Source: Paraburkholderia caffeinilytica
GTDB taxonomy: Bacteria > Pseudomonadota > Gammaproteobacteria > Burkholderiales > Burkholderiaceae
Length of the DNA: 64,000 bases
Reading direction: 5' to 3'
Assembly (NCBI RefSeq): GCF_003368325.1
Contig: NZ_CP031466.1
Span: forward strand, 3,555,048-3,619,047
The position numbers were made by a program, and so were the translations under genes. The notes below the pieces were generated by a model. It saw only the letters and a list, made by a program, of their open reading frames with translations, was not told the DNA's origin and made no database searches. Positions 1-64,000 of the stretch are shown here, in pieces. Every line of letters begins with the position of its first letter. Position 1 is the first letter of the stretch.

Positions 1-1182
1 GGCCTCTTCGGAACCCGTCGTCGCGTTGCCCGCCGAGTACGAATGGGCGCCCACGCCCGCGAGTTGTCCGCCATCGACAATCAGATATTCGTCGCGAATC
101 GGCCGCTTGCCGAACCAGCACTCGAGAATTTCGCGTGTGCCGGCCGCGTATCGCGTCTGTGCCGACAAGGTCGTACCCGACGTGTGCGGCGTCATCCCCT
201 GATGCGGCATCGTGCGCCACGGATGATCGCGCGGTGCGGGTTGCGGGAACCACACATCGCCCGCGTAGCCGGCCAGTTGTCCGCTTTCGAGCGCGCGAAC
301 AATCGCGTCGCGGTCGCAGATCTTGCCGCGCGCCGTGTTGATGATGTACGCGCCGCGCTTCATCTTCGCGATCATTTTTTCGTCGAACAGATGTTCGGTT
401 TCCGGATGCAACGGACAGTTGATCGTCACGACATCGCATACCTTCACCATCGATTCGACGTCCGGATGCCAGATCGCACCCAGCTCGCGTTCCACCTCCG
501 CCGGCAGACGATGCCGGTCCGTGTAGTGAAGCTTGACGTCGAAAGCCTTGAGCCTGCGCAGCACCGCCGCGCCGATGCGCCCGGCTGCAACCGTGCCGAC
601 ATGCATGCCTTCGAGATCGTATGCCCGCTCGACGCAATCGGCGATATTCCAGCCGCCTTGCTTCACCCACTCGTGTGAAGGCAGATAGTTGCGGACCTGA
701 GAGAGGATCATCATCACCACGTGTTCCGCGACGCTGATGCTGTTGCAGTACGTCACCTCGGCGACCGTGATGCCGCGCTCGATCGCCGCTTGCAAATCGA
801 CGTGATCGGAGCCGATGCCGGCGGTCAACGCGAGCTTGAGCCTGGGTGCCTTGGCAATGCGTTCCGCCGTCAGATAGGCGGGCCAGAACGGCTGCGAAAT
901 GACGACCTCCGCATCGTGCAACTCACGTTCGAAAACCGAGTCCGGGCCGTCCTTGTCGGACGTGACGACCAGCGTATGTCCTTGCGACTCGAGAAAACGA
1001 CGCAGCCCCAGTTCGCCGGATACGCTGCCGAGCAGCTGCCCCGGCGTGAAATCGATCGCCTCGGGCGTCGGCGCTGTCTGACCGTCGTGATAGCGGGTGA
1101 TTGCCGGAATGTCGTCGCGTGCATACTTTTTCGGCATGCCGCCGACCGGGTCGTCATACAGTACACAAAGCACCTTGGCCAT
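1..1182 (-). CDS. fdh: NAD-dependent formate dehydrogenase (partial, C-terminus off window)
   Basis: The protein oxidises formate to CO2 with reduction of NAD+ and belongs to the D-2-hydroxyacid dehydrogenase superfamily; it is cytosolic. The frame is open from an ATG at 1182 (preceded by GGAGTGAG) to base 1 with no stop, giving 394 residues. The family is about 385-400 residues, so only a few residues are missing. Visible marks are the N-terminal MAKVLCVLYDDPVGGMP, the dinucleotide-binding GTVAAGRIG, the TARGKICDRDAI segment, and the catalytic region with Gln and His (WFPQPAP, TPHTSGTT). The C-terminal GSEEA is typical of Pseudomonas-type FDH. A LysR gene lies upstream on the same strand and may regulate it. 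Identification is firm. Confidence 0.95.
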   Translation of the reverse strand, partial: MAKVLCVLYDDPVGGMPKKYARDDIPAITRYHDGQTAPTPEAIDFTPGQLLGSVSGELGLRRFLESQGHTLVVTSDKDGPDSVFERELHDAEVVISQPFWPAYLTAERIAKAPRLKLALTAGIGSDHVDLQAAIERGITVAEVTYCNSISVAEHVVMMILSQVRNYLPSHEWVKQGGWNIADCVERAYDLEGMHVGTVAAGRIGAAVLRRLKAFDVKLHYTDRHRLPAEVERELGAIWHPDVESMVKVCDVVTINCPLHPETEHLFDEKMIAKMKRGAYIINTARGKICDRDAIVRALESGQLAGYAGDVWFPQPAPRDHPWRTMPHQGMTPHTSGTTLSAQTRYAAGTREILECWFGKRPIRDEYLIVDGGQLAGVGAHSYSAGNATTGSEEA

Positions 1183-1339
1183 GTTGTCTCACTCCACTCA
1201 ATGCAATAGTGATCCGGCGTCATGCATCTGCCGGGTGGATCGATGCGTGACATCGACCGGCACAGTGTCTGTGAGGGAAGCGGGCCCGGTCCAATCGTTT
1301 GGACGGATTGGCTGATAACCTGTGCTTATCAAGCGTCGT

Positions 1340-2269
1340 TCATTGCAACGCCGCGATATCCGCCTTCTGAAGCAATGCATCGAAGGACTGCTGCAGGTCG
1401 AGTCTTTCTGCGGCAGTCCACATGGCAGCCGCCAGCGGCGGCATCGACGGAGAATTGCGCGTGATCAGGCCAATCTCGCGCGTCAGTTCGGGTAACAACG
1501 GTGTTGCGTTGACGCTGGTCCGGGAGTCGAGCACGCTCAACAGGCTGTGCGGCAGGATGCTGTATAAGCCGGCGTGTTGCACGTTCGAATACAGCGCGAG
1601 CAACGAATCCGTTTCGAGTACGACGGTTGGCTGAACGCCGGCGCGGCGAAATGCAGCATTGATGACTTGCCGGTTCTGCATCGTGGTGCCCAGCAGGCAG
1701 AACGGCAGTTCGCCGAGCGCGTCCCAGCGGTTCAGAGCCGGGTTCGCGGGCGAGTCGGGAGGAGACAGCAGGAAGTAACGCTCGCGATACAGCGGCAGAA
1801 CGGCAAAACCGGCTTGTACGCGATCATCCAGATAGGTGAAGCCGATATCCAGTTCGTAGTCGTCCAGCTGGCGCAGGATGGTGTCGGCGCTCAGCGAGCG
1901 CGCGGCGTATCGGATCGCGGCGTGATCCGCCCGGCACGCTCCCAGCAGGAGGCCGACAATAGGCATCGTCGTCGGAATGACGCCGATGCGGATGGTGCCG
2001 GTCAACCGCACCTGGGCGGCCGACGCGTCCTGCCGCATGTGTTCGAGTGTCGCGAGCGTCTGACGGGCCCATCCGAGCACTCGCTCGCCTTCCTCGGTGA
2101 AGCCGATGAAGCGTCTGCCGCGTCTGACAATGACCAGGCCCAACTCCGCCTCGAGGCTTCGAATCGCCGAGGACAGCGCCGGTTGCGAAACATGGCTCAG
2201 CTCGGCAGCCTTGGCGAAATGCTGTTCCTGCGCAAGCGTAACCAGATAATGAAGTTGACGGATGAACAT
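1340..2269 (-). CDS. LysR-family transcriptional regulator
   Basis: This is a 309-residue DNA-binding regulator with an N-terminal winged HTH (MFIRQLHYLVTLAQEQHFAKAA, SQPALSSAIRSLEAELG) and a C-terminal periplasmic-binding-like effector domain. The start at 2269 is chosen because the typical LysR N-terminus begins there and CAGGGAGCG lies just upstream; the open frame extends further without conserved sequence. It is divergent from the M24 gene at 2479 and upstream of formate dehydrogenase on the same strand, so either could be its target. Two matching dyads lie in the divergent intergenic region. The effector is unknown. Confidence 0.9.
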   Translation of the reverse strand: MFIRQLHYLVTLAQEQHFAKAAELSHVSQPALSSAIRSLEAELGLVIVRRGRRFIGFTEEGERVLGWARQTLATLEHMRQDASAAQVRLTGTIRIGVIPTTMPIVGLLLGACRADHAAIRYAARSLSADTILRQLDDYELDIGFTYLDDRVQAGFAVLPLYRERYFLLSPPDSPANPALNRWDALGELPFCLLGTTMQNRQVINAAFRRAGVQPTVVLETDSLLALYSNVQHAGLYSILPHSLLSVLDSRTSVNATPLLPELTREIGLITRNSPSMPPLAAAMWTAAERLDLQQSFDALLQKADIAALQ

Positions 2270-2316
2270 GGCGCTCCCTGGATACCGGCAGATGCCGTTT
2301 GCACATGCCCGCCTCG

Positions 2317-2335
2317 TTATATCACATGGAATATA
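2317..2335. promoter_or_regulatory. Dyad TTATAT-N8-ATATA, candidate LysR operator 1
   Basis: TTATAT at 2317-2322 and ATATA at 2331-2335 form an inverted repeat with an 8-nt spacer, about 50 bp upstream of the LysR start codon. The same arms and spacer recur at 2445-2466. LysR proteins commonly bind two such sites in divergent promoters; the assignment is inferred. Confidence 0.5.
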
Positions 2336-2444
2336 GCGACTGCGTGTGCTCCGAGCGGACCGGCGCACGCCATTTCGCACGAAATGGCCGTCTCCACTAC
2401 GCACAATCGATAGAAACAGAACGTGGACACCGGCGCGTTCGATC

Positions 2445-2466
2445 GTTATATTCAGACGGATATAAC
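2445..2466. promoter_or_regulatory. Dyad GTTATAT-N8-ATATAAC, candidate LysR operator 2
   Basis: A perfect 7-bp inverted repeat with an 8-nt spacer ends directly before the ribosome binding site (GGAGAAG) of the M24 gene. Its geometry matches the dyad at 2317, with centres 129 bp apart. Binding here could block transcription or translation initiation of the M24 gene. Confidence 0.55.
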
Positions 2467-2478
2467 CGGAGAAGATGG

Positions 2479-3138
2479 ATGGAAGCAGCGGCGAAACAGG
2501 CGGTCGGAAGCAAATACGTGCTTGAGTCGATGAAATATGCGCAGGGCCGAACGTGGGCGGTGGTGGAGCGGCTGGCGCAGCGGGTCCAGCCCGGCATGCT
2601 CGAGTCGGAGGCGACGGCCGAATGCAAGAACGTATTGAACGAGTTGGGCATGGATCGTATCTGGCATCCGGTGCTGGTGCGCTTTGGCGAGAACACGCTG
2701 AAGACTTTCAAGCAGCGCTCGGATGGCGACCCACGACTCAAGGAAGACGATATATTCTTCGTCGACCTGGGCGTCGTCTGGGATCAGCATGAAGGCGATG
2801 CGGGCGCGACCTTCGTGGTCGGCCACGATGCGGAGATGAAGGCTTGTGCCGACGCGGCGAAGACCGTGTTCGACGAAGTGGAGCATCACTGGCGCTCGAC
2901 GCGTGCGGGAGGCAAAGCCCTGTATGACTTCGCGGCGCAGCGTGCAGCGGCGCTCGGATGGCGTTTGAATCTGGATATCAAGGGCCACCGTGTCAGCGAC
3001 TTTCCGCACGCGATCTACAAAGCGGGAGATCTTGGCGATTTTGCGGAGTGCCCGGATGCCGGCCTGTGGATTCTTGAAATCCAGCTCGCACATCCGACTC
3101 GGCCGTTCGGGGCGTTCTATGAGGACTTGCTGGTCTGA
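2479..3138 (+). CDS. M24-family metallopeptidase-like protein (aminopeptidase P fold)
   Basis: This 219-residue protein has the creatinase/methionine aminopeptidase (pita-bread) fold without the N-terminal domain of full aminopeptidase P. The metal-ligand series is visible: Asp in VVWDQHEGDAGATF (two Asp), His in KGHRVSDFPHA, and Glu in ECPDAGLWILEIQLA. The start at 2479 is in frame and follows GGAGAAG; another ATG at 2475 is out of frame. The substrate is not predictable from sequence; Xaa-Pro peptidase, creatinase-like amidinohydrolase or a non-peptidase role are all possible. It is divergent from the LysR gene, which probably controls it. Confidence 0.85.
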   Translation: MEAAAKQAVGSKYVLESMKYAQGRTWAVVERLAQRVQPGMLESEATAECKNVLNELGMDRIWHPVLVRFGENTLKTFKQRSDGDPRLKEDDIFFVDLGVVWDQHEGDAGATFVVGHDAEMKACADAAKTVFDEVEHHWRSTRAGGKALYDFAAQRAAALGWRLNLDIKGHRVSDFPHAIYKAGDLGDFAECPDAGLWILEIQLAHPTRPFGAFYEDLLV

Positions 3139-3160
3139 TTGCGCCAGTCAACCGTTACGC

Positions 3161-3212
3161 CGGCAAACGGCAAACGGCAAACGGCAAACGGCAAACGGCA
3201 AACGGCAAACGG
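3161..3212. repeat. Heptanucleotide tandem repeat (CGGCAAA) x7.4
   Basis: Seven perfect copies of CGGCAAA plus CGG lie in the short space between the convergent ends of the M24 gene (stop at 3138) and the sensor kinase (stop at 3225). The unit is not a multiple of three. It lies outside both coding regions, so length change would not shift either frame. Confidence 0.97.
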
Positions 3213-3224
3213 CCAGACGACCGG

Positions 3225-4718
3225 TCAGAGCGGGATGCCGGCGACAGCCGGCTTCTCGGTGGTCGGCAGTTCGAAACAGAATGCCGTGCCCGCTCCCGCG
3301 CGCTCGACGAGGCGTATCTGGCTGTGATGCAACTGCAGCATGCGTTGTACGATCAGCAGTCCGAGTCCGCCGCCGCGATGCGCGCCACCTGAGTTGAACG
3401 GACGTTCGAACAGCCCTTCGCGTTGCTCCATTGGAATGCCGGGACCGGTATCGCTAACGGTGACCGATACCTTGCCGTCCTTGTGCGCGAGATCGACATC
3501 GATCGATCCGTCGGCGGGCGTGTGGCGAATCGCGTTGTCGAGCAGGTTCGTCAGCACGCGCTCGATCATCCCCAGATCGGCGTAGACGGTCGGCAGGCGA
3601 GGGGGAAAGCCTGCGCGCAACCGGATGTTCCGCGCCTCCGCCGGTAACTCGAATTTCTGGAAGACATCCTGGACCAGATCGATCAGCGAGAATGGTTCCA
3701 GTGCGGGTTGCACGTTGCCGTGTTCGAGCCGCGCGAGTTCGAATAGCGCCTGCGCGAGCCGCCCGACCTTGACGCTCTGTGCAAGCGCAATCGCCAGATA
3801 GCGTTTGCGCTCCGTTTCGCCGAGTGTCTCGGACTTGAGCGACAGCGTCTCGAGGTAGCCGTGCAGCGAGGTCAGCGGCGTGCGCAGGTCGTGCGAAATA
3901 TTGGCGATCAACTCGCGCCGCTGCTGATCCTGGCGCGTCAGCGCACGCCACTGGTCGCCGATGCGGTTGGCCATTTGCGCGAAGGTCGCTTCGAGTACGC
4001 CGATCTCGTCGCGCCGTCCAGCAGGCGACGAGCGTGGCACTGCCGGCTGGGTGTCCGGCTCGCCATCGGCATCGAAACGGCGCATGGCGTCGGTGAGGCG
4101 ACGTAGCGGTCGCGTGATCAGGCCGAATGCCGTCAAGCCTGCAAGCAATCCCAGTAGCGCGACCAGCCCCATCGACCAGAGCGTGGTACGCAGCACCGAG
4201 CTGGCGGCCACGCGCGCGGCGAGCGCATCGTGTTCCTCGCCGAGCAGGACCACGTAGATATAACCGGACGGCGCTTGCCCGCTCAATTGCAGCGGCGCGG
4301 CGCTAAACACCTTCTTCCCGTCGACGCTGCGCGGATCGTCGCCGAGGATCGGCAACGCCTCACCGGCGACGAATTGGCGGATCGGCGCCAGATCCACCTG
4401 AGCGCGCTTGACGTGGCCCGCGGGGGCATCGTCGCCCTCGATGCGCCCCTGGTTGTCGAGCAGGTACACCTCGACGCTCGGATTCACCATCATCAACTGG
4501 CCGAACAGTTGGCGCACCGCGTCGGGCCGCAAACCGTTCGCGTCCATCAGCGTGGTGCGATGCGCGATATGGTTGGCGAGATCCTTCGACAGGCGCTGCA
4601 CCACTTCCTTTTCGTGCAGGTCGCTCGAACGGATCTGCAGCCATGCCGACGCGCCGCAGCACGCCAGCAGCAGCGCGGAGAAAACCAGCGAGAGCCGCTG
4701 GGTCAGCGTCAGGTTCAT
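3225..4718 (-). CDS. Two-component sensor histidine kinase
   Basis: This 497-residue membrane kinase has a first TM segment at about residues 8-28, a periplasmic sensor to about 177, a second TM at about 178-201, a HAMP domain to about 255, and HisKA with the phospho-acceptor His276 in ANISHDLRTPLTS. The ATPase domain has an N box (LTNLLDNAIRHT), G1 (VSDTGPGIP) and G2 (GGGLGLLIV). The start at 4718 (MNLTLTQRLS) overlaps the response regulator stop as ATGA, giving translational coupling. The longer open frame upstream is the response regulator in another frame. The stimulus is unknown; the adjacent divergent dipZ suggests envelope or redox stress, but this is only context. Confidence 0.93.
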   Translation of the reverse strand: MNLTLTQRLSLVFSALLLACCGASAWLQIRSSDLHEKEVVQRLSKDLANHIAHRTTLMDANGLRPDAVRQLFGQLMMVNPSVEVYLLDNQGRIEGDDAPAGHVKRAQVDLAPIRQFVAGEALPILGDDPRSVDGKKVFSAAPLQLSGQAPSGYIYVVLLGEEHDALAARVAASSVLRTTLWSMGLVALLGLLAGLTAFGLITRPLRRLTDAMRRFDADGEPDTQPAVPRSSPAGRRDEIGVLEATFAQMANRIGDQWRALTRQDQQRRELIANISHDLRTPLTSLHGYLETLSLKSETLGETERKRYLAIALAQSVKVGRLAQALFELARLEHGNVQPALEPFSLIDLVQDVFQKFELPAEARNIRLRAGFPPRLPTVYADLGMIERVLTNLLDNAIRHTPADGSIDVDLAHKDGKVSVTVSDTGPGIPMEQREGLFERPFNSGGAHRGGGLGLLIVQRMLQLHHSQIRLVERAGAGTAFCFELPTTEKPAVAGIPL

Positions 4719-5470
4719 GGCGTGTTCCCATGTGCGCCGGCGGGCGCGGGTCCATCGCCCGGCATGCCTGGCGTAGCCAGCTTGTAGCCGCGCCCCCACA
4801 CGGTCAGGATGCGCTCGGGCTGGGCGGGATCGGTCTCGATCTTTGCGCGCAGGCGGTTGATGTGGGTGTTGACGGTGTGTTCGTAGCCCTCGTGCTGGTA
4901 GCCCCACACGGCATTGAGCAGGTCCATCCGCGAGAACACTTTGCCGGGATGCTGCGCGAAGAAATACAGCAGGTCGAATTCACGCGGCGTCAGTTCAATC
5001 GGCTTGCCTTCGACTGCCGCTTCGCGCGCCAGCGGGTCGATCGTGAGGCCGGCGATCTGCAGGCTGCCCGCGTCGATGCGCGAGTCTTTCGCCATGGCTT
5101 CGACGCGCCGCAGCAAGGCCTTGACGCGTGCAACCAGTTCGAGCACCGAGAACGGCTTGGCCAGGTAGTCGTCGGCGCCGAGTTCGAGGCCGAGGATCCG
5201 GTGCACTTCGCTCGACCGTGCGCTGGTGATGATGATCGGCGTATAGCGCGTCATCGCGCGGGCGCGCCGGCAGATTTCCAGACCGTCGACGCCCGGCAGC
5301 ATCAGGTCGAGGATCAGCGCGTCCCAGCCGCCTTGCTCCAGCAGGCGCAGCCCTTCGCTGCCGTCGGCGCTGTGCACGACTTCGTAACGTTCATCGCGCA
5401 GATGCAGGCTCAGCACGTTGGCGATGTCGACGTCGTCTTCAACGATCAGGATGCGCTTCGGTTGGTCCAT
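4715..5470 (-). CDS. OmpR/PhoB-family response regulator
   Basis: This 251-residue regulator has a receiver domain with acidic residues EDD at 11-13, phospho-acceptor Asp55 (LILDLMLPG) and Lys105 (DDYLAKPFS). It is followed by an OmpR-type winged helix (LTPREFDLLYFFAQHPGKVFS; the HEGYEHTVNTHINRLRAK recognition region). The start at 5470 (MDQPKRILIVEDD) is where family homology begins; the frame is open 27 codons further. It is the first gene of the two-gene operon with the kinase at 3225-4718. Confidence 0.94.
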   Translation of the reverse strand: MDQPKRILIVEDDVDIANVLSLHLRDERYEVVHSADGSEGLRLLEQGGWDALILDLMLPGVDGLEICRRARAMTRYTPIIITSARSSEVHRILGLELGADDYLAKPFSVLELVARVKALLRRVEAMAKDSRIDAGSLQIAGLTIDPLAREAAVEGKPIELTPREFDLLYFFAQHPGKVFSRMDLLNAVWGYQHEGYEHTVNTHINRLRAKIETDPAQPERILTVWGRGYKLATPGMPGDGPAPAGAHGNTP

Positions 5471-5722
5471 GGAAGGCTGTAGCCGCGGGTAAGGGCGTGG
5501 TTCGGAGCGGTGGAAAGAATGCGCCCGCAAAAAAACGGGCCGTTGCGCCATTGTGCAAAATTTCCGGGCGGCGAGTTATCACATTTAATTTAACTTTTCG
5601 TGAGGACTTTGACACCCCCCGCGCCCTAGGATGTGGGCACTTTCCGCTCGCTTTCCGCTGATTCGCAGCGTACCCAAGCGCGTATCCACCCTAACCGACT
5701 TACAACAACGCCCGGAATCGAC

Positions 5723-7642
5723 ATGTTACTTATCGTTCTTGCCTATCTTGGCGGCGCTCTGACGATCCTCAGTCCCTGCATCCTGCCGGTGCTGCCATTT
5801 GTGTTCGCGCGCGCCGATCAGCCTTTTGTGCGTAGCGGGCTGCCCTTGCTTGCCGGCATGGCGCTGACGTTTGCCATCGTCGCGACTCTCGCCGCCGTGG
5901 GTGGCGGCTGGGTCACGCAGGCCAACCAGTATGGCCGCTGGCTCGCGATCGCCTTGCTCGCCGTCTTCGGACTGACGCTGCTGCTGCCGCGTTTCGCGGA
6001 TCATCTGATGCGCCCGCTGGTGAGCGCCGGCAATCGCCTGTCGAATTTCGCGCAGGGCGACGGTCAACAGGTTCGCGCGGGATCGTCCTTTCTGCTGGGC
6101 ATTGCCACCGGCTTGCTGTGGGCGCCGTGCGCCGGCCCGATTCTCGGCCTGGTGCTGACCGGTGCGGCATTGCGGGGCGCGAGCGTCGGCACCACGCTGT
6201 TGCTGGCGGCCTATGCGGCCGGCGCCGCGACTTCGCTTGCGGTGGCGCTGCTGATCGGTGGCCGGGTGTTCACGGCGATGAAACGCTCGCTCGGCGCGGG
6301 CGAGTGGATTCGCCGCGGGATCGGTGCGGCGATGCTGGCCGGCGTGGTGGCGATTGCGTTCGGGCTCGACACCGGCGTATTGGCGCGCGTATCGACCATC
6401 GCCACTGGCGGCATCGAACAGAAACTGGTCGACACGCTTTCGCCCGGTGCAACGCCGGCCAATCCGGCAGCGGGTAACAGGACCAACGCATCGGCCACCG
6501 CGCCGGCCACCGCGCCGGCCACCGCATCGGCCACCGCATCGGCCAACCCAGCGGCCAATGCATCAGGCAATGATGCTGCGATAACGGCCAACCCAGCCGC
6601 CGATGCAAGCGGCGCCGGTACGATGATGCGTGCCTCGCAAGGCGCACCAGGCGGCGCGGCTGCATTGCCCGTCGAAGGCGTGCTGCCGACCTTGAACGGC
6701 GCCGTCCAGTGGCTGAATTCACCGTCGCTGACGGTTCAGGACCTGCGCGGCAAAGTCGTGCTGGTCGATTTCTGGACGTACTCGTGCATCAACTGCCTGC
6801 GTTCGCTGCCGTACGTGAAAGCGTGGGCGCAGAAATACAAGGACCAGGGGCTCGTCGTCATCGGCGTGCATGCGCCGGAATTCGCGTTCGAACGCAATAT
6901 CGACAACGTGAAGAAGGCCGTCCACGACCTCGGCGTCGACTATCCCGTCGCGATCGACAACAACTACGCGATCTGGCGCGCGCTGAACAATCAGTACTGG
7001 CCGGCCCATTATTTCGTCGACGGCAAAGGGCAGATTCGCTATCACCATTTCGGCGAAGGCGACTACGCGGAATCCGAGAAGGTGATCCAGGAATTGCTGA
7101 CCGAGGCAGGGCATGCGAATGCGTCGAAGGTCGCAATCGGCATCGGCGGCACGGGCGCGCAAGGCGTGCAAGCAGCGGCCGACAACGCCGACATGCAGTC
7201 GCCGGAGACCTATATCGGATACGAGCGTGCCGAGAATTTCACGTCGCCTGGCGGCGCAGCGGAAGACAAGGTTCACACCTACACGGCGCCGTCACAGCCC
7301 GCCGTCAACGATTGGGGGCTGGCCGGCGCGTGGAATGTGGGCGCCGAACACGCGACGCTCGCGGCGGCATCCGGGCGCATCGTCTATCGCTTCCATGCGC
7401 GTGATCTGCATCTGGTGCTCGGTCCGGGCAAGGACGGCAAGCCGGTTCGCTTCCGCGTGAGCGTGGATGGCGCCGCACCGGGCGCGGCACATGGAACGGA
7501 CGTCGCCGCCGACGGCAGCGGCACGGTTACCGAGCAGCGTCTCTATCAACTCGTGCGGCAAACCGGCGATGTTGCGGATCACACGTTCTCGATCGAGTTT
7601 CTGGATCCGGGCGTGCAAGCGTACGCATTCACGTTTGGCTGA
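5723..7642 (+). CDS. dipZ: DipZ-type fusion of CcdA/DsbD membrane domain and thioredoxin domain
   Basis: The protein (639 residues) moves reducing power across the inner membrane to periplasmic thiols. Residues 1 to about 230 form a CcdA/DsbD-like set of TM helices with the paired redox cysteines Cys19 (SPCILP) and Cys136 (WAPCAGP). A low-complexity Ala/Thr/Asn linker follows. A TlpA-like thioredoxin domain carries C355-I-N-C358 (WTYSCINCLRSLP). The last ~150 residues are a beta-rich domain seen in mycobacterial DipZ-like proteins. The start at 5723 is chosen because the first TM helix begins there. It is divergent from the two-component operon. The physiological partner is unknown. Confidence 0.9.
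   Translation: MLLIVLAYLGGALTILSPCILPVLPFVFARADQPFVRSGLPLLAGMALTFAIVATLAAVGGGWVTQANQYGRWLAIALLAVFGLTLLLPRFADHLMRPLVSAGNRLSNFAQGDGQQVRAGSSFLLGIATGLLWAPCAGPILGLVLTGAALRGASVGTTLLLAAYAAGAATSLAVALLIGGRVFTAMKRSLGAGEWIRRGIGAAMLAGVVAIAFGLDTGVLARVSTIATGGIEQKLVDTLSPGATPANPAAGNRTNASATAPATAPATASATASANPAANASGNDAAITANPAADASGAGTMMRASQGAPGGAAALPVEGVLPTLNGAVQWLNSPSLTVQDLRGKVVLVDFWTYSCINCLRSLPYVKAWAQKYKDQGLVVIGVHAPEFAFERNIDNVKKAVHDLGVDYPVAIDNNYAIWRALNNQYWPAHYFVDGKGQIRYHHFGEGDYAESEKVIQELLTEAGHANASKVAIGIGGTGAQGVQAAADNADMQSPETYIGYERAENFTSPGGAAEDKVHTYTAPSQPAVNDWGLAGAWNVGAEHATLAAASGRIVYRFHARDLHLVLGPGKDGKPVRFRVSVDGAAPGAAHGTDVAADGSGTVTEQRLYQLVRQTGDVADHTFSIEFLDPGVQAYAFTFG
6493..6564. repeat. 12-bp tandem repeat in the dipZ linker
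   Basis: Six consecutive 12-bp units begin GGCCA; the first two are identical (GGCCACCGCGCC) and the next two are identical (GGCCACCGCATC). They encode the Ala/Thr/Pro-rich linker between the membrane and thioredoxin domains. The unit is in frame, so copy change would alter linker length only. Confidence 0.85.
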
Positions 7643-7693
7643 GTTTGGTTGCTGGTCGCGGGCGGTGTTGAAACTGCCGCGGTCACGATCGAG

Positions 7694-7718
7694 GGATGGC
7701 CGGGCAAGCCGGCCATCC
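7694..7718. terminator. Hairpin between convergent dipZ and AraC genes
   Basis: GGATGGCCGG (7694-7703) and CCGGCCATCC (7709-7718) form a perfect 10-bp stem with a 5-nt loop, followed by TTCTAAT on the plus strand. It sits between two convergent stop codons, so a bidirectional terminator is the natural reading, although the T tract is weak. Confidence 0.65.
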
Positions 7719-7724
7719 TTCTAA

Positions 7725-8558
7725 TCAAGCCTTCAACGGCAACCAGATTTCGAGTCCGCCCATGCCGCTGACGGGATCGAACTTCTCGTCATAGCGCTCG
7801 AAGTTCGGGGCATCGGCGGGAATATGTCCCGATGCCGGCAGCCACTGATTCCAGATCGTGTTCCAGGTGCGCCGCACGGTCGAGATGTGCTCGCGGTGGC
7901 TGAATACCGCGTAGCGTTGCGGGGCAATGCGCAAGCGGCCCAGTTCGGCAGGCAATGACGAGAAGTCGCTGACTTCGACGCCGCACAGATAGTCGATATT
8001 GCCGGCGTCGTCGGCGTTGTAGCAGACGCCATACGCGACGTTGCCGACCTGGCCTGGCACTCTGCCGAAGTAGTCGCCAAAGCGCTGCCACTGCGAGGGA
8101 ATCGCGGCGCAGGTTTCGCCTGTATAGCGCTCGCTCAGGCCCGCGACGAGAAACGGTTTGCCGTCTTCGAAACGCGGCGGTTCCAGATGCGTGAGAAGGG
8201 TTTCGTCCATTTTGATCGGCTCCACGATGGCAATGTTGTCGAGGTGACCACGCGCGCGAAGCGCTTCGGGCGTGAGTCCGAATTGCTCGCGAAACGCACG
8301 CGTGAATGCTTCGTGAGAGCCGTAGCCGGCGTCGATGGCGACCGTCAGGATATCGGGTGCACCGTCGGCGAGACGCCGTGCCGCTTCGCTCAGGCGGCGC
8401 GCGCGAACATAGCGCATCACCGAAAGCCCCGTAGCCGCGTCGAAAGCACGGGTCAGGTGAAAACGCGACACGCATCCACAGTGGGCGATGTCGTCGAGCG
8501 TCAACTCACGGGCAAAGTGGCTTTCGATAAACCAGAGCGCTTTTCCAACGGGGTTCAT
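7725..8558 (-). CDS. AraC-family regulator with GyrI-like effector domain
   Basis: The protein is about 277 residues. The N-terminal half has the two AraC HTH motifs (LTLDDIAHCGCVSRFHLTRAF; TVAIDAGYGSHEAFTRAFREQFG). The C-terminal half is a GyrI-like effector-binding domain (MDETLLTHLEPPRF, YGVCYNADDAGNIDY, YAVFSHREHISTVRRTWNTIW). This domain order is the Rob/multidrug-sensing type. The ATG at 8558 is preferred because GAGAG lies six bases upstream; an in-frame ATG at 8570 is the alternative. The MFS exporter gene lies upstream on the same strand and is a plausible target. Confidence 0.9.
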   Translation of the reverse strand: MNPVGKALWFIESHFARELTLDDIAHCGCVSRFHLTRAFDAATGLSVMRYVRARRLSEAARRLADGAPDILTVAIDAGYGSHEAFTRAFREQFGLTPEALRARGHLDNIAIVEPIKMDETLLTHLEPPRFEDGKPFLVAGLSERYTGETCAAIPSQWQRFGDYFGRVPGQVGNVAYGVCYNADDAGNIDYLCGVEVSDFSSLPAELGRLRIAPQRYAVFSHREHISTVRRTWNTIWNQWLPASGHIPADAPNFERYDEKFDPVSGMGGLEIWLPLKA

Positions 8559-8681
8559 TTCGGCTCTCATGTCAGCATGAAGCCAGCATAGCCAAGCGCG
8601 ATGCGGCGCATTTGATCGCGTTTGCGGTTTTGCGGATGGCGCTCGATTGATCGCGATCGGCCTGGTTTCAAGTGGAGCAGG

Positions 8682-10208
8682 TCAGTAGTTTTCGGTCGCC
8701 GCCGCATTACCGGCGCCATGCGACGGCGCTGCTGCGGGTCCCTCGTGAGCGTGTGCATCCACATCCACATCCGCATCCGCATCCGCATGCGCGTTCGCGC
8801 CACCGGGTTGCCCCGGGCGCAGCAGCAAGCCGCCCAGTACCCCCGCCGCCGCTGCGAAAATTGCACCGAACAAAAACGCTACGTGGTAGCCGCTATTGAG
8901 CGCCGTCACCGCGTTCCCGGATGCTTGCATCGCGTCACTGCGCGCGGCAGCGAGACTCGCGAGCACGGCAAGACCGAGTGCGCCGCCCATCATGAACGAC
9001 GTATTGACGATTCCGGAAGCGAGGCCCGAGTCGCTGGGGTCGACGTCGCTCATGGCGGCCAGCAACACGGGATTGAACGCGATGCCCGCGCCGAAGCCGA
9101 GCAGGATCATGCCGGGCAGTACGTCAAGCACGAAGCTGCCATTGACCGGTGCGCGCGCAAACAGCGCGAGGCCACACGCCGCGGCCAGCAGCCCGACGGC
9201 AAGCGGCGCGCGCAGACCGAAGCGCATCACCACGCGAGCCGACAGGCCCAGCGAAAAGAACGCCATGATCAGATTGGCCGGCAGAAACGCGAGGCCGACC
9301 TGCAAGGGCTGATAGCCGAGCACGCGCTGCAGATACAGCGCGGAGATGAAGAACCATGCGAACATCGCCGCCGCCCACAGTACGCCGACCACATTGGCGG
9401 TCGCGACATTGCGCAGGCGGAACAGACCGAGCGGCATCAACGGATGCTGCACGCGCGCCTCGATCACGAGAAACACCGCCAGCAGCGCGAGCGCGGCGAA
9501 CAGCAGGCCGAGCGTCTGCGCCGAGGTCCAGCCGGCTTCATTGCCGTTCACGATCGCGTACACAGCGAGCATCAGCGAAGCCGTGACGGTCGCCGCGCCG
9601 GCCACGTCGAGCCGTTCGCCATGAGCATGACCGCGTGCCGACGGCAGGAGCGCGAGGCACAGCGCGTAGACGGCGATGCCAATGGGCAGGTTGACGAGAA
9701 AGATCCAGTGCCAGCTCAGCAGGTTGGTCAGCAGACCGCCGAGCAGCACGCCGATGCTGCCGCCACCCGCGCAGACGAAACCGTATATGCCCATCGCTTT
9801 CGCCCGTTCGCCGGTCTCGGTGAACAGATTCATGATCAGCGACAGCGAAACAGCGGAGACGACTGCGCCGCCCAGACCCTGTACGGCGCGTGCGCATACC
9901 AGCAGGAATTGCGAATTCGCCAGGCCGCATGCGAGCGACGCCAGCGTGAACAGTGTGATGCCGCCGAGGAACAGCTTGCGGTGGCCATAGAGATCGCCCA
10001 GCCGCCCGCCAAGCAGCAGACAGCCGCCGAAGGTAAGCATGTACGCATTGACCACCCACACCAGCGAGGTCTCGGTAAAGCCGAGGTCCGCGGCGATCGA
10101 CGGCAAGGCAACGTTCACGATCGTCGTATCGAGCACGATCATGAGCACGCCGAGGCACAGAACGATCAGCGCCAGCCAGCGTGTGTTGCCGTGGAGGGAA
10201 TGGGTCAT
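8682..10208 (-). CDS. MFS drug exporter, DHA2 (EmrB/QacA-like) family
   Basis: This is a 508-residue proton-coupled inner-membrane exporter with 14 predicted TM segments. Motif C-like VLMIVLDTTIVNVALPSI, motif A (GGRLGDLYGHRKLF) and the ARAVQGLGGA segment identify DHA2 transporters. The start at 10208 follows AAAGGAG. The C-terminal cytoplasmic tail is unusual: a run of alternating Ala, Asp, Val and His residues encoded by a 6-bp repeat, which could bind metal. No periplasmic adaptor gene is adjacent. The substrate is unknown; the AraC/GyrI regulator next door supports a role in toxic-compound export. Confidence 0.9.
   Translation of the reverse strand: MTHSLHGNTRWLALIVLCLGVLMIVLDTTIVNVALPSIAADLGFTETSLVWVVNAYMLTFGGCLLLGGRLGDLYGHRKLFLGGITLFTLASLACGLANSQFLLVCARAVQGLGGAVVSAVSLSLIMNLFTETGERAKAMGIYGFVCAGGGSIGVLLGGLLTNLLSWHWIFLVNLPIGIAVYALCLALLPSARGHAHGERLDVAGAATVTASLMLAVYAIVNGNEAGWTSAQTLGLLFAALALLAVFLVIEARVQHPLMPLGLFRLRNVATANVVGVLWAAAMFAWFFISALYLQRVLGYQPLQVGLAFLPANLIMAFFSLGLSARVVMRFGLRAPLAVGLLAAACGLALFARAPVNGSFVLDVLPGMILLGFGAGIAFNPVLLAAMSDVDPSDSGLASGIVNTSFMMGGALGLAVLASLAAARSDAMQASGNAVTALNSGYHVAFLFGAIFAAAAGVLGGLLLRPGQPGGANAHADADADVDVDAHAHEGPAAAPSHGAGNAAATENY
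8756..8791. repeat. 6-bp tandem repeat coding the acidic/His tail of the exporter
   Basis: Six near-identical hexamers (CATCCA, CATCCG, CATGCG) occur in a row within the last 40 codons of the exporter. On the minus strand they encode alternating Asp with Ala or Val, flanked by His. In frame, so copy number changes lengthen or shorten the tail. Confidence 0.85.
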
Positions 10209-10411
10209 GCGGGGGCTCCTTTGCCCTGGTCGATCGGACGCGAGCAGATGCCAACAGACGCAAGCTGATACAAGCGGGTGAAAGCGGATGCCGGACCTGC
10301 CGCCACTTGGCGCGAAGCCGGAAGTCCGGTTGGCAAGCCGTTGACGGCAAGGGGAAATTTTAGTCTAGCACCCGCGACTTTTAAGCCACAACTACGAATT
10401 CCTGGGCGGCG

Positions 10412-10648
10412 TTAGCCGTACTTGTTGACCAGATACTCGATGATCGCACCGGATTCGGCGAGCGTCTCGCCCTCGTCGGTAATGACGGGCGACTTGCCGA
10501 GCGGCTGGACCGCGCGCAACTCCGGCGGCGCCAGCATCGTTTTCGGATCGCGCGCGTAGCGCTTGATCTCGTACGGCACGCCGAGTTCTTCGAGCAGCCA
10601 CAACACGCGTTGCGAGCGGGAGTTGTTCAGATGATGGACGATCAGCAT
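10412..10648 (-). pseudogene. Glutathione S-transferase, N-terminal domain only
   Basis: The 78 residues match the thioredoxin-fold N-terminal domain of bacterial GSTs (MLIVHHLNNSRSQRVLWLLEELG, LGKSPVITDEGETLAESGAIIEYL). The family is normally about 200-230 residues with an all-alpha C-terminal domain. Here a stop follows NKYG directly and no continuation is visible downstream in the remaining ~200 bp before the exporter start. I read it as a truncated gene; a functional single-domain protein cannot be excluded since the reading frame is intact and well conserved. Confidence 0.8.
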
Positions 10649-10736
10649 GGGTCGATAGACGTTGGCCTGTGGAGTGTCACATCATAGGGGCGTTGTGCCG
10701 AGGCGGGGCTCCAGGAAAGAGAGGCTACATGAGCGG

Positions 10737-12380
10737 CTACCCGAGCGTACGCAATTCAAAGCGTTTGATCTTGCCGGTTTCGGTGCGCGGCAGCGCCCCG
10801 ATGAACGCGATAACGCGCGGGTATTTATACGGCGCCACGCTGTTTTTCACGAAGTCCTGCAATTGCGCGACCATGTTGTCGTCCGGCGCATAACCTGGGT
10901 TCAGCACCACGAAAGCCTTGACGATTTGCCCGCGTGTCTCGTCGGGCACGCCGATCACGCCGCATTCGGCCACCGCCTCGTGTTGCATCAGTACGCTTTC
11001 CACTTCCGGCCCGGAGATGTTGTAGCCGGCGGAGACGATCATGTCGTCGGCACGCGCCTGATAGAACACGTAGCCGTCTTCGTCGAGATAGACCGAGTCG
11101 CCGGGCAGGTTCCAGCCGTCGCGGACAAACTTCGCTTGCCGCTCGTCAGCGAGATAGCGGCAGCCGGTCGGACCGCGTACCGCGAGTTTGCCGATCGTGC
11201 CAGCCGGGACCGGCTGCATGGTGTCGTCTACCGCTTGCACGACGTAGCCCGGCACCGCGCGGCCGATGGCGTGCGGGCGAATCGTGTCGCCTTGCGCCGA
11301 GACGAAAATATGGATCAGCTCCGTGCCGCCGATCCCGTCGATCATCTCGATGCCGCTTGCGTCGTGCCATAGGCGGCGCGTCGAATCCGGCAACGCTTCT
11401 CCCGCCGAGACGGTTTTCTTCAAGCTCGAGATGTCGTGATGCGCGACGAGCGGCGCCATCTGCCGATAGAACGTCGGCGCGGTGAACATGATCGTTGCAT
11501 GAAAGCGCTCGACGGTCTGCAGCAAGGTCTCGGGCGTGAGCCGCTCGATCAGCACCGTCGACGCGCCGACGCGCAGCGGAAAGCACAGCAAACCGCCAAG
11601 ACCGAATGTGAAGGCGAGCGGCGGGGTGCCGCAAAACACATCGCTCGATGAGGGTTTCAGAACATGACGCGGAAACAGATCGCACATCGCCAGCACATCG
11701 CGATGAAAGTGCATGCAACCCTTCGGCGCGCCCGTCGTGCCGCTGGTGAAGGCGATCAGGCAGACGTCGTCGGCGGCGGTGTCGCAGGCGGCGAAGTGGT
11801 CCGGTTTGTCGATCGCGAGGGTGTCGAGCGAATCGGCGGAATCGTCATGAAACAGGCGCGTTTGTTTCAGGCACGCGCAGTAGAACTCGTCCTGAGGATT
11901 GTTGCAGCGCGCGAGTTCGTCGGTCAGGCGCGCATCGCATAACGCGGCGCTGACTTGCGCCTTCTCGATGATCTGCTTGAGTTCTTTCGCCCGCAGCAGC
12001 GGCATGGTGGGCACCACCACGAGGCCGGCCTTCAGCGCGGCCAGCGCCGTCACCGCCATATGCAAAGTGTTCGGTCCGCGCAGCAGCACGCGGTTGCCCG
12101 GCTGCAAACCCATTTCGCCGACCAGCACGTGCGCGCTGCGATTCACCAGGGCAAGCAACTCGCCATAAGTGGTTGCCTGCGGTTTCCCATCGACGTCCGA
12201 CCAGATCGCCGGACGATCGCGATGTCCCGCTTCGATCGTTCTGTCGAGCAGTTCCGTTGCGCAGTTGAAGCGCGCCGGGTAAGCAACGTCCGGGTTGTCG
12301 AGCAGAAAGACAGGCCATTGATCCTGCGGCGGAAGATTGTCGCGCGCGAAGGTATCGACGTGTGCTGACGGTTCCATCAT
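10737..12380 (-). CDS. abmG: Probable 2-aminobenzoate-CoA ligase
   Basis: This 547-residue ATP-dependent acid-CoA ligase of the benzoate-CoA ligase group activates the aromatic acid as its CoA thioester (ATP to AMP and PPi). Visible motifs are the P-loop-like AFTSGTTGAPKG, IGGTELIHIF, LPGDSVYLDEDGY and the C-terminal Lys region PRTETGKIKR. It is the last gene of the operon that includes the 2-aminobenzoyl-CoA monooxygenase/reductase, which is why 2-aminobenzoate is favoured over benzoate or salicylate. Two ATGs (12380, 12377) follow GGGAGACC; the second has better spacing. A 73-bp gap separates it from ridA upstream. Confidence 0.85.
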   Translation of the reverse strand: MMEPSAHVDTFARDNLPPQDQWPVFLLDNPDVAYPARFNCATELLDRTIEAGHRDRPAIWSDVDGKPQATTYGELLALVNRSAHVLVGEMGLQPGNRVLLRGPNTLHMAVTALAALKAGLVVVPTMPLLRAKELKQIIEKAQVSAALCDARLTDELARCNNPQDEFYCACLKQTRLFHDDSADSLDTLAIDKPDHFAACDTAADDVCLIAFTSGTTGAPKGCMHFHRDVLAMCDLFPRHVLKPSSSDVFCGTPPLAFTFGLGGLLCFPLRVGASTVLIERLTPETLLQTVERFHATIMFTAPTFYRQMAPLVAHHDISSLKKTVSAGEALPDSTRRLWHDASGIEMIDGIGGTELIHIFVSAQGDTIRPHAIGRAVPGYVVQAVDDTMQPVPAGTIGKLAVRGPTGCRYLADERQAKFVRDGWNLPGDSVYLDEDGYVFYQARADDMIVSAGYNISGPEVESVLMQHEAVAECGVIGVPDETRGQIVKAFVVLNPGYAPDDNMVAQLQDFVKNSVAPYKYPRVIAFIGALPRTETGKIKRFELRTLG

Positions 12381-12453
12381 GGTCTCCCGGACGTTGTGCC
12401 GGCTGAATGCGCTTCGGTTGGCTGGGTGGCTAGATATTGCGTATTGCGTGTGC

Positions 12454-12849
12454 TTACTGGGGGATGACTGCCGTGGCTTCGATCTCGACCTTGGCTTCGT
12501 CTTCGATCAATGCGACGACCTGTACCGCGCTCATCGCGATGTCGTAGTCGCCGATCAGTTCGCGAAACGCACGGCCGATGTCTTTCAGCGAGGCGAGGTA
12601 TTCGCGCTTGTCCGTGACGTACCACGTCAGCCGGACCAGGTGCTCGGGCCTGCCGCCCGCTTCGTGCAGGACGGCGATGACGTTCCTGAGCGCCTGGATC
12701 GCCTGTTGTGCGAAGTCGGTGGTCTGAAAACGCGCCTGCTCGTCCCAGCCGATCTGGCCGGCGATGAACACTTGCGTGCCGGATGCCGCGACGCCGTTCG
12801 CGTAGCCGCGCGGTTTGATCCAGCCGGCGGGAAGGAGAGCTTTTTTCAT
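12454..12849 (-). CDS. RidA (YjgF/UK114) family enamine/imine deaminase
   Basis: The 131-residue protein has the RidA signature (VFIAGQIGWDEQARFQ, LVRLTWYVTDKREYLA, AMSAVQVVALIEDEAKVEIEATAV). RidA proteins hydrolyse reactive enamines/imines to keto compounds plus ammonia. Its ATG overlaps the thioesterase stop as ATGA. In the aerobic 2-aminobenzoyl-CoA route the ring product carries an enamine (2-amino-ene), so deamination of that intermediate is a reasonable inferred role. Confidence 0.87.
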   Translation of the reverse strand: MKKALLPAGWIKPRGYANGVAASGTQVFIAGQIGWDEQARFQTTDFAQQAIQALRNVIAVLHEAGGRPEHLVRLTWYVTDKREYLASLKDIGRAFRELIGDYDIAMSAVQVVALIEDEAKVEIEATAVIPQ

Positions 12850-13289
12850 GAGCGGTTCGCCTCGATGGATTCAGGCTGTGGAACAAACGCCGCGAGCGCG
12901 CTCGCGATGTCTGCGGGAATGTCGATGGATGTGCCGTTTTCGAGCGATGTCGTCACGAGCACCTGTTTCGCACGGAAACGGGTTTCGTCGCCGTGCTGGC
13001 CGACGATCTCGATACCGATCGAGCGGCGTCCGACCTTCGTGACATTGAGTGCCAACGTGATCGTCTCGCCCATCTGGCTCGGCCGCGAAAACTCGCAATC
13101 GAGTTTGACGATCGGCAAGCCGACGCGGCGTTGCGCGATCATCTGTGCGTAATCGATCTGCAGACCTTCGTTGAACCAGTCTTCGACCAAGGCGTTGGTC
13201 ATCACCAGATATTGCGGAAAGAACACGATGCCGGCCGGATCGCAGTGCTGGAAGCGGATGCGGACCGGTCTTTCGAAGGTGGGGTTCAT
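12846..13289 (-). CDS. Hotdog-fold acyl-CoA thioesterase (4HBT family)
   Basis: This 147-residue hotdog protein carries the 4-hydroxybenzoyl-CoA thioesterase type active-site segment [15 protein letters not shown] with the catalytic Asp. It probably hydrolyses an aromatic or alicyclic CoA thioester in the pathway, or releases CoA from dead-end thioesters. It overlaps the acyl-CoA dehydrogenase stop (13286-13289) and the ridA start (12846-12849) by four bases on each side, so the operon is translationally coupled here. Confidence 0.88.
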
Positions 13290-14494
13290 TTCGCTGCGTC
13301 CTTGACGACTTCCGCGGCGTGGGCCTTCAGGAGATCGCGGCCGACAATCAATTGCTGCACTTCGGTCGCGCCTTCATAGATCCGCAACGCACGAATCTCG
13401 CGATACAGCATCTCGACGGCCGTGCCGCTTTGCACGCCCATGCCGCCATACAGTTGCACGGCGGCGTCGATCACCTGTTGCGCGCCTTCGCTTGCGTGCC
13501 ACTTGGCCATCGCCGCTTCACGCGTCACGCTTTCGCCCTGATCGCGCAGCCAGGCCGCGCGATAGACCAGCAATGCGCCGCTGTCGATCGTCAACGCCAT
13601 CTGCGCCAGTTTGGCTTGCGTGAGCTGAAAATCGCCGAGCGTCTGGCCGAACATCTTGCGCGACGATGCACGCGAGAGACCTTCAGCCATCGCATGACGT
13701 GCAAAGCCCAGCGACGCGGCCGCCACCGACGTACGGAAAATATCCAGCGTACGCATGGCGAGTTTGAAACCTTCACCGGGTGCGCCGAGCATCTGGCGGC
13801 GTGGCACGCGTGCGCCGGCAAAGTGCAAACGCGCTAGCGGATGCGGCGCGATCACGTCGATGCGTTCGGCGATTTCCAGGCCCGGCGTGTCGGCATCGAC
13901 GATGAACGCGGTGATGCCGCGTGCACCCGGCGCTTCGCCGGTTCTCGCGAACACCACATAGAAATCGGCGATGCCGCCGTTCGAGATCCACGTCTTGTCG
14001 CCGTCGAGTACGTAGGCGTCGCCTTCTTCGCGTGCTGAGAGGGACATCGCGGCGACGTCCGATCCTGCTTCCGGCTCCGACAAGGCGAAGGCGGCGATCG
14101 CTGTACCGTTTGCGACCCGTGGCAAGTAGCGTGTTTTTTGCTCATGCGTGCCGCCGAGCGAGATCGCGCCTGAGCCGAGTCCTTGCATCGCTAATGCGAA
14201 ATCCGCGAGCCCGGAATGTTTGGCGAGCGTCTCGCGCAGCAGGCACACAGCGCGTGTGTCGATCGTATCGCCGTTTCCGCCATAGGCAACGCCGCCGACA
14301 CCGTATTTCAGCCAGCCTGCCGACCCGAGCTCGCGGACCAGGCGGCGGCAGGTCGCGTCGACGTCATCGTGTTCCCCATGCGAGAGATTCGCCTGGCACC
14401 AGGCTTCGATACCCGTGGCCAGTTCGCGATGGCGCGGCTCGAAAAACGGCCAGGCCAGTGCGCTGTGCAGATCCATATTGCTGTTGGCGTTCAA
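13286..14494 (-). CDS. Acyl-CoA dehydrogenase
   Basis: This FAD-dependent acyl-CoA dehydrogenase has about 402 residues, with the [15 protein letters not shown] and [11 protein letters not shown] segments of the middle domain and the C-terminal [35 protein letters not shown] containing the usual catalytic Glu of EGATEVQ. A TTG start at 14494 is preferred because GGGAG lies six bases upstream and the hydratase stop is one base away; an ATG at 14476 (MDLHSALAW) is the alternative. It would oxidise a CoA-bound intermediate in the beta-oxidation-like phase of 2-aminobenzoate breakdown. Confidence 0.88.
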
Positions 14495-14495
14495 T

Positions 14496-15347
14496 TCAAT
14501 CTCCCTCGAATACGGGGCGAGACTTAGCGGCAAACGCGCTATACGCACGTTCGAAATCGCGCGTGCTCATGCAAATTGCCTGGGCTTGCGCTTCGGATTC
14601 GATCGCTTCGTCGATGCTCATGCTCCATTCCTGGTGCAGCATGGTCTTCGTGATGCCGTGCGCGAAGGTCGGGCCGGCGACGAGATCGGCGGCGAGCTTC
14701 TGTGCGTCCGCGAGGAGCGCTGCCGGTTCGCTCAGCCAGTTGTAGAAACCCCATGCGTGGCCTTCCTCGCCACTCGCCGAGCGGCCGGTGAAGAGCAATT
14801 CGGCGGCGCGTCCCTGACCGATGATGCGCGGCAGGATCGCGCAAGCGCCCATGTCGCAACCGGCGAGGCCGACGCGAGAGAACAGAAACGCGAGCTTGCT
14901 GCGCGCGGTGCCGAGCCGCATATCGGACGACATCGCCAGGATTGCGCCGGCCCCGGCGCAGACCCCGTCGACCGCGGCAATGATGGGTTGCGGGCAATGG
15001 CGCATCGCTTTGACCAGATCGCCTGTCATGCGCGTGAACAGCAGCAGTTCCGGCATCGGCAGATCGATGAGCGGCGCGATGATGTCGTGCACGTCGCCGC
15101 CGGAGCAGAAGTTCTCGCCCGCGCCGTGAATCACGATCGCCTTCACATCGGTCGCGTAGGCGAGTTGCCGGAAAAGATCGCGCAACTCCGCATACGATTC
15201 GAACGTCAGCGGGTTCTTGCGCTCGGGGCGGTTCAGCGTGATCGTCGCGACCTTGTCGGCGACCGACCAGCCGAAGTGCCGCGCCTCGTAACCGGCGAGC
15301 GTCAGGCGATTGCCGGCCAGCAGTGCGTCGGCGTTGGATCGAGTCAT
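14496..15347 (-). CDS. Enoyl-CoA hydratase/isomerase family protein
   Basis: This 283-residue crotonase has the oxyanion-hole regions [14 protein letters not shown] and [20 protein letters not shown] and the later [24 protein letters not shown]. The start at 15347 follows GGGAGA. It is expected to hydrate or open the ring of the CoA-bound product of the monooxygenase/reductase. The substrate is inferred only from operon position. Confidence 0.9.
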
Positions 15348-15401
15348 GAATGTCTCCCTATTCGGGTCCCATGCGGGATGGTTGCCCGGTGTGAGTGCGG
15401 A

Positions 15402-15959
15402 TCAGTCTTTCAGACTGTCGAGCAGATGTTTCTTGAGTTTGCCGAGGCGCTGATGGGTGCGCGATTTTTCGTCGAGGCTCAAGCCGCCGAACAGTTCGAC
15501 AACCCATTGCTCATGCGCGACGGCCATCTTGTCGAACGCCTTGCGGCCCGCGGGGGTGAGGCACACGCTGATCGAGCGGCGATCGTTGGGATCGGCCTCG
15601 CGCGAAACCAGACCTTCTTTTTCGAGTTGATCCGTGATGCCGGTCACGTTGCCGCCCGTCACCATCAAACGGCGGGACAGTTCGGTCATCTTCAGCCCTT
15701 CCGGATGACGTTCGAGTTGTGCCATCAGATCGAAACGCGGCAACGTGGTGTCGAATTCATTGCGCAGGCGCTTGCGCAGTTCGGCTTGCACGAGATTGGT
15801 CGTGGTCAGCATGCGCAGCCACAAACGCAGGCCCATGTGACTATCGGCGCCGGTGCTCATTTCCAGATCCACGACGTTCTCCGCTGGTTTGGCGACGCCT
15901 TTGCGCGGCGGCTTTGCTTCAGCCGCCGCGGGTTTTTTGAGGTTCGATGACTTGGTCAC
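15402..15959 (-). CDS. MarR-family regulator of the 2-aminobenzoate operon
   Basis: The 185-residue winged-helix regulator has a MarR core (NEFDTTLPRFDLMAQLERHPEG, MTELSRRLMVTGGNVTGITDQLEKEGLV, DPNDRRSISVCLTPAGR). It starts at a GTG overlapping the SDR stop, preceded by GGTGGAGAAG, so no separate promoter is needed. The first ~45 residues are a Lys/Pro/Ala-rich extension. By analogy with MarR regulators of aromatic CoA pathways it probably represses its own operon and is released by a CoA thioester; the operon promoter at 19133-19161 has a partial dyad over its -35 box. Confidence 0.9.
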   Translation of the reverse strand: MTKSSNLKKPAAAEAKPPRKGVAKPAENVVDLEMSTGADSHMGLRLWLRMLTTTNLVQAELRKRLRNEFDTTLPRFDLMAQLERHPEGLKMTELSRRLMVTGGNVTGITDQLEKEGLVSREADPNDRRSISVCLTPAGRKAFDKMAVAHEQWVVELFGGLSLDEKSRTHQRLGKLKKHLLDSLKD

Positions 15960-16729
15960 ATTACTTCTCCACCGGAGATGGAAATGGATTGGCCCGTGAT
16001 CGCATCCGAGCCGGGCTGGCAGAGCCAAAGCACGGCATTGGCGACTTGCTCCGGGCTGACGAAGCGATGTTGCGGATTCGAGCGAAGCAAGCTCTCGCGC
16101 GCCTGCTGTTCCGTGCGGGAGGTCTTGCTGGTGATCTGTTCGAGCGATGCGTGCAGCAGTTCCGTCTCCGTGTAGCCGGGGCACACGGCATTGACGGTGA
16201 CGCCTTTCGTCGCGACTTCCAGCGCGAGTGAACGCGTCAGGCCGATCACCCCATGTTTCGCGGCGCAGTAAGCGGCAACGTACGCATAGCCGATTTGCCC
16301 CGCCGTGCTCGCGACGTTGACGATGCGGCCGTGGCCACGCTCGAGCATGCCGGGTAACACGGCGCGCGTGCCGAGGAAGACGCCGGTGAGGTTCACGTCG
16401 AGCATGCGCTGCCAGAGCGTCATGTCGGTGTGGGTGAAGGGCGCGGCTTGTGCCTGGCCGGCGTTGTTGACGAGGATGTCGATTGCGCCGGCCTCGGCGA
16501 ATGCCTTGTCGACCGATTCTTCGCGCGTGACGTCGACGCTGATGCAGGCGACCTCGCCGAGCCCGCTGAACTTCTCTCGCTGCGCATCGAGACGTTGCGC
16601 ATTGCGTCCCATCAAGGTAACGCGCGCGCCGGCGCGCAACAGCGCTTCAGCTACCGCTGCGCCGATGCCGCTGCCGCCGCCCGTGACGACGGCGTGTTGT
16701 CCCGCGAGGGTTGTGCTGGGCGTATTCAC
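15956..16729 (-). CDS. Short-chain dehydrogenase/reductase (3-hydroxyacyl-CoA dehydrogenase-like)
   Basis: This 257-residue SDR has the NAD(P) motif [15 protein letters not shown], the NNAGQAQA segment, catalytic Ser ([11 protein letters not shown]), Tyr-x-x-x-Lys (YCAAKHG) and the C-terminal [12 protein letters not shown]. It starts at a GTG at 16729 that overlaps the stop of the monooxygenase/reductase as GTGA. It likely oxidises the hydroxyl group formed by the hydratase. The much longer open frame extending to 17188 is overlap with the upstream gene. Confidence 0.92.
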
Positions 16730-19098
16730 GTGGTTCCTTCGGCGCGATGCGCGCGTTCTTGCGGCGACAGCCCTGCGTTCGCGGCGGCCTGTGCACGCTC
16801 GCGTTCGAGATTGCGTTCGAGTTGCGACTTGGCCGCCGTGTAAGGCTTCGGCCATGTCACATCGAAATAGCCGATTTTTGCGGCTTCGTTCAATGTCCAC
16901 GACGGATTCGCCAGATGCGGCCGCGCGATTGCACAGAGATCCGCACGGCCCGCTGCGATGATGCTGTTCACGTGGTCCGCTTCCGAGATCGCGCCAACAG
17001 CGATCGTTGCGATGCCGGCCTCGTTGCGCACGCGGTCGGCGAATGGCGTCTGGAACATGCGGCCGAACACGGGCTTTTCCTGCTTGCTGACCTGGCCCGA
17101 CGAGACGTCGATCATATCGGCGCCTGCCGCTTTGAAGGCGCGGGCGATTTGCACGGCGTCGTCGGGCGTGGTGCCGCCTTCGACCCAATCGTTAGCCGAA
17201 ATACGCACGGAAATCGGCTTGTCTTGCGGCCAGACAGCGCGGATCGCCTTGAAGACCTGCAACGGGTAGCGCAGGCGGTTTTCGAGCGAGCCGCCATATT
17301 CGTCCGTGCGATGGTTGGTCAACGGCGACAGAAAGCTCGAGAGGAAATAACCGTGTGCGCAGTGCAGCTCGAGCCAATCGAAGCCGGCCTCGGCGGACAT
17401 GTGCACGGCGCGTACGAATTGCGCTTCGATTTCACGGAGTTCGTCCTGGGTGGCTTCATGCGAGACCTGGCTGACGCCGCTCAAATATTGTTGCGGCGAA
17501 GCGGACACGAGTGGCCAATTCCCTTCGTCAAGCGGCTGGTCGATGCCTTCCCACGCAACGCGCGTCGAGCCTTTTGCGCCGGAGTGCCCCAACTGAATGC
17601 CGATCTTCGCATCGGACTGACGGTGCACGAGATCCACGATGCGCTTCCATGCCGTGAGATGTTCCGGTGCATACATGCCCGGACAGGCGGGCGTGATGCG
17701 CGCTTCGGGCGACACGCAGGTCATTTCCGTCATGACCAGCCCGGCGCCGCCCATGGCGCGGGCACCGAGATGCATCAGGTGATAGTCGCCGGCGATGCCG
17801 TCGACGGCGGAGTATTGCGCCATCGGCGAGACGACTACGCGATTTTTCAGCGTGACGCCACGCAACCTGAAGGGCGTGAACATCGGCGGGACGGAGTGTT
17901 GGTCAGGCGTGCGATCAATGCCTGAGCGGTGCGCGAGCCAGTCTTCGAATGTGGAGAGATAGCGTGCGTCACGCTCGCGCAAATTCTCGTGCGAAATGCG
18001 CTGTGAACGCGTCAGCAGCGAATAGGCGAACTGTTCCGGTTCGAACGACGTATAGCGGTCGACATGCTCGAACCACTCCGTCGAATTGCGTGCGGCGTTC
18101 TGAATGCGCAATACGTCGATGCTGCGGACATCCGTATAGTGCTTCAACGCAGTGGGCAAATCGCCGGGATGCGCGCCGATGCTGTTGGCGAGTTCGATCG
18201 AATCTTCGAGCGCGAGCTTGGTGCCCGAGCCGATCGAGAAGTGCGCGGTGTGCGCCGCGTCGCCCATCAGCACGATCGGCGTTTGCGTGCCGTCGGCGTT
18301 GGCGCGCCAATGCACCCATTCCTCGTTGACGACGCGCGGGAAGCGAATCCACTGCGATGATCCGCGCAAATGCGCGGCGTTCGATAGCAACGGGTTGCCG
18401 TCCAGATACCTGGCGAACAGCTTCTCGCAGAACGCGATGCTGTCCTCCTTGCTCATTTCGTCGAGACCGGCGGCGCGCCACACGCGCTCCGGTGTTTCCA
18501 CGATAAACGTCGAGGTCTGATCGTCGAAGCGATAGGCGTGGGCCTGGAACCAGCCGAACTCGGTCTCCTCGAAGGCGAACGTGAAGGCGTCGAAGAGTTT
18601 TTTGGTACCGAGCCAGACGAAGCGGCAATCGCGCATGTCGACCGCGGGCGTGTAGGTGGCGGCGTACTTCTGGCGGATGGCGCTGTTGGCGCCGTCACAG
18701 GCGACGATCAGGTCGGCTTCGTAGACTGCGTCGTCGGTGACCTGGGTTTCGAAAACCAGTTTGACGCCCAGTTCTTCGCAGCGCGCCTGGAGGATATTCA
18801 GCAGACGTTTGCGGCCGATGCCGCAGAAGCCGTGGCCCGACGAGCGAACCTGCCTGCCGCGGAAATTGATCTCGATGTCGTCCCAGTGGTTGAAGGCGTC
18901 GAGAATCGCGTCCGCGCTGGGGGCGTCGGCGGCGCGCAGGTTGCCGAGCGTCTGGTCGGAGAACACGACGCCCCAGCCGAAGGTGTCATAGGGGCGATTG
19001 CGCTCGACCACCGTGACGTCGTATGCCGGGTTCCGGCCCTTCATTAACAGGCCGAAGTACAAGCCGGCCGGGCCGCCGCCGATACATACGATGCGCAT
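16726..19098 (-). CDS. abmA: Fused flavin monooxygenase/OYE reductase (2-aminobenzoyl-CoA monooxygenase/reductase type)
   Basis: The 790-residue protein has an N-terminal group A flavoprotein monooxygenase ([46 protein letters not shown]), to about residue 380. An old-yellow-enzyme domain follows ([48 protein letters not shown]). This fusion is the hallmark of the Azoarcus evansii-type enzyme that hydroxylates and then reduces 2-aminobenzoyl-CoA, dearomatising the ring. Databases often label it bifunctional salicylyl-CoA 5-hydroxylase/oxidoreductase, so salicylyl-CoA is the alternative substrate. First gene of the operon; start 19098 follows GGAGAG. Confidence 0.88.
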
Positions 19099-19132
19099 GT
19101 TGACTCTCCATGTGAACCTTGCTGTGGAAAGT

Positions 19133-19161
19133 AATTTAGGCTTCGATAGTTTAGATGTCAA
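19133..19161 (-). promoter_or_regulatory. Sigma-70 promoter of the 2-aminobenzoate operon
   Basis: On the minus strand a consensus -35 TTGACA (19161-19156) is followed after exactly 17 nt by TAAATT (19138-19133), about 35 nt before the abmA start codon. The -35 box lies inside an imperfect dyad with TTTA/TAAA ends, a candidate site for the MarR protein encoded in the operon. Confidence 0.75.
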
Positions 19162-19646
19162 GTAAATGGGCGGGCGACGCACATTGAATGAGGGTTTACG
19201 TTGATCCTAGAAATGAAAAGTGTCACTTGCGAATAAAAAGTGTTACGTCACTCCGCAATGCGAAATATCGAAATGGTGAGAGCGTAGATCGCTCTGCGGC
19301 CGACGGACGGCCAAATCATCAGCGCACTGTCAAGGGCGGGTTCTCAGCCTCGGCTGGATGAGCTATCGAAATACCAACCCTAATTCGCAACTAACGGCGA
19401 TCAATCCCTTCTGCCGCCATGCGGCGAATGCCGCTCAACCCAGCCTCCAGCACCGCGGAGATTAGCAAGTAGCTCCGCAGCCTCGCCGGCGGTGTCCCGC
19501 TTGCGGCGTTCGGCGCGTGAAAACACCAACCGAGCGAGCCACCACAGCCAAAAGCGACTTCGACGAACGTGACCGATTTGCCGACGCTAGTTCTGCTTCT
19601 TCCGTCGTTGTTCCTGTCAATCCCCTTGCTTGTGGATCGTCCGCAA
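19162..19646. other. Gene-free spacer with two tandem AAAAGTGTYAC repeats
   Basis: No credible gene is seen. At 19216-19226 and 19236-19246 the sequences AAAAGTGTCAC and AAAAGTGTTAC repeat with a 20-bp period. Repeated blocks of this kind occur at ends of IS21-family elements, so this may be a solo end or remnant; no istA/istB sequence was recognised. The rest of the stretch has low coding potential in all frames. Confidence 0.4.
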
Positions 19647-22600
19647 TCAAGGAAGTCCGATGTCACTAGGTCCGGGTTTGTCCAGAACTGCCGTCGGTCC
19701 GTTCAACGCAAACGCAATATATGCGTGAACCACCGAACCCGACCCGCCCCCCGCAGTTGGGGACCGCATGGGAACTGACAATTGCAATTCGGTCACAAAC
19801 ATATATGAGTAGTTATGCTTACGCTCTACGATCCCTTGCATTCGTTGGGCATCGCCAGCGTCACTCAGGTAGTAGCACCTAATCTCACGAGGACCTGCTG
19901 ATAGCTGAAGTCGTCGAAGGCTGGCGAAAATGGCATTTGCTTCCGTAACATGCTTTAGGTGAAACAACCCGACCGCGTAGTAGAACCGCTTTATCGCATC
20001 GTCACGATAACGTAGATTTTCCAAAGCCAATCTGACGTCGTTGGTAAAGTCATCCCAATGCACCGAGAGGAAACGTTGAATTCTCCACCGAATAACAAGG
20101 TCAACCCGTATCACAATCAGCTCGGCGGATAGATGTGCTCCCTGAGCTTCAACCTGGATCGAACATTGTGCAATGTATTCGTTCACCCCATTGTACGCAT
20201 GACCCTTGTCGCCCTCTGATGCCTCGACGAGTAAACGCCGAGCTACTACCTCGAAACCGACTTGACTCTTTGTTTCGTTAAACATTTTCTGTGCGAGCGC
20301 CTTCATCGAGGTCAAGTCGAGTATCGAGCGAATTATTTTATGCTGCAAATCGGAGAGCATCGCTATGCTCTTCTCATGGCGGAAGGAATTTTTGGCGCGA
20401 GCGCCGATTAACTGGAAAGCACGTTCAATTTCTTGGAGAGCATCGCTGATCGATGCCATCGCAATCTCGTCTGATGCAGCTCGGCCGTTTTGCTGGGCCA
20501 GTTCGAAGAGAAGATTGCCAGAAACGTGCGCGGTATGGGCGTTGAAGTACGTAGAACTTGATGCTTGACGTAGATGATCGCGTACGAGCTGAAAGCCAAT
20601 GGTGCGGTCCTGTTGGCCAGCCTTTATCATTTTTACGATAGTCGACGCCATCGATGTGTGGATATGCTCAAGTGGTGCGTCGCGCTCGGCGCTTGGATAA
20701 ACCTCCGTCCTGAGTGCCTTCTCGAGTTGGCCGTAGGCAGCTAAGGTGTCGCGTCCAACGTCGCCTATCCAGATGCCCTTATGATGCTCGAGTAGCCGGT
20801 CGTCATGTGCGAGCGCGCTACGGGCTACATCAAATAGATCCATTCCTTGGTCATAACTCAGTACTTTCTGTAGTTGGTTTCTATTCCTGACCAAAACCTC
20901 CACCACAAAATTTCGATAGATAGCTGAACCTCCATCGCAAGCACGGAGCAAGTCACGTAAAACTCTGTATTCGCCAACGTGGCCTACCCCACCGTTGACC
21001 AGATCCAGAAGAACGCGCGTTACGATTTCGTTTCTTGTGCGGAAAACAGTATTTCCACTCTCTGAGTCTTGCTCGTCATAGAGCAGGCCCCACAGTGGTT
21101 TTCCGTCGACTATCATGTCTAGCCAATCGCCGTAATTTATACCGAGCGCGCGGACAAGCACTTCTGTCGGTAGCCCAATGTCGAGATTGCTCGTGACGGT
21201 CACATATTCATATGCTTGCCTCGCAGTGTCACTGTCAGCGGCGATTTCCTGCGCTGTGTTCGCGACAGATTCTCGAACATTACCAAGTCGACAGTACTCG
21301 TCCCGTAATGAGTCCGCGAGTTGAGAGCGTGTCTCAGGAATTAGATACCAAAGGCTGCATAGAATATCCAACGCATTCCTGCGGGGCACGAGCGACATCT
21401 CTCTATCCGCTTCCGCTTGGTCCTTCACCGCTCCGATTTTCTGCAGCATGACGCCTAACTCTTTCCATTCTTGATCGTCGAGTTCGTATGGAATCTCGTA
21501 GTCGCTGGTCGTTCCACTCCCCAGAGGAAGCGTACTGTGCTCCCATGAAAAGAAATCCGAATTTCTTAGTGCGAAGACGAACGCGATACGACCAGGGAAT
21601 CGATCAAAACAACCCATCAGTTCACTGGCATCCATGCGCAACGCCCAAGGGTCATCGCAAAAGATCACGACCCCGGAATGTTTCGGTGCAGACTTGAAAT
21701 GCTCCGTGAGGTCGCTCGCAAGGGCACGAAAATTTCGAGTCCATCCTGGGCCTGCTGACCTGCGACACCAGAGCACTATAGAGCCGTCGGCGGCCAGCTC
21801 AACTGCAGTTCTCTTCAACAGAATCGTCTTTCCAATACCAGCTTCCCCGCGCGCTACCACTGGACGTAGACGACCGTTCAGGGATTCGTCGAGTGACGCG
21901 ACAATTGACGGCTTTAGTTTGTCGGTAATCGTACGTCTAAGATCGAGTCCCATAACGAATGGATGCCAATCGATGGCCGCAGGCCTAAAGAGTCCATCGA
22001 TAAGTGCGGGAAGATGAAGTGTATTCCGTGTCGATTCGTCGATCGATGAGGGTACTAACGACACAATTGCTTCGTGCTTTCCGAGTAGCTGATCAAGCTT
22101 GGAAGAGGTTTTCGGTGCCTCAGTATGCACGTAGGTCCTCTGAGGTTTGAGTTCGGCAATCGCTGTACACAGATCTCTGAGGCTTGCGTCGACAACAGAT
22201 GTATCGAATTGACTGCACAGGGCCACGACCGTGGCGTCGCGCAGGGTTGGGTCATCTTTCAGAAACACGAGCTTCGAAACATTCGGCCGCCCCATGCCAA
22301 GGAATGCTCCCAATATGCTTCGTACGAGCGGTGCTACAGATGCGGCGCCTAGGACGAAAAGCGGTCCCTCTCTGAGGTAGTCTGGGAACGTACGTAACAT
22401 TCGTGGCCACATCTGCTGGCGAACGAGCAATTCCGATTCCGACATCGCCAGAGTGGAAGCTGGATCACGGTTATTTAGATTTCCCAGCAGCTTGTAGATT
22501 GGTATGGTGCGCTCCGGTGGCATCAGCGACGGTCCGTCGATGATCGTTGCGCTTAGTGAGCTTGGGATTGTGTCGAAATAATTTCTTAGAGCTGATTCAA

Positions 22601-22934
22601 ACAATACGTCGTCGGTAAGAGATATACATGCCGACCATCCTGCCTTCGCTAGATACGGCAAATCCAATGACGCTTTCAGATCCCGAATTCTCGCCCGAAT
22701 TTCATCTGTCAAACGGGGTAGCCGATCTTGCAGTTGTGTCGCCAAGGCATCGATGGCAGGACGAAAGTGTTGTCCCTGCTCGAGCATGTTGAGTTGTTCC
22801 GGTGCTATAACCCGGACCGAGCCAGAAAGTACGCTGGAGATCGTCCCTGGGGCACACGTGACATCGGGACCGATGATGACTCCGGGCCGGCGCGTTAAAG
22901 AAACCAGTGCCGCTTCAAGCGAAATAGTTTTCAT
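19647..22934 (-). CDS. STAND NTPase with degenerate SIR2-like N-terminal domain; candidate defence protein
   Basis: The protein has 1095 residues. Residues 1 to about 265 follow the SIR2-like pattern (ISLTDDVLFESAL; TIPIYKLLGNLN; GPLFVLGAASVAPLV). The usual catalytic Asn of TTNYD is Thr107 and the usual His of KLHG is Leu150, so NAD hydrolysis is doubtful. Walker A GEAGIGKT is at 363-370 and a Walker B-like VVIFCDDPWAL follows, then a long helical C-terminal region of the sensor type. The start at 22934 is one base after the upstream stop (TGATATG), indicating reinitiation; an in-frame ATG at 22994 is less likely. Such proteins recognise phage products and oligomerise. GC is lower than in the flanks. 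Confidence 0.72.
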   Translation of the reverse strand: MKTISLEAALVSLTRRPGVIIGPDVTCAPGTISSVLSGSVRVIAPEQLNMLEQGQHFRPAIDALATQLQDRLPRLTDEIRARIRDLKASLDLPYLAKAGWSACISLTDDVLFESALRNYFDTIPSSLSATIIDGPSLMPPERTIPIYKLLGNLNNRDPASTLAMSESELLVRQQMWPRMLRTFPDYLREGPLFVLGAASVAPLVRSILGAFLGMGRPNVSKLVFLKDDPTLRDATVVALCSQFDTSVVDASLRDLCTAIAELKPQRTYVHTEAPKTSSKLDQLLGKHEAIVSLVPSSIDESTRNTLHLPALIDGLFRPAAIDWHPFVMGLDLRRTITDKLKPSIVASLDESLNGRLRPVVARGEAGIGKTILLKRTAVELAADGSIVLWCRRSAGPGWTRNFRALASDLTEHFKSAPKHSGVVIFCDDPWALRMDASELMGCFDRFPGRIAFVFALRNSDFFSWEHSTLPLGSGTTSDYEIPYELDDQEWKELGVMLQKIGAVKDQAEADREMSLVPRRNALDILCSLWYLIPETRSQLADSLRDEYCRLGNVRESVANTAQEIAADSDTARQAYEYVTVTSNLDIGLPTEVLVRALGINYGDWLDMIVDGKPLWGLLYDEQDSESGNTVFRTRNEIVTRVLLDLVNGGVGHVGEYRVLRDLLRACDGGSAIYRNFVVEVLVRNRNQLQKVLSYDQGMDLFDVARSALAHDDRLLEHHKGIWIGDVGRDTLAAYGQLEKALRTEVYPSAERDAPLEHIHTSMASTIVKMIKAGQQDRTIGFQLVRDHLRQASSSTYFNAHTAHVSGNLLFELAQQNGRAASDEIAMASISDALQEIERAFQLIGARAKNSFRHEKSIAMLSDLQHKIIRSILDLTSMKALAQKMFNETKSQVGFEVVARRLLVEASEGDKGHAYNGVNEYIAQCSIQVEAQGAHLSAELIVIRVDLVIRWRIQRFLSVHWDDFTNDVRLALENLRYRDDAIKRFYYAVGLFHLKHVTEANAIFASLRRLQLSAGPREIRCYYLSDAGDAQRMQGIVERKHNYSYMFVTELQLSVPMRSPTAGGGSGSVVHAYIAFALNGPTAVLDKPGPSDIGLP

Positions 22935-22935
22935 A

Positions 22936-23733
22936 TCAAAGGGGGCAGAGGTTAATTGTGCGAACGAGGGGAGTGGGAATCGATAGCGACTCAATCATTT
23001 GGTCAAGATCCCCCGTGACTTCGCCACCTGACCAGCGGCGGATTGCGCCAAAGAGATCTGCCATTGCGCACGCTGCACTCAGTTTTCCGAGTTGAAAGTA
23101 ACGGAGAGTGACTGACTCGAGTCCATCTGGCTTAAGAAATATCGCCCAATCGGAAAGCGCAACAATACAAGTTGGTATAACGTCTTCGATGCTCGGACCG
23201 TTGGTCGTCCAGTTTGACTTGGCTAGCTCCCGCAGTGAGTCTTCTAAAGTATCGATTATTGTTGCCGGGGTTCGACTGTCGGGTACCGTGTAGAAGAATA
23301 TTGCGCGCCATACTCGAGCTGGTCGCGCATGGGCGGCGATGATTGCTTGGCTATCGTGAACGTTTTGAAGGGCGGATATTACTTCGCCCTTTGCGTATGA
23401 GGTTTTGACCTGCATATGAGCCACGACGCTGATAGGCGGCGTAATATACAGATCGGATTCTGCAAACAGTGGGGCATGTGTTGATGCATCTGCGATGAGG
23501 ATATCGATTTCCGGGGAGCAGCGTCCGTGATTCGACGAAGACTTTATAAATCCATTTGAGATCGAGAGGTGCCGGGGAGAATGCCGTTGTATGAAGTCCC
23601 GCAGGAGCGCCTCCTTGTGGTTGCCATCCGATAGCCAGTGAGCGTCGCCGATCAGATTACGCACACGATTCGAACGCGAGGCCAATTCGTCCGCCCAACT
23701 CTCTAGGAATGCAGTTGCATCCGGCACTATCAT
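22936..23733 (-). CDS. DUF6602-like protein with PD-(D/E)XK nuclease-type motifs
   Basis: The 265-residue protein matches the DUF6602 pattern: an N-terminal helix, GNHKEALLRDFIQR with Glu41, SISNGFIKSS, then EIDILIAD with Asp77 and VVAHMQVKTSY with Gln108 and Lys110. The Glu, Asp and Q-x-K spacing is that of a PD-(D/E)XK nuclease core. The ATG at 23733 follows AAGGA. It is the first gene of a two-gene operon with the SIR2-like STAND NTPase (1-nt gap). I infer that it is either the nuclease effector or a nucleic-acid-sensing partner; no experimental role is known to me. Confidence 0.68.
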   Translation of the reverse strand: MIVPDATAFLESWADELASRSNRVRNLIGDAHWLSDGNHKEALLRDFIQRHSPRHLSISNGFIKSSSNHGRCSPEIDILIADASTHAPLFAESDLYITPPISVVAHMQVKTSYAKGEVISALQNVHDSQAIIAAHARPARVWRAIFFYTVPDSRTPATIIDTLEDSLRELAKSNWTTNGPSIEDVIPTCIVALSDWAIFLKPDGLESVTLRYFQLGKLSAACAMADLFGAIRRWSGGEVTGDLDQMIESLSIPTPLVRTINLCPL

Positions 23734-24399
23734 TGTTCGGGTCCTTGATTTTATCGAGGGAAAGACCGTTGATGCATGCTGTCGGGATATCGAACTGCGA
23801 ATACCATCATAGCTTGACCGTTGCTATGGTGACAATATTCCCCACTGACACGGCGGTTGGACGAAAGAAACCTGTCGCAGTCTCTACTTGCGCGGTAAAG
23901 GTTGGTCTTGGACGAGTTCGTACGCGTCACGCTCCGGCGACTACGCACGGTTGCAGAATGTCGAAGAGTGGGCGGACGTCGGTAGATCGCCGATCCTTAT
24001 GCGCTGTCGTGAAGCGTTGCTGCGCCTCTACCGAAAACGAGCGGCCGTTCGCCGACCGCATGAAGCAGCTAAATCGGCTAGTGCGGGAGATCGACACTGA
24101 AATCAAGCGAGCCGACCGAATATATCGCACGCCTCCAACATCGCATCCGAACGCACCGATTTTCCGGAATCTCTGAAAATAGTCCGAGCAATGTAGACAC
24201 ACCGCCACACCTGCGCGCCTGCTCTTGAATAGCGCTCGGCGGCGCTCGCAACTCCACCAAATCATTCGCACGCTTCCGACAATCGACGCTCTGAAAGAGC
24301 GCTGACCGACGTTGAGAACATTCCTGATAAACATATTTTATGCATGTATGCAGGGTCTAAATTCAGCGAAAATTTGCCTTCAGCCAAGGAAAAAGGAGA
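23734..24399. other. Intergenic region, no confident gene
   Basis: This stretch lies between the defence-like operon and the displaced tRNA end. Open frames exist on both strands (for example plus 23709-24176 and minus 23927-24334) but overlap each other, lack convincing ribosome sites and match nothing I recognise. It has lower GC than core genes. The promoter of the DUF6602-STAND operon should lie in the first 150 bp. Confidence 0.5.
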
Positions 24400-24427
24400 A
24401 AGGACTTAGCATTGCTGCTAAGTCCTT
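24400..24427 (-). terminator. Rho-independent terminator of the tRNA-Lys locus
   Basis: A perfect 12-bp stem (AAGGACTTAGCA / TGCTAAGTCCTT) with a 4-nt loop. Reading on the minus strand it is followed by TTTCTCCTTTTTCC. It lies nine bases after the CCA end of the tRNA fragment, as expected for the native terminator of that tRNA gene. Confidence 0.9.
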
Positions 24428-24435
24428 GAATTCTT

Positions 24436-24484
24436 TGGTGGGGGTGAGTGACTCGAACACTCGACCCACGGATTAAGAGTCCGG
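24436..24484 (-). other. Displaced 3' end of tRNA-Lys(CUU): integration (att) site
   Basis: On the minus strand the sequence runs from the anticodon arm (CCGGACTCTTAATCCG, anticodon CTT) through a T arm with a perfect stem (GAGTG-TTCGAGT-CACTC) to a terminal CCACCA. The 5' half (acceptor strand, D arm) is absent; integrase-side sequence replaces it, and the acceptor 3' strand is one base short. This is the pattern left when an element recombines into a tRNA gene and pushes the original 3' end aside. The integrase gene starts its 3' end only 40 bp away. The intact tRNA copy is not in the window. Confidence 0.75.
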
Positions 24485-24523
24485 TGGACCGGAACTGCGA
24501 TTCTGAACAACATTTGGGTAGAT

Positions 24524-26146
24524 TCAGGGGCGAGGAAAACTCCCCTCCACAAACGCCCGGGCCTGCGTGAGATCGCTCTTCGCGTACGCCGCAGTCGTCT
24601 GCACCGAGGCGTGTCCCAGCAACTGCTGCGCGACCGGCAGCGGCACCGCGTGGTCGACCACCAGCGTGTGCGCGTAGCCGTGCCGGAGCCAGTGCGTCGA
24701 CGCCGCGCGCAGGACCGTCCGCGTCACGCCGTCACCGGGTGCGACACGGTTTTCCGCCGCCCGGAACACCGCCTTGACCTCATCGTACAGGCCGCTTGCA
24801 CCGAGCGCGTCGCGCTTCTCGCTGTGGATCACCGGCAGCCGTTCGAACGGCACGGGGACAGGCGGCAGGCCGCGCGCGAGCCGGTACGCGCGCAGCGGCG
24901 GCAGGGCGACGGCGGGCAGCGGAATGGCTCGAAGCTTGCCGCCCTTACCGAGGACGTGCAGGGTCCAGTGGCTGTCAGTGTCCGCATCCGCATCGAGCCG
25001 GGGTAACCCGGTGGCGTCCGACCACACCAGTTCCGCGAGCCTCACGCCGCCATAGCGGTACAGCGACCAGATTGCGCAGCGGCGCGCCCACACCAGTGCT
25101 GGAAGGTCCGCCGGTGCCGCCCCGGCCACGACTGCGTCGCACAGCGCGATGACGCCTGCTGGCATGATGCGCGACGGGGTCCACGCGGCGCGGGCGGCGC
25201 TGCCGCCGCACAGGTCCGCGGCCGGATTTGCGATCAGGTAGCCGGTTCTGAGCCAGTAACGGAACAGGCTCGAGACCACCGCGAGGGCGCGCGAGGGCAC
25301 GGCCGTCGACCGTGCCAGTGGGATATGCGGTTGACCGGAACGGATACGGGGGCGGGAGCCTGATGGTGCCGCTTCGCCAGCGTCGGGACGCTGGCCCGAC
25401 GGGCACTGGTGGAGTTCAATGGCGCGCCGGTACGCGAGCAGGTCGTGACGGGTGAGGTCCGACAGCGGCCCGAGCCGTTCGCGTTCGCACCAGGCGATCA
25501 GGCGGCGCAGGTCAGCGAGATAGGCACGCAGTGTGTGGGGCGAGCGGCTCGCGCGATCGCGCAGGAAGAGCAGCACGGCCTGGGCGTCGTCCATGACGCC
25601 GAGGGTGTTCGTGACCATCGACGGATTGACGAAGCGGCCGGCTCGCGCGAGCCACCCGCCGGCGGCGCAGCTCGTGGTGCTGGCAGCATGCGCGGCATGT
25701 TGGGCGAGGGGCGGCGGCCCGAGCGCCGCGAGCCGGACGGCAGCCGTTGCGGTCGCGGGCAAGGACGAGGATGAGGACGCACCGGAGCCTGCCGTGACCG
25801 GCACGTTGCCGTAGGCGACCTCGTGGAAGCGGCGTCGGTGCTGGTGCAGCACGCGTTCGAGGATGGTTTCGGGGGGAGGCGCGTCAGCCGCCGGCACAAC
25901 CCGCAGGCGGCCGCGGTCCCAGTATTCGACGGCGGCCTCGTGCTCGAGCAGCAGCGCGAACACGGCGGGGTGCTCGCGTTTCGCGTCGGCCAGCGACGGG
26001 CAGCCGCGCTTGAGGCGCGACAGCGTCCAGCGGGTGTAGACCGGATGGCCGGTCGCGCCGGCGAGGTAGTCGAGCGCCGCGTCAATCGAATCGGGCAGCG
26101 GTTGCGGGGGCGACGCAGCGGTATCGATCCAGCCGGAAGGGTTCAT
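24524..26146 (-). CDS. Tyrosine-type site-specific integrase
   Basis: The 540-residue recombinase has an SAM-like core-binding region (SRSPHTLRAYLADLRRLIAWC) and a C-terminal catalytic domain with Arg (YRYGGVRLAELVW), Lys (VLGKGGKLRAIPL), His-x-x-Arg (STHWLRHGYA), His (LLGHASVQTTAAY) and the nucleophile Tyr in AAYAKSD. About 180 N-terminal residues precede the recombinase domains and contain a Ser/Ala-rich stretch. Its start overlaps the KfrA-like gene stop as ATGA. Position next to the tRNA-Lys 3' end implies it catalysed, or can reverse, the integration there. Confidence 0.93.
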   Translation of the reverse strand: MNPSGWIDTAASPPQPLPDSIDAALDYLAGATGHPVYTRWTLSRLKRGCPSLADAKREHPAVFALLLEHEAAVEYWDRGRLRVVPAADAPPPETILERVLHQHRRRFHEVAYGNVPVTAGSGASSSSSLPATATAAVRLAALGPPPLAQHAAHAASTTSCAAGGWLARAGRFVNPSMVTNTLGVMDDAQAVLLFLRDRASRSPHTLRAYLADLRRLIAWCERERLGPLSDLTRHDLLAYRRAIELHQCPSGQRPDAGEAAPSGSRPRIRSGQPHIPLARSTAVPSRALAVVSSLFRYWLRTGYLIANPAADLCGGSAARAAWTPSRIMPAGVIALCDAVVAGAAPADLPALVWARRCAIWSLYRYGGVRLAELVWSDATGLPRLDADADTDSHWTLHVLGKGGKLRAIPLPAVALPPLRAYRLARGLPPVPVPFERLPVIHSEKRDALGASGLYDEVKAVFRAAENRVAPGDGVTRTVLRAASTHWLRHGYAHTLVVDHAVPLPVAQQLLGHASVQTTAAYAKSDLTQARAFVEGSFPRP

Positions 26147-27120
26147 TGTCCCTTCCTCCGCGCGGGGGCGCCGGCCGGGGAGGGCGGCGCTGCCGGCGTC
26201 GATGTGGCCGGAGTTTTGCGGTGCCGGACTGGTGCTGGCTTCGCCTGGCGGTGGGTAGTGGCGTGCACGGCTTCCAGCAGGGCGCGGTGCTCAGCAGCGA
26301 CCGTGGCCAGTGCCGCGGCTTCGGCTGCGGCGTGCTGGTGGGCGTTGCGCTCGCTGGCGAGTTCGGTAAGCAGCCGGTCGCGTAATCCTTCGAGTGCGGC
26401 CACCCGCTCCTGTCCCCGGGCGATCTGTTCCGTCATTCGTTCGCGCTCGGCCTGCAGCGCGTGCCGCTGGTGTTCCGTTTCCTGCAGCAGTTGCCGAGAC
26501 AGGCCTTCGTAGCGGGCGTGAACCGCGGCGACCGCCGCCGCATGTTCGGCGTTCGCGGCGTCACGTGCCGCGTTTGCGGAGGCCAGTCCTGCGCGCAGGT
26601 CCGTGGCCGCCCTGTCGGCCTCTGCCATCCTGTCGGCGGCGGCACGGCATTCCGCGCGCACGGTGGCGAGTGCCGTGTCGCGCGTCGAGATCTGGTCACG
26701 CAGGTCAGCCAGTTCCACCCGCAGCAGCTCAACCCGCAGGTCGGCGTCGTGTCGCGCCACCTCGGCCGCCTCACTAGCTTCGGTGGCGGCGGCCTTCATC
26801 TGCACCACCTCGTCGAGCTGGACGGTCACCGCCGCCTGCCACAGCGCGCGCATCTGTTCGGCGATCGGGTCAGGCAGGCCGGGAATCGCGACCTGCGCGA
26901 GGCCGGCGCGCACCACCTCGGCCTCGATCGTGTTCAGGGTGCGTGAGAGCATCGCCGGGTCGCCGGCACCGAGCCGTGCGCGCAGCTTGCGCACCGACAC
27001 CACCCGGCGGAAGCGTTCGCTGGTCGGCGGGGCATGGTCGGGATCCAGCTCCGCCTCGGCGAGCATCGTGAGCACGGTAGTGCGGATCTGGTCGGCGGAG
27101 ACGGCGGCGGGGCGGGCCAT
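26143..27120 (-). CDS. KfrA-like DNA-binding coiled-coil protein
   Basis: The 325-residue protein has an N-terminal KfrA-type helix-turn-helix region (VSADQIRTTVLTMLAEAELDP, PTSERFRRVVSVRKLRARLG) and a long Ala/Glu/Arg-rich coiled coil from about 110 to 290, with a basic Pro-rich tail. KfrA proteins of plasmids bind DNA and autoregulate. The start at 27120 is preceded by GGAG. It is cotranscribed with the integrase, a pairing that suggests control of integrase expression or assistance in recombination. Dyads upstream may be its operators. Confidence 0.85.
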   Translation of the reverse strand: MARPAAVSADQIRTTVLTMLAEAELDPDHAPPTSERFRRVVSVRKLRARLGAGDPAMLSRTLNTIEAEVVRAGLAQVAIPGLPDPIAEQMRALWQAAVTVQLDEVVQMKAAATEASEAAEVARHDADLRVELLRVELADLRDQISTRDTALATVRAECRAAADRMAEADRAATDLRAGLASANAARDAANAEHAAAVAAVHARYEGLSRQLLQETEHQRHALQAERERMTEQIARGQERVAALEGLRDRLLTELASERNAHQHAAAEAAALATVAAEHRALLEAVHATTHRQAKPAPVRHRKTPATSTPAAPPSPAGAPARRKGQ

Positions 27121-27238
27121 GGCGGGACTCCAGTGCGCCCGGGGACGGAAGCAGAACCAGGCGGGCGCAGGCGGGAAATTCCAGCATAGATTACGCACAC
27201 GCCTGACGCCAGAAAACCGTTTTCCGGTCAGAAATGGA

Positions 27239-27279
27239 GCCGGTTGCCGTGATAAACCCCCTTATCACGGGAAACCGGC
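27239..27279. promoter_or_regulatory. Long interrupted palindrome upstream of the KfrA-integrase operon
   Basis: Arms GCCGGTT-g-CCGTGATAA (27239-27255) and TTATCACGG-ga-AACCGGC (27262-27279) flank a 6-nt spacer. It is centred about 139 bp upstream of the KfrA-like start. KfrA proteins bind long inverted repeats in their own promoters, so an operator is the favoured reading; a terminator for an upstream transcript is the alternative. A second near-palindrome GAAAACCGTTTTC lies at about 27211-27223. Confidence 0.55.
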
Positions 27280-27896
27280 GTCTATCCCACCGGACTTGAC
27301 GGCCGCACCAGTGCCCGGCCGTCAGGTCCGGGATGCTCTGGCCACCAGACAGGGTGACACGTCAGGGTCAGTGGTTTGCGTGAAACTGCTTTCCTGGCTG
27401 GCCAGCTAAGGAAGCAGTCTTAGCTAAGCGAACCGGCTCTTCAGCGGGGCAGTGTTGCTGGACCGGACGAAGCGGCGGTGGTGGTTGCCAGCATCGAGCT
27501 GGCAAGGCCTGGGGTTCCGGCCCGGTCGGCGCTCGCGCATCCGGCCAATGGCCCACGCAGCTGGACTGTCGCGCCGGAGATGGCAACCAGGCCGGCATCG
27601 GGCGGCGGGCGCTGAGGTATGCATTGCCCGGCCGCGGCGCGGACTGGCTACGGTTACGTCCCGCCGGTGAGGGCCCGCAGCACCGGGGATCGCTCCTGTC
27701 GCGGCTGCGGCTTGCCCGGCGTGATTCCGGGTCGGCAACGAGGCTGCTACGGTCAATTGACACACCGTGTACACGCGAAACGCAGTCGAAATGCGTCCAT
27801 CGAGCAACGCGTAGTCAGCATCTCCAATTTCCGCAACGCAGCAGAGTTTGTCGGCATCAACGACGAAATGCGGATACCCAGGTTTTTTCTACCTGA
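27280..27896. other. Gene-free stretch, nothing recognised
   Basis: GC-rich sequence upstream of the integrase operon. Open frames occur on both strands but show Arg/Pro/Ser-rich shadow-type translation and no ribosome sites. I see no gene, repeat or RNA here. Confidence 0.5.
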
Positions 27897-28547
27897 TCAG
27901 GCAACGTACGTCCCATGCATGTGCCTGGCGGCGTTAATCACGGCTTCACGTCGGTCGAGCGCGTCCACCGGAGAGACGGGCTCGCCCTCGTGCTCTCCAG
28001 TACCAGAGATCCATCCGTTCTGGAAATGGAACCACGCGGCGATCTTCCACGAGTCGGCTACCGGGCCGAGTGCAGCCAGGATGTCCTTGATGACCGGCAG
28101 TGGCTGGCACATGGCGTCGAACTGGTAGCCGGCAAAGTATTCCTTGCCGCCGATCGACACGCTGAAGATGTGGCCACGGCGCTTCCAGCCGCTGGCCGGC
28201 TGCGCCCTGTTGGCGGGCGGTGCGGCCTGGAGCGCATTGATCTGCCCGGCCGTGAGCCAGTTGCCCCGCGCAAAGACGGCACGCATGGCCTCCTGACGCC
28301 AGATGCGCTCTTCGATGAGGGCTGTGACCGGCGCCGAGAGGCCTGTGATCGCGGTGGCAAGATCATCTGCCCGCTTGATAATCGCTTCCTCGAAGGGCGT
28401 TTGCGTCAGAACGGCCGCCACCAGATCCTCCAAACCCTGTTTCAGGGAAGATACGATGGCTGGGTCGGTGCCGGCCGGCAGGCGCAGGCTGAGCACGAGC
28501 TCCGTCGTCGGGATATCTGTGGTGGATTGGTCATGGGCCCGGATCAT
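27897..28547 (-). CDS. Hypothetical protein with DUF2384-like (Xre/MbcA/ParS) C-terminus
   Basis: This 216-residue protein has a helical N-terminal half (LRLPAGTDPAIVSSLKQGLEDL, LATAITGLSAPVTALIEERIW) and a C-terminal part resembling the toxin-binding domain of ParS/MbcA antitoxins (DSWKIAAWFHFQNGWISG, VSPVDALDRREAVINAARHMHG). No RES-type toxin gene is adjacent. It starts at an ATG overlapping the stop of the upstream gene by four bases, so the two are an operon. The antitoxin-like reading is tentative. Confidence 0.6.
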   Translation of the reverse strand: MIRAHDQSTTDIPTTELVLSLRLPAGTDPAIVSSLKQGLEDLVAAVLTQTPFEEAIIKRADDLATAITGLSAPVTALIEERIWRQEAMRAVFARGNWLTAGQINALQAAPPANRAQPASGWKRRGHIFSVSIGGKEYFAGYQFDAMCQPLPVIKDILAALGPVADSWKIAAWFHFQNGWISGTGEHEGEPVSPVDALDRREAVINAARHMHGTYVA

Positions 28548-28951
28548 GGCCGCCTCACTTCATGACGCACAGTCTCTGGTATTCCAGGGGTACCGTCACT
28601 CTGCAGTTCTTCTGCCAGCAGCTCGCGAACACGCTTCATGATCCAGGTGATCTCGGCCGGGGAAATGTCCCACTGTCCCGGGGACAAGTTCCTGGTTACA
28701 TCGGTTTCGATCCTGGAAAGTGTATCGCGCAGTGACTGCACCGGATTCCCGGCAAGTTTCCGGCGGGCGTAGGATGCAAGCTGTCCGGCGAGGTCTTCGC
28801 ATGCATCGTATCGCGTGGAGAGCTCTTCATCGGTCAATCCGGAGATAAGCTGGTCACCGGCCCGGCTGAGCAGAACTTTCGGCTGGTACCCACCGACGGT
28901 GCCTTGGGCGGGTTCGCGAGGAAAGTCCTCAGGAATGGCCTGAGTATTCAT
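28544..28951 (-). CDS. Hypothetical protein, operon partner of the DUF2384-like gene
   Basis: A 135-residue predicted cytosolic, largely helical protein (GLTDEELSTRYDACEDLAGQLA, SLRDTLSRIETDVTRNLSPGQW, ITWIMKRVRELLAEEL). I do not recognise the family. The ATG at 28951 follows GAGGG; ATGs further upstream lack ribosome sites. The stop overlaps the start of the next gene as ATGA, which indicates coupled synthesis and a shared role. Confidence 0.6.
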   Translation of the reverse strand: MNTQAIPEDFPREPAQGTVGGYQPKVLLSRAGDQLISGLTDEELSTRYDACEDLAGQLASYARRKLAGNPVQSLRDTLSRIETDVTRNLSPGQWDISPAEITWIMKRVRELLAEELQSDGTPGIPETVRHEVRRP

Positions 28952-29100
28952 GGTCGCAACCCTCATTACAGGAGTTTGCATGTAGCGATGCAGAGACACT
29001 CGCAATTATTGCGATTGAACGCCTGGATTTCAGGAAGAAAACGACCGACCCTGTCGTTGGCGAGCGGCACGACGTGAAGGACGATGCCGCGCCAGTTGTC

Positions 29101-29709
29101 CTATTCCAAGAAACCGGCCAGTTTTTCCAGAAGTCTCGCCATCACCTGGCTGTCGCTGATGCCCAGCACAGGGTTGGTTATGACGAGGTGATCGCGCGAC
29201 CATATGGGCCATCCTTCGTCGTGGTCGTCGAGCGCCAGCCATGCGTGCGGCCGTCGACGCACTACATCCGAGCAGACCTGTTTGCCTCGTGGCATCTCCC
29301 TGAACCGGTTTGCGTCCATATCGCCATGAAAGGTCGCGCCGACGACACGGTCGCGCAGCCGTACCGGTAACCGGCGTACGACCTTAAGGACGCTGCCGTA
29401 GACAACAACCCAGTTTGTCGAAAGGACGATCCGCACGCCTGGATAGGGCGCCAGGATTTCGTCGAGCAAACCGGCATGTTCGAGCACCGTATGTCCCGGG
29501 GGAGATGCCACGTAGGGGCCGATTCCTGGACGCCGCCAGACGTCTGCCGGATGCAGCACCCCATCAAAATCCAGGTACAGGACCTGGCCGCCCGTTTGCT
29601 CGGGAGGCGGCGTTGCCACGGAACGCGGGTGTACGTGGCGCGAAAATTCTCTCATCTGAGCGCAAAGGGGCCACCAGCAGCCTTGATGTGGCCTGAAAAC
29701 GTTAAGCAT
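29101..29709 (-). CDS. HAD-superfamily hydrolase (HAD_SAK-like)
   Basis: About 202 residues. The HAD nucleophile motif is VLYLDFDGVLHP, motif II is VLSTNWVV, and the C-terminal acidic motif is LALDDHDEGW. This pattern is the HAD domain found alone or in Swiss-army-knife RNA repair proteins. The start at 29709 overlaps the upstream stop by eight bases; an ATG at 29655 (MREFSRHVHP) is an alternative. A phosphatase or 5'/3'-end processing role is possible but not shown. Confidence 0.72.
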   Translation of the reverse strand: MLNVFRPHQGCWWPLCAQMREFSRHVHPRSVATPPPEQTGGQVLYLDFDGVLHPADVWRRPGIGPYVASPPGHTVLEHAGLLDEILAPYPGVRIVLSTNWVVVYGSVLKVVRRLPVRLRDRVVGATFHGDMDANRFREMPRGKQVCSDVVRRRPHAWLALDDHDEGWPIWSRDHLVITNPVLGISDSQVMARLLEKLAGFLE

Positions 29710-30163
29710 CCCGGCTGGTAGCGACAACGGTAGTGTCAAAGCTCCGCTCGCTGACCAGTTCCGGTGGAAATGCGAGATCACGCCGAATTCGCGTGCATGG
29801 TTTCAGCTCACCATGACTGGTCGAATACCACCTCCAGGGTTCGTCGCCTGCGTTTGGCTTGCGCTCCCGCCAGATGCCGGCAACCTGGTAAAGATGGAGG
29901 CCGATACCATCAGTGGCGCGATCCAGTACGTAGACGAGGAAGCTATCTCGCTCGCATTTCGAAACCGCCTCGAGCAATACTTCGGAACCAGCTAATAGCC
30001 ATCCAGCCGGCAGCGAGGCATCAACCCGTCGTTTGTGCGATGCGATCACCAGAAAATTCAGGGGCTCGTCCGTCCACCCGACGCTGTCCCACGCCTGGTA
30101 GGGCGTCGCAAGTTGCTGTTTGAACGCGTCACGCTGGGCCCAGGTCGCATCCGTCATTAACAT
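29702..30163 (-). CDS. Hypothetical protein
   Basis: A 153-residue predicted soluble protein with many Trp/Tyr residues (WDSVGWTDEPLNFLVIASHKRR, VYVLDRATDGIGLHLYQVAGIW). I recognise no family. The start at 30163 follows AAGGAAG. It is the first gene of a pair with the HAD protein, overlapping by eight bases, and is divergent from the XRE regulator. Confidence 0.6.
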   Translation of the reverse strand: MLMTDATWAQRDAFKQQLATPYQAWDSVGWTDEPLNFLVIASHKRRVDASLPAGWLLAGSEVLLEAVSKCERDSFLVYVLDRATDGIGLHLYQVAGIWRERKPNAGDEPWRWYSTSHGELKPCTRIRRDLAFPPELVSERSFDTTVVATSRDA

Positions 30164-30339
30164 CCATCTTCCTTGAGGTAACTAACTGACATCCTGTCGA
30201 CTTCCTGTCGTGCAATTCACCCGTCGTCCGTTCCCGCAGGCAACCAGTGCCCGCAACGAGATATCTTCGCTACGTGGCCTCCGGCAGTCGTCTCCTGCGC
30301 GGGTACGTCCCACATGGGAAATCGCTGATGGTAACAAAT

Positions 30340-30370
30340 GAACACTATAGATTGTAGTTCTTTAGTGTTC
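30340..30370. promoter_or_regulatory. Dyad GAACACTA-N15-TAGTGTTC upstream of the XRE gene
   Basis: A perfect 8-bp inverted repeat in the divergent intergenic region, about 38 bp before the XRE start. XRE-type repressors usually autoregulate through such dyads. The spacing could also place it over the promoter of the divergent 30163 gene. Confidence 0.55.
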
Positions 30371-30383
30371 GAAATGAGTACAT

Positions 30384-30406
30384 CAAGTCCTTTATGGGAG
30401 GACTTG
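30384..30406 (+). promoter_or_regulatory. Dyad CAAGTCC-N9-GGACTTG covering the XRE ribosome binding site
   Basis: A perfect 7-bp inverted repeat ends two bases before the XRE ATG; the downstream arm includes the end of the GGGAGG ribosome site (30396-30401). As RNA it would form a hairpin hiding the site; as DNA it could be a second operator. Confidence 0.5.
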
Positions 30407-30407
30407 C

Positions 30408-30695
30408 ATGCGCTCCGAGGCCGAGTTCGGCATCGCACTGAAGCGACTTCGCGAAATAGCCAATGTCACACAGGAAGATTTTGGGCTGATCTCCAGCCGG
30501 ACGTACATAAGTACGATCGAACGGGGTCTGAAGTCGCCCACACTGGGAAAGATCGAGAAGTTAGCGGGAGTGCTTGGAATCCACCCACTTACATTGTTGA
30601 CCGTTGCCTACATGGACCGATTCACTCCGAAAGATATCGATCGGGTGACGAATGTTCTGCGCACACAGTTACTGGAAATCTTCGGAGAAAAGTGA
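30408..30695 (+). CDS. XRE-family helix-turn-helix regulator
   Basis: The 95-residue protein is almost entirely a Cro/C1-type HTH (FGIALKRLREIANVTQEDFGLI, SSRTYISTIERGLKSPTLGKIEKLAGVLGIHPLTLL). The start follows GGGAGGACTTGC. It probably represses its own promoter and perhaps the divergent 29702-30163 gene through the dyads at 30340 and 30384. It precedes the AbrB-like gene on the same strand with a 24-bp gap. Confidence 0.88.
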   Translation: MRSEAEFGIALKRLREIANVTQEDFGLISSRTYISTIERGLKSPTLGKIEKLAGVLGIHPLTLLTVAYMDRFTPKDIDRVTNVLRTQLLEIFGEK

Positions 30696-30719
30696 CAGTA
30701 ACAGCGGCGTGCGATCGCG

Positions 30720-31436
30720 GTGGTTCCAGGTGACAATCTATACCTCTCCGTACTGGAAGTCGTCGAGTCCGCTCCGGCGGTGCTCGCTACTTTGGCCGCC
30801 CCGATTCGTCGAGGGCCTGGGGGCGGCGCATGCAGGAGTGCCGCGAGCCGGGCCTATCCTGTGTTCACTTCGCCCGGCCATTTTGGGTACCCATGCGAAC
30901 TCTGGTTTTACAGCACTCGAAACCTGGCGGGCCGACTCCCTTCGACTGTCGTGCAGCTCGACTTTCGATACGGTGCTGAGATTGTGCCGCTGCGGCATTC
31001 CGTTATATGCGACGATGTTGCAATTGCGACTGCGAGAGTGGAGGCGCAGATGGGACGGTCATTGATGGAAATGCGGAGTCTGGCTGCGGAGTTTCCCGAT
31101 GCAATCAAGCGCATGAAGGCCTGCTTGAGGGCAACAGGGCGTGTCGCGACGGATGAGCAAGTGGTCTGGGCGTGGTCCGAGTATTCGGAAAGCGTATGCG
31201 CCAGTTGGTTACTGCTTCCGGAGTCCGATGACGATCTGGTAGTGTTGCTTTTGAGGCATTGGCCGGCATGTGAGCTTCACGCGACAGGCTGTATCGCGAC
31301 GCTGACTGCCGGTGACTTCGGCGGAAGCCCCCAGCTTTCGCTGCCGGAGGAGGTGATTCGCAAAATGGGATGGACATGTGGAGATGAAGTGGAGTTACAG
31401 CGGCAAGGCGATAGTCTCGTTGTGCGCGGACATTGA
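30720..31436 (+). CDS. Hypothetical protein with AbrB-like C-terminal segment
   Basis: Up to 238 residues from a GTG at 30720; there is no clear ribosome site, and the frame opens only at 30702, so the start is uncertain. The C-terminal ~40 residues (LSLPEEVIRKMGWTCGDEVELQRQGDSLVVR) resemble a SpoVT/AbrB swapped-hairpin DNA-binding domain. A middle region (EFPDAIKRMKACLRATGRVATDEQVVWAW) looks helical and unfamiliar. It may be an antitoxin-like or regulatory partner of the XRE protein. Confidence 0.5.
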   Translation: MVPGDNLYLSVLEVVESAPAVLATLAAPIRRGPGGGACRSAASRAYPVFTSPGHFGYPCELWFYSTRNLAGRLPSTVVQLDFRYGAEIVPLRHSVICDDVAIATARVEAQMGRSLMEMRSLAAEFPDAIKRMKACLRATGRVATDEQVVWAWSEYSESVCASWLLLPESDDDLVVLLLRHWPACELHATGCIATLTAGDFGGSPQLSLPEEVIRKMGWTCGDEVELQRQGDSLVVRGH

Positions 31437-32153
31437 AACCCTTGTCAGAGTTTGCCTACCACAGCCGCTGGGATCACCACTGAACTCACTCTACGTGACT
31501 GGACACGCACTGCCACGCCGGCACGACTGCGTTGTCGAGCCGACGGCCGCTCCCGCCGGCACTGCGTCGCACGACCGACGACGACGGCCACTCTCACTTT
31601 AAGCACGCGGCTTGGCGTTCATACATAGCTTGCGAATAGGGAAGGAGATCGTCGTCGTAACGGGCACTGTATTTTCCGTAGCCGATGAACTCGGAGTAAA
31701 TGTTCATCGCCTGAATATGTGACGTTGCCCAGAACGTTCATACCCATTCACTGCCTGGCTCGTTGAGGCTCCGAGCGGCGTCTCCGTCCGGCCCATGCGG
31801 GATGCATGCGGGAAGATAGTTGCCGCGCCCGCCGGGCAATACCAAACTTCATGAAGGTAACTTAGCGCCTTCGTCATGCAATACCGCCCTCATGGCTTTT
31901 TCTTTGGGGGCGCGAATTGTCGACGATTGTCCGGGAGACGTCGAGTGGCCGAAATTGGTCGAACCCGGTCTGATGCTGAACCGACGATGGGAGGCCATCG
32001 TCGACCCGGCTGCATCCGGCAGAAGTCGACCCACAACTGCCGTTCCGACTCCTCAAACAGCCATGACCGCATCCGGAGTACAACGGACGCTCGCGTCGCC
32101 GCGTTGGTCGCCAAGTTATCGGCCGTTGCTGCCGGTCATTCACTGGAATTACG
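31437..32153. other. Remnant-rich intergenic region
   Basis: No intact large gene. It holds a short minus-strand frame at 31594-31707 and precedes an aminotransferase fragment at 32154. Open frames at 31820-32164 on either strand are mutual shadows. It probably marks decayed insertions at the border of the catabolic block. Confidence 0.45.
31594..31707 (-). pseudogene. Short frame, possible gene fragment (37 aa)
   Basis: The minus-strand frame reads MNIYSEFIGYGKYSARYDDD then LLPYSQAMYERQAACLK and stop. Aromatic-rich composition and good codon use suggest a protein-derived fragment rather than chance. Eleven further codons upstream stay open before a stop. The parent family is not recognised. 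Confidence 0.3.
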
Positions 32154-32453
32154 GTGACAGCTGAGCGTCTCCGAAACGCTCGCGATCATCTGGCAATGGG
32201 GCTGACAACCATTCCGGGTGTGCAAGCCGGGCCGCCTGCAAAAGGCGCGATGTACTTACTCTTCCGGATCGACGGCAGCCTCTCCTCTGCGCAACAACTC
32301 GTTTCCGACGGCAAGCTCGGCCTTGCACCTGGCATCGCTTTTCGTCCCGAAGGTGAAGGCTATCTCCGTTGGTGCTTCGCAAGCAGCCATGACTGGCTGG
32401 ATGAAGGAGTTCAAAGACTGAAGAGATATTTGGAAGCGTCGCAGCGGCCCTGA
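32154..32453 (+). pseudogene. C-terminal fragment of a class I/II aminotransferase
   Basis: The 99-residue frame matches the last part of fold type I aminotransferases (AspC/AlaA-like): GVQAGPPAKGAMYLLFRIDG, LGLAPGIAFRPEGEGYLRWC, then a closing helix. The PLP-lysine domain and most of the protein are missing, and upstream sequence is not related. It is a gene remnant, probably non-functional. Confidence 0.75.
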
Positions 32454-32514
32454 TATGAAGGCGCGCAGCACGCCATTAGGCGGCTGCGCTTTCCCAGCCG
32501 ACACCCACGAACGG

Positions 32515-33501
32515 TTACCAGTCGAAGTCGGCTGCCAGGCGCTTTGTGCACACCTTTGCCATGTTTGGCTCGGCACTGTTCGGAAGCGACGCATAAGCGA
32601 CCGCTATCGCGGCCGCCAGCCTCGCGTTGTTGAGACCAATCTGAACACTGCCTTCCGCGCTTGCCCCGTCAGTTAATGCGCTCACACGGGAAATAAGGAA
32701 CGGTGTCACGCCCTTGCCGCTTATACCTTCCCAATCCGCTTCCGCCAGTGCCTGCTCAATGGCGAGATCGATGTCCTCACGAGGCAACGCGAATGGTTCG
32801 GGAATTGGATTGGCAATCACAAGGCCGTTGCTCAGACCGAGTGCCCAGTTGGCTCTCATGACGCGAGCGATCCGCTGAGGATCGTCGAGACGTATGTCGA
32901 CAGGGAACTCACTGTCGCGAGTGAAGAACCCGGGAAGGCTGTCGGTGCAATAGCCGATCACCGGCACGCTATACGTCTCCAGATATTCCAGGGTCAGTCG
33001 GATGTCGAGGATCGATTTGACGCCGGCGCATACCAATGCCACCGGCGTGCGGGCGAGTTCCTGCAGATCAGCCGAAATGTCGAAGTTCTCGTGCGCGCCC
33101 CGATGTACCCCGCCGAGGCCGCCAGCCGCACACGCACGAATCTTCGCCAGGTCTGCAATAACCATCGTCGCCGAGATCGTCGTCGCTCCGTCACCGCCAC
33201 ACGCAACAAGAATCGGAATGTCGCGTCGGCTGACCTTGGCCACATCGTGACCGCCGCGACCGAGGCGACCAATCTCGTCACGTGTCAGCCCAACCTTGAT
33301 ACGGCCGTCCAGAATCGTGCAGGTGGCAGGTATCGCGCCGTGGGCGCGGACTTCGGCTTCGAGTTCAAGCGCGGTTTCAGCGTTCCCCGGCCAGGAGGAA
33401 CCATGCGAGATGATCGATGACTCCAATGCCACAACCGGTCGCCCTGCACTTAATGCCTCAGCAACCTCCGGATGGATATCCAAAAAACCATTCAAACCCA
33501 T
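32515..33501 (-). CDS. psuG: PsuG-like pseudouridine-5'-phosphate glycosidase family protein
   Basis: The 328-residue protein matches the PsuG/IndA family, which cleaves the C-C glycosidic bond of pseudouridine 5'-phosphate to uracil and ribose 5-phosphate using Mn2+ and a Lys imine. Recognisable segments are VVALESSIISHGSSWPGNAETALELE, TCTILDGRIKVGL, KVSRRDIP, GATTISATM, GGVHRGAHENFDISADLQEL and GVKSILDIRLTLEYLET. The start at 33501 follows GGGAGAG. No pseudouridine kinase (psuK) is adjacent. It is the last gene of a catabolic operon, so it may use another C-C bonded substrate; that is inference. Confidence 0.88.
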   Translation of the reverse strand: MGLNGFLDIHPEVAEALSAGRPVVALESSIISHGSSWPGNAETALELEAEVRAHGAIPATCTILDGRIKVGLTRDEIGRLGRGGHDVAKVSRRDIPILVACGGDGATTISATMVIADLAKIRACAAGGLGGVHRGAHENFDISADLQELARTPVALVCAGVKSILDIRLTLEYLETYSVPVIGYCTDSLPGFFTRDSEFPVDIRLDDPQRIARVMRANWALGLSNGLVIANPIPEPFALPREDIDLAIEQALAEADWEGISGKGVTPFLISRVSALTDGASAEGSVQIGLNNARLAAAIAVAYASLPNSAEPNMAKVCTKRLAADFDW

Positions 33502-33625
33502 CGAATCTCTCCCTCCGGGCCAACAAAGCGATGCGCTGCCGTGTGCCGTATATCTTCGAGATACCGTGTCCGCACGTTGAGAGAAACGCGCGCATTGAAG
33601 CGCGCGATCGCCCTCGAAGCAGAAC

Positions 33626-34681
33626 TTAAGCCGCACGCGGGGCCACGACGGCCGGTTCCAGATTTCGCGCCTTGGCCAAGGTGAGCGCAGTGTCCTCGAT
33701 CATGTCCTCCTGGCCGCCGACCATGCCGCGGCGTCCGAGTTCGACCAGAATGTCGCGAGCCGGTATGCCGTACTTCTGTCCTGCGCGCTTCGCAAAAAGA
33801 AGGAAAGAACCGTACACGCCTGCGTAACCGAGCGTGAGTGCATCGCGATCGACGCGGATAGGAAAGTCCATGATAGGCACGACCAGGTCCTCTGCCACGT
33901 CCTGAATCTTCCAGACGTCGACACCCGTCTGAATGCCCATGCGCTCACACACCGCGACGAGCACTTCCATCGGTGTGTTGCCGGCACCGGCACCTAAACC
34001 CGCGGCCGCTGCATCGACGCGGGTCGCGCCAACCTTGATGGCTGCGATGGAGTTCGCTACACCCATCGCAAGGTTATGGTGACCATGAAAGCCGAGTTCG
34101 GTTTCCGGTTTCAGCGCCGCGCGTACTTCGGAAAGACGCACCTTTACATCCTCCGGAAGCAAGTAGCCGGCGGAGTCTGTCACGTAGACACAGTTCGCAC
34201 CGTAGCTTTCCATTAGCCGTGCCTGCTTCACGAGACCTTCGGGTGTATTCATATGGGCCATCATCAGAAAACCGACGGCATCCATATTGAGCTTGCGTGC
34301 GAGGCTGATGTGCTGTTCCGAGACATCGGCTTCCGTACAGTGCGTGGCCACGCGGATCGTGTTTACGCCAAGCTCGTGTGCCATTTTCAGATGGTCCACC
34401 GTGCCAATGCCCGGAATCAGGAGTGCCGAGACGCGCGCCTGCTTCATCAGGGGAATGACGGTGGAAAGGTATTCCTCGTCTGTGTGAGCGGGAAAACCGT
34501 AGTTCACGGAACTGCCGCCAAGTCCGTCGCCGTGCGTGACTTCGATCAGCGGCACGCCCGCGTCATCCAGACCCTGAGCAATCGCCTTCATCTGGTCCAG
34601 CGTCATCTGGTGACGTTTCGGATGCATTCCGTCGCGCAGCGTCATGTCATGCACGACGATCTTCTTGCCTTTGATATTCAT
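33626..34681 (-). CDS. dmpG: 4-hydroxy-2-oxovalerate aldolase
   Basis: This 351-residue DmpG/BphI-type class II aldolase splits 4-hydroxy-2-oxopentanoate into pyruvate and acetaldehyde. It has the HMGL-like TIM barrel start [17 protein letters not shown] with catalytic Arg-Asp, [13 protein letters not shown], and metal-binding [13 protein letters not shown], followed by the C-terminal communication domain that contacts the acylating acetaldehyde dehydrogenase. The dehydrogenase gene is directly upstream (12-bp gap), consistent with the known channelling complex. Confidence 0.95.
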
Positions 34682-34693
34682 GTCTGGCTCCCC

Positions 34694-35611
34694 TTAGTGA
34701 GCAACGGGTTCGAGCTTCAGCGAACCGCTCAGGATTTCTTCGGCGAACATCTCAGCGGTGCGCGCCGCAGCGGCCGTCATGATGTCGAGGTTGCCTGCAT
34801 ACCGGGGCAAATAGTCGCCGAGGCCCTCAACCTCCAGGTAAATCGAGACGCGCTCACCGTCGAACACGGGGCCATTGACGAGCCTGTAGCCGGGCACGTA
34901 CCTGCGCACCTGTTCGATCATTTCGTGGACCGACTCTTCGATCGCGGAGGCATCGGGTGTGCCCTCTACCAGGCAATGCACGGTGTCGCGCATGATGAGC
35001 GGCGGATCGGCGGGGTTGATAATGATGATCGCCTTGCCTTCCCTGGCTCCTCCAACCTTCGAAACTGCGCCGGCTGTCGTACGCGTGAATTCGTCGATGT
35101 TCTTGCGCGTTCCGGGGCCGGCCGATCGGCTGGATACCGTCGCGACGATTTCGGCGTACCGTACGGGCTGCACGCGCGACACCGCATACACCATGGGGAT
35201 CGTCGCCTGGCCGCCGCAAGTGACCATATTGACGTTCATCTCGCCTTTACCGACGTGCTGCTTCAGATTGACGGGCGGCACGCAATAAGGGCCAATGGCG
35301 GCGGGTGTGAGGTCGATCATCATCACACCCAGTTCATTGAGCTTGCGCGAGTTCTCCGCATGCACGTATGCACTGGTCGCGTCGAATGCGATCTGGATGT
35401 CGTCGGCTTTTACATGCGGCAGCAAGCCGTCTACGCCCTCCGAAGTCGTCTTCAGGCCCAACTCGCGCGCTCTTTTCAGACCATCGGATTCGGGGTCGAT
35501 GCCCACCATCCACACGGGCTCCAGTACTTCACTGCGCTGCAGCTTCGCCAACAGGTCCGTGCCGATGTTGCCCGGTCCGATCAATGCGCATTTCACCTTG
35601 TTCTTTGCCAT
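34694..35611 (-). CDS. dmpF: Acylating acetaldehyde dehydrogenase
   Basis: This 305-residue DmpF/BphJ-type enzyme oxidises acetaldehyde to acetyl-CoA with NAD+ and CoA. It has a Rossmann start ([17 protein letters not shown]), the catalytic Cys in [15 protein letters not shown], and the [19 protein letters not shown] segment. It pairs with the downstream aldolase to channel acetaldehyde. The start follows GGAGGAAAC. Confidence 0.95.
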
Positions 35612-35626
35612 GTTTCCTCCTGCGGA

Positions 35627-36409
35627 TCAAACGAAGCGCACCGAGCAACCGCCGATGCCGTCAATAGACACACTGAGGCTGTCGCCGGTCGCCACTGGAA
35701 CCATGGCCGCCAGTGAGCCAGACAGCACCACCTCACCGGCCTTCAATGACTCGTCCAGTTGGCCCAACGTGTTCGCCAGCCACGCAACCGCTTCGAGCGG
35801 GTTTCCAAGCGCTGCAGAGCCTGAGCCTGTGGTCACCACTTCACCGTTCTTCTCCAGTTTCATCGCGCATTCGACCAGGTCGACTTCGCGCGGATCGACG
35901 ACGCGGCTGCCAAGCACGAATACGCCACACGATGCGTTGTCGGCCACCGTGTCTTCGATACGGATTTTCCAGTCGCGGATGCGCGAGTCGACGATCTCAA
36001 AGCAGGCCATCACGCCTTCAGTTGCGGCGAGGACATCGGCGGCTGTCACCCCTGGTCCCTGGAGATCGTGCTTGAGCACGAAGGCAATTTCTCCCTCAGC
36101 CTTGGGCTGGATCAGGGAGGTGGCCAATATCGCGTCGCCTTCCTTGTAAAGCATCGCGTCGGTAAGCATGCCGAAATCGGGCTGATAGACCCCGAGCATG
36201 TCCATCACGACCTGCGATGTCACACCGATCTTCTTGCCGATGATGCGTTCGCCCGCCTCGATGCGACGGGCGTTCACGCGTTGCTGAATGCGGTAGGCGT
36301 CATCGGTCGTCAGGTCGGGGTGGCGGCCGGTGAGTGGGTTGACCGCGCGACAGTTTTTTGCTGCGGCGTACAGTTCGTCACCAAGCGAGTTGATAAGAGC
36401 GTCGTTCAT
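35627..36409 (-). CDS. dmpE: 2-oxopent-4-enoate (2-hydroxypenta-2,4-dienoate) hydratase
   Basis: This 260-residue DmpE/MhpD-family enzyme hydrates 2-hydroxypenta-2,4-dienoate to 4-hydroxy-2-oxopentanoate, the aldolase substrate. Visible are GKKIGVTSQVVMDMLGVYQP, the metal ligand region PKAEGEIAFVL and DSRIRDWKI. The family also contains 4-oxalocrotonate decarboxylases (DmpH), which look very similar; the single copy and the absence of ring-cleavage genes favour hydratase. It overlaps the dehydratase gene stop by four bases. Confidence 0.88.
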   Translation of the reverse strand: MNDALINSLGDELYAAAKNCRAVNPLTGRHPDLTTDDAYRIQQRVNARRIEAGERIIGKKIGVTSQVVMDMLGVYQPDFGMLTDAMLYKEGDAILATSLIQPKAEGEIAFVLKHDLQGPGVTAADVLAATEGVMACFEIVDSRIRDWKIRIEDTVADNASCGVFVLGSRVVDPREVDLVECAMKLEKNGEVVTTGSGSAALGNPLEAVAWLANTLGQLDESLKAGEVVLSGSLAAMVPVATGDSLSVSIDGIGGCSVRFV

Positions 36410-37392
36410 GGGTGTTGACTCTCGGAGGCTTTTACTTCATTGGAACGACTGGCGCCGATCTGATCGCCTTCCAGCCGGCAAAAATCCGACCACTCCAGCA
36501 ACTGCTGGCTTGTCGTACCTACACCACCGCACGCAATGACTACGATGCGCTGTGCATTCGGAAAATGCTGGGGAACCTGGGCAAGCGCAGCCACCGATGC
36601 CCCGCATGCCGGCTCGGTCAGAAGGCGATGCTCTTCGAGAAGAGTCACGCTGCCTTGAATGGCTTCAGCATCAGTCACCAGGCAGTTTCGGACGGGATGC
36701 TCTTTGGCGAGCGCTACGATGCGGGCGGATACTTTGTTAGCACCCAGCGACGTCGCTACGGACTGGATTTTCGGGAGCGTGACCGGTTCGCCAGCCTTGA
36801 GCGCCTCGTTGTAGGAGGCAGCCCCGTCGGTCTCGACTGCCAGCACCGGGATATCGTTCCAGCCGACTCGTCGCAGTCCTTCAATGACGCCCGCAAGCAG
36901 GCCACCACCGCCGACTGAGCAAACAAGCAGGTCAGGGCGTTCGGTTTGCCGGGCGATCTCCTCGACCATCGTCGCGTGGCCTTCCCAGAGCAGAGGGTCG
37001 TCGAACGCATGGAGGTACGCGTCGCCCTCCCCCAGAATCGAAAGTGCATAGGCGTTGGATTCAGCGAAGGACGCCCCGTGAACCACGACGTCTGCCTCTT
37101 CACCACGAATGAGAGCCTTGGCTCGCGCAGACGTCGTCTGTGGCACGACGACCGTTACCGGAATGCCAAGCTCCCGGCCCGCGTAGGCCACCGCGTACCC
37201 TGCGTTGCCGCCTGATGCCGCGACGAAGCGGCGCGCTCCTCGGCGTTTATGTTCTTCGCAGGCGAAGCCAACCCCTCGCAGCTTGAATGAGCCGCTCGGT
37301 TGCAACCCTTCGAGCTTCAGGAGCACCGTTCTGTCGGTCTTGAGTGAGAGCGCACGGGATTTGATCAGCGGTGTTTCGATATGCAGTGTCAT
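36406..37392 (-). CDS. PLP-dependent serine/threonine dehydratase-like enzyme
   Basis: This 328-residue fold type II PLP enzyme has the PLP lysine in LQPSGSFKLRG, the Asn-containing AASGGNAGYAVAYAG, and the glycine-rich phosphate loop CSVGGGGLLAGV. The family eliminates water from beta-hydroxy amino acids to give an enamine, then a 2-keto acid. It is translationally coupled to the hydratase and followed by aldolase and acetaldehyde dehydrogenase, so its product is expected to feed 2-oxopent-4-enoate. That points to a C5 unsaturated or hydroxylated amino acid substrate; plain serine or threonine would not need this pathway. Confidence 0.85.
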   Translation of the reverse strand: MTLHIETPLIKSRALSLKTDRTVLLKLEGLQPSGSFKLRGVGFACEEHKRRGARRFVAASGGNAGYAVAYAGRELGIPVTVVVPQTTSARAKALIRGEEADVVVHGASFAESNAYALSILGEGDAYLHAFDDPLLWEGHATMVEEIARQTERPDLLVCSVGGGGLLAGVIEGLRRVGWNDIPVLAVETDGAASYNEALKAGEPVTLPKIQSVATSLGANKVSARIVALAKEHPVRNCLVTDAEAIQGSVTLLEEHRLLTEPACGASVAALAQVPQHFPNAQRIVVIACGGVGTTSQQLLEWSDFCRLEGDQIGASRSNEVKASESQHP

Positions 37393-37417
37393 AGCGGGAC
37401 TTCATCAGTGAAGGGTA

Positions 37418-37885
37418 TTAGCCAAGCTGGATGACAGCGGAGACCTCGACCGGGCAACGAAATGGCAAGCTCGATACACCGACCGCAGCACGGCTGTGTC
37501 TGCCCTTCTCGCCGAGAACTTCAACGAGGACCTCCGAGGCACCGTTGATGACTTCCGGGTGCTCCGTAAATTCCGTGTCTGCGTGCACGTAGCCTGTTAC
37601 GGAACAGACGCGGATCACGCTTAGGTCGCCCGTCAGCTGCGAACGAAGTTGCGACAGGATCGCCATGCCACTCATGCGTGCCGCTTCCTTGGCCTGCTCG
37701 AAACTTACTTCTTTGCCGACCTGGCCGAGCGCGAACGGTTTGCCGTCCTTGAACGCGACTTGTCCGGAAATATGCAAAAAGCCATTCGCCAGAACGGTGG
37801 GAACATAGTTGGCGATTGCGGCCTTCGGCGGTTGCAGTTCGATGCCAAGTTCTGCAAGACGGGCATCCAGTTCAGTGCGATTCAT
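37418..37885 (-). CDS. RidA-family protein (long YjgF type)
   Basis: This 155-residue RidA homologue has the extended N-terminus (RTELDARLAELGIELQPPKAA) and the core segments FLHISGQVAFKDGKP and SLPFRCPVEVSAVIQLG. It would hydrolyse the enamine/imine released by the adjacent PLP dehydratase. A 25-bp gap separates the two genes. 2-Aminomuconate deaminases also belong to this superfamily, so an aromatic-amine route is an alternative, but no matching dioxygenase is present. Confidence 0.85.
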   Translation of the reverse strand: MNRTELDARLAELGIELQPPKAAIANYVPTVLANGFLHISGQVAFKDGKPFALGQVGKEVSFEQAKEAARMSGMAILSQLRSQLTGDLSVIRVCSVTGYVHADTEFTEHPEVINGASEVLVEVLGEKGRHSRAAVGVSSLPFRCPVEVSAVIQLG

Positions 37886-37951
37886 AAAAAACTCCTTAAG
37901 GGTGAGTAGGGGTCGACACGTAACACAAACGGCAGAGTGAAATCGGAAAAA

Positions 37952-38584
37952 TCAGGATTCGAGATCGTATTGGATCGAGAGCTGTCCTTTCTTCTCCTTT
38001 AGCTTCAGGATCCTGATAGGGCCGACCTGTCCGGCAGACCCGACGTGAGTGCCGCCACAGCTATGCATCGGCAGGTCTCCGAAGCACACAGACCTCATGC
38101 CATCTGTTTCGGTCAAATGACGCGGCACGTCGTCCGCAATGAGCTGGTTGACTGCCTGCTCCACACCTTCGGCGGTAAGCGGCTGTGGGTTACCGCGCGG
38201 CTCGAAAACCACTCGGCCCTCACCGGGCCAGTGGTGCCCTTTGGTCGCGTACCACCCCATCTGCTCCACGACACCGGAAATCAGGTGACCGGCAGAGTGA
38301 AGTCGTGCATGCAGCATGCGGACCTCGGGCGATACTTCAATCAGGGCCTCGCCGACGGCAACCTCCTGCTCGGCGATGTGAATCACCTTGTCGCCCTCCT
38401 GAATCACGCGTCCGACCTTCACGCCGGCAATGGTCCCCTGGTCGGCGAGCTGTCCACCGCCTTGCGGGTGGAACAGGGTCGCGGTTAGTGTTACCCGGAA
38501 CTTGCCGTCGTGGTCGGGCGAACAGTCGAGCACCTGCGTTCGCATGGTCAGTTCGTCGCTGTTGTAATACGCGCGTTGTGTCAT
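37952..38584 (-). CDS. alaX: AlaX-type trans-editing aminoacyl-tRNA deacylase
   Basis: The 210-residue protein is a free-standing alanyl-tRNA editing domain with the zinc ligands HARLHSAGH (H-x3-H) and SCGGTHV (C-x3-H). AlaX proteins hydrolyse wrongly charged tRNAs. It is the first gene of the operon that carries the PLP dehydratase, RidA and lower meta pathway. This unusual position suggests protection of translation against the amino acid being degraded, comparable to the fluorothreonyl-tRNA deacylase found in a fluorothreonine producer. The substrate here is unknown. Confidence 0.85.
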   Translation of the reverse strand: MTQRAYYNSDELTMRTQVLDCSPDHDGKFRVTLTATLFHPQGGGQLADQGTIAGVKVGRVIQEGDKVIHIAEQEVAVGEALIEVSPEVRMLHARLHSAGHLISGVVEQMGWYATKGHHWPGEGRVVFEPRGNPQPLTAEGVEQAVNQLIADDVPRHLTETDGMRSVCFGDLPMHSCGGTHVGSAGQVGPIRILKLKEKKGQLSIQYDLES

Positions 38585-38746
38585 TTCGTATTCCTCAATG
38601 CATATTCATCGTCGTGATCTGGCTATGTCAAAACTCGACCGACGTGTCTCGGTCATGCCGGCAAAAGGCGACTCGTGAGGCACAACCTTCGGGGAAGGAC
38701 AATTCACTTCCCGCATGACACCAAGTTAAAGGACGCACGCTCGTCC

Positions 38747-38763
38747 CGCTTGTAAAAAGTTGA
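38747..38763. promoter_or_regulatory. 17-bp motif upstream of the alaX operon (copy 1)
   Basis: CGCTTGTAAAAAGTTGA lies about 165 bp upstream of alaX, in the 358-bp space before the AraC gene. It matches the sequence at 41007-41023 at 16 of 17 positions in the same orientation relative to the downstream gene. A second CGCTTGT follows at 38770. Probable activator-binding site, perhaps for the adjacent AraC protein. The rest of the spacer shows no gene. Confidence 0.55.
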
Positions 38764-38942
38764 GTTTTTCGCTTGTGCGATTCAATTGCCGGCAGAGCGC
38801 CCAGCGTGGACGGGACGCCACACAGGGACTAGCGGCCAGGGACATCGCGGCGTGACGTCAATGTGTTGAGACAGCGTCGTTGAGTGCTGCGGGGGATGTC
38901 GACGGGCGTAGCGTCTTGACTGGTCTGCTGGGATCTGGAATG

Positions 38943-39755
38943 TCAATACTTCGACGGGGATACGCCAAAGGCTTGCCGGAACGCGCGAGTGAAGTGGCTA
39001 TGGTCGTAGAAGCCGACTTCATGAGCGACCTGCGACGGGGCCCGGTCGGTGTGACTCAGCAGGTAGCACGCGCGCTCCAGCCGCAGCCGCACGACCCAGG
39101 CGTGCGGTGTCATGCCGACGGTTCGTTTGAAAAGCTTGAGGAAGTGGAAGCGCTCGAGATTGCAAAGGGCAGCAAGCTCCTCGAGGGTAATCTTTTCCGC
39201 CAGGTGGACATCGCAATACTCTTTGACTCGCTGCCACTGTCCCGACGTGAGTGTGCCTTTGACAAACTGTGGCTTGATCATACACGCCTGGATGAACAGA
39301 CGGTCAAGTAACGTCAGCCATTCGGACTGCACTTCAATGGGGGCGGCGCCTGGCGGAGCTGCCCGTAGCGCATCGTGCAACCGGGACAGGTGACCAGCAA
39401 GCGACGAATCCTGAAGGACGGCGCCACCGAGTGCAGGGAAACGGTCCCGACCCGAGATTTCCTCTCCGAGCCCGTCCAGCAACTGAGGTGAGAGGCGAAA
39501 CGTTTTGAGTGTGTAAGACTGGTCTCCAGCGCTGATGCCGTCATGCACTTCCCCGGGGGGCATCAACTGGATGCTGCCCGGCGTAAGTAGCAGTGTTTCG
39601 CCATGAAATCCCTGTCGCTGGACACCTTCGGTCACCAGCGCGATATGGTAGTCCAGATGGTAGTGACGTTCGAAGCGGAAGTCAGAAAAGCGCGCCTCGC
39701 TCAGCACGAGACCGGGAATCTCCTCGCTGCGTTTGTACTCGACGCGATCCTTCAT
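38943..39755 (-). CDS. AraC-family transcriptional regulator
   Basis: This 270-residue activator has an N-terminal cupin-like ligand domain (FERHYHLDYHIALVTEGVQRQGFHGE, LTPGSIQLMPPGEVHDG) and a C-terminal double HTH (ITLEELAALCNLERFHFLKLFKRTVGMTPHAW; PSQVAHEVGFYDHSHFTRAFRQAFGVSPSKY). It lies between the alaX operon and the quinone oxidoreductase gene and probably activates both through the shared 17-bp motif. The effector is unknown; a substrate amino acid or keto acid would fit. Confidence 0.92.
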   Translation of the reverse strand: MKDRVEYKRSEEIPGLVLSEARFSDFRFERHYHLDYHIALVTEGVQRQGFHGETLLLTPGSIQLMPPGEVHDGISAGDQSYTLKTFRLSPQLLDGLGEEISGRDRFPALGGAVLQDSSLAGHLSRLHDALRAAPPGAAPIEVQSEWLTLLDRLFIQACMIKPQFVKGTLTSGQWQRVKEYCDVHLAEKITLEELAALCNLERFHFLKLFKRTVGMTPHAWVVRLRLERACYLLSHTDRAPSQVAHEVGFYDHSHFTRAFRQAFGVSPSKY

Positions 39756-39912
39756 CAGGGCCTCCTGCAGGACTTTCCTCGTACCCTTGAGCGAATCGTC
39801 GCTCCGAGGCGGAACCTGTCCTGCGTTCTATGAACCATCCACAACATCGTTCACATTATAGACATACGTAAATTGCGGACCGGTATCCGCCATTGGCAAG
39901 CACCACGATGTG

Positions 39913-40896
39913 CTATCCGCGTGTGTCGACGATGATTTTTGCGTTCGCACCGGACTCAACGCGTTCGTGGGCCTTCGCGATTTCCGACAGGGCAAACATT
40001 TCGATCTGCGGATGTTGCAGCGCGCCTCGTTCCAACAGAGGGGTGAGCACGTCGATGGCTGTCTTTCTCGTCGGGACGGGCAAGTTGTAGACGATAAAAA
40101 ATCGCAGATTCGCGAAACCAACGATCATCGGCCGGAAAGGGACCTCGATTGATCCAGCCCCCGAGCCATAGATGATCACGTCGCCGCCAAACCTCAACAA
40201 CTCTCCATATTTACCGGCATTCGCTGCTGCGTCGACTTCGATGATGGCGTCTACACCCTTGCCGGCTGTGATCTTGCGTACCGAAGCCGCCACCTCCTCC
40301 TCGTTGCGATTGACGACCCACTCGGCGCCGAGGCGGGAGGCGAGCTGGCATCTCTCCCGGCTACCTGCGACGCCAATGACCCTTGCACCCGAGAGCGCGG
40401 CCAGTTGCGTAGCGTAGCCGCCTACCGCGCCGGTGGCACCGTAGACAAGAACTGTCTTGCCGAGCAGCCCTCCGCAAGCATGCACCGCGTACCAGGCCGT
40501 CAGGAGCGGAATACCAAGTGAGGCGCCTGTCTCGGTCGACACGCTGTCAGGAAGAGGCGCCACCTGACTCTCGGGCAAGGCGATCAGTTCGGCTGCTGTA
40601 CCGAATGGCCGCTGCCACTGGCCGTTGATCGTCCAGACCCGCTGTCCGATCCACTGTTTCGGAACGCCTTCCCCAACGGCCTGGACGACGCCCGCGCCAT
40701 CGCTGTGAGGAATAACGAGCGGAAACTCCATTGCGGGACTTGTGACGCCCGAGCGCGACTTGACGTCTGAAGGATTCACGCCCGAGTGTGTGAGGCACAC
40801 GAGAACTTCACCCGCCTGCGGGGCTGGATCAGGCTGTTCGCCAACGACGAGAACGTCTCGGGCGGGGCCTTTTGATGAATAGTACGCAGCCTTCAT
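39913..40896 (-). CDS. NADPH:quinone oxidoreductase (zinc-free MDR family)
   Basis: This 327-residue medium-chain reductase has the GroES-like start (GEVLVCLTHSGVNPSDVKSRSG), IPHSDGAGVV, and the nucleotide motif VLVYGATGAVGGYATQLAALSGARVIGV. The structural zinc cysteines of alcohol dehydrogenases are absent. The start at 40896 follows GGAGGTTGAAAG. It may reduce an enal, enone or quinone related to the neighbouring pathway. Its promoter shares a motif with the alaX operon. Confidence 0.88.
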   Translation of the reverse strand: MKAAYYSSKGPARDVLVVGEQPDPAPQAGEVLVCLTHSGVNPSDVKSRSGVTSPAMEFPLVIPHSDGAGVVQAVGEGVPKQWIGQRVWTINGQWQRPFGTAAELIALPESQVAPLPDSVSTETGASLGIPLLTAWYAVHACGGLLGKTVLVYGATGAVGGYATQLAALSGARVIGVAGSRERCQLASRLGAEWVVNRNEEEVAASVRKITAGKGVDAIIEVDAAANAGKYGELLRFGGDVIIYGSGAGSIEVPFRPMIVGFANLRFFIVYNLPVPTRKTAIDVLTPLLERGALQHPQIEMFALSEIAKAHERVESGANAKIIVDTRG

Positions 40897-41006
40897 GTCT
40901 TTCAACCTCCAGACTCGTTTAGCGAACAGCGCTCGCAATCCGACGTGTTTCGGGCGAACGTTTCCAACGCAACATTGCCGATACTGTGATCCTTTGGACT
41001 GAAACG

Positions 41007-41023
41007 CGCTTGTAAAAAATTGA
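41007..41023. promoter_or_regulatory. 17-bp motif upstream of the quinone oxidoreductase (copy 2)
   Basis: CGCTTGTAAAAAATTGA lies about 110 bp upstream of the oxidoreductase start and differs from the copy at 38747 at one position. Same orientation relative to the regulated gene. Confidence 0.55.
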
Positions 41024-41058
41024 CCATACAAACTGCCATCCGCGGCTGCACCTCGTTG

Positions 41059-42009
41059 CTATCGGGCCCTTCCGGAAAAAAATGCGGCGTCGGCTTCAAC
41101 CTGCGGCGCGATTTGCGTCTCAACCCATTCGAGCCACGCCCTTGTCCTGGCATTCAGGAAGTGCCGCGAGGGGAGCAAAGCGTAGAGGCCAATGTCGGGT
41201 GAGCGCCATGCGGGCAGCACGCGCTTCAGACGCCTCGCACGAACAGCGTCGATCACGGTAAAGAGCGGCAATAAGGTAATGCCTGCACCTTGCATGGCCA
41301 CATCGAGCACCATGTCCGGGGTATCTGCGATCAACTTGCCATGCACGTCGAGTTTCCGGGTCATTCCGCTGTCGTCGATCAGATTCCATTCGGGGCGGAT
41401 TGACGGGTTGACCAGTCGCAGGCACGTATGTCCGTTAAGGTCATCGGGCGTTTGCGGTTCGCCGTATCGCTCGAGGTACTCAGGTGAAGCGCAAAGGACC
41501 GAGAACGTCGTCCCCAGCCGTCTCGCCGCCAGCCCCGAATCGGCGAGCTTTTCCGCCAGATAGAGGCTGACATCGACACCTCGGGCGAGCAGGTCAGGCA
41601 CGTACTGCGACGTACTGTATTCGACGGTCAGTTGCGGATAGCTGGCGCAAAAATCGGCCATCATCGGCGCGACGTAGTGCTGGCCAAAGTTGACCATGCA
41701 CTGGACTCGCAGGCGACCGTGAGGGGTTGTACTTGTACCGGATGCGTTGGCGTCGGCTTCCTCGACGAGAGCGAGCACTTCGCGACAACGTTCCGCATAG
41801 TCCGCGCCGACATCAGTCAGGAGGCGCTGGCGCGTCGAACGCTGAAGAAGTTTGGCGCCAAGCCGCTTCTCGAGTTCGGTGACGAGCCGGGAGACTTGTG
41901 CGGTGGTCAGATCCATCTGCCCGGCCGCGGCGGTAAAGCTACCGCTGTCGATGACCCGCAGAAAGGCACGCATCGCGTGGAGGAGACCGCCGTCCAGAGT
42001 TTTACGCAT
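41059..42009 (-). CDS. LysR-family regulator divergent from the indolepyruvate oxidoreductase
   Basis: This 316-residue LysR protein belongs to the DsdC/CrgA-like group (LLHAMRAFLRVIDSGSFTAAAGQMDLTTAQVSRLVTELEKRLGAKLLQRSTR; LRVQCMVNFGQHYVAPMMADF). The start at 42009 is chosen from family homology; the upstream extension is not conserved. It is divergent from the large oxidoreductase gene, the usual layout for a regulator and its target. Confidence 0.9.
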   Translation of the reverse strand: MRKTLDGGLLHAMRAFLRVIDSGSFTAAAGQMDLTTAQVSRLVTELEKRLGAKLLQRSTRQRLLTDVGADYAERCREVLALVEEADANASGTSTTPHGRLRVQCMVNFGQHYVAPMMADFCASYPQLTVEYSTSQYVPDLLARGVDVSLYLAEKLADSGLAARRLGTTFSVLCASPEYLERYGEPQTPDDLNGHTCLRLVNPSIRPEWNLIDDSGMTRKLDVHGKLIADTPDMVLDVAMQGAGITLLPLFTVIDAVRARRLKRVLPAWRSPDIGLYALLPSRHFLNARTRAWLEWVETQIAPQVEADAAFFSGRAR

Positions 42010-42029
42010 AACGCAAATATGATTTACCT

Positions 42030-42060
42030 TGCATCTTATTGTTGCATAAAACCAATGCAT
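42030..42060. promoter_or_regulatory. Three TGCAT repeats at 13-bp period in the divergent promoter
   Basis: TGCAT occurs at 42030-42034, 42043-42047 and 42056-42060, exactly 13 bp apart. They lie between the LysR start and the oxidoreductase start, so are candidate regulator contacts, though spacing is longer than one helical turn. Confidence 0.4.
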
Positions 42061-42129
42061 TCAGTATCTGGATTGAGACTTTGGTTTGCCTAACGTTCCG
42101 AGCTTCGCCCCCACATAAGATAGAGCACG

Positions 42130-45100
42130 ATGACCCACCCAGACGTTATCCCGACGACCGGACAGCCCCTTACTTCACTCGACGACAAGTACCTTCGCGA
42201 CGAGGGACAGGCCTACATGAATGGCATGCAGGCTCTGGTGCGACTGGCCCTTTCCCAGCAGCGGCGGGATGCCCGCAATGGCTTGCGCACGGCGGGGTTC
42301 ATTTCCGGCTACCGCGGCTCGCCTCTCGGCTCTTTCGATACTTCGCTCTGGCAAGCGGGACAGCACCTGAAGAGCCATGACGTCGTGTTTCAACCCGGTG
42401 TCAATGAAGACCTGGCGGCCACGGCGTGCTGGGGCACGCAGCAGGCCAACCTCGCGGGTCAGGGCAAGTTCGACGGTGTGTGCAGTTTGTGGTACGGAAA
42501 AGGCCCGGGGGCAGACCGTTCAGGGGATGTGCTCAGGCATGCGAACCTTGCCGGTACTGCGGAGCATGGCGGCGTCGTAGCGCTGTTCGGCGATGACCAT
42601 TCCTGCAAGTCTTCGAGCATTCCGCATCAGTCTGAGCATGTGATGATGGGTTGCGGATTACCCATCTTTTATCCCACGTCCCTGCAGGAGATTCTGGACT
42701 TCGGTGCGCACGCGGTGGCGATGTCCCGCAGGTCGGGGCTCTGGGCCTCCATGAAGCTGGTAAGCGAGATTGTGGAAACGTCTGCTTCCGTCGACGTTAG
42801 TCTCCAGCGCGTGCGACCCGATATAGCTATCGATGCTCCCATGCCGTCCGGTGGACTGAATATCCGTTGGCCAGACCGCTCGCTCGCACAGGAGGAGCGG
42901 CTATACAAATACAAGCTTCCAGCTGCGATTGCTTACGCGCGAGCCAACGCCATCAACCAGGTGACCTGGCAATGCGAAAACGCACGAATCGGCATCGCGG
43001 CAAGCGGTAAGGGATATCTAGACACCGTTGAAGCGCTTAGACTTCTCAAGCTCGAAGGTGAGCCCGCTCAACGTATTGGCCTTCGTCTTTTCCGTGTGGG
43101 CATGATCTGGCCGCTTGAACCTGCCGGACTTCGTGCTTTTGCGGCCGGCCTTCAAGAACTGATTGTCGTCGAGGAGAAGCGTCCCATCCTCGAATCCCAG
43201 ATCAAGGACGAACTCTATTCGCTACCCGATCATCTGCGCCCGCAAGTCGTCGGAAAATCTTCGGATCATCATGGGGAATGGAGCACGCCCCGTGACGAAG
43301 CGCCACTGATTTCCCATTATGAACTCCAGCCCGAACCCATTGCGAAGATGCTTGCGGCACGCTTGCTCAGGTTCACCCTTCCAGAAGACATCAAACGTCT
43401 CATCGAGGAGAGCGTCCGCAACATCGAACAGGCGGAGCGCGATTCTCGCCGGATCATCGACATCGCAGAGCGCAAGGCCTACTTCTGTAGTGGCTGTCCT
43501 CATAACTCGTCTACCGTCGTCCCGGAGGGTAGTCGCGCTCTCGGTGGCATCGGTTGCCACTTCCTTGCGCTAACCATGGACCGCGGTACGGAGACCTTCA
43601 CTCACATGGGCGGTGAAGGTGCCAACTGGGTGGGGACCGCACCGTTCACGAAGGAATCACATGTATTTACCAATCTCGGTGACGGCACTTATTTCCACTC
43701 AGGGTATATGGCAATCAGGCAGGCCGTCGCCGCGAAGGTGAACATCACGTACAAGATCCTTTATAACGACGCGGTCGGCATGACGGGCGGCCAGCATGTC
43801 GATGGCCAGCTTAGCGTTGCGCAGCTCACTCGGCAACTGGCTGCGGAGGGTGTCGGCAAACAGGTCATCGTGAGCGACGAGCCGGGCCTGATCGGTGAGA
43901 CCGAGGGTCTTGCACCTGGTGTGACCGTACGGCACCGTAACGAACTTGATGCGGTGCAGCGCGAATTTCGCGTCATACCGGGCGTGACTGCGCTGATCTA
44001 CGCGCAAACCTGCGCGAGCGAGAAGCGCCGTCGGCGCAAGCGAAACGAATACCCGGATCTCCCTCAAAGAGCATTTATCAACACCGAAATCTGCGAAGGC
44101 TGCGGTGATTGCTCGAAGAAATCAAACTGTCTGTCAGTCGAGCCAGTCGATACAGCGCTCGGCATCAAGCGTCGCATCAATCAGAGCAGTTGCAACAAGG
44201 ATTTCTCGTGTGTAGAGGGATTCTGTCCGAGCTTCGTCACCGTCCATACACGCGATACGAAACGGCCCGCGAAATTTGAGGGGTTGCCACAGGGCTGGCC
44301 GTCCAGTCCGAAGGTGCCGGTTCTGAAATCACCGCTGCGCATCATGGTCGGCGGCGTGGGGGGGACGGGCGTCGTGACCATTGGTGCTTTGCTCGGCATG
44401 GCAGCCCATCTCGAAGGAAAGGCTGTTCGCGTGATGGACATGGCCGGGATGGCGCAAAAGGGAGGCACTGTCTATTCGTATGTGCAGCTTGCCGCGGATG
44501 ACGATGAAATTTCGGCGACAAAAATCGCGGCTGACCAGTGTGATCTGCTGATTGGAGCGGATGCCGTCGTGGCTGGCAGCAGCGCCACACTTTCTCGACT
44601 ACGCGCCACCGCGCTCGTCATCGTCAGCGAGAACGCAGGCCCGACCTCTGAGTTCATCCAGGCTCGTGACTGGTCAGCGCCCGTGAGCGATCTCATGACC
44701 CGTCTGCATCAAAAGGTGAGTCATGGGCGTGTTGTCGCATTGCCGGCCGCTCGCGTTGCGGTGCGCGCGCTCGGCGACGCGATATTCGCTAATCTGCTGT
44801 TGCTCGGCATGGGATGGCAATCGGGGCGTATTGCGCTGGCTCGTGACAGCATCGAGCGCGCTATCGAACTCAATGGCACCGCCGTTGCGAAGAATCTGGA
44901 AGCGTTCCGGATTGGCTGCCATCTCGCTAGCGACTCGCAACTCGTGGGGCGACTGCTCGCAGGAGAAGAGAGCCCGTCCGTGCCGAGATCACTCGTGGAG
45001 GTGATAGAGGATCGTGCGCAACGCCTCGATGCGTACTGGAGTGCGAGGTATTCGCTACGGTATCGCAAACTGCTGGAACAGGCGAATCGTACCTTGCCCG

Positions 45101-45603
45101 AGTCATTGGCGATGACGCTGGCAACCCAGCTCTACCGGGTGATGGCGTACAAGGACGAGTATGAAGTCGCCCGTATGCTGGTGTCAGCGAGCTTTCGCAA
45201 GTCTATCGAACGGGAGTTCGGTCAGGGCGTTCGTTTGAGCTATCACCTTGCTCCGCCTACTCTTGGAACCGGTAAGGACGTTCGCAAACACATGGTCGGT
45301 CAATGGATGCGCTGGCCAATGTTGGTTCTCGCGCGCCTGCAGTGGCTTCGTGAGACGCCTTTCGACCCGTTCGCCCGCAACGACGAGCGCCGGCGCGAAC
45401 GGGCATGGCGGGATCGGTACATCGCATTTATCGAATTACTGCTGTCCTCCTCTGAGACATTGGATATGTCCGTGGCCGGGCAGATTGCGCAACTTCCTGC
45501 AGACGTACGGGGCTTTGGGCATGTTAAGGGCCATGCGATGGACAGCGCATCGAAGCGCTGGGACGAACTTGAAGGCCGTCTTGTCAAAGGCATTCGGCAG
45601 TGA
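42130..45603 (+). CDS. Fused indolepyruvate ferredoxin oxidoreductase family protein
   Basis: The 1157-residue enzyme combines the IorA and IorB functions: oxidative decarboxylation of aryl- or branched 2-keto acids to acyl-CoA with ferredoxin as electron acceptor. Seen are the pyrimidine-binding domain (GFISGYRGSPLGSFDTSLW), thiamine diphosphate domain (GGEGANWVGTAPF; GDGTYFHSGYMAIRQAV; YNDAVGMTGGQ), a cysteine cluster (CEGCGDCSKKSNC ... CNKDFSC ... CPSF), and the gamma domain (MVGGVGGTGVVTIGALLGMAA). Length is normal for this group. It would process keto acids from amino-acid transamination or deamination. Confidence 0.92.
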   Translation: MTHPDVIPTTGQPLTSLDDKYLRDEGQAYMNGMQALVRLALSQQRRDARNGLRTAGFISGYRGSPLGSFDTSLWQAGQHLKSHDVVFQPGVNEDLAATACWGTQQANLAGQGKFDGVCSLWYGKGPGADRSGDVLRHANLAGTAEHGGVVALFGDDHSCKSSSIPHQSEHVMMGCGLPIFYPTSLQEILDFGAHAVAMSRRSGLWASMKLVSEIVETSASVDVSLQRVRPDIAIDAPMPSGGLNIRWPDRSLAQEERLYKYKLPAAIAYARANAINQVTWQCENARIGIAASGKGYLDTVEALRLLKLEGEPAQRIGLRLFRVGMIWPLEPAGLRAFAAGLQELIVVEEKRPILESQIKDELYSLPDHLRPQVVGKSSDHHGEWSTPRDEAPLISHYELQPEPIAKMLAARLLRFTLPEDIKRLIEESVRNIEQAERDSRRIIDIAERKAYFCSGCPHNSSTVVPEGSRALGGIGCHFLALTMDRGTETFTHMGGEGANWVGTAPFTKESHVFTNLGDGTYFHSGYMAIRQAVAAKVNITYKILYNDAVGMTGGQHVDGQLSVAQLTRQLAAEGVGKQVIVSDEPGLIGETEGLAPGVTVRHRNELDAVQREFRVIPGVTALIYAQTCASEKRRRRKRNEYPDLPQRAFINTEICEGCGDCSKKSNCLSVEPVDTALGIKRRINQSSCNKDFSCVEGFCPSFVTVHTRDTKRPAKFEGLPQGWPSSPKVPVLKSPLRIMVGGVGGTGVVTIGALLGMAAHLEGKAVRVMDMAGMAQKGGTVYSYVQLAADDDEISATKIAADQCDLLIGADAVVAGSSATLSRLRATALVIVSENAGPTSEFIQARDWSAPVSDLMTRLHQKVSHGRVVALPAARVAVRALGDAIFANLLLLGMGWQSGRIALARDSIERAIELNGTAVAKNLEAFRIGCHLASDSQLVGRLLAGEESPSVPRSLVEVIEDRAQRLDAYWSARYSLRYRKLLEQANRTLPESLAMTLATQLYRVMAYKDEYEVARMLVSASFRKSIEREFGQGVRLSYHLAPPTLGTGKDVRKHMVGQWMRWPMLVLARLQWLRETPFDPFARNDERRRERAWRDRYIAFIELLLSSSETLDMSVAGQIAQLPADVRGFGHVKGHAMDSASKRWDELEGRLVKGIRQ

Positions 45604-45800
45604 CGGCTGCGACGGAAACTGCGGAGTGCAGCGCATCGGCGGTCGCGACGGTCGGATTGATACGGGTGCCACGCATCAGCCCTTTCGAACAGGAGCAATT
45701 GATCGTCGTATGCGCCGTCCTTGGCCAAGGTTGTCGCGACAAACACATTCTTGCCTGTCGTGAGGTCGGTGTAGCCGGAATGAGTGTCACGAGCGGACAT
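45584..45800 (-). pseudogene. Possible gene remnant downstream of the oxidoreductase
   Basis: A minus-strand frame starting at 45800 reads MSARDTHSGYTDLTTGKNVF and continues in a protein-like way for about 50 residues, then becomes Arg-rich. A second minus frame ending at 45584 carries a plausible C-terminus (TRINPTVATADALHSAVSVA). Together they look like one short gene broken by a frameshift. The family is not recognised. It lies between the oxidoreductase and the IS110 element. Confidence 0.3.
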
Positions 45801-46001
45801 TAATTAGTCGCTGCGTCACCTCGCATATTAACAGGCACCTTCGTATTCCCTCCAGACAACGAGGAAGAACCGCGTGGTGTCTTGGCTTCGTGAACCCTGC
45901 GCCGAAAATTACGGTAGTTGATTTGCAACTTTTCTGTCCGCAGAGAATTGTGGCTGCGATTGTTGTACCCAGGCGAATGGTCTGTTCCCGCGGCGGGGGG
46001 T

Positions 46002-47327
46002 GCCCCTATGTGTTTCGTCAAGCATTAGGGGCTGATTTCGGGTGGTAGAAGGTTCCGTCGCGCAGCATCGCGAACAGCACGTCGCAGCGCCGTCTGGCAA
46101 GAGCGATGAGCGCCTGATTGTGGCGCTTGCCCTGCTGGACCTTGCGGGCGTAATAGTCCCTCGAAGTCGGGTCTCGCAGGGCAGCAAAGGCGGAGAGGAA
46201 GAGCGCTCTCTTGAGCACCTTGTTGCCGCGTCTGGAGGGGTGTTCGCCACGGATAGACGAGCCTGAGCGTCGGGTGACCGGGGCGAGGCCGGCGTAGGCT
46301 GCGAGATGCGCAGCTGAAGCGAAGGCTTTGTGGGCGACTTCCGTGAGGAGTCTGGCGGCGGTCCTGACGCCGACTCCCGGCATGCTGGTCAGGACCGGCC
46401 AAAGAGGGTGTGCGTGCACCAGGCGTTCAACTTCGCTGGCAACCTCGTCGCGTTGTTTGCGCAAAGACGCGAGCTGCTGGGCCAGACGCGGCATGACGAT
46501 GGTTGCTGCCTGCGTACCGGGTACGACCACAGCCTGTTCGCTGAGCGCCTGAACGATTTCGGCAGCAAGGCTTTTGCCCATGCGAGGTGCAAGTTTGGTG
46601 AGGCGGTTGGCGAGTGCTTTTTCGCTGGTCGCGGCAAGCTCGGCGGGCGACGGGTACCGCTCAAGCAGATCGAGCACGGCCGGATGGTCGAGGCGCGGCC
46701 CCAGAACCCGTTCCAGTGCGGGATGGATCTGGGTAAGCAGGCCGCGAATGCGGTTGCTGGTCTGCGTGATCTGCGCGGCGAGATCGTCGTCGAAACCGCA
46801 CAACATGGTGAGTTCGGCAAGCGGCTCGTCAGCAAGTCGAAGCGAGCGCAGCGTGTGCGGCATCGAGCGGGCGGCCTCTGCAATGATGGCGGCATCGCGG
46901 GCGTCGGTCTTGGCTTCGCCCGCATGCAGATCGGCGATGCGGCGCATGGCCAGACCTGGCAGATAGGCGACCAGAACGCCTTCGTCCCGAGCGACTGCCA
47001 GCGGCAGCGCGCCGATGGTGGCGGGCTGGTCGACGACGAATAGAAGTTGGCCGTGCTCCTTGAGTTCGGTGATTAGGGCGCGCAGTTTGGTTTCATCGTT
47101 TGGAAGCGCTTTGTTGTACAGGCGCTTTCCGGTCCGATCGAGAGCGACGGCGTGATGATGGCCTTTACCTACGTCAACGCCGACGAAGACATCGACGGAG
47201 TCATGTTGTTGGTTTTCTTGCATCGAAGTGTTTGTGCAGATTGAGCTGGTTGGCCTGCAACATCGGTGGCAAGTCTCGGCATCCACGTTACGGACGGCCT
47301 CAAGATGTGCCCGGCCGAGCCCCTATT
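46002..47327 (-). mobile_element. IS110-family insertion sequence
   Basis: The element is defined by its transposase and by an 8-bp direct repeat GCCCCTAT at 46002-46009 and 47320-47327, 1318 bp apart, which fits the usual IS110 length of about 1.2-1.6 kb. No terminal inverted repeats are seen, as expected for the family. The non-coding ~100 bp upstream of the transposase (47224-47327) is where IS110-group elements encode their guide (bridge) RNA. A hairpin GCCCCTA/TAGGGGC lies at 46002-46032 over the transposase stop. Exact ends are inferred. Confidence 0.7.
46018..47223 (-). CDS. IS110-family transposase
   Basis: The 401-residue recombinase has an N-terminal RuvC-like DEDD domain (VDVFVGVDVGKGHHHAVALD; Glu/Asp region; GEAKTDARDAAIIAEAAR) and a C-terminal transposase_20 domain (LTSMPGVGVRTAARLLTEV; LAAYAGLAPVTRRSGSS; RGNKVLKRALFLSAFAAL) with the serine-containing active segment. 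The start at 47223 (MQENQQHDSVDVF) is family-typical though no ribosome site is evident. The frame appears intact, so the element may be active. Confidence 0.95.
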   Translation of the reverse strand: MQENQQHDSVDVFVGVDVGKGHHHAVALDRTGKRLYNKALPNDETKLRALITELKEHGQLLFVVDQPATIGALPLAVARDEGVLVAYLPGLAMRRIADLHAGEAKTDARDAAIIAEAARSMPHTLRSLRLADEPLAELTMLCGFDDDLAAQITQTSNRIRGLLTQIHPALERVLGPRLDHPAVLDLLERYPSPAELAATSEKALANRLTKLAPRMGKSLAAEIVQALSEQAVVVPGTQAATIVMPRLAQQLASLRKQRDEVASEVERLVHAHPLWPVLTSMPGVGVRTAARLLTEVAHKAFASAAHLAAYAGLAPVTRRSGSSIRGEHPSRRGNKVLKRALFLSAFAALRDPTSRDYYARKVQQGKRHNQALIALARRRCDVLFAMLRDGTFYHPKSAPNA

Positions 47328-47494
47328 AGCGATCACCAGCCACCCACCAGACCCGGTGACAACACCCCCCGGATCATGACTGCGACTGGGGGCGGGAATC
47401 ATGCCGGGCCTGGCTGGCCAAATCCTCAATTATCGAGGAGTGAAGATAGTAACGGGGGCTGCCCGCTGACTAGACCACTTTACGGGGAATCCGC

Positions 47495-48292
47495 ATGAAA
47501 CGCTTCTGTTACGCAGTCACCGCCTTGCTCGTCGCCGCGAACGCCCACGCCAACCCGCTCGATCATGGCGACCTCGTGACGTTTCCGACACGGGACGGCG
47601 TGACGCAAAGCATCTTTATCGAGTCGCCGTCGCCGAGCCCGCCATGGGTAATAGTCCTGTTCGGCGGTACGCCGGGCAACTTACATCTCGACGCGAGCGG
47701 GGCGACCACGCTCAAGGGCAACTTTCTGATTCGCCCGGCGCATCACTGGATCGATTGGGGCGATGCGGTTGTCTTGGTCGATACGCCGTCCGACCATACC
47801 GAAGGCGTCGATGACCTATTCCGTCGCAGCAAGGCGTCGTTCACGGATACGCAGGCCGTCATGGCGACGTGGCGGCAACGCTTCCCGAATTCAAAGATCG
47901 CGCTGGTCGGTACGAGCGCCGAGACGGTTTCGGTGGGCAACGCGCTGGGCCGCGATCCGACGCTGGCCGATGCGTTTGTGCTGACGTCCCCGGTGACCGT
48001 CTCGCACAAGGGCAGCGCTACCATCTCCAACCTCGAAGCGGACGGCGCCAAGCATCGCGTACTGGTCATCTCGAACGAGCATGACGAATGTGTATCGTCT
48101 CCTGCCTATGCGGGCAAGCGTCTGGCCGAGCACAACCACTTCGATTTCGTCTCGGTCGATTCGACGGACGGCAACGGTGACGCCTCGCAGAAATGCGGCG
48201 GGCATTCGCCGCACGGCTTCCTCGGTGTCGAGAAAGAGGTGCTCAGCGACATCAACAGCTGGCTAGCCGGGCAGCCAGTCGCTACACAATAA
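47495..48292 (+). CDS. Secreted alpha/beta-hydrolase fold protein
   Basis: This 265-residue protein has a cleavable signal peptide (MKRFCYAVTALLVAANAHA). Alpha/beta-hydrolase features are PWVIVLFGGTPGN (oxyanion strand), nucleophile elbow LVGTSAETVSVG with Ser, an acid at SNEHDECV, and His in CGGHSPHGFLG. It is predicted to be periplasmic. The substrate is unknown. Cys residues near the catalytic acid and His could form a disulfide. Confidence 0.85.
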   Translation: MKRFCYAVTALLVAANAHANPLDHGDLVTFPTRDGVTQSIFIESPSPSPPWVIVLFGGTPGNLHLDASGATTLKGNFLIRPAHHWIDWGDAVVLVDTPSDHTEGVDDLFRRSKASFTDTQAVMATWRQRFPNSKIALVGTSAETVSVGNALGRDPTLADAFVLTSPVTVSHKGSATISNLEADGAKHRVLVISNEHDECVSSPAYAGKRLAEHNHFDFVSVDSTDGNGDASQKCGGHSPHGFLGVEKEVLSDINSWLAGQPVATQ

Positions 48293-48451
48293 ACGTGTCA
48301 CGATGGGCTCTTCCGCCGGCGATGAGTCCGCTCATTCGTTCTCGTTGACGTAATCCTCCGACGCCGCGCGCGTCGTTCTTTCCTGTACCGATCAACCATC
48401 ACGAAGCTAGGGCACTGTGCTCCGGCTTTTGTCGTTCAAGAGAGACTGCGC

Positions 48452-48823
48452 ATGAATGCAAGCCCGCTTCCCACGTCACCCGAGATCGCAAATCCAGGCG
48501 AGATGATCCGCCGCCCGCTGCGCGATCTGCTACGGCAACTGCCGTCGCTACCAGTCACGGAAGGAGGGCAGCCCGATTACGTCGCGGCCGATCCCGATCT
48601 GCTGGTGAGGCTCGCCGAATCGGCTGAACTTGCGCTACAGATAGTGCATGGTGGGTTTTCAGCGATCGGACTGCAGCAAAGCTACACCGCCCAGCAGATC
48701 GGGGGCGGCGAAATCCGGACATCCCATCCGGCCGCTGTCGGCAGGCTGATGGTAGAACACGGCGAAGGTCCCGCGTATGCGCAGGCGCTGCTGTTCGAGT
48801 GCCGCCGGCACACGGCCGACTAA
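48452..48823 (+). CDS. Hypothetical protein upstream of a broken sir2 gene
   Basis: A 123-residue protein of unknown function (MIRRPLRDLLRQLPSLPVTE; LLVRLAESAELALQIVHGGF; SAIGLQQSYTAQQIGGGEIR). It has no signal peptide or TM segment. The start at 48452 is preceded by AAGAGAGA. It lies 19 bp upstream of the Sir2 fragment on the same strand and probably formed an operon with it before disruption. Confidence 0.65.
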   Translation: MNASPLPTSPEIANPGEMIRRPLRDLLRQLPSLPVTEGGQPDYVAADPDLLVRLAESAELALQIVHGGFSAIGLQQSYTAQQIGGGEIRTSHPAAVGRLMVEHGEGPAYAQALLFECRRHTAD

Positions 48824-48842
48824 ATCGGAAATGGAAAGAAGC

Positions 48843-48934
48843 ATGGCGATAACTGACCGCTTGAACGATGCCTTTGCGATCGCTGCCGAGTGGTTGCGCG
48901 ATGCCGATGGCCTACTGGTTACGGCTAGGGCCGG
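48843..48934 (+). pseudogene. N-terminal fragment of a Sir2-family NAD-dependent deacetylase
   Basis: The first ~31 codons (MAITDRLNDAFAIAAEWLRD then ADGLLVTARAG) match the N-terminus of Burkholderia Sir2 deacetylases, which continue GAGMGVDSGLPDFRG. Here the match ends at the Gly-rich loop, and the sequence joins a helicase fragment in opposite orientation. The gene is truncated and inactive. Confidence 0.75.
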
Positions 48935-49370
48935 CAAGGATGATCGCCTTGCCTGTCTCATTGAAGCCAAGCCGACCTGCGTGTGCCGCCATATCCTTGT
49001 ATTCGGCGATCGTGAAAGGTCGACCGTCTTCGCTAAGAAGCTCATTTTCGGCGAAAATCACAGTAGCGGTGAGTGTATTAATCTCCGCTTCGAGCGATGT
49101 CGTTGATCCCAGAACATGGATTCCGCCTTCGGCGCTACGAAAGCCACGCTCGACAGCTTCACGCTCGGCCCGCAGCTGGTTGGCATTGTGGAAGGCGGCC
49201 GCCCTGAAGGCACGCAAATTCCGGGAAGCGGCGGTGCGGCCGTGTTCTGGTAAGGTTTCGATCGCTGCTGTTGCCAGACCATCGTCGAGGGCTGCCGCGA
49301 GATAGCCTGCGCAACGCTGTGCTTCGCCGCGCACGTTTCGGAATCCGGTCAGCTTTTCACCGTTCGTGCC
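48912..49370 (-). pseudogene. Fragment of a Ski2-like DEAD/DEAH-box helicase
   Basis: The open frame (no ATG; GTG at 49334) carries helicase core 2 sequence: AAFHNANQLRAEREAVERGFR, IHVLGSTTSLEAEINTLTATV (motif V region, normally A-x-G-x-N-x-P-A) and FTIAEYKDMAAHAGRLGFNE (motif VI, normally MAGRAGRLG). Motif residues are altered and both ends of the protein are missing. It is a decayed fragment fused tail-first to the Sir2 fragment. Confidence 0.75.
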
Positions 49371-49465
49371 TCACCCCGACTGTCTCGGCTATGAGATTTA
49401 CGAAACAGGAGCCAGGTCACGAAAGGAATCGCGAGGAACAGACATGCGTACCAGCACAGCATCAT
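49349..49465 (-). CDS. Possible small single-TM peptide (38 aa)
   Basis: The frame encodes MMLCWYACLFLAIPFVTWLL followed by FRKSHSRDSRG and a short polar tail: one hydrophobic helix then a basic stretch, the layout of small inner-membrane proteins. GGGGTG lies upstream. It overlaps the helicase fragment and lies downstream of the porin. It may be a transporter-associated small protein or chance. Confidence 0.3.
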   Translation of the reverse strand: MMLCWYACLFLAIPFVTWLLFRKSHSRDSRGEARTVKS

Positions 49466-49541
49466 GTCTGCACCCCGCTACCAATTCCCACACGGTGAGC
49501 AGGGGTGCATTCCAGATCGAGAGTCAGCCAAACCAGCAGTT

Positions 49542-50642
49542 TCAAAAGATGTTGCGAAGACCCACTGCAATGCCCGTCTGGTTGTTGCGACCAGGAAAGT
49601 CTGCAGTCGCCGCCCCCGTCCCACGGATGTAGTCAACGGTCCCGTACACCTCCGTCCGTTTAGAAAGCGAGTATTCTGCAAGCAGAGCAGCAGAGTATCG
49701 AGTCCCACGCCCCAAAGTTGTGCCGTCGCTATTGAGCGCATTTCGCGAGTGGTCGTAGTAGCCGGCGGCCGTGAGGAGCAACGGCGACGTTACCTGCCAC
49801 GTCGTTCCGACGTAGAACCCGTCGTCAATTCGATTTGTCTTTGTCTTCGGCGTCCATGTAGACGCCGGTGAGCCTGTCGCGCCCATGTAAAGATCCACGA
49901 TGCCGGTGTTGTCCTGCGCGTGCAACCAGCCCGCGTATGCCTTGACCGAATCGAGCGAATAGACTGCGCTCACGTTGACCACTCGGAACTTGTTGTTGGC
50001 GCTGTCGCTGTTTTGCTGATAACCCGCGTCGAACGAAAGGCCATTAACCACATACGACGCTGTCAGACCATACATGCTGCTGGCGCCGAGACTTCCTGGT
50101 ACACCTCCCACGCTGTACATTCCCTCGACGTTCAGGCCGCCAAATTGCCCGTTATATTTGATCGCATTGTTCGAACGCAACCCATAGCCGAGAGCGCCAG
50201 GAAGCCAGCCATCCTGATCGTAGTTGCCAACTGTGAGCGGGTCATACACATCGCCGAGTTGATCGAAAAGCGGGGTGTTCTGGCGACCGACCGTCACCGC
50301 GCCATATCGGTTGCTCGAAAGACCGACATAGGCGAGGCGACTGAAAAGGGTATTGGTGCTCGCCAACTGACCGTTCCAAAGGTTGAATCCATTCTCGAGG
50401 CGGAAGATCGTTTGTAACCCCCCGCCGAGATCTTCACTTCCCTTGAGACCCCACCGGCTCCCGGTAACAGGGCCCACGCCCATCGCCAGTTGACTGTCGT
50501 TTTTTGCGTCCGCGTTCGTCAAGTAGCGCAGACTGGTGTCCACGATTCCGTACAGCGCGACGGAGCTTTGTGCGTGAACATATGGCACTGTGCCAGCCAG
50601 CATGGTGCCGGCGAGCAATCTAATAAATGCTGTCGTTTTCAT
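49542..50642 (-). CDS. Outer-membrane porin (Burkholderia OmpC-like, trimeric)
   Basis: This 366-residue general porin has a signal peptide (MKTTAFIRLLAGTMLAG...YVHA), the typical mature start QSSVALYGIVDTSLRYLTNA, the SRWGLKGSEDLGGGLQTIFRLENGF segment, and a C-terminal Phe (VGLRNIF) required for BAM recognition. It forms a 16-stranded channel for small solutes. The start at 50642 is chosen by the signal peptide; in-frame ATGs lie 13 and 16 codons upstream. Its position near an uptake binding protein suggests a role in substrate entry. Confidence 0.93.
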   Translation of the reverse strand: MKTTAFIRLLAGTMLAGTVPYVHAQSSVALYGIVDTSLRYLTNADAKNDSQLAMGVGPVTGSRWGLKGSEDLGGGLQTIFRLENGFNLWNGQLASTNTLFSRLAYVGLSSNRYGAVTVGRQNTPLFDQLGDVYDPLTVGNYDQDGWLPGALGYGLRSNNAIKYNGQFGGLNVEGMYSVGGVPGSLGASSMYGLTASYVVNGLSFDAGYQQNSDSANNKFRVVNVSAVYSLDSVKAYAGWLHAQDNTGIVDLYMGATGSPASTWTPKTKTNRIDDGFYVGTTWQVTSPLLLTAAGYYDHSRNALNSDGTTLGRGTRYSAALLAEYSLSKRTEVYGTVDYIRGTGAATADFPGRNNQTGIAVGLRNIF

Positions 50643-50777
50643 TGCCGTTAAATTTCTCGTAGACGATTCGTTATACTTCATTGTGATCACGCGAACGTTA
50701 GCTCGGCTGCGGTCTTATCTCGCAACTGGATTCGTGCATGTAAGATGAATCGAGGCCGGCCACGATCCTGGATCACA

Positions 50778-51923
50778 CTACATGCTGACCGAGTCGAGCA
50801 ATGTCTTCTTTCCTGTTATGTATTGGTAGAGAGAAATCACACCGTGCTTCAGGTCGCCCTTTGAGTCAAAGACGGTCTCGCCGGTGATGCCGTGGTAATC
50901 CGTAGAGCGCATGGCGTCCAGAATTTTTTTGGGATCCGTGGAATTCGCACGTTTCATTGCATCGACAATGATGTAGACGGCATCGTAGGTCTCAGGCGAA
51001 TAGACCAATGGCGGATGACCGAATCGCTTCGTGTACTTTGCCGTGAACGCGGCCCCCTCAGGCATCGTCTCCAGCGCTGCCCCCGCTTCCGAGCAAACCA
51101 CGTTGTCTGTCGCTTCGCCCGCAAGGCTTGACAACGTCGGCGAACACACGCCGTCGCCCGCGAGAAACTTCGCTTGCACGCCAAGTTGCCGTGCCTGCTT
51201 TGCGAACGGGCCGCCAGTGGCATCCATGCCGCCGTACATAATCGCGTCGGGATTCTCTCCCTTGATCTTCGTCGCGATCGCACGGAAATCTACAGCATGG
51301 TCATTTGTAGCGTCGTGGGATAGGACCTTTATCCCAAGTGCAGTCGCCTGCTTTGCAAATTCCGCCGCTAAGCCCTGCCCGTACGCGGTCGAATCGTCAA
51401 CGATGGCAACCGACTTCACGTGCAGTTTCTTTGCCACGTAGTGAGCCAGCGCCGGTGCCTGCTGTCCGTCCGTTGCGACCAATCGGTATGTCGTTTTGAA
51501 GCCCTGCAACGTATAGATGGGATTGGTCGCGGACGGAGAAATCTGGACGATTCCTGCATCGCTGTAAAGTTTCGACGCGGGAATCGTCGTTCCCGAATTC
51601 AGGTGTCCAACGACCGCAACGACATTTTCATCGACCAATTTTTGTGCGACTTGGGTCGCAGTCTTGGGATCGCCGGCGTCATCCTGCGAATCGAGTACGA
51701 GCGTGATCTTCTTCCCGCCGATCGCCAGACCTTTTGCGTTGATTTCCTCAACTGCCAAGGTCGCGCCATTCTCGTTGTCTTTACCCAGATGCGCGATGCC
51801 TCCAGTTAGCGGCGCGACATGACCAATCCGCACCACTTCGTCCGCGTAAGCTACATTCCCTAATGGCAGAGAGAAAATGGCGAGCGCCATCATCTCCACC
51901 TTCATGTTGCGAATGTTTTTCAT
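50778..51923 (-). CDS. Branched-chain amino acid-type ABC substrate-binding protein
   Basis: This 381-residue periplasmic LivK-like protein has a signal peptide (MMALAIFSLPLGNVAYA) and type I periplasmic-binding fold: VRIGHVAPLTGGIAHLGKDNENGA, VVAVVGHLNSGTTIPASKLY, VQISPSATNP. The start follows GGAGACTG. No permease or ATPase genes of the ABC system are in the window, so it is an orphan here. The ligand may be an amino acid or an aromatic acid. Confidence 0.9.
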   Translation of the reverse strand: MKNIRNMKVEMMALAIFSLPLGNVAYADEVVRIGHVAPLTGGIAHLGKDNENGATLAVEEINAKGLAIGGKKITLVLDSQDDAGDPKTATQVAQKLVDENVVAVVGHLNSGTTIPASKLYSDAGIVQISPSATNPIYTLQGFKTTYRLVATDGQQAPALAHYVAKKLHVKSVAIVDDSTAYGQGLAAEFAKQATALGIKVLSHDATNDHAVDFRAIATKIKGENPDAIMYGGMDATGGPFAKQARQLGVQAKFLAGDGVCSPTLSSLAGEATDNVVCSEAGAALETMPEGAAFTAKYTKRFGHPPLVYSPETYDAVYIIVDAMKRANSTDPKKILDAMRSTDYHGITGETVFDSKGDLKHGVISLYQYITGKKTLLDSVSM

Positions 51924-52062
51924 ACAGTCTCCAATTGGTACTTCTAATTTTTAATATGTGAAGAGAGCCGCGCGTTATGGCTTTCACATGAACTTCCCAA
52001 CTACCACTGCCGCTACCAAAAAGACAATTGATTCATTGAATAAAAGCGATAGCATGCGACGC

Positions 52063-52084
52063 CGGATTGTTCCGAAACAATCCG
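52063..52084. promoter_or_regulatory. Inverted repeat CGGATTGTT-N4-AACAATCCG upstream of the binding-protein gene
   Basis: A perfect 9-bp stem with CCGA loop, about 140 bp upstream of the binding-protein start in an otherwise gene-free 333-bp gap (51924-52256). No T run follows on either strand, so an operator is more likely than a terminator. Confidence 0.4.
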
Positions 52085-52256
52085 TCATTCGTCTATCGTT
52101 AGATGAAGCCTAGATCCTCAAGAACATGTGCAACGAGCGGCCGACGCACTACAAGTACGAAGGTTGCCGGCGCGGCTGATGGAGGACTTCTATCTTCGGG
52201 TGTCGGATGATTGCAGGACCGTGTACTACCGCTAGCGCTGCTTCGGAGATTACTGA

Positions 52257-53354
52257 TTAGGCTCCGATGAGCGCGCGCTCAAGTGTGCGAAGAAACAACT
52301 CGTTCTGATCTGGCAACCCCACCGAGATGCGCAACCAGTCGCCAAGCCCATAATTGTCGACCGACCTCACGATGATTCCGTGGCGCAGCAGGTAGGCGTT
52401 TACGCGCGAGGTATTGGCACCAAATCGGGCGAGAACGAAATTGCCATACGACTCCAGGCAGGGAATGGCGAGCTTTCTAAGCCCTGTAGCGAGCTGCTCC
52501 AGCCCATGCTTGTTGAGTCGAAATGTTTGCTCTCGAAAATCCTGATCTTCAAGCGCTCCGATTGCCGCAGCTTGCGCCACACTACTTACATTGAACGCGG
52601 GACGGATGCGATTCAAGAAACCAGCCACTTCCGAGGAACTGATCGAGTAACCAACACGTAGCCCGGCCAAGCCGTAGGCCTTTGAAAACGTGCGTGTCAC
52701 GATGAGGTTCGGATATCGTTTTACCCACGCGATGCTGTCGTACTGAAACTCGGGGGCGAGATATTCGTTGTACGCCTCATCGAGAACGACAACGATATCG
52801 CTACGCATGCAGGCGATGAACGTTTCGAGCTTGTCTGGTGCAAGATACGTTCCGGTGGGATTGTTCGGATTTGCCACGAAGATGACTTTAGTATCGCCGC
52901 GGGTCGCTCGGTTCATCGCATCGAGATCATGCGAGAAGTCTCTTGCATTCACGACAATGCCGTCGGCGCCTGTGCGCAGCGTCGCTTGCGCGTAGACCGA
53001 GAACGCGTACTGCGCAAACACGGCCGACCTACCCATCGTCAAGAATGCGCTCGCAATTAGCTCAAGTATGTCATTCGAGCCGGCCCCGAGGGTAATCCAT
53101 GCTTGAGGAACATCGAATTGCCGGCTGAGCGAAGCCTTTAAATCGAATCCGTTCGGGTCAGGGTAGAGCGCAGACGTCTGCACCGCCCTCAATGCATTGC
53201 GCCGGGCCTTGGGTGACATGCCCAAAGGGTTTTCATTGGAGGCCAACTTCACAATCTTCGATGGATCGATTCCGAACTCCCGAGCCAGTTCGTCAATCGG
53301 CTTGCCGGCCTGATACGGGTGCGCCTTGAGTACCTGCGATACAACGTCGACCAT
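52257..53354 (-). CDS. HisC-like class I/II aminotransferase
   Basis: The 365-residue PLP enzyme is of the histidinol-phosphate aminotransferase type: VKLASNENPLGMSPKARRNAL, ITLGAGSNDILELIA, NPNNPTGTYL, DEAYNEYL, and the PLP lysine in RTFSKAYGLAGLRVGY. The GAGGAAAGT site precedes the ATG at 53354. It is outside any histidine operon, and HisC2-type enzymes often act on aromatic or other amino acids, so a catabolic role with the neighbouring oxygenase or keto-acid oxidoreductase is possible. Confidence 0.88.
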   Translation of the reverse strand: MVDVVSQVLKAHPYQAGKPIDELAREFGIDPSKIVKLASNENPLGMSPKARRNALRAVQTSALYPDPNGFDLKASLSRQFDVPQAWITLGAGSNDILELIASAFLTMGRSAVFAQYAFSVYAQATLRTGADGIVVNARDFSHDLDAMNRATRGDTKVIFVANPNNPTGTYLAPDKLETFIACMRSDIVVVLDEAYNEYLAPEFQYDSIAWVKRYPNLIVTRTFSKAYGLAGLRVGYSISSSEVAGFLNRIRPAFNVSSVAQAAAIGALEDQDFREQTFRLNKHGLEQLATGLRKLAIPCLESYGNFVLARFGANTSRVNAYLLRHGIIVRSVDNYGLGDWLRISVGLPDQNELFLRTLERALIGA

Positions 53355-53617
53355 ACTTTCCTCATCCGATGCGAAGTTTCAGCAATACCATTCCGAAGTA
53401 GCACAAGTAGAGCTACAGACCTGCTCAAACGAATGGGCGCATTTGATCCATACAAAATCTGCTTGGCAATGCGGCACCGCTCATATACATCATGAACGTC
53501 CTTCATTCTTCGGTTGGCCGCAAGCGTCGCGCAGCGCGATGAAACTAAGCGGGAATGTTGTGGCGTGACTCGAAATCACCGTGTCGCTGCAATTCAGCCG
53601 CGAGCACGAAGGCGCGG

Positions 53618-54541
53618 TCAGGGCATCTCGGGATAGCGGTTCATCAGATTAAACAGCGTCTCGCGCAGCCAGCGATGCCCGGGATCCTTGTGCCATCTCG
53701 GGTGCCAGACGGACTGAAGTCCGTAAGGCTCGATCGATTCGGGAAGGTCAAGCTGCTTGACCTCGGCGGCTTGGGTGATTCCCTCGCTCAGGCGCGTAGG
53801 AACGGTCGCGAGATACTCCGTACCTCGGATGAGCCAGGGGACGGAGAGAAATCCACTGACGGTCAGAAAGACGCTTCTTTTGATCCCGCGCGGCGCGAGC
53901 GCTTTTTCCTGAAGATTGAAGTCCAGGCCGGACCTTACGACAATGTGTTTTTCGCGCGCATAGTCTTTCCACGTCAAGCGCGATTTGATACGCGGGTGCT
54001 GAGTCGATGCCAGCACGACATAGCCGTGCTGGAACATGGTCTGGCTGTAGAAGTGACCGTGTGCCTCCGGCAGGTTGCCGAGGGCGAGCTCGGCCTCTCC
54101 GCGTTCCAGTGCATCCAGCATTGCGTCGTTGTGCATCCTCTGGACGCGCAACGTGCAGTTCGGCGCATGTGTCCGTAAATGGCGTATCAGCGGGGGAAGA
54201 AACACGACCTCGGCCATGTCTCCCATCGCCAGCGAAAACTCGCGTTGTGCGGCTCCGGCATCGAACGTCGATATGGCGAGGACCTGCTCGGTTAACGTTT
54301 CCATGATTCGATGCACGGGCTCGAATAACTGCTGGGCACGAATGGTGGCCACCATGCCGGTACCAGAACGCACGAACAGTTCGTCGTCGAAGAGTTCTCG
54401 GAGCTTGCGCAGGCCATGGCTGACGGCCGACTGCGTCAGCCCGAGCTGCTCGGCGGCGTTGCTGACGTTTTTCTCGATGTAGACAGAATGAAACACCCGC
54501 AGCAGGTTCATGTCCATCGATGGAAAATGAATTTTGTTCAT
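53618..54541 (-). CDS. LysR-family regulator (NahR/LinR-like) of the Rieske oxygenase genes
   Basis: This 307-residue regulator has an HTH (MNLLRVFHSVYIEKNVSNAAEQLGLTQSAVSHGLRKLRELFDDELFVR) and a substrate-binding domain (FSLAMGDMAEVVFLPPLIRHLR; ALERGEAELALGNLPE) typical of the NahR/NodD/LinR group that senses aromatic compounds. It is divergent from the oxygenase/reductase genes with an 80-bp intergenic region carrying a dyad. No strong ribosome site precedes the ATG. Confidence 0.9.
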   Translation of the reverse strand: MNKIHFPSMDMNLLRVFHSVYIEKNVSNAAEQLGLTQSAVSHGLRKLRELFDDELFVRSGTGMVATIRAQQLFEPVHRIMETLTEQVLAISTFDAGAAQREFSLAMGDMAEVVFLPPLIRHLRTHAPNCTLRVQRMHNDAMLDALERGEAELALGNLPEAHGHFYSQTMFQHGYVVLASTQHPRIKSRLTWKDYAREKHIVVRSGLDFNLQEKALAPRGIKRSVFLTVSGFLSVPWLIRGTEYLATVPTRLSEGITQAAEVKQLDLPESIEPYGLQSVWHPRWHKDPGHRWLRETLFNLMNRYPEMP

Positions 54542-54591
54542 ATGAGCTATTCGCAGAATGATCTTGTTGAATGTTCGGGCGTGCTGTCCAA

Positions 54592-54608
54592 TGTTGTCAA
54601 GGTCAACA
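54592..54608. promoter_or_regulatory. Dyad TGTTG-N7-CAACA in the divergent LysR/oxygenase promoter
   Basis: A perfect 5-bp inverted repeat lies just upstream of the oxygenase ribosome site (AAGGGAGA). It is a candidate LysR binding site. Confidence 0.4.
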
Positions 54609-54621
54609 AGGGAGACGAAAC

Positions 54622-55659
54622 GTGTTCGTGCGGAATTGCTGGTATGTCGCGGGATGGGATAACGATGTCGGTGATGAAGGATTCCTCAGCAGAACCATCA
54701 TCAACGTACCGCTCGTGTTCTGGCGAGACGCGGCTGGAAAGGTCATCGCGCTGGAGGACCGCTGCTGCCATCGCGGAGCGAAGCTGTCCATGGGACGCAA
54801 GGAGAACGGCGGAGACTGCGTCCGATGCATGTATCACGGTCTGGTGTTCGATCGGACCGGGCAATGCATCAGCGCGCCGGCACAGGACAGGCTGCCGCCT
54901 CAGGCGAAAGTGAGAAGCTTCCCGATCGTCGAATCGCATCGATGGATCTGGATCTGGATGGGCAACCCGGACCGTGCAGATGAGTCGCTGATTCCCGATA
55001 CTCGTTGGCTCGACCATCCGGAATGGCGTTCGCAAGATGGCTATCTTCACTACGACGTCAACTATCTGCTGATCGCAGACAACCTGCTCGATTTTTCCCA
55101 TTTGCCGTTCCTGCACCCCACGACAGTGGGAGGTTCGACCGACTATGCATCCGTATTGCCGAAAGTCGAGCGCGGTGAACGAGGCGTCCGCCTGACGAAA
55201 TGGGTGAAAGGTACGCAACCGCCGGCGTATTCGGCAAAGTATGCGAACTACCCGGAAGGCGCGCTGGTGGATCGCTGGATGTATTACGACTTTCTTGCGC
55301 CGGGGGTTCTGCTAATGGATTCCGGAATGATGCCCGCCGGTACGGGAGGAAATGTCGAGCACCGGGAGAGTGCTCTCGCGTTTCGTGGTTGCCAGGCGTT
55401 GACGCCGGAAACGGAGACGTCGACGCACTACTTCTTCGCACACCCGCACAATTTCCTGATCGATCGCCCGGAGGTCACGAAGGAAATCCACGCGGGCATC
55501 GTGCACGCGTTCGAGGAAGATCGCCAGATGATCACGTCTCAACAGCAGAATATCGAGCTGGATCCGTCGTTCAAGATGGTGCCGCTCGGCATCGATGCCG
55601 CGCTCTCTCAATTTCGCTGGGTCGTCGATAAGCTGATCCGCGAGGAGCAGCCATCATGA
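54622..55659 (+). CDS. Rieske non-heme iron oxygenase, VanA (O-demethylase) type
   Basis: This 345-residue oxygenase component starts at a GTG (54622) eight bases after GGGAG; the ATG at 54571 lacks a ribosome site. The Rieske [2Fe-2S] ligands are CCHRG and CMYHG. The mononuclear iron site is DNLLDFSHLPFLH (Asp-x2-His-x4-His). Family members remove O-methyl groups (vanillate, dicamba) or hydroxylate related aromatics. It is coupled to the reductase gene by a 4-bp overlap. The substrate is unknown. Confidence 0.92.
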   Translation: MFVRNCWYVAGWDNDVGDEGFLSRTIINVPLVFWRDAAGKVIALEDRCCHRGAKLSMGRKENGGDCVRCMYHGLVFDRTGQCISAPAQDRLPPQAKVRSFPIVESHRWIWIWMGNPDRADESLIPDTRWLDHPEWRSQDGYLHYDVNYLLIADNLLDFSHLPFLHPTTVGGSTDYASVLPKVERGERGVRLTKWVKGTQPPAYSAKYANYPEGALVDRWMYYDFLAPGVLLMDSGMMPAGTGGNVEHRESALAFRGCQALTPETETSTHYFFAHPHNFLIDRPEVTKEIHAGIVHAFEEDRQMITSQQQNIELDPSFKMVPLGIDAALSQFRWVVDKLIREEQPS

Positions 55660-56642
55660 AGGCAAACGAATCGATGACGCTCGTCGTAACCGGCTATCGC
55701 GCAGAGGCGCTCGATGTCGCTTCGTTCGAGTTGCGAGATCCGAGTGGCAAGCCACTGCCGGAGTTCGCTCCGGGGGCTCACCTGGAAATCACGTTGCCTG
55801 AATACGATAGCGCCCCGAGTAGCCTGATTCGCCACTATTCGCTGTGCAACGATTCCGCGGAAACGAATCGGTATGTCATTGCGGTCGGACGCGCATCGAA
55901 CAGTCGCGGCGGATCGCTTGCCATGCATGAGCACGTGCGGGTCGGCTCCACATTGCGGGTGCGTTCACCGCGGAACAATTTTCCGTTGGTCGGGGACGCC
56001 GGACATTACCGGTTCATTGCAGGCGGGATAGGCATTACGCCGATCCTGTCCATGATCCGATGGTGCCAGTCGCACGAAAAGAGCTGGTCATTGCTGTACT
56101 GCACACGTAGCCGGACACGCACTGCGTTCTACGAGACCTTGGCGGGATTCGGCGCCGCGGTGCGGTTTCATTTCGACGACGAGTCAGGCAGCCTGCTTCC
56201 GGACCTCGCTCGCGAGCTCGCTGATGGAGTAGCGTCGGAACACGTGTACTGCTGCGGCCCGGGTGGTCTGATGCACGCGGTAGAGGAGGTGTGGACAGGC
56301 CGCTCCCCGGAATCCGTTCATTTCGAATGGTTCTCCACAAAGGGGCTTTCGAATGTTCAGCCCGCCTCCCACGAGGTTGCATTCGACATCGTGCTGCGAT
56401 CGACAGGAGAGCGGCTTCGCGTCGAGCCTGGCACGAGCATCCTCGAGACGCTCGAGCAACGAGACATTAGCGTGCCGTTCGCATGCCGCGAGGGCCTTTG
56501 CCGTACGTGTGAAACTCCGCTGTTCGGCGGTGAGGCCGATCATCGTGACTACGTGTTGTCGGAAGTAGAGCGCCGTGCGCAGTCGTCGGTGATGATCTGC
56601 GTTTCGCGTGCCCGGAGCGACACGCTGATACTCGGCGTCTAG
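55656..56642 (+). CDS. Rieske oxygenase reductase, VanB/phthalate dioxygenase reductase type
   Basis: This 328-residue flavoprotein supplies electrons from NADH to the oxygenase. It has an FMN region (LIRHYSLCND), an NAD-binding region (HYRFIAGGIGITPILSMI; YCCGPGGLM) and a C-terminal plant-type [2Fe-2S] domain (FACREGLCRTCETPLF, then later Cys in VMICVSRA). The ATG overlaps the upstream stop (ATGA). Length and order are normal. Confidence 0.93.
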   Translation: MKANESMTLVVTGYRAEALDVASFELRDPSGKPLPEFAPGAHLEITLPEYDSAPSSLIRHYSLCNDSAETNRYVIAVGRASNSRGGSLAMHEHVRVGSTLRVRSPRNNFPLVGDAGHYRFIAGGIGITPILSMIRWCQSHEKSWSLLYCTRSRTRTAFYETLAGFGAAVRFHFDDESGSLLPDLARELADGVASEHVYCCGPGGLMHAVEEVWTGRSPESVHFEWFSTKGLSNVQPASHEVAFDIVLRSTGERLRVEPGTSILETLEQRDISVPFACREGLCRTCETPLFGGEADHRDYVLSEVERRAQSSVMICVSRARSDTLILGV

Positions 56643-56918
56643 CCAGATGATTTGCCAGGCAGGCGCCGCACTGGAAGCACGGAAACGATCGCTGCACGCC
56701 AAGAGTAGTTCGATTGCGAAGGCGCCGTGCGGCGCAAGCCGCGCATGCGCGAGAGATGCGGCGATTGCCCATCGAGTCGTTTGCCCCGAATGCTCACTGT
56801 CCGCTAGATGAACAGGGACTTCGCGAGAGCTGCCCAGGATGGCGCGTCACATTGTGGGCCGAGCCGGGAGGATCGCGCCGCGGCACTCGCCGAAGCCGAT
56901 GCGAACGGCATCCGGCTT

Positions 56919-57200
56919 CTAGCACCCCAGCCGCTGATGAGCACCGTATCTCCGTCGTCGAGGAAGGTACCCGTACATATAGATCCTGAGCATCACGCCT
57001 GGATGATAGGACGGGCGGCCCGTCAGTACCAGCGCGGTACCGTTGAAGCCAAGTTCCGCAAGGTCCAGTTCGTCGACAAAGGCATCTATGACCCTGACCG
57101 GATTGTCCTGTCCAATGTAGTCATCGATGCATTCGGGAAGTAGTGCCACCTGCTTGCGGTCATCGCCTTCAACGAATCGCTTCGTGAGTCACCCTGTCTG
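56919..57200 (-). pseudogene. N-terminal remnant of an IS1182-type transposase
   Basis: The frame (annotated ATG at 57149, homology extends to about 57200) matches the DUF772-type N-terminus of IS1182/IS5-like transposases: RKQVALLPECIDDYIGQDNP, VIDAFVDELDLAELGF and TGRPSYHPGVMLRIYMYGYL. The catalytic DDE domain is absent. The surrounding 56643-57368 has no other gene; an open frame at 56714-56989 looks like chance. Confidence 0.8.
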
Positions 57201-57368
57201 AATGCGTTGATTCAGTTTAGGCGATCAATGCATTTTCACACGCCCTCGGCCAACAAGAGACAATCGCGGAGCACCGACAAATGACGGGGCATCGGCCCCA
57301 CAGCAGTCACTCGTCGTTGAATCATCCTTAGATGAAAGGCTATGTTTGCGGGACGGCGTGGACGCGTG

Positions 57369-57632
57369 TCATGAACTGAACAAATCATCGACGATACGTC
57401 GTCCCGCGCTATAGCCACCCATGAGCGCATCAGCTTCGCTGAAAAATGGCTTGCCTTGAGATTCACCAAAACGCAACGGGGAGAAAACGGCAAGAGCGGC
57501 ACCGGCCTTGCAGATTCTCACGACCGCGACATAGCCCGCGCTGGATAACGCACTGCGTCCGGCCTGCCAGCTGAAGTCAGTCTCTACGGCCACCTCGACA
57601 TCGAATCCGTGATAGTGATAAGTGCGGTTCAT
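57369..57632 (-). CDS. Small hypothetical protein downstream of the Nudix gene
   Basis: An 87-residue predicted soluble beta/alpha protein (TYHYHGFDVEVAVETDFSWQ; AGYVAVVRICKAGAALAVF; FGESQGKPFFSEADALMGG). Small proteins of this type are frequent in Burkholderia but I cannot name the family. The ATG at 57632 overlaps the Nudix stop as ATGA and follows GGTGAG, so the two genes are coupled. Confidence 0.65.
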   Translation of the reverse strand: MNRTYHYHGFDVEVAVETDFSWQAGRSALSSAGYVAVVRICKAGAALAVFSPLRFGESQGKPFFSEADALMGGYSAGRRIVDDLFSS

Positions 57633-58051
57633 AGGCTCACCCGTTCCGCCTGCCGCGACATCCGCTGGACGTCGTCCGGTTCCAGAGTGCGGATATACCG
57701 GTAGAAAAGCTCTACGATTCCACGAGTAGGAATGCTGGCGGAAAGCGTCGCTATCTTGACCGGGGCGAACCACCTGCACTTCGCGATCTCGTTGCTGGGC
57801 TGTACGCGTGCATGATGCGCAACGTCGGTGAAAAAGACGTGATGCAAGGTGTTGAAACCGGTGAATTGAAAGAGGTATGTCAACTCATTAGCCACAAGCG
57901 TCGTTTCTTCCGACAGTTCGCGTAGCGCGGCTTCATGGGGCGTTTCATCCCGACAGATTCTCCCACCAGGTAACGCCCATCTTGATCGTTCTCTGGCAAC
58001 CAGCAGAATCCGGTTTTCCCGCACGCATACCACGGTCGCTCTGTCTTTCAT
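57629..58051 (-). CDS. Nudix hydrolase
   Basis: This 140-residue Nudix protein has the box GGRICRDETPHEAALRELSEETTL (G-x5-E-x7-R-E-x-x-E-E). Family members hydrolyse nucleoside diphosphates linked to another group. The start at 58051 (MKDRATVVCVRENRILLV) follows GGGAAAG; a GTG five codons upstream is the alternative. The substrate is not predictable. Confidence 0.9.
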   Translation of the reverse strand: MKDRATVVCVRENRILLVARERSRWALPGGRICRDETPHEAALRELSEETTLVANELTYLFQFTGFNTLHHVFFTDVAHHARVQPSNEIAKCRWFAPVKIATLSASIPTRGIVELFYRYIRTLEPDDVQRMSRQAERVSL

Positions 58052-58066
58052 TCTTTCCCTGCCCAC

Positions 58067-58456
58067 CTGATCTCTTGACCATCAGCCGAAACCTGCGGCA
58101 ATGCAAGCAGCGCCGGCGACTTTTTCCCGGCATTGTAAATCCTGTCGAAAATGCCGCACCCGAATCTTTTAGGCGGCGTACCAGCAGGCATCGCTGTATC
58201 TGGCGCGGTAATCCGGGATTAACTGTTGTTTTCCACTCTAACAGTCGGCACGGTATCGCGCTAAACTGGCTCACCTCGCGGTCGGGCAACTTTTACTGAT
58301 ACAACTCTCCATGGGGCCGCGTACAGGGTAGGCGAGTGCCGGTCATGCTCAAACCGGGTTCGAGCCACGAGCGTCGATTTACTGTGACGCTCAGCCGACC
58401 AAGGGGGAAGGGCCGAAGTCTCGTGGGCGAACGGTTGGACGCCAGGAGTCCGAATC
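58067..58456. other. Intergenic region between Nudix and transporter genes
   Basis: About 390 bp between divergent genes. I see no gene, RNA or strong repeat. It must hold the promoters of both the Nudix operon and the transporter-fusion gene. Confidence 0.5.
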
Positions 58457-60544
58457 ATGATAACGACGTTCACGCTGATCGATCTTGCTGGCACCGTTGC
58501 CTTGCTGCTGCTGGGCACCCAGATGGTCCAAACCGGCATGCATCGGGCATTCGGCGCAGGTCTTCGGTCACTCCTCGCCAGGTCGCTGGGTGGACCCTTC
58601 CGGGCCTTCCTCGCCGGAATAGGCGCGACGGCGGCATTGCAGAGCACCGCGACGACCGGACTCATGGTCGAGGGCTTCGCTGCGGAGGGGCTCGTCGGAC
58701 TTGTACCCGCGCTTGCCGTGATGCTGGGGGCAAACGTCGGCGCAACGTTGATCGTGCAGTTACTGTCACTCGACCTCGCGGAAGCCGTTTCGCCGGCCCT
58801 GATCCTTGTCGGCGCGCTGATGTTCCGCAAAGTATCGAACACACGTGCACACGACCTGGGACGCATGTTCATTGGTCTGGGCCTGATGCTGCTCGCGCTG
58901 CACCATCTGCTTGATCTGATGACCGAATACGAGGATGCACCAAGCCTTCGCATGCTGCTAGGCGCTGCGTCCACCGTACCGGTCGTCGATGTTTTGCTGG
59001 CTGCGGGTTTGACATGGGCAGCAGATTCGAACGTCGCGGCGGTCCTGCTTGTCACCTCGCTTTGCGCGCGGAACGTCGTCCCGCCCAATACGGCCTTTGC
59101 GCTGGTGATGGGCGCGAACCTCGGCACCGCGATCAACCCCGTACTGGCACGGACGGCACCATACGATCCCATATTGAAGCGACTGCCGGTCGGAAACCTG
59201 CTCACACGGGTCACCGGCGTTGTGTTGGCGCTTACAGCACTCGGACCGATCGGCCACTTCATGGTCACCATGGAACCGGACAATGCACGAGTGGTTGCGG
59301 ATTTTCACACGCTCTTCAACGTGGCTCTCGCCTGCGTATTCCTGCCGATGCTTCCGCTCTATGCGAGCCTGTTGAGCCGATTGCTGCCTTCGCCCGTAGA
59401 AGTCGCCGATCCGCAGCAGTCGCCGTGCCTCGATTCCACCTCTAGCCGGATTCCAACCGGAGCGTCGGGGACCGCACCCAGGGCACTTCGGTTCGTCGAT
59501 CGCTTCGGCGAAATGCTATCGGGCATTCATGCATCACCGTCAGATCGTGGGCGCAAGCTCATTGCTGAGGTACGCCCGCATGACGATATTCTGGACAGCC
59601 TGAATGGCGCAGCCAGGACTTACCGGACGTCTCCCGGTGCCGGGAAGATCGAGGCAGCGATGTATCCGCACCTCGATAAGAAAGTCAACGTGGTCTATCG
59701 TGAGGAGAACGGGCGAATCGATGTGAAGCCGGGCAGCGGCCACTCGCTAGAACACGGCAGTTCTGATGGCAACGCAAAGACGTATTACCCCGCAAGCTCC
59801 CTCTGGCTCACCTTGCAGGATCTCCAGGTCGTTCAACAACTGGAACCTGCTGACGGAGAAGCGCAATCCACCCTTACTACCTGCGTCCGTGGAACAGCTT
59901 TCTTTGATGACGCTTGCCTGTCAGTTATTGGCGAACACGGGAATAGCACCCGCAAGGTCCAGATCTCATTCGCGGGCAGGGAAATCCGTCCGGCAGACCG
60001 GCAGGGCCTGCGTGAATGGCAGGACGTGCTCGGTACGACGTTCTCGGATATCCCACTGGGCACCGCAAGGCTCGGCTACAACCCGACGGACCTGGAGATG
60101 CAGGAACCTGATCAGTGGTGGGCGTCTTGCCACGTGCCGGAAAGCAGCATGAAGGCGCTGATACAGGGGGTTGAGGCTGGCCGCCTTGCCTCGGTCAAGG
60201 TCGGTTTGTGTCTGAAGAACGTTTATGTGTCGAGGCAGGTGTTTGCTGATTTTCCGGGGGAGTCGTACCTGTTTCTCAGACCGGGAATGGAAGGCAGCGA
60301 AATGGAATCGCCGGAAATTGCGAGCGGATATGTCGTTCATCTCGCGCTCGACTTCGGAAAAGTCAGCTTCGACGTGCCTGGTCAACGCGACAGTTCACGC
60401 GAGGGTCAACACCAAACAAACGCTGGTGACGCAACCTCGATGAACGCACTTGTCGAGAGGTTGAGCACGCTCGTCGTCAGCCTGAAATGGCTTGCGGTAC
60501 TTATCGCCGTCCTGGTTATTGTTTTCGTATTCAAAAATCGATGA
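58457..60544 (+). CDS. Na/Pi-cotransporter N-terminal part fused to an unknown C-terminal domain
   Basis: The protein has 695 residues. Residues 1 to about 330 are an NptA/PNaS-type Na+/phosphate symporter with the first repeat motif LQSTATTGLMVEGF; in the second repeat the usual QSS is replaced (AADSNVAAVLLV). A short PhoU-like stretch (HDDILDSLNGAARTY) reaches about residue 390. From there the usual PhoU tail is lost and ~300 residues of unfamiliar beta-rich sequence follow (QWWASCHVPESSMKALIQGV; YLFLRPGMEG), ending in one TM helix (WLAVLIAVLVIVFVF). The join is near base 59640. It may be a fusion by rearrangement. No PhoU domain in full. Confidence 0.75.
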   Translation: MITTFTLIDLAGTVALLLLGTQMVQTGMHRAFGAGLRSLLARSLGGPFRAFLAGIGATAALQSTATTGLMVEGFAAEGLVGLVPALAVMLGANVGATLIVQLLSLDLAEAVSPALILVGALMFRKVSNTRAHDLGRMFIGLGLMLLALHHLLDLMTEYEDAPSLRMLLGAASTVPVVDVLLAAGLTWAADSNVAAVLLVTSLCARNVVPPNTAFALVMGANLGTAINPVLARTAPYDPILKRLPVGNLLTRVTGVVLALTALGPIGHFMVTMEPDNARVVADFHTLFNVALACVFLPMLPLYASLLSRLLPSPVEVADPQQSPCLDSTSSRIPTGASGTAPRALRFVDRFGEMLSGIHASPSDRGRKLIAEVRPHDDILDSLNGAARTYRTSPGAGKIEAAMYPHLDKKVNVVYREENGRIDVKPGSGHSLEHGSSDGNAKTYYPASSLWLTLQDLQVVQQLEPADGEAQSTLTTCVRGTAFFDDACLSVIGEHGNSTRKVQISFAGREIRPADRQGLREWQDVLGTTFSDIPLGTARLGYNPTDLEMQEPDQWWASCHVPESSMKALIQGVEAGRLASVKVGLCLKNVYVSRQVFADFPGESYLFLRPGMEGSEMESPEIASGYVVHLALDFGKVSFDVPGQRDSSREGQHQTNAGDATSMNALVERLSTLVVSLKWLAVLIAVLVIVFVFKNR

Positions 60545-60755
60545 TCGAACCATTGACGCGCTCACGTACGGCAGTTGCCCTCTCGTTCATTGGTGCCTGT
60601 CCGTTTGATCGCAAGACTCTAAATAATCTTGATGATAATTTAGTTTGTTGATGGCGTCTTTTTGGCTACGTACGCTACCTTCAAACTGTGCCAATGCGGA
60701 ACTCGCAGGCTGCGGCAGTCAGGAAAAATGTCGGTGCGGGGCGGGGAGTATAGCG

Positions 60756-60977
60756 ATGAAAATGTCTCACAGATTAGGAAGCCCCGATACGGCGGGACCG
60801 GTGTGGGGACTTGTCTTTGGCGTGTTCATGACGGCAATCGGAATAGGCCTCTGGTTTTATGCGACGTCGTCGGCCTCCTCCGGACGACAGGATGAATCGT
60901 TGGCCGTAGCGGCCGTCATCGTTGGCCTGTTTTCTGCCGTCTACGCGGGGCGCGAACTCTGTCACAAACGTCGGTAG
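60756..60977 (+). CDS. Small two-TM membrane protein
   Basis: A 73-residue protein with two hydrophobic segments (WGLVFGVFMTAIGIGLWFYA and LAVAAVIVGLFSAVYAG). The ATG at 60756 follows GGGGAG; the longer open frame upstream has no ribosome site. Family unknown. Confidence 0.7.
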   Translation: MKMSHRLGSPDTAGPVWGLVFGVFMTAIGIGLWFYATSSASSGRQDESLAVAAVIVGLFSAVYAGRELCHKRR

Positions 60978-61222
60978 ATCGCCTGTCCGGACTAAGGATG
61001 TTGTCGATCAAGTGGCGCTACCCGGTATGCCGGAGCGCGTTTATTTTGCCGCCGCGCGCGTCACGCTAACACTCGCGGGATCCGTTTGCTCCTTCAACAC
61101 CGTGCAAGGCTACTGATCTGCATGTCTCGACGGTCGAGCACGCCGGGGCTCGTATGCCATCACCTCGTGCCCAACCACAATCGATATTAATCGACATGCG
61201 ACCTGGACACTCCCGACGCCAG

Positions 61223-61468
61223 TCACCGGGCCCCGCTCGCGATAGCTGCGGCAAGGCAGTCTCGCTGCGACTGCAGACGTGACCAGGCGGTCATAAGCGC
61301 GTCGAGGGACGCTAGCTCCTTGTCACAAGATCCCAAACGCTGAAGCAGCGAAATGTACTCCCTTCGCACGGCAATCACGCCTTCAAGCGCCACCAGGGCT
61401 TGCTCAACTTCGCGGAGTTGTCGTCGCAGGTCATCTGTCATTTCAATCTTCCCGACGGACGAACGCAT
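61223..61468 (-). CDS. Small coiled-coil hypothetical protein
   Basis: An 81-residue, nearly all-helical protein (TDDLRRQLREVEQALVALEG; LDALMTAWSRLQSQRDCLAA) with heptad-like Leu spacing. The start at 61468 has a strong AGGAGGAACAGG site. Function unknown. Confidence 0.7.
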   Translation of the reverse strand: MRSSVGKIEMTDDLRRQLREVEQALVALEGVIAVRREYISLLQRLGSCDKELASLDALMTAWSRLQSQRDCLAAAIASGAR

Positions 61469-61749
61469 CCTGTTCCTCCTGGACTCACTCCAGCGATTCC
61501 AGTGCGCCCCGGCTCTCGTTGCTGATGCCGAATCGGGGAAGCTCGCCGGTTCGGCATCAGCACTCTCTTAAGGGCGTAGTGGATTGACGCGGGCTCCCCT
61601 GGCGCGGCGTGACCGTACGGGCACGGTTTCGTTCGAGGCATCCTCTCGCGTCCATGGTGGACTCGCCAAAGTACTGTGTAAACGTACAGTATCGCGGGTT
61701 GCACGTAAAGACCTAGACTTACCATTCCGACACAAACGCGGAGCGCGCC

Positions 61750-61932
61750 ATGGTCACCAAGACCGTCCGCCGGACATTTTCCGGTCTGACTTCGGCGTTT
61801 TCGCTAGGTCCGAAGGGCAAGCAAGGGGTCGCAGATACCGTGAAATCGGCCCAGCAACGCGCCGACGAAGCCTGGAGACGCACGACGCACGGAGTCCACA
61901 GTTCCCTACTCAGTAAAGTCCCGAAAGCCTGA
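61750..61932 (+). CDS. Small basic hypothetical protein (60 aa)
   Basis: A Lys/Arg-rich 60-residue protein (RRTFSGLTSAFSLGPKGKQG; SAQQRADEAWRRTTHGVHSS). GGAG lies ten bases before the ATG. Probably real by ribosome site and composition; function unknown. Confidence 0.6.
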   Translation: MVTKTVRRTFSGLTSAFSLGPKGKQGVADTVKSAQQRADEAWRRTTHGVHSSLLSKVPKA

Positions 61933-62001
61933 TTTTCGGAAACCAGAAGCAGGATCGAGCCTGCCGTCCGAATTAGCTGTCACCGAAGCCGGAGACGAAC
62001 C

Positions 62002-62169
62002 ATGACTGCGCCGCAAAAACTTTACGGTGTGACGCTTAAGCCCCAAGCCAGGGCTCCGCGCAAGCTGATCGAAGTCCCCGACCCCGAGGCTCGCCCCGAC
62101 CTTCTGGAAGCCGTTCGCCGAGCCGTGGCTGAGAATCGGGAAGCTGGGGAGCGACGATCCCGAGAATAA
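62002..62169 (+). CDS. Small hypothetical protein (55 aa)
   Basis: The frame encodes MTAPQKLYGVTLKPQARAPR and then KLIEVPDPEARPDLLEAVRR, a basic/acidic soluble peptide. GGAGACGAACC precedes the ATG. No family recognised. Confidence 0.6.
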   Translation: MTAPQKLYGVTLKPQARAPRKLIEVPDPEARPDLLEAVRRAVAENREAGERRSRE

Positions 62170-62305
62170 TTCGATCGAGTATGGTGGCCGTGGCACATGC
62201 GATTTGAACTACGAGACATAGCCGCCCGGGTTGGAAAGACTATCGAATCGGGTAGCTGGCTGGTGCGGCGTAGGGAATCGCTCCAAGCCTGAAAGCAAAG
62301 GTCAC

Positions 62306-62587
62306 ATGGCGACCAAAGGTAACTCCAGGCGATATGGCGCGGTCGGGCAAGGACTGCGCGAACTGGCCGTCAGATTCAAGGTAGGTTCGTCCGTCTCTAA
62401 ACCAATGTCTCTTTCCGAGCCTGGACGTGTCCCTCGACCGCAATCGGTCAACGGCTCAGTTGGGTCGAAATTTGCCGGTCGACTTGGCTTTCTGGGCGAT
62501 ATGAGGAACTCCAAACCTATCGTCGCAGGGCAGGCCGAAGCTCGCAAGTTTTGGTTCCCAACGAAAAAATCGTCCAATTCCACATAA
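62306..62587 (+). CDS. Doubtful small hypothetical protein (93 aa)
   Basis: The frame starts MATKGNSRRYGAVGQGLREL after AAAGG. It is basic and low in hydrophobic residues. A comparable open frame exists on the opposite strand (62302-62658), and third-position GC is weak, so coding is uncertain. Confidence 0.3.
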   Translation: MATKGNSRRYGAVGQGLRELAVRFKVGSSVSKPMSLSEPGRVPRPQSVNGSVGSKFAGRLGFLGDMRNSKPIVAGQAEARKFWFPTKKSSNST

Positions 62588-63074
62588 TTGGGGCTATCTA
62601 CCCCTTCATTTGCGGACACTGGTCCTTGTAGGAACACGATTATGTCGCCGGATGGCACCTAGCGTGACCACGCCGGACACCGGCGGAGGACCGGCGCGCG
62701 CGCAACCGGATCACTGCGATGCGGCCCGGACGTCGGACAGCCCGCAGTGCGTAGACGCAACAGGGGCGGCAACGGGCGATCATCCGAGGTACCCGAGGGT
62801 GGGCCCGGGCTTGCCGGGAGCGACCGCATTTCCCAGTTGGCGCGTCGCGGGAGCGACCTGCGTCCGCCTGGTTATCAAATCCATGCCGCTGACACGGGCG
62901 ATCGACAACACAAGGATGCGATCCCAGGCGCGGGTTCACGGCGGCGTCACCATCCACGCCTGGGACATGCTCGCAACGCCTGTGATCGCGGATCGGTCCG
63001 ACCGCCGGCCAATTGCGCAAAGGCGTGCAGATCGGGTGGGGTGGCGACATTCACAACCACAGAAAGGAAAAGCA
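62588..63074. other. Region upstream of the broken HU gene, no gene seen
   Basis: GC-rich stretch with overlapping open frames on both strands, none with a ribosome site or recognisable family. It should hold the HU promoter. Confidence 0.5.
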
Positions 63075-63351
63075 ATGAACAAGCAGGAACTGGCGGATGC
63101 GGTCGCCGCGAAGACGGGCGGCAGCAAGGCGGCAACCGGCGAGGCGATCGATGCGTTTATTGACGCAGTCACGGCCGCCGTAAAAAGGTGAGACTGTGCA
63201 GTTGATCGGCTTTGGGTCGCTTTCCACGAGCGCGCGCGCCGCGCGGGTCGGCCGCAATCCGGCGACCGGTGCCGAAATCCAGATCCCCGCAGCGAAGACC
63301 GTCAAATTCACGGCGGGCAAGGCGTTCAAGGATGCGGTGAACGGCGCCTGA
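63075..63351 (+). pseudogene. HU-family DNA-binding protein gene with a frameshift
   Basis: The first 38 codons (MNKQELADAVAAKTGGSKAA...) are the HU N-terminus in frame 1, with a stop at 63189. From base 63190 the remainder is in another frame: [54 protein letters not shown], ending at 63351. The shift lies in the A5 run at 63182-63186 (net one base extra or two missing). A strong AAGGA site precedes the ATG. Either a pseudogene, a sequencing slip, or less likely a slippage-regulated gene. Confidence 0.88.
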
Positions 63352-63523
63352 GACCGGGCGCAAGCCGTCGGCCGGATCGCCGCGACAGATGCTGGCGGCA
63401 GCAACAGCACGGAGTGATCGGGCAAGGCCTAGACCCCAGCCAGCCGGCCTGGTAGCATCAGTGCGAGATGTCGCGACGTACTGCGGCCCCTGCGATTCGC
63501 TGTATGTCTCTATCGATATCCGC

Positions 63524-63730
63524 ATGGAAAAGAAACGATCGCGGACCGGGCGCGAAATCTCGTGCCCAACGATCGGCGCATTACTGCGTTACCGGACGCG
63601 CATCGTGCGCGTCATTGCGGAAGCCCGCGGGCAACGCGCGATGATCGAATCGCTCGATACCACTGGCCGGACCTTCGTGAGCACTGTGAAGTGGGTCAGC
63701 CTGCGTGAGCTGGGTAATCAGCTTTTCTGA
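63524..63730 (+). CDS. Small hypothetical protein (68 aa)
   Basis: A basic, probably beta-rich protein (PTIGALLRYRTRIVRVIAEA; MIESLDTTGRTFVSTVKWVS). No ribosome site is evident before the ATG at 63524; the frame is open back to 63389. The sequence looks protein-like but the family is not recognised. Nothing further is seen from 63731 to the window end. Confidence 0.5.
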   Translation: MEKKRSRTGREISCPTIGALLRYRTRIVRVIAEARGQRAMIESLDTTGRTFVSTVKWVSLRELGNQLF

Positions 63731-64000
63731 AGTTGGATCTCTTCGCGGGCGATCGTCGGTCATTCCGGGATGCCTGCGGATCAAATACCTCGACTCTCCA
63801 GCTTCGAAATGCCCGCCGGTGCCCGAACGTGGCAAGCGCGTGCTCATCCCATCACACTGGATGCGGAAATTTGCAGCTCGTATAGGCCTACGAGCAAGGT
63901 AAGCGCAAATTCCTATCATAAGCTCCGTGGTTATGAAAATTGCGCTGATTATTACGATTTGGTGCAGTAACGTCTGATTTTTCTTGCGCTAATCTGAACG

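Follow-up and report, generated by a model that had tools for sequence, protein, structure and literature searches.

A stretch of 64,000 nucleotides of Paraburkholderia caffeinilytica DNA (NZ_CP031466.1), analyzed here as a whole and called the window, carries a pair of genes (19647..23733) that probably forms a defense cassette triggered by a STAND protein, in which killing is no longer the task of the sensor protein but of a separate nuclease. We put the probability of this reading at about 0.6. Comparison with homologues established the folds of both proteins, the loss of the predicted SIR2 site in one, retention of most of the putative nuclease core in the other, the absence there of presumed messenger contacts, and the co-inheritance of the pair. 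We refer to the two genes as gene A and gene B (Table 1). They are one base apart, with TGATATG at the junction, as an earlier note made from the sequence alone had described. An alternative gene B reading frame of 1115 aa starts at an upstream TTG within gene A.

Table 1. Features of the two genes, by position in the window
Feature	Positions	Strand	Basis or remark
Gene A: NucC-family (DUF6602) nuclease-like protein, 265 aa	22936..23733	-	ATG start
Gene A E41, N-terminal-helix acid	23611..23613	-	invariant, 45/45
Gene A D77, presumed metal-binding Asp	23503..23505	-	invariant, 45/45
Gene A Q108-V109-K110, (E/Q)xK motif	23404..23412	-	K110 invariant, 45/45
Gene B: pseudo-SIR2 - STAND NTPase - TPR - OB-like protein, 1095 aa	19647..22934	-	ATG start
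Gene B residues 1-264, SIR2 fold lacking the catalytic residues	22143..22934	-	
Gene B S105-L106-T107-D108-D109 replacing TTNxD	22608..22622	-	alignment
Gene B L150-G151 replacing HG	22482..22487	-	alignment
Gene B residues ~281-620, STAND (NB-ARC/nSTAND5) NTPase module	21075..22094	-	
Gene B Walker A GEAGIGKT, residues 363-370	21825..21848	-	alignment of 43
Gene B residues ~636-1007, helical TPR-like array, presumed sensor	19914..21029	-	model secondary structure; TPR Pfam matches in sister L086
Gene B residues ~1015-1090, C-terminal beta domain	19665..19892	-	aligned with cold-shock/OB domain of sister L086

RESULTS

Gene A encodes a relative of NucC

Gene A matched the DUF6602 profile (PF20247) at 57.6 bits, against a curated cut-off of 27 (E = 1.3e-15), and fold and profile comparison found a NucC fold in it. 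A nuclease fold of PD-(D/E)XK type is thereby supported, and gene A is more specifically a relative of NucC. This bears out the DUF6602-like, nuclease-like protein that the earlier note had proposed. We found 47 homologues and aligned 44 of them with the window protein, which gave 45 rows (the short P0027, P0034, and P0042 were omitted). Position 108 is E in 26 rows, Q in 8, H in 8, A in 2, and S in 1. The Glu of the ExK motif is therefore replaced in 19 of the 45 rows, and the window protein has Q. Among 14 gene A proteins with a paired gene B, 7 have E, 6 have Q, and 1 has A. Because the catalytic Glu is Q here, we can only infer that gene A is an active nuclease.

These replacements favor an explanation in which gene A is a DNA-binding sensor or brake with no working nuclease and gene B acts otherwise, by a noncanonical SIR2 reaction or by targeting the membrane or ribosome. 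However, E41, D77, and K110 do not vary in any row, and some PD-(D/E)XK enzymes, such as MspJI, use Q at the catalytic position. We consider this explanation unlikely, and the second protein of the pair also bears on it.

Gene B encodes a STAND protein with a dead SIR2 domain

Gene B matched nSTAND_NTPase5 (E = 1.2e-11). We found 44 clusters of gene B homologues among the best 8000 candidates scored, and the alignment had 43 rows (42 of the 44 plus the window protein; P0063 and P0089 were omitted). G363, A365, G368, K369, and T/S370 of Walker A were each present in all 43 rows, as was D427-D428 of Walker B. The numbering in the earlier note was exact for this Walker A and for the gene A residues E41, D77, and Q108-x-K110. 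No row had N at the TTNxD position, and none had H or N at the HG position (0/43 each). The alignment shows that the predicted NAD-processing site has been lost. Together with the SIR2 fold found for gene B, this agrees with the degenerate SIR2 on a STAND NTPase in the earlier note, and both the nuclease and the SIR2 folds that it had postulated were recovered. Pfam SIR2_2 scored above the cut-off in two of seven scanned gene B homologues (P0066 and P0069) and below it in three; it was not found in gene B itself or in the copies at two other loci, L001 and L002. A domain search found no protease domain in gene B. Of 398 family genomes, only the one that contains the window had gene B, which is therefore rare; DUF6602 is common (43 of 398).

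The nearest relatives found were solo SIR2-nSTAND5-TPR-CSD proteins of 902-1055 aa, including L086-L089 and records from Klebsiella, Vibrio, Psychrobacter, Acinetobacter, and Methylobacterium. Our small set of nine such sisters came from profile searches (four, E 1e-27 to 1e-18) and plasmid records (five used, from 6 examined of 23). They have the domain order of gene B and a similar length but keep the SIR2 motifs, and no DUF6602 gene was found near them. The G[AS]GA-type loop, TTN[YF]D, and HG were intact in 9/9, and their spacing is that given for PaAvs5 (PMC12931631). The 43 gene B family members grouped apart from the nine sisters (FastTree support, 0.91). L086, one of four sisters scanned, had a CSD match (E = 1e-8) at residues 985-1044, which aligned to the C-terminal part of gene B, and TPR Pfam matches in the part corresponding to the helical array. 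A DUF6602 ORF was present in both gene B loci searched in the same way and in none of the nine sister loci. Of these, five had ~5 kb of upstream flank and two had 1.7-1.8 kb; L087 had 0.8 kb, and the 286 bases of L089 are too few to tell.

Since the SIR2 site appears dead throughout the gene B family but intact in its sisters, the SIR2 domain is unlikely to be the effector of gene B, unlike that of Avs5, which is. The earlier note had seen an Avs-type STAND protein with an N-terminal effector. The SIR2-STAND architecture stands, but the effector role probably does not, and a TPR array and an OB-like domain are added. Variation in the Avs5 SIR2 motif, with NG for HG (PMC12931631), could be cited for a noncanonical reaction and for gene A as a sensor or brake. 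However, gene B has no N, H, or NG variant in any of the 43 rows, and PaAvs5 requires Asn110 (PMC12931631).

cA3 is an unlikely activator of gene A

NucC R53 and Y81 are, we assume, its cA3 contact residues. At the aligned positions, R occurs in 3 of the 45 rows of the gene A clade and Y/F in none. Both R and Y/F occur in all of the 12 best-scoring DUF6602 loci; of the other 28, 4 carry R and 4 carry Y/F. The presumed cA3 contacts therefore mark the NucC-proper group, and gene A is one of many DUF6602 proteins that lack them. Because the contacts are scarce in the other 28 loci too, use of cA3 may never have arisen in many DUF6602 proteins. On these alignments, gene A keeps most of the putative nuclease core without the presumed cyclic-trinucleotide contacts.

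The genome had no match to SMODS, Cmr2, or Csm1 in a search with PF18144, TIGR02577, and TIGR02578 (one model for SMODS-type cyclases and two for Cas10). SMODS matches below the cut-off were recorded. At the three loci where we saw the pair directly, no synthase was recognized next to it. With the presumed contacts absent and no SMODS, Cmr2, or Csm1 match, control of gene A by cA3 is improbable.

Gene A could still be a second-messenger effector, activated by another cyclic nucleotide or by one whose synthase fell outside our search or is carried on a phage or element, with gene B as a co-located regulator. Its retained NucC fold is in favor of this, as are the NucC-type proteins beside CD-NTases within DUF6602 and the known occurrence of NucC in CBASS and type III CRISPR. 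We regard it as slightly less probable even than a sensor or brake, because the presumed contacts are missing from the clade, the genome has no match to the three models, and at none of the three loci does a further gene join the pair in a tight operon.

The pair is co-inherited at a variable site

Genes A and B were adjacent in 3/3 loci seen directly: the window, L001 (a gammaproteobacterial MAG), where they overlap by 4 bases, and L002 (Undibacterium pigrum), where 9 bases separate them. In 12 of the 44 gene B clusters, the longest contig was exactly the same size as that of a gene A homologue. L001 was among these, and its adjacency was verified. Controls with offset values gave no matches in seven of eight cases and one in the eighth. 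These observations support co-conservation of the pair, the lack of which would have refuted the earlier note. For the other 32 clusters, a partner could not be located; P0001/P0048 and P0003/P0051 are possible pairs whose longest contigs are unequal in size, and they were left uncounted. The distance matrices of gene A and gene B correlated at 0.93 over 13 pairs, 10 of which were paired by equal longest-contig size only (Mantel test; none of 5000 permutations equaled this, and the highest gave 0.61). The partial pair P0008/P0089 was omitted from the 14. Gene B was in none of the 40 other DUF6602 neighborhoods examined (of 45 non-window places), and gene A-like proteins without gene B also exist (L068, L073, L077, and L079). 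The L001 copy is flanked by AbiE-like and conjugation-like genes, which we named by eye.

The GC content is 0.525 for gene A and 0.519 for gene B versus 0.602 for the window, so the lower GC of the pair in the earlier note was correct. Similarity to the window ended at 19,167-19,180 in 8/8 same-genus relatives, and none of them had a similar piece of at least 150 bases at E <= 1e-10 across the next 11-14 kb. The pair therefore fits a variable genomic site. A tyrosine-recombinase gene (24524..26146) lies ~0.8 kb upstream of gene A, and a KfrA_N gene is also near the pair. The 64-kb window has no tRNA or tmRNA gene, and there was no convincing att repeat in 19100-32600 among the 20 of 39 repeat families listed. 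Of the integration hotspot proposed earlier, the variable site and the nearby recombinase hold. Least probable of the alternatives is a nondefensive, co-inherited module of a mobile element (toxin-antitoxin-like stabilization or housekeeping), which the adjoining recombinase and KfrA_N genes, the variable site, and the neighbors of the L001 copy would suit, but for both proteins the nearest fold and profile matches are to immune proteins (NucC for gene A; Avs5, ThsA, DSR2, KomC, and SAMD9 for gene B), and a conserved 1095-residue STAND sensor would presumably be costly for stabilization.

DISCUSSION

In the STAND-triggered cassette that we favor, the TPR/OB end of gene B would detect a product of infection. 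Gene B would bind nucleotide and then oligomerize, and its pseudo-SIR2 domains would gather NucC-like subunits into an active assembly like the one that cA3 induces in NucC. The assembled gene A nuclease would then cut DNA, so that infection is aborted. The dead SIR2 domain would have been kept as an adaptor. According to a review, NucC is normally activated when cA3 drives its trimers to assemble into hexamers, and Avs5 is described as making filaments (9jap, 9nc9); a scaffold could therefore replace the messenger. More tentatively, and with the odds somewhat against it, the pair may be a messenger-free NucC or "split SAMD9," in which allosteric activation of a NucC-type nuclease comes not from the cyclic nucleotide but from a dead sirtuin on an oligomerizing STAND sensor.

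If the cassette works in this way, an immune receptor has swapped its built-in NADase for a separate nuclease and kept the dead domain as a scaffold. A NADase effector domain would have turned into an adaptor, and a NucC-type nuclease would work without a second messenger, by a direct protein-to-nuclease route. This would bear on how SAMD9, a human antiviral factor of like core layout, gained a nuclease beside its SIR2-like domain. The sisters with an intact SIR2 are a natural control, which makes effector swapping directly testable.

Each module is known already, and it is their pairing that appears new. None of the matches listed from the open-access literature paired a NucC relative with a STAND receptor whose SIR2 is dead, and this nonexhaustive search gave no support for an already described system. 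NucC itself is an effector nuclease of type III CBASS and type III CRISPR. Gene A has the NucC fold and keeps D77 and K110, but it has Q for the catalytic Glu and lacks the presumed cA3 contacts, and its partner is a STAND protein where NucC has a CD-NTase or Cas10.

In both gene B and Avs5, a SIR2 fold at the N terminus precedes a STAND NTPase, although the whole-chain fold match is loose (rmsd 27, TM 0.32). Avs5 requires Asn110 plus Asn or His at 153 (PMC12931631), and gene B has lost both positions. The OB-like extension and the trans nuclease are on the gene B side only. The gene B family profile found no Avs5 or SAMD9 chain at E <= 1, and PADLOC profiles, with no model singled out as Avs5, gave no match to gene B at E <= 1; the L001 and L002 copies had weak PADLOC matches (E 0.0015 or worse, including Avs4 at 0.049).

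SAMD9/SAMD9L proteins have the layout SAM - AlbA_2/tRNase - SIR2-like - P-loop - TPR - OB. Judging from the model, the sister CSD match, and a loose fold alignment (rmsd 28-30, TM <=0.29, extending to model residue 1085), gene B has the same core order of SIR2-like, P-loop, TPR, and OB. No SAM or AlbA_2 domain was found in gene B, and AlbA_2 is absent from some SAMD9 members too. The SAMD9 family Walker A is GG[TS] instead of GK[TS] (PMC5445408), whereas gene B keeps the lysine (GK[TS], 43/43), and the nuclease here is a separate gene of a different fold.

Of the precedents seen, Avs1 comes nearest to a STAND protein fed by a separate nuclease. Avs1/Hachiman pairs have a protease-activated, MBL-fold proenzyme nuclease (PMC12799240). 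In those pairs and in this one, a separate upstream nuclease would feed a defense sensor, but activation by a protease is theirs.

Other DUF6602 genes and their neighbors

Several DUF6602 genes lie in settings that lack gene B, which encodes the pseudo-SIR2-STAND NTPase of the window. At four loci (L068, L073, L077, and L079), the DUF6602 proteins have an N-terminal signature resembling that of gene A, the window's NucC-family nuclease-like gene, and score 134 to 140 bits against A1, the profile of gene A homologues. No shared partner gene was evident among their neighbors. Within the A1 alignment, the catalytic E is replaced by H in one subgroup of homologues (P0033, P0035 to P0040, and P0043).

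Two further loci have a large gene close by. At L075, the DUF6602 protein (292 aa) is distinct from gene A, and 154 bases past its gene is one for a 986-aa protein with matches to SLFN_AlbA_2 (residues 15 to 161) and NACHT (residues 360 to 529). This is possibly a second type of NucC-like/STAND pairing. The L053 DUF6602 gene carries NucC-type motifs, and 9 bases separate it from a gene for an 874-aa SMC/RecF-like ATPase.

Coordinates of neighboring and comparison features
Feature	Location	Remarks
Tyrosine recombinase and KfrA_N genes	window 24524-27198	on the strand that carries genes A and B
HAD_SAK_2 domain protein	window 29101-29781	E 1.4e-27; family annotated as RNA repair
HTH protein gene, then 238-aa ORF	window 30408-31436	
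DUF6602 and downstream large-protein genes	L075:5899-9892	same strand as each other
DUF6602 and SMC/RecF-like ATPase genes	L053:3022-6615	

Neighbors in the window and plasmid relatives of gene B

The window's tyrosine recombinase (540 aa) is encoded by a gene that shares a four-base overlap with the plasmid-type KfrA_N gene, and the two probably serve as the element's mobility module. The HTH protein matches a PADLOC control-protein model (7.7e-10), and the ORF after it ends in a MazE-like domain.

Sister proteins of gene B with intact SIR2 motifs were found in plasmid records (L140 to L144) from Klebsiella, Vibrio, Psychrobacter, Acinetobacter, and Methylobacterium. Their only annotation is "SIR2 family protein" (four of five; the fifth record is unannotated). 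One gene adjoins a type I restriction gene (L143) and another adjoins VapBC (L141). These intact SIR2-STAND proteins look like a solo defense family.
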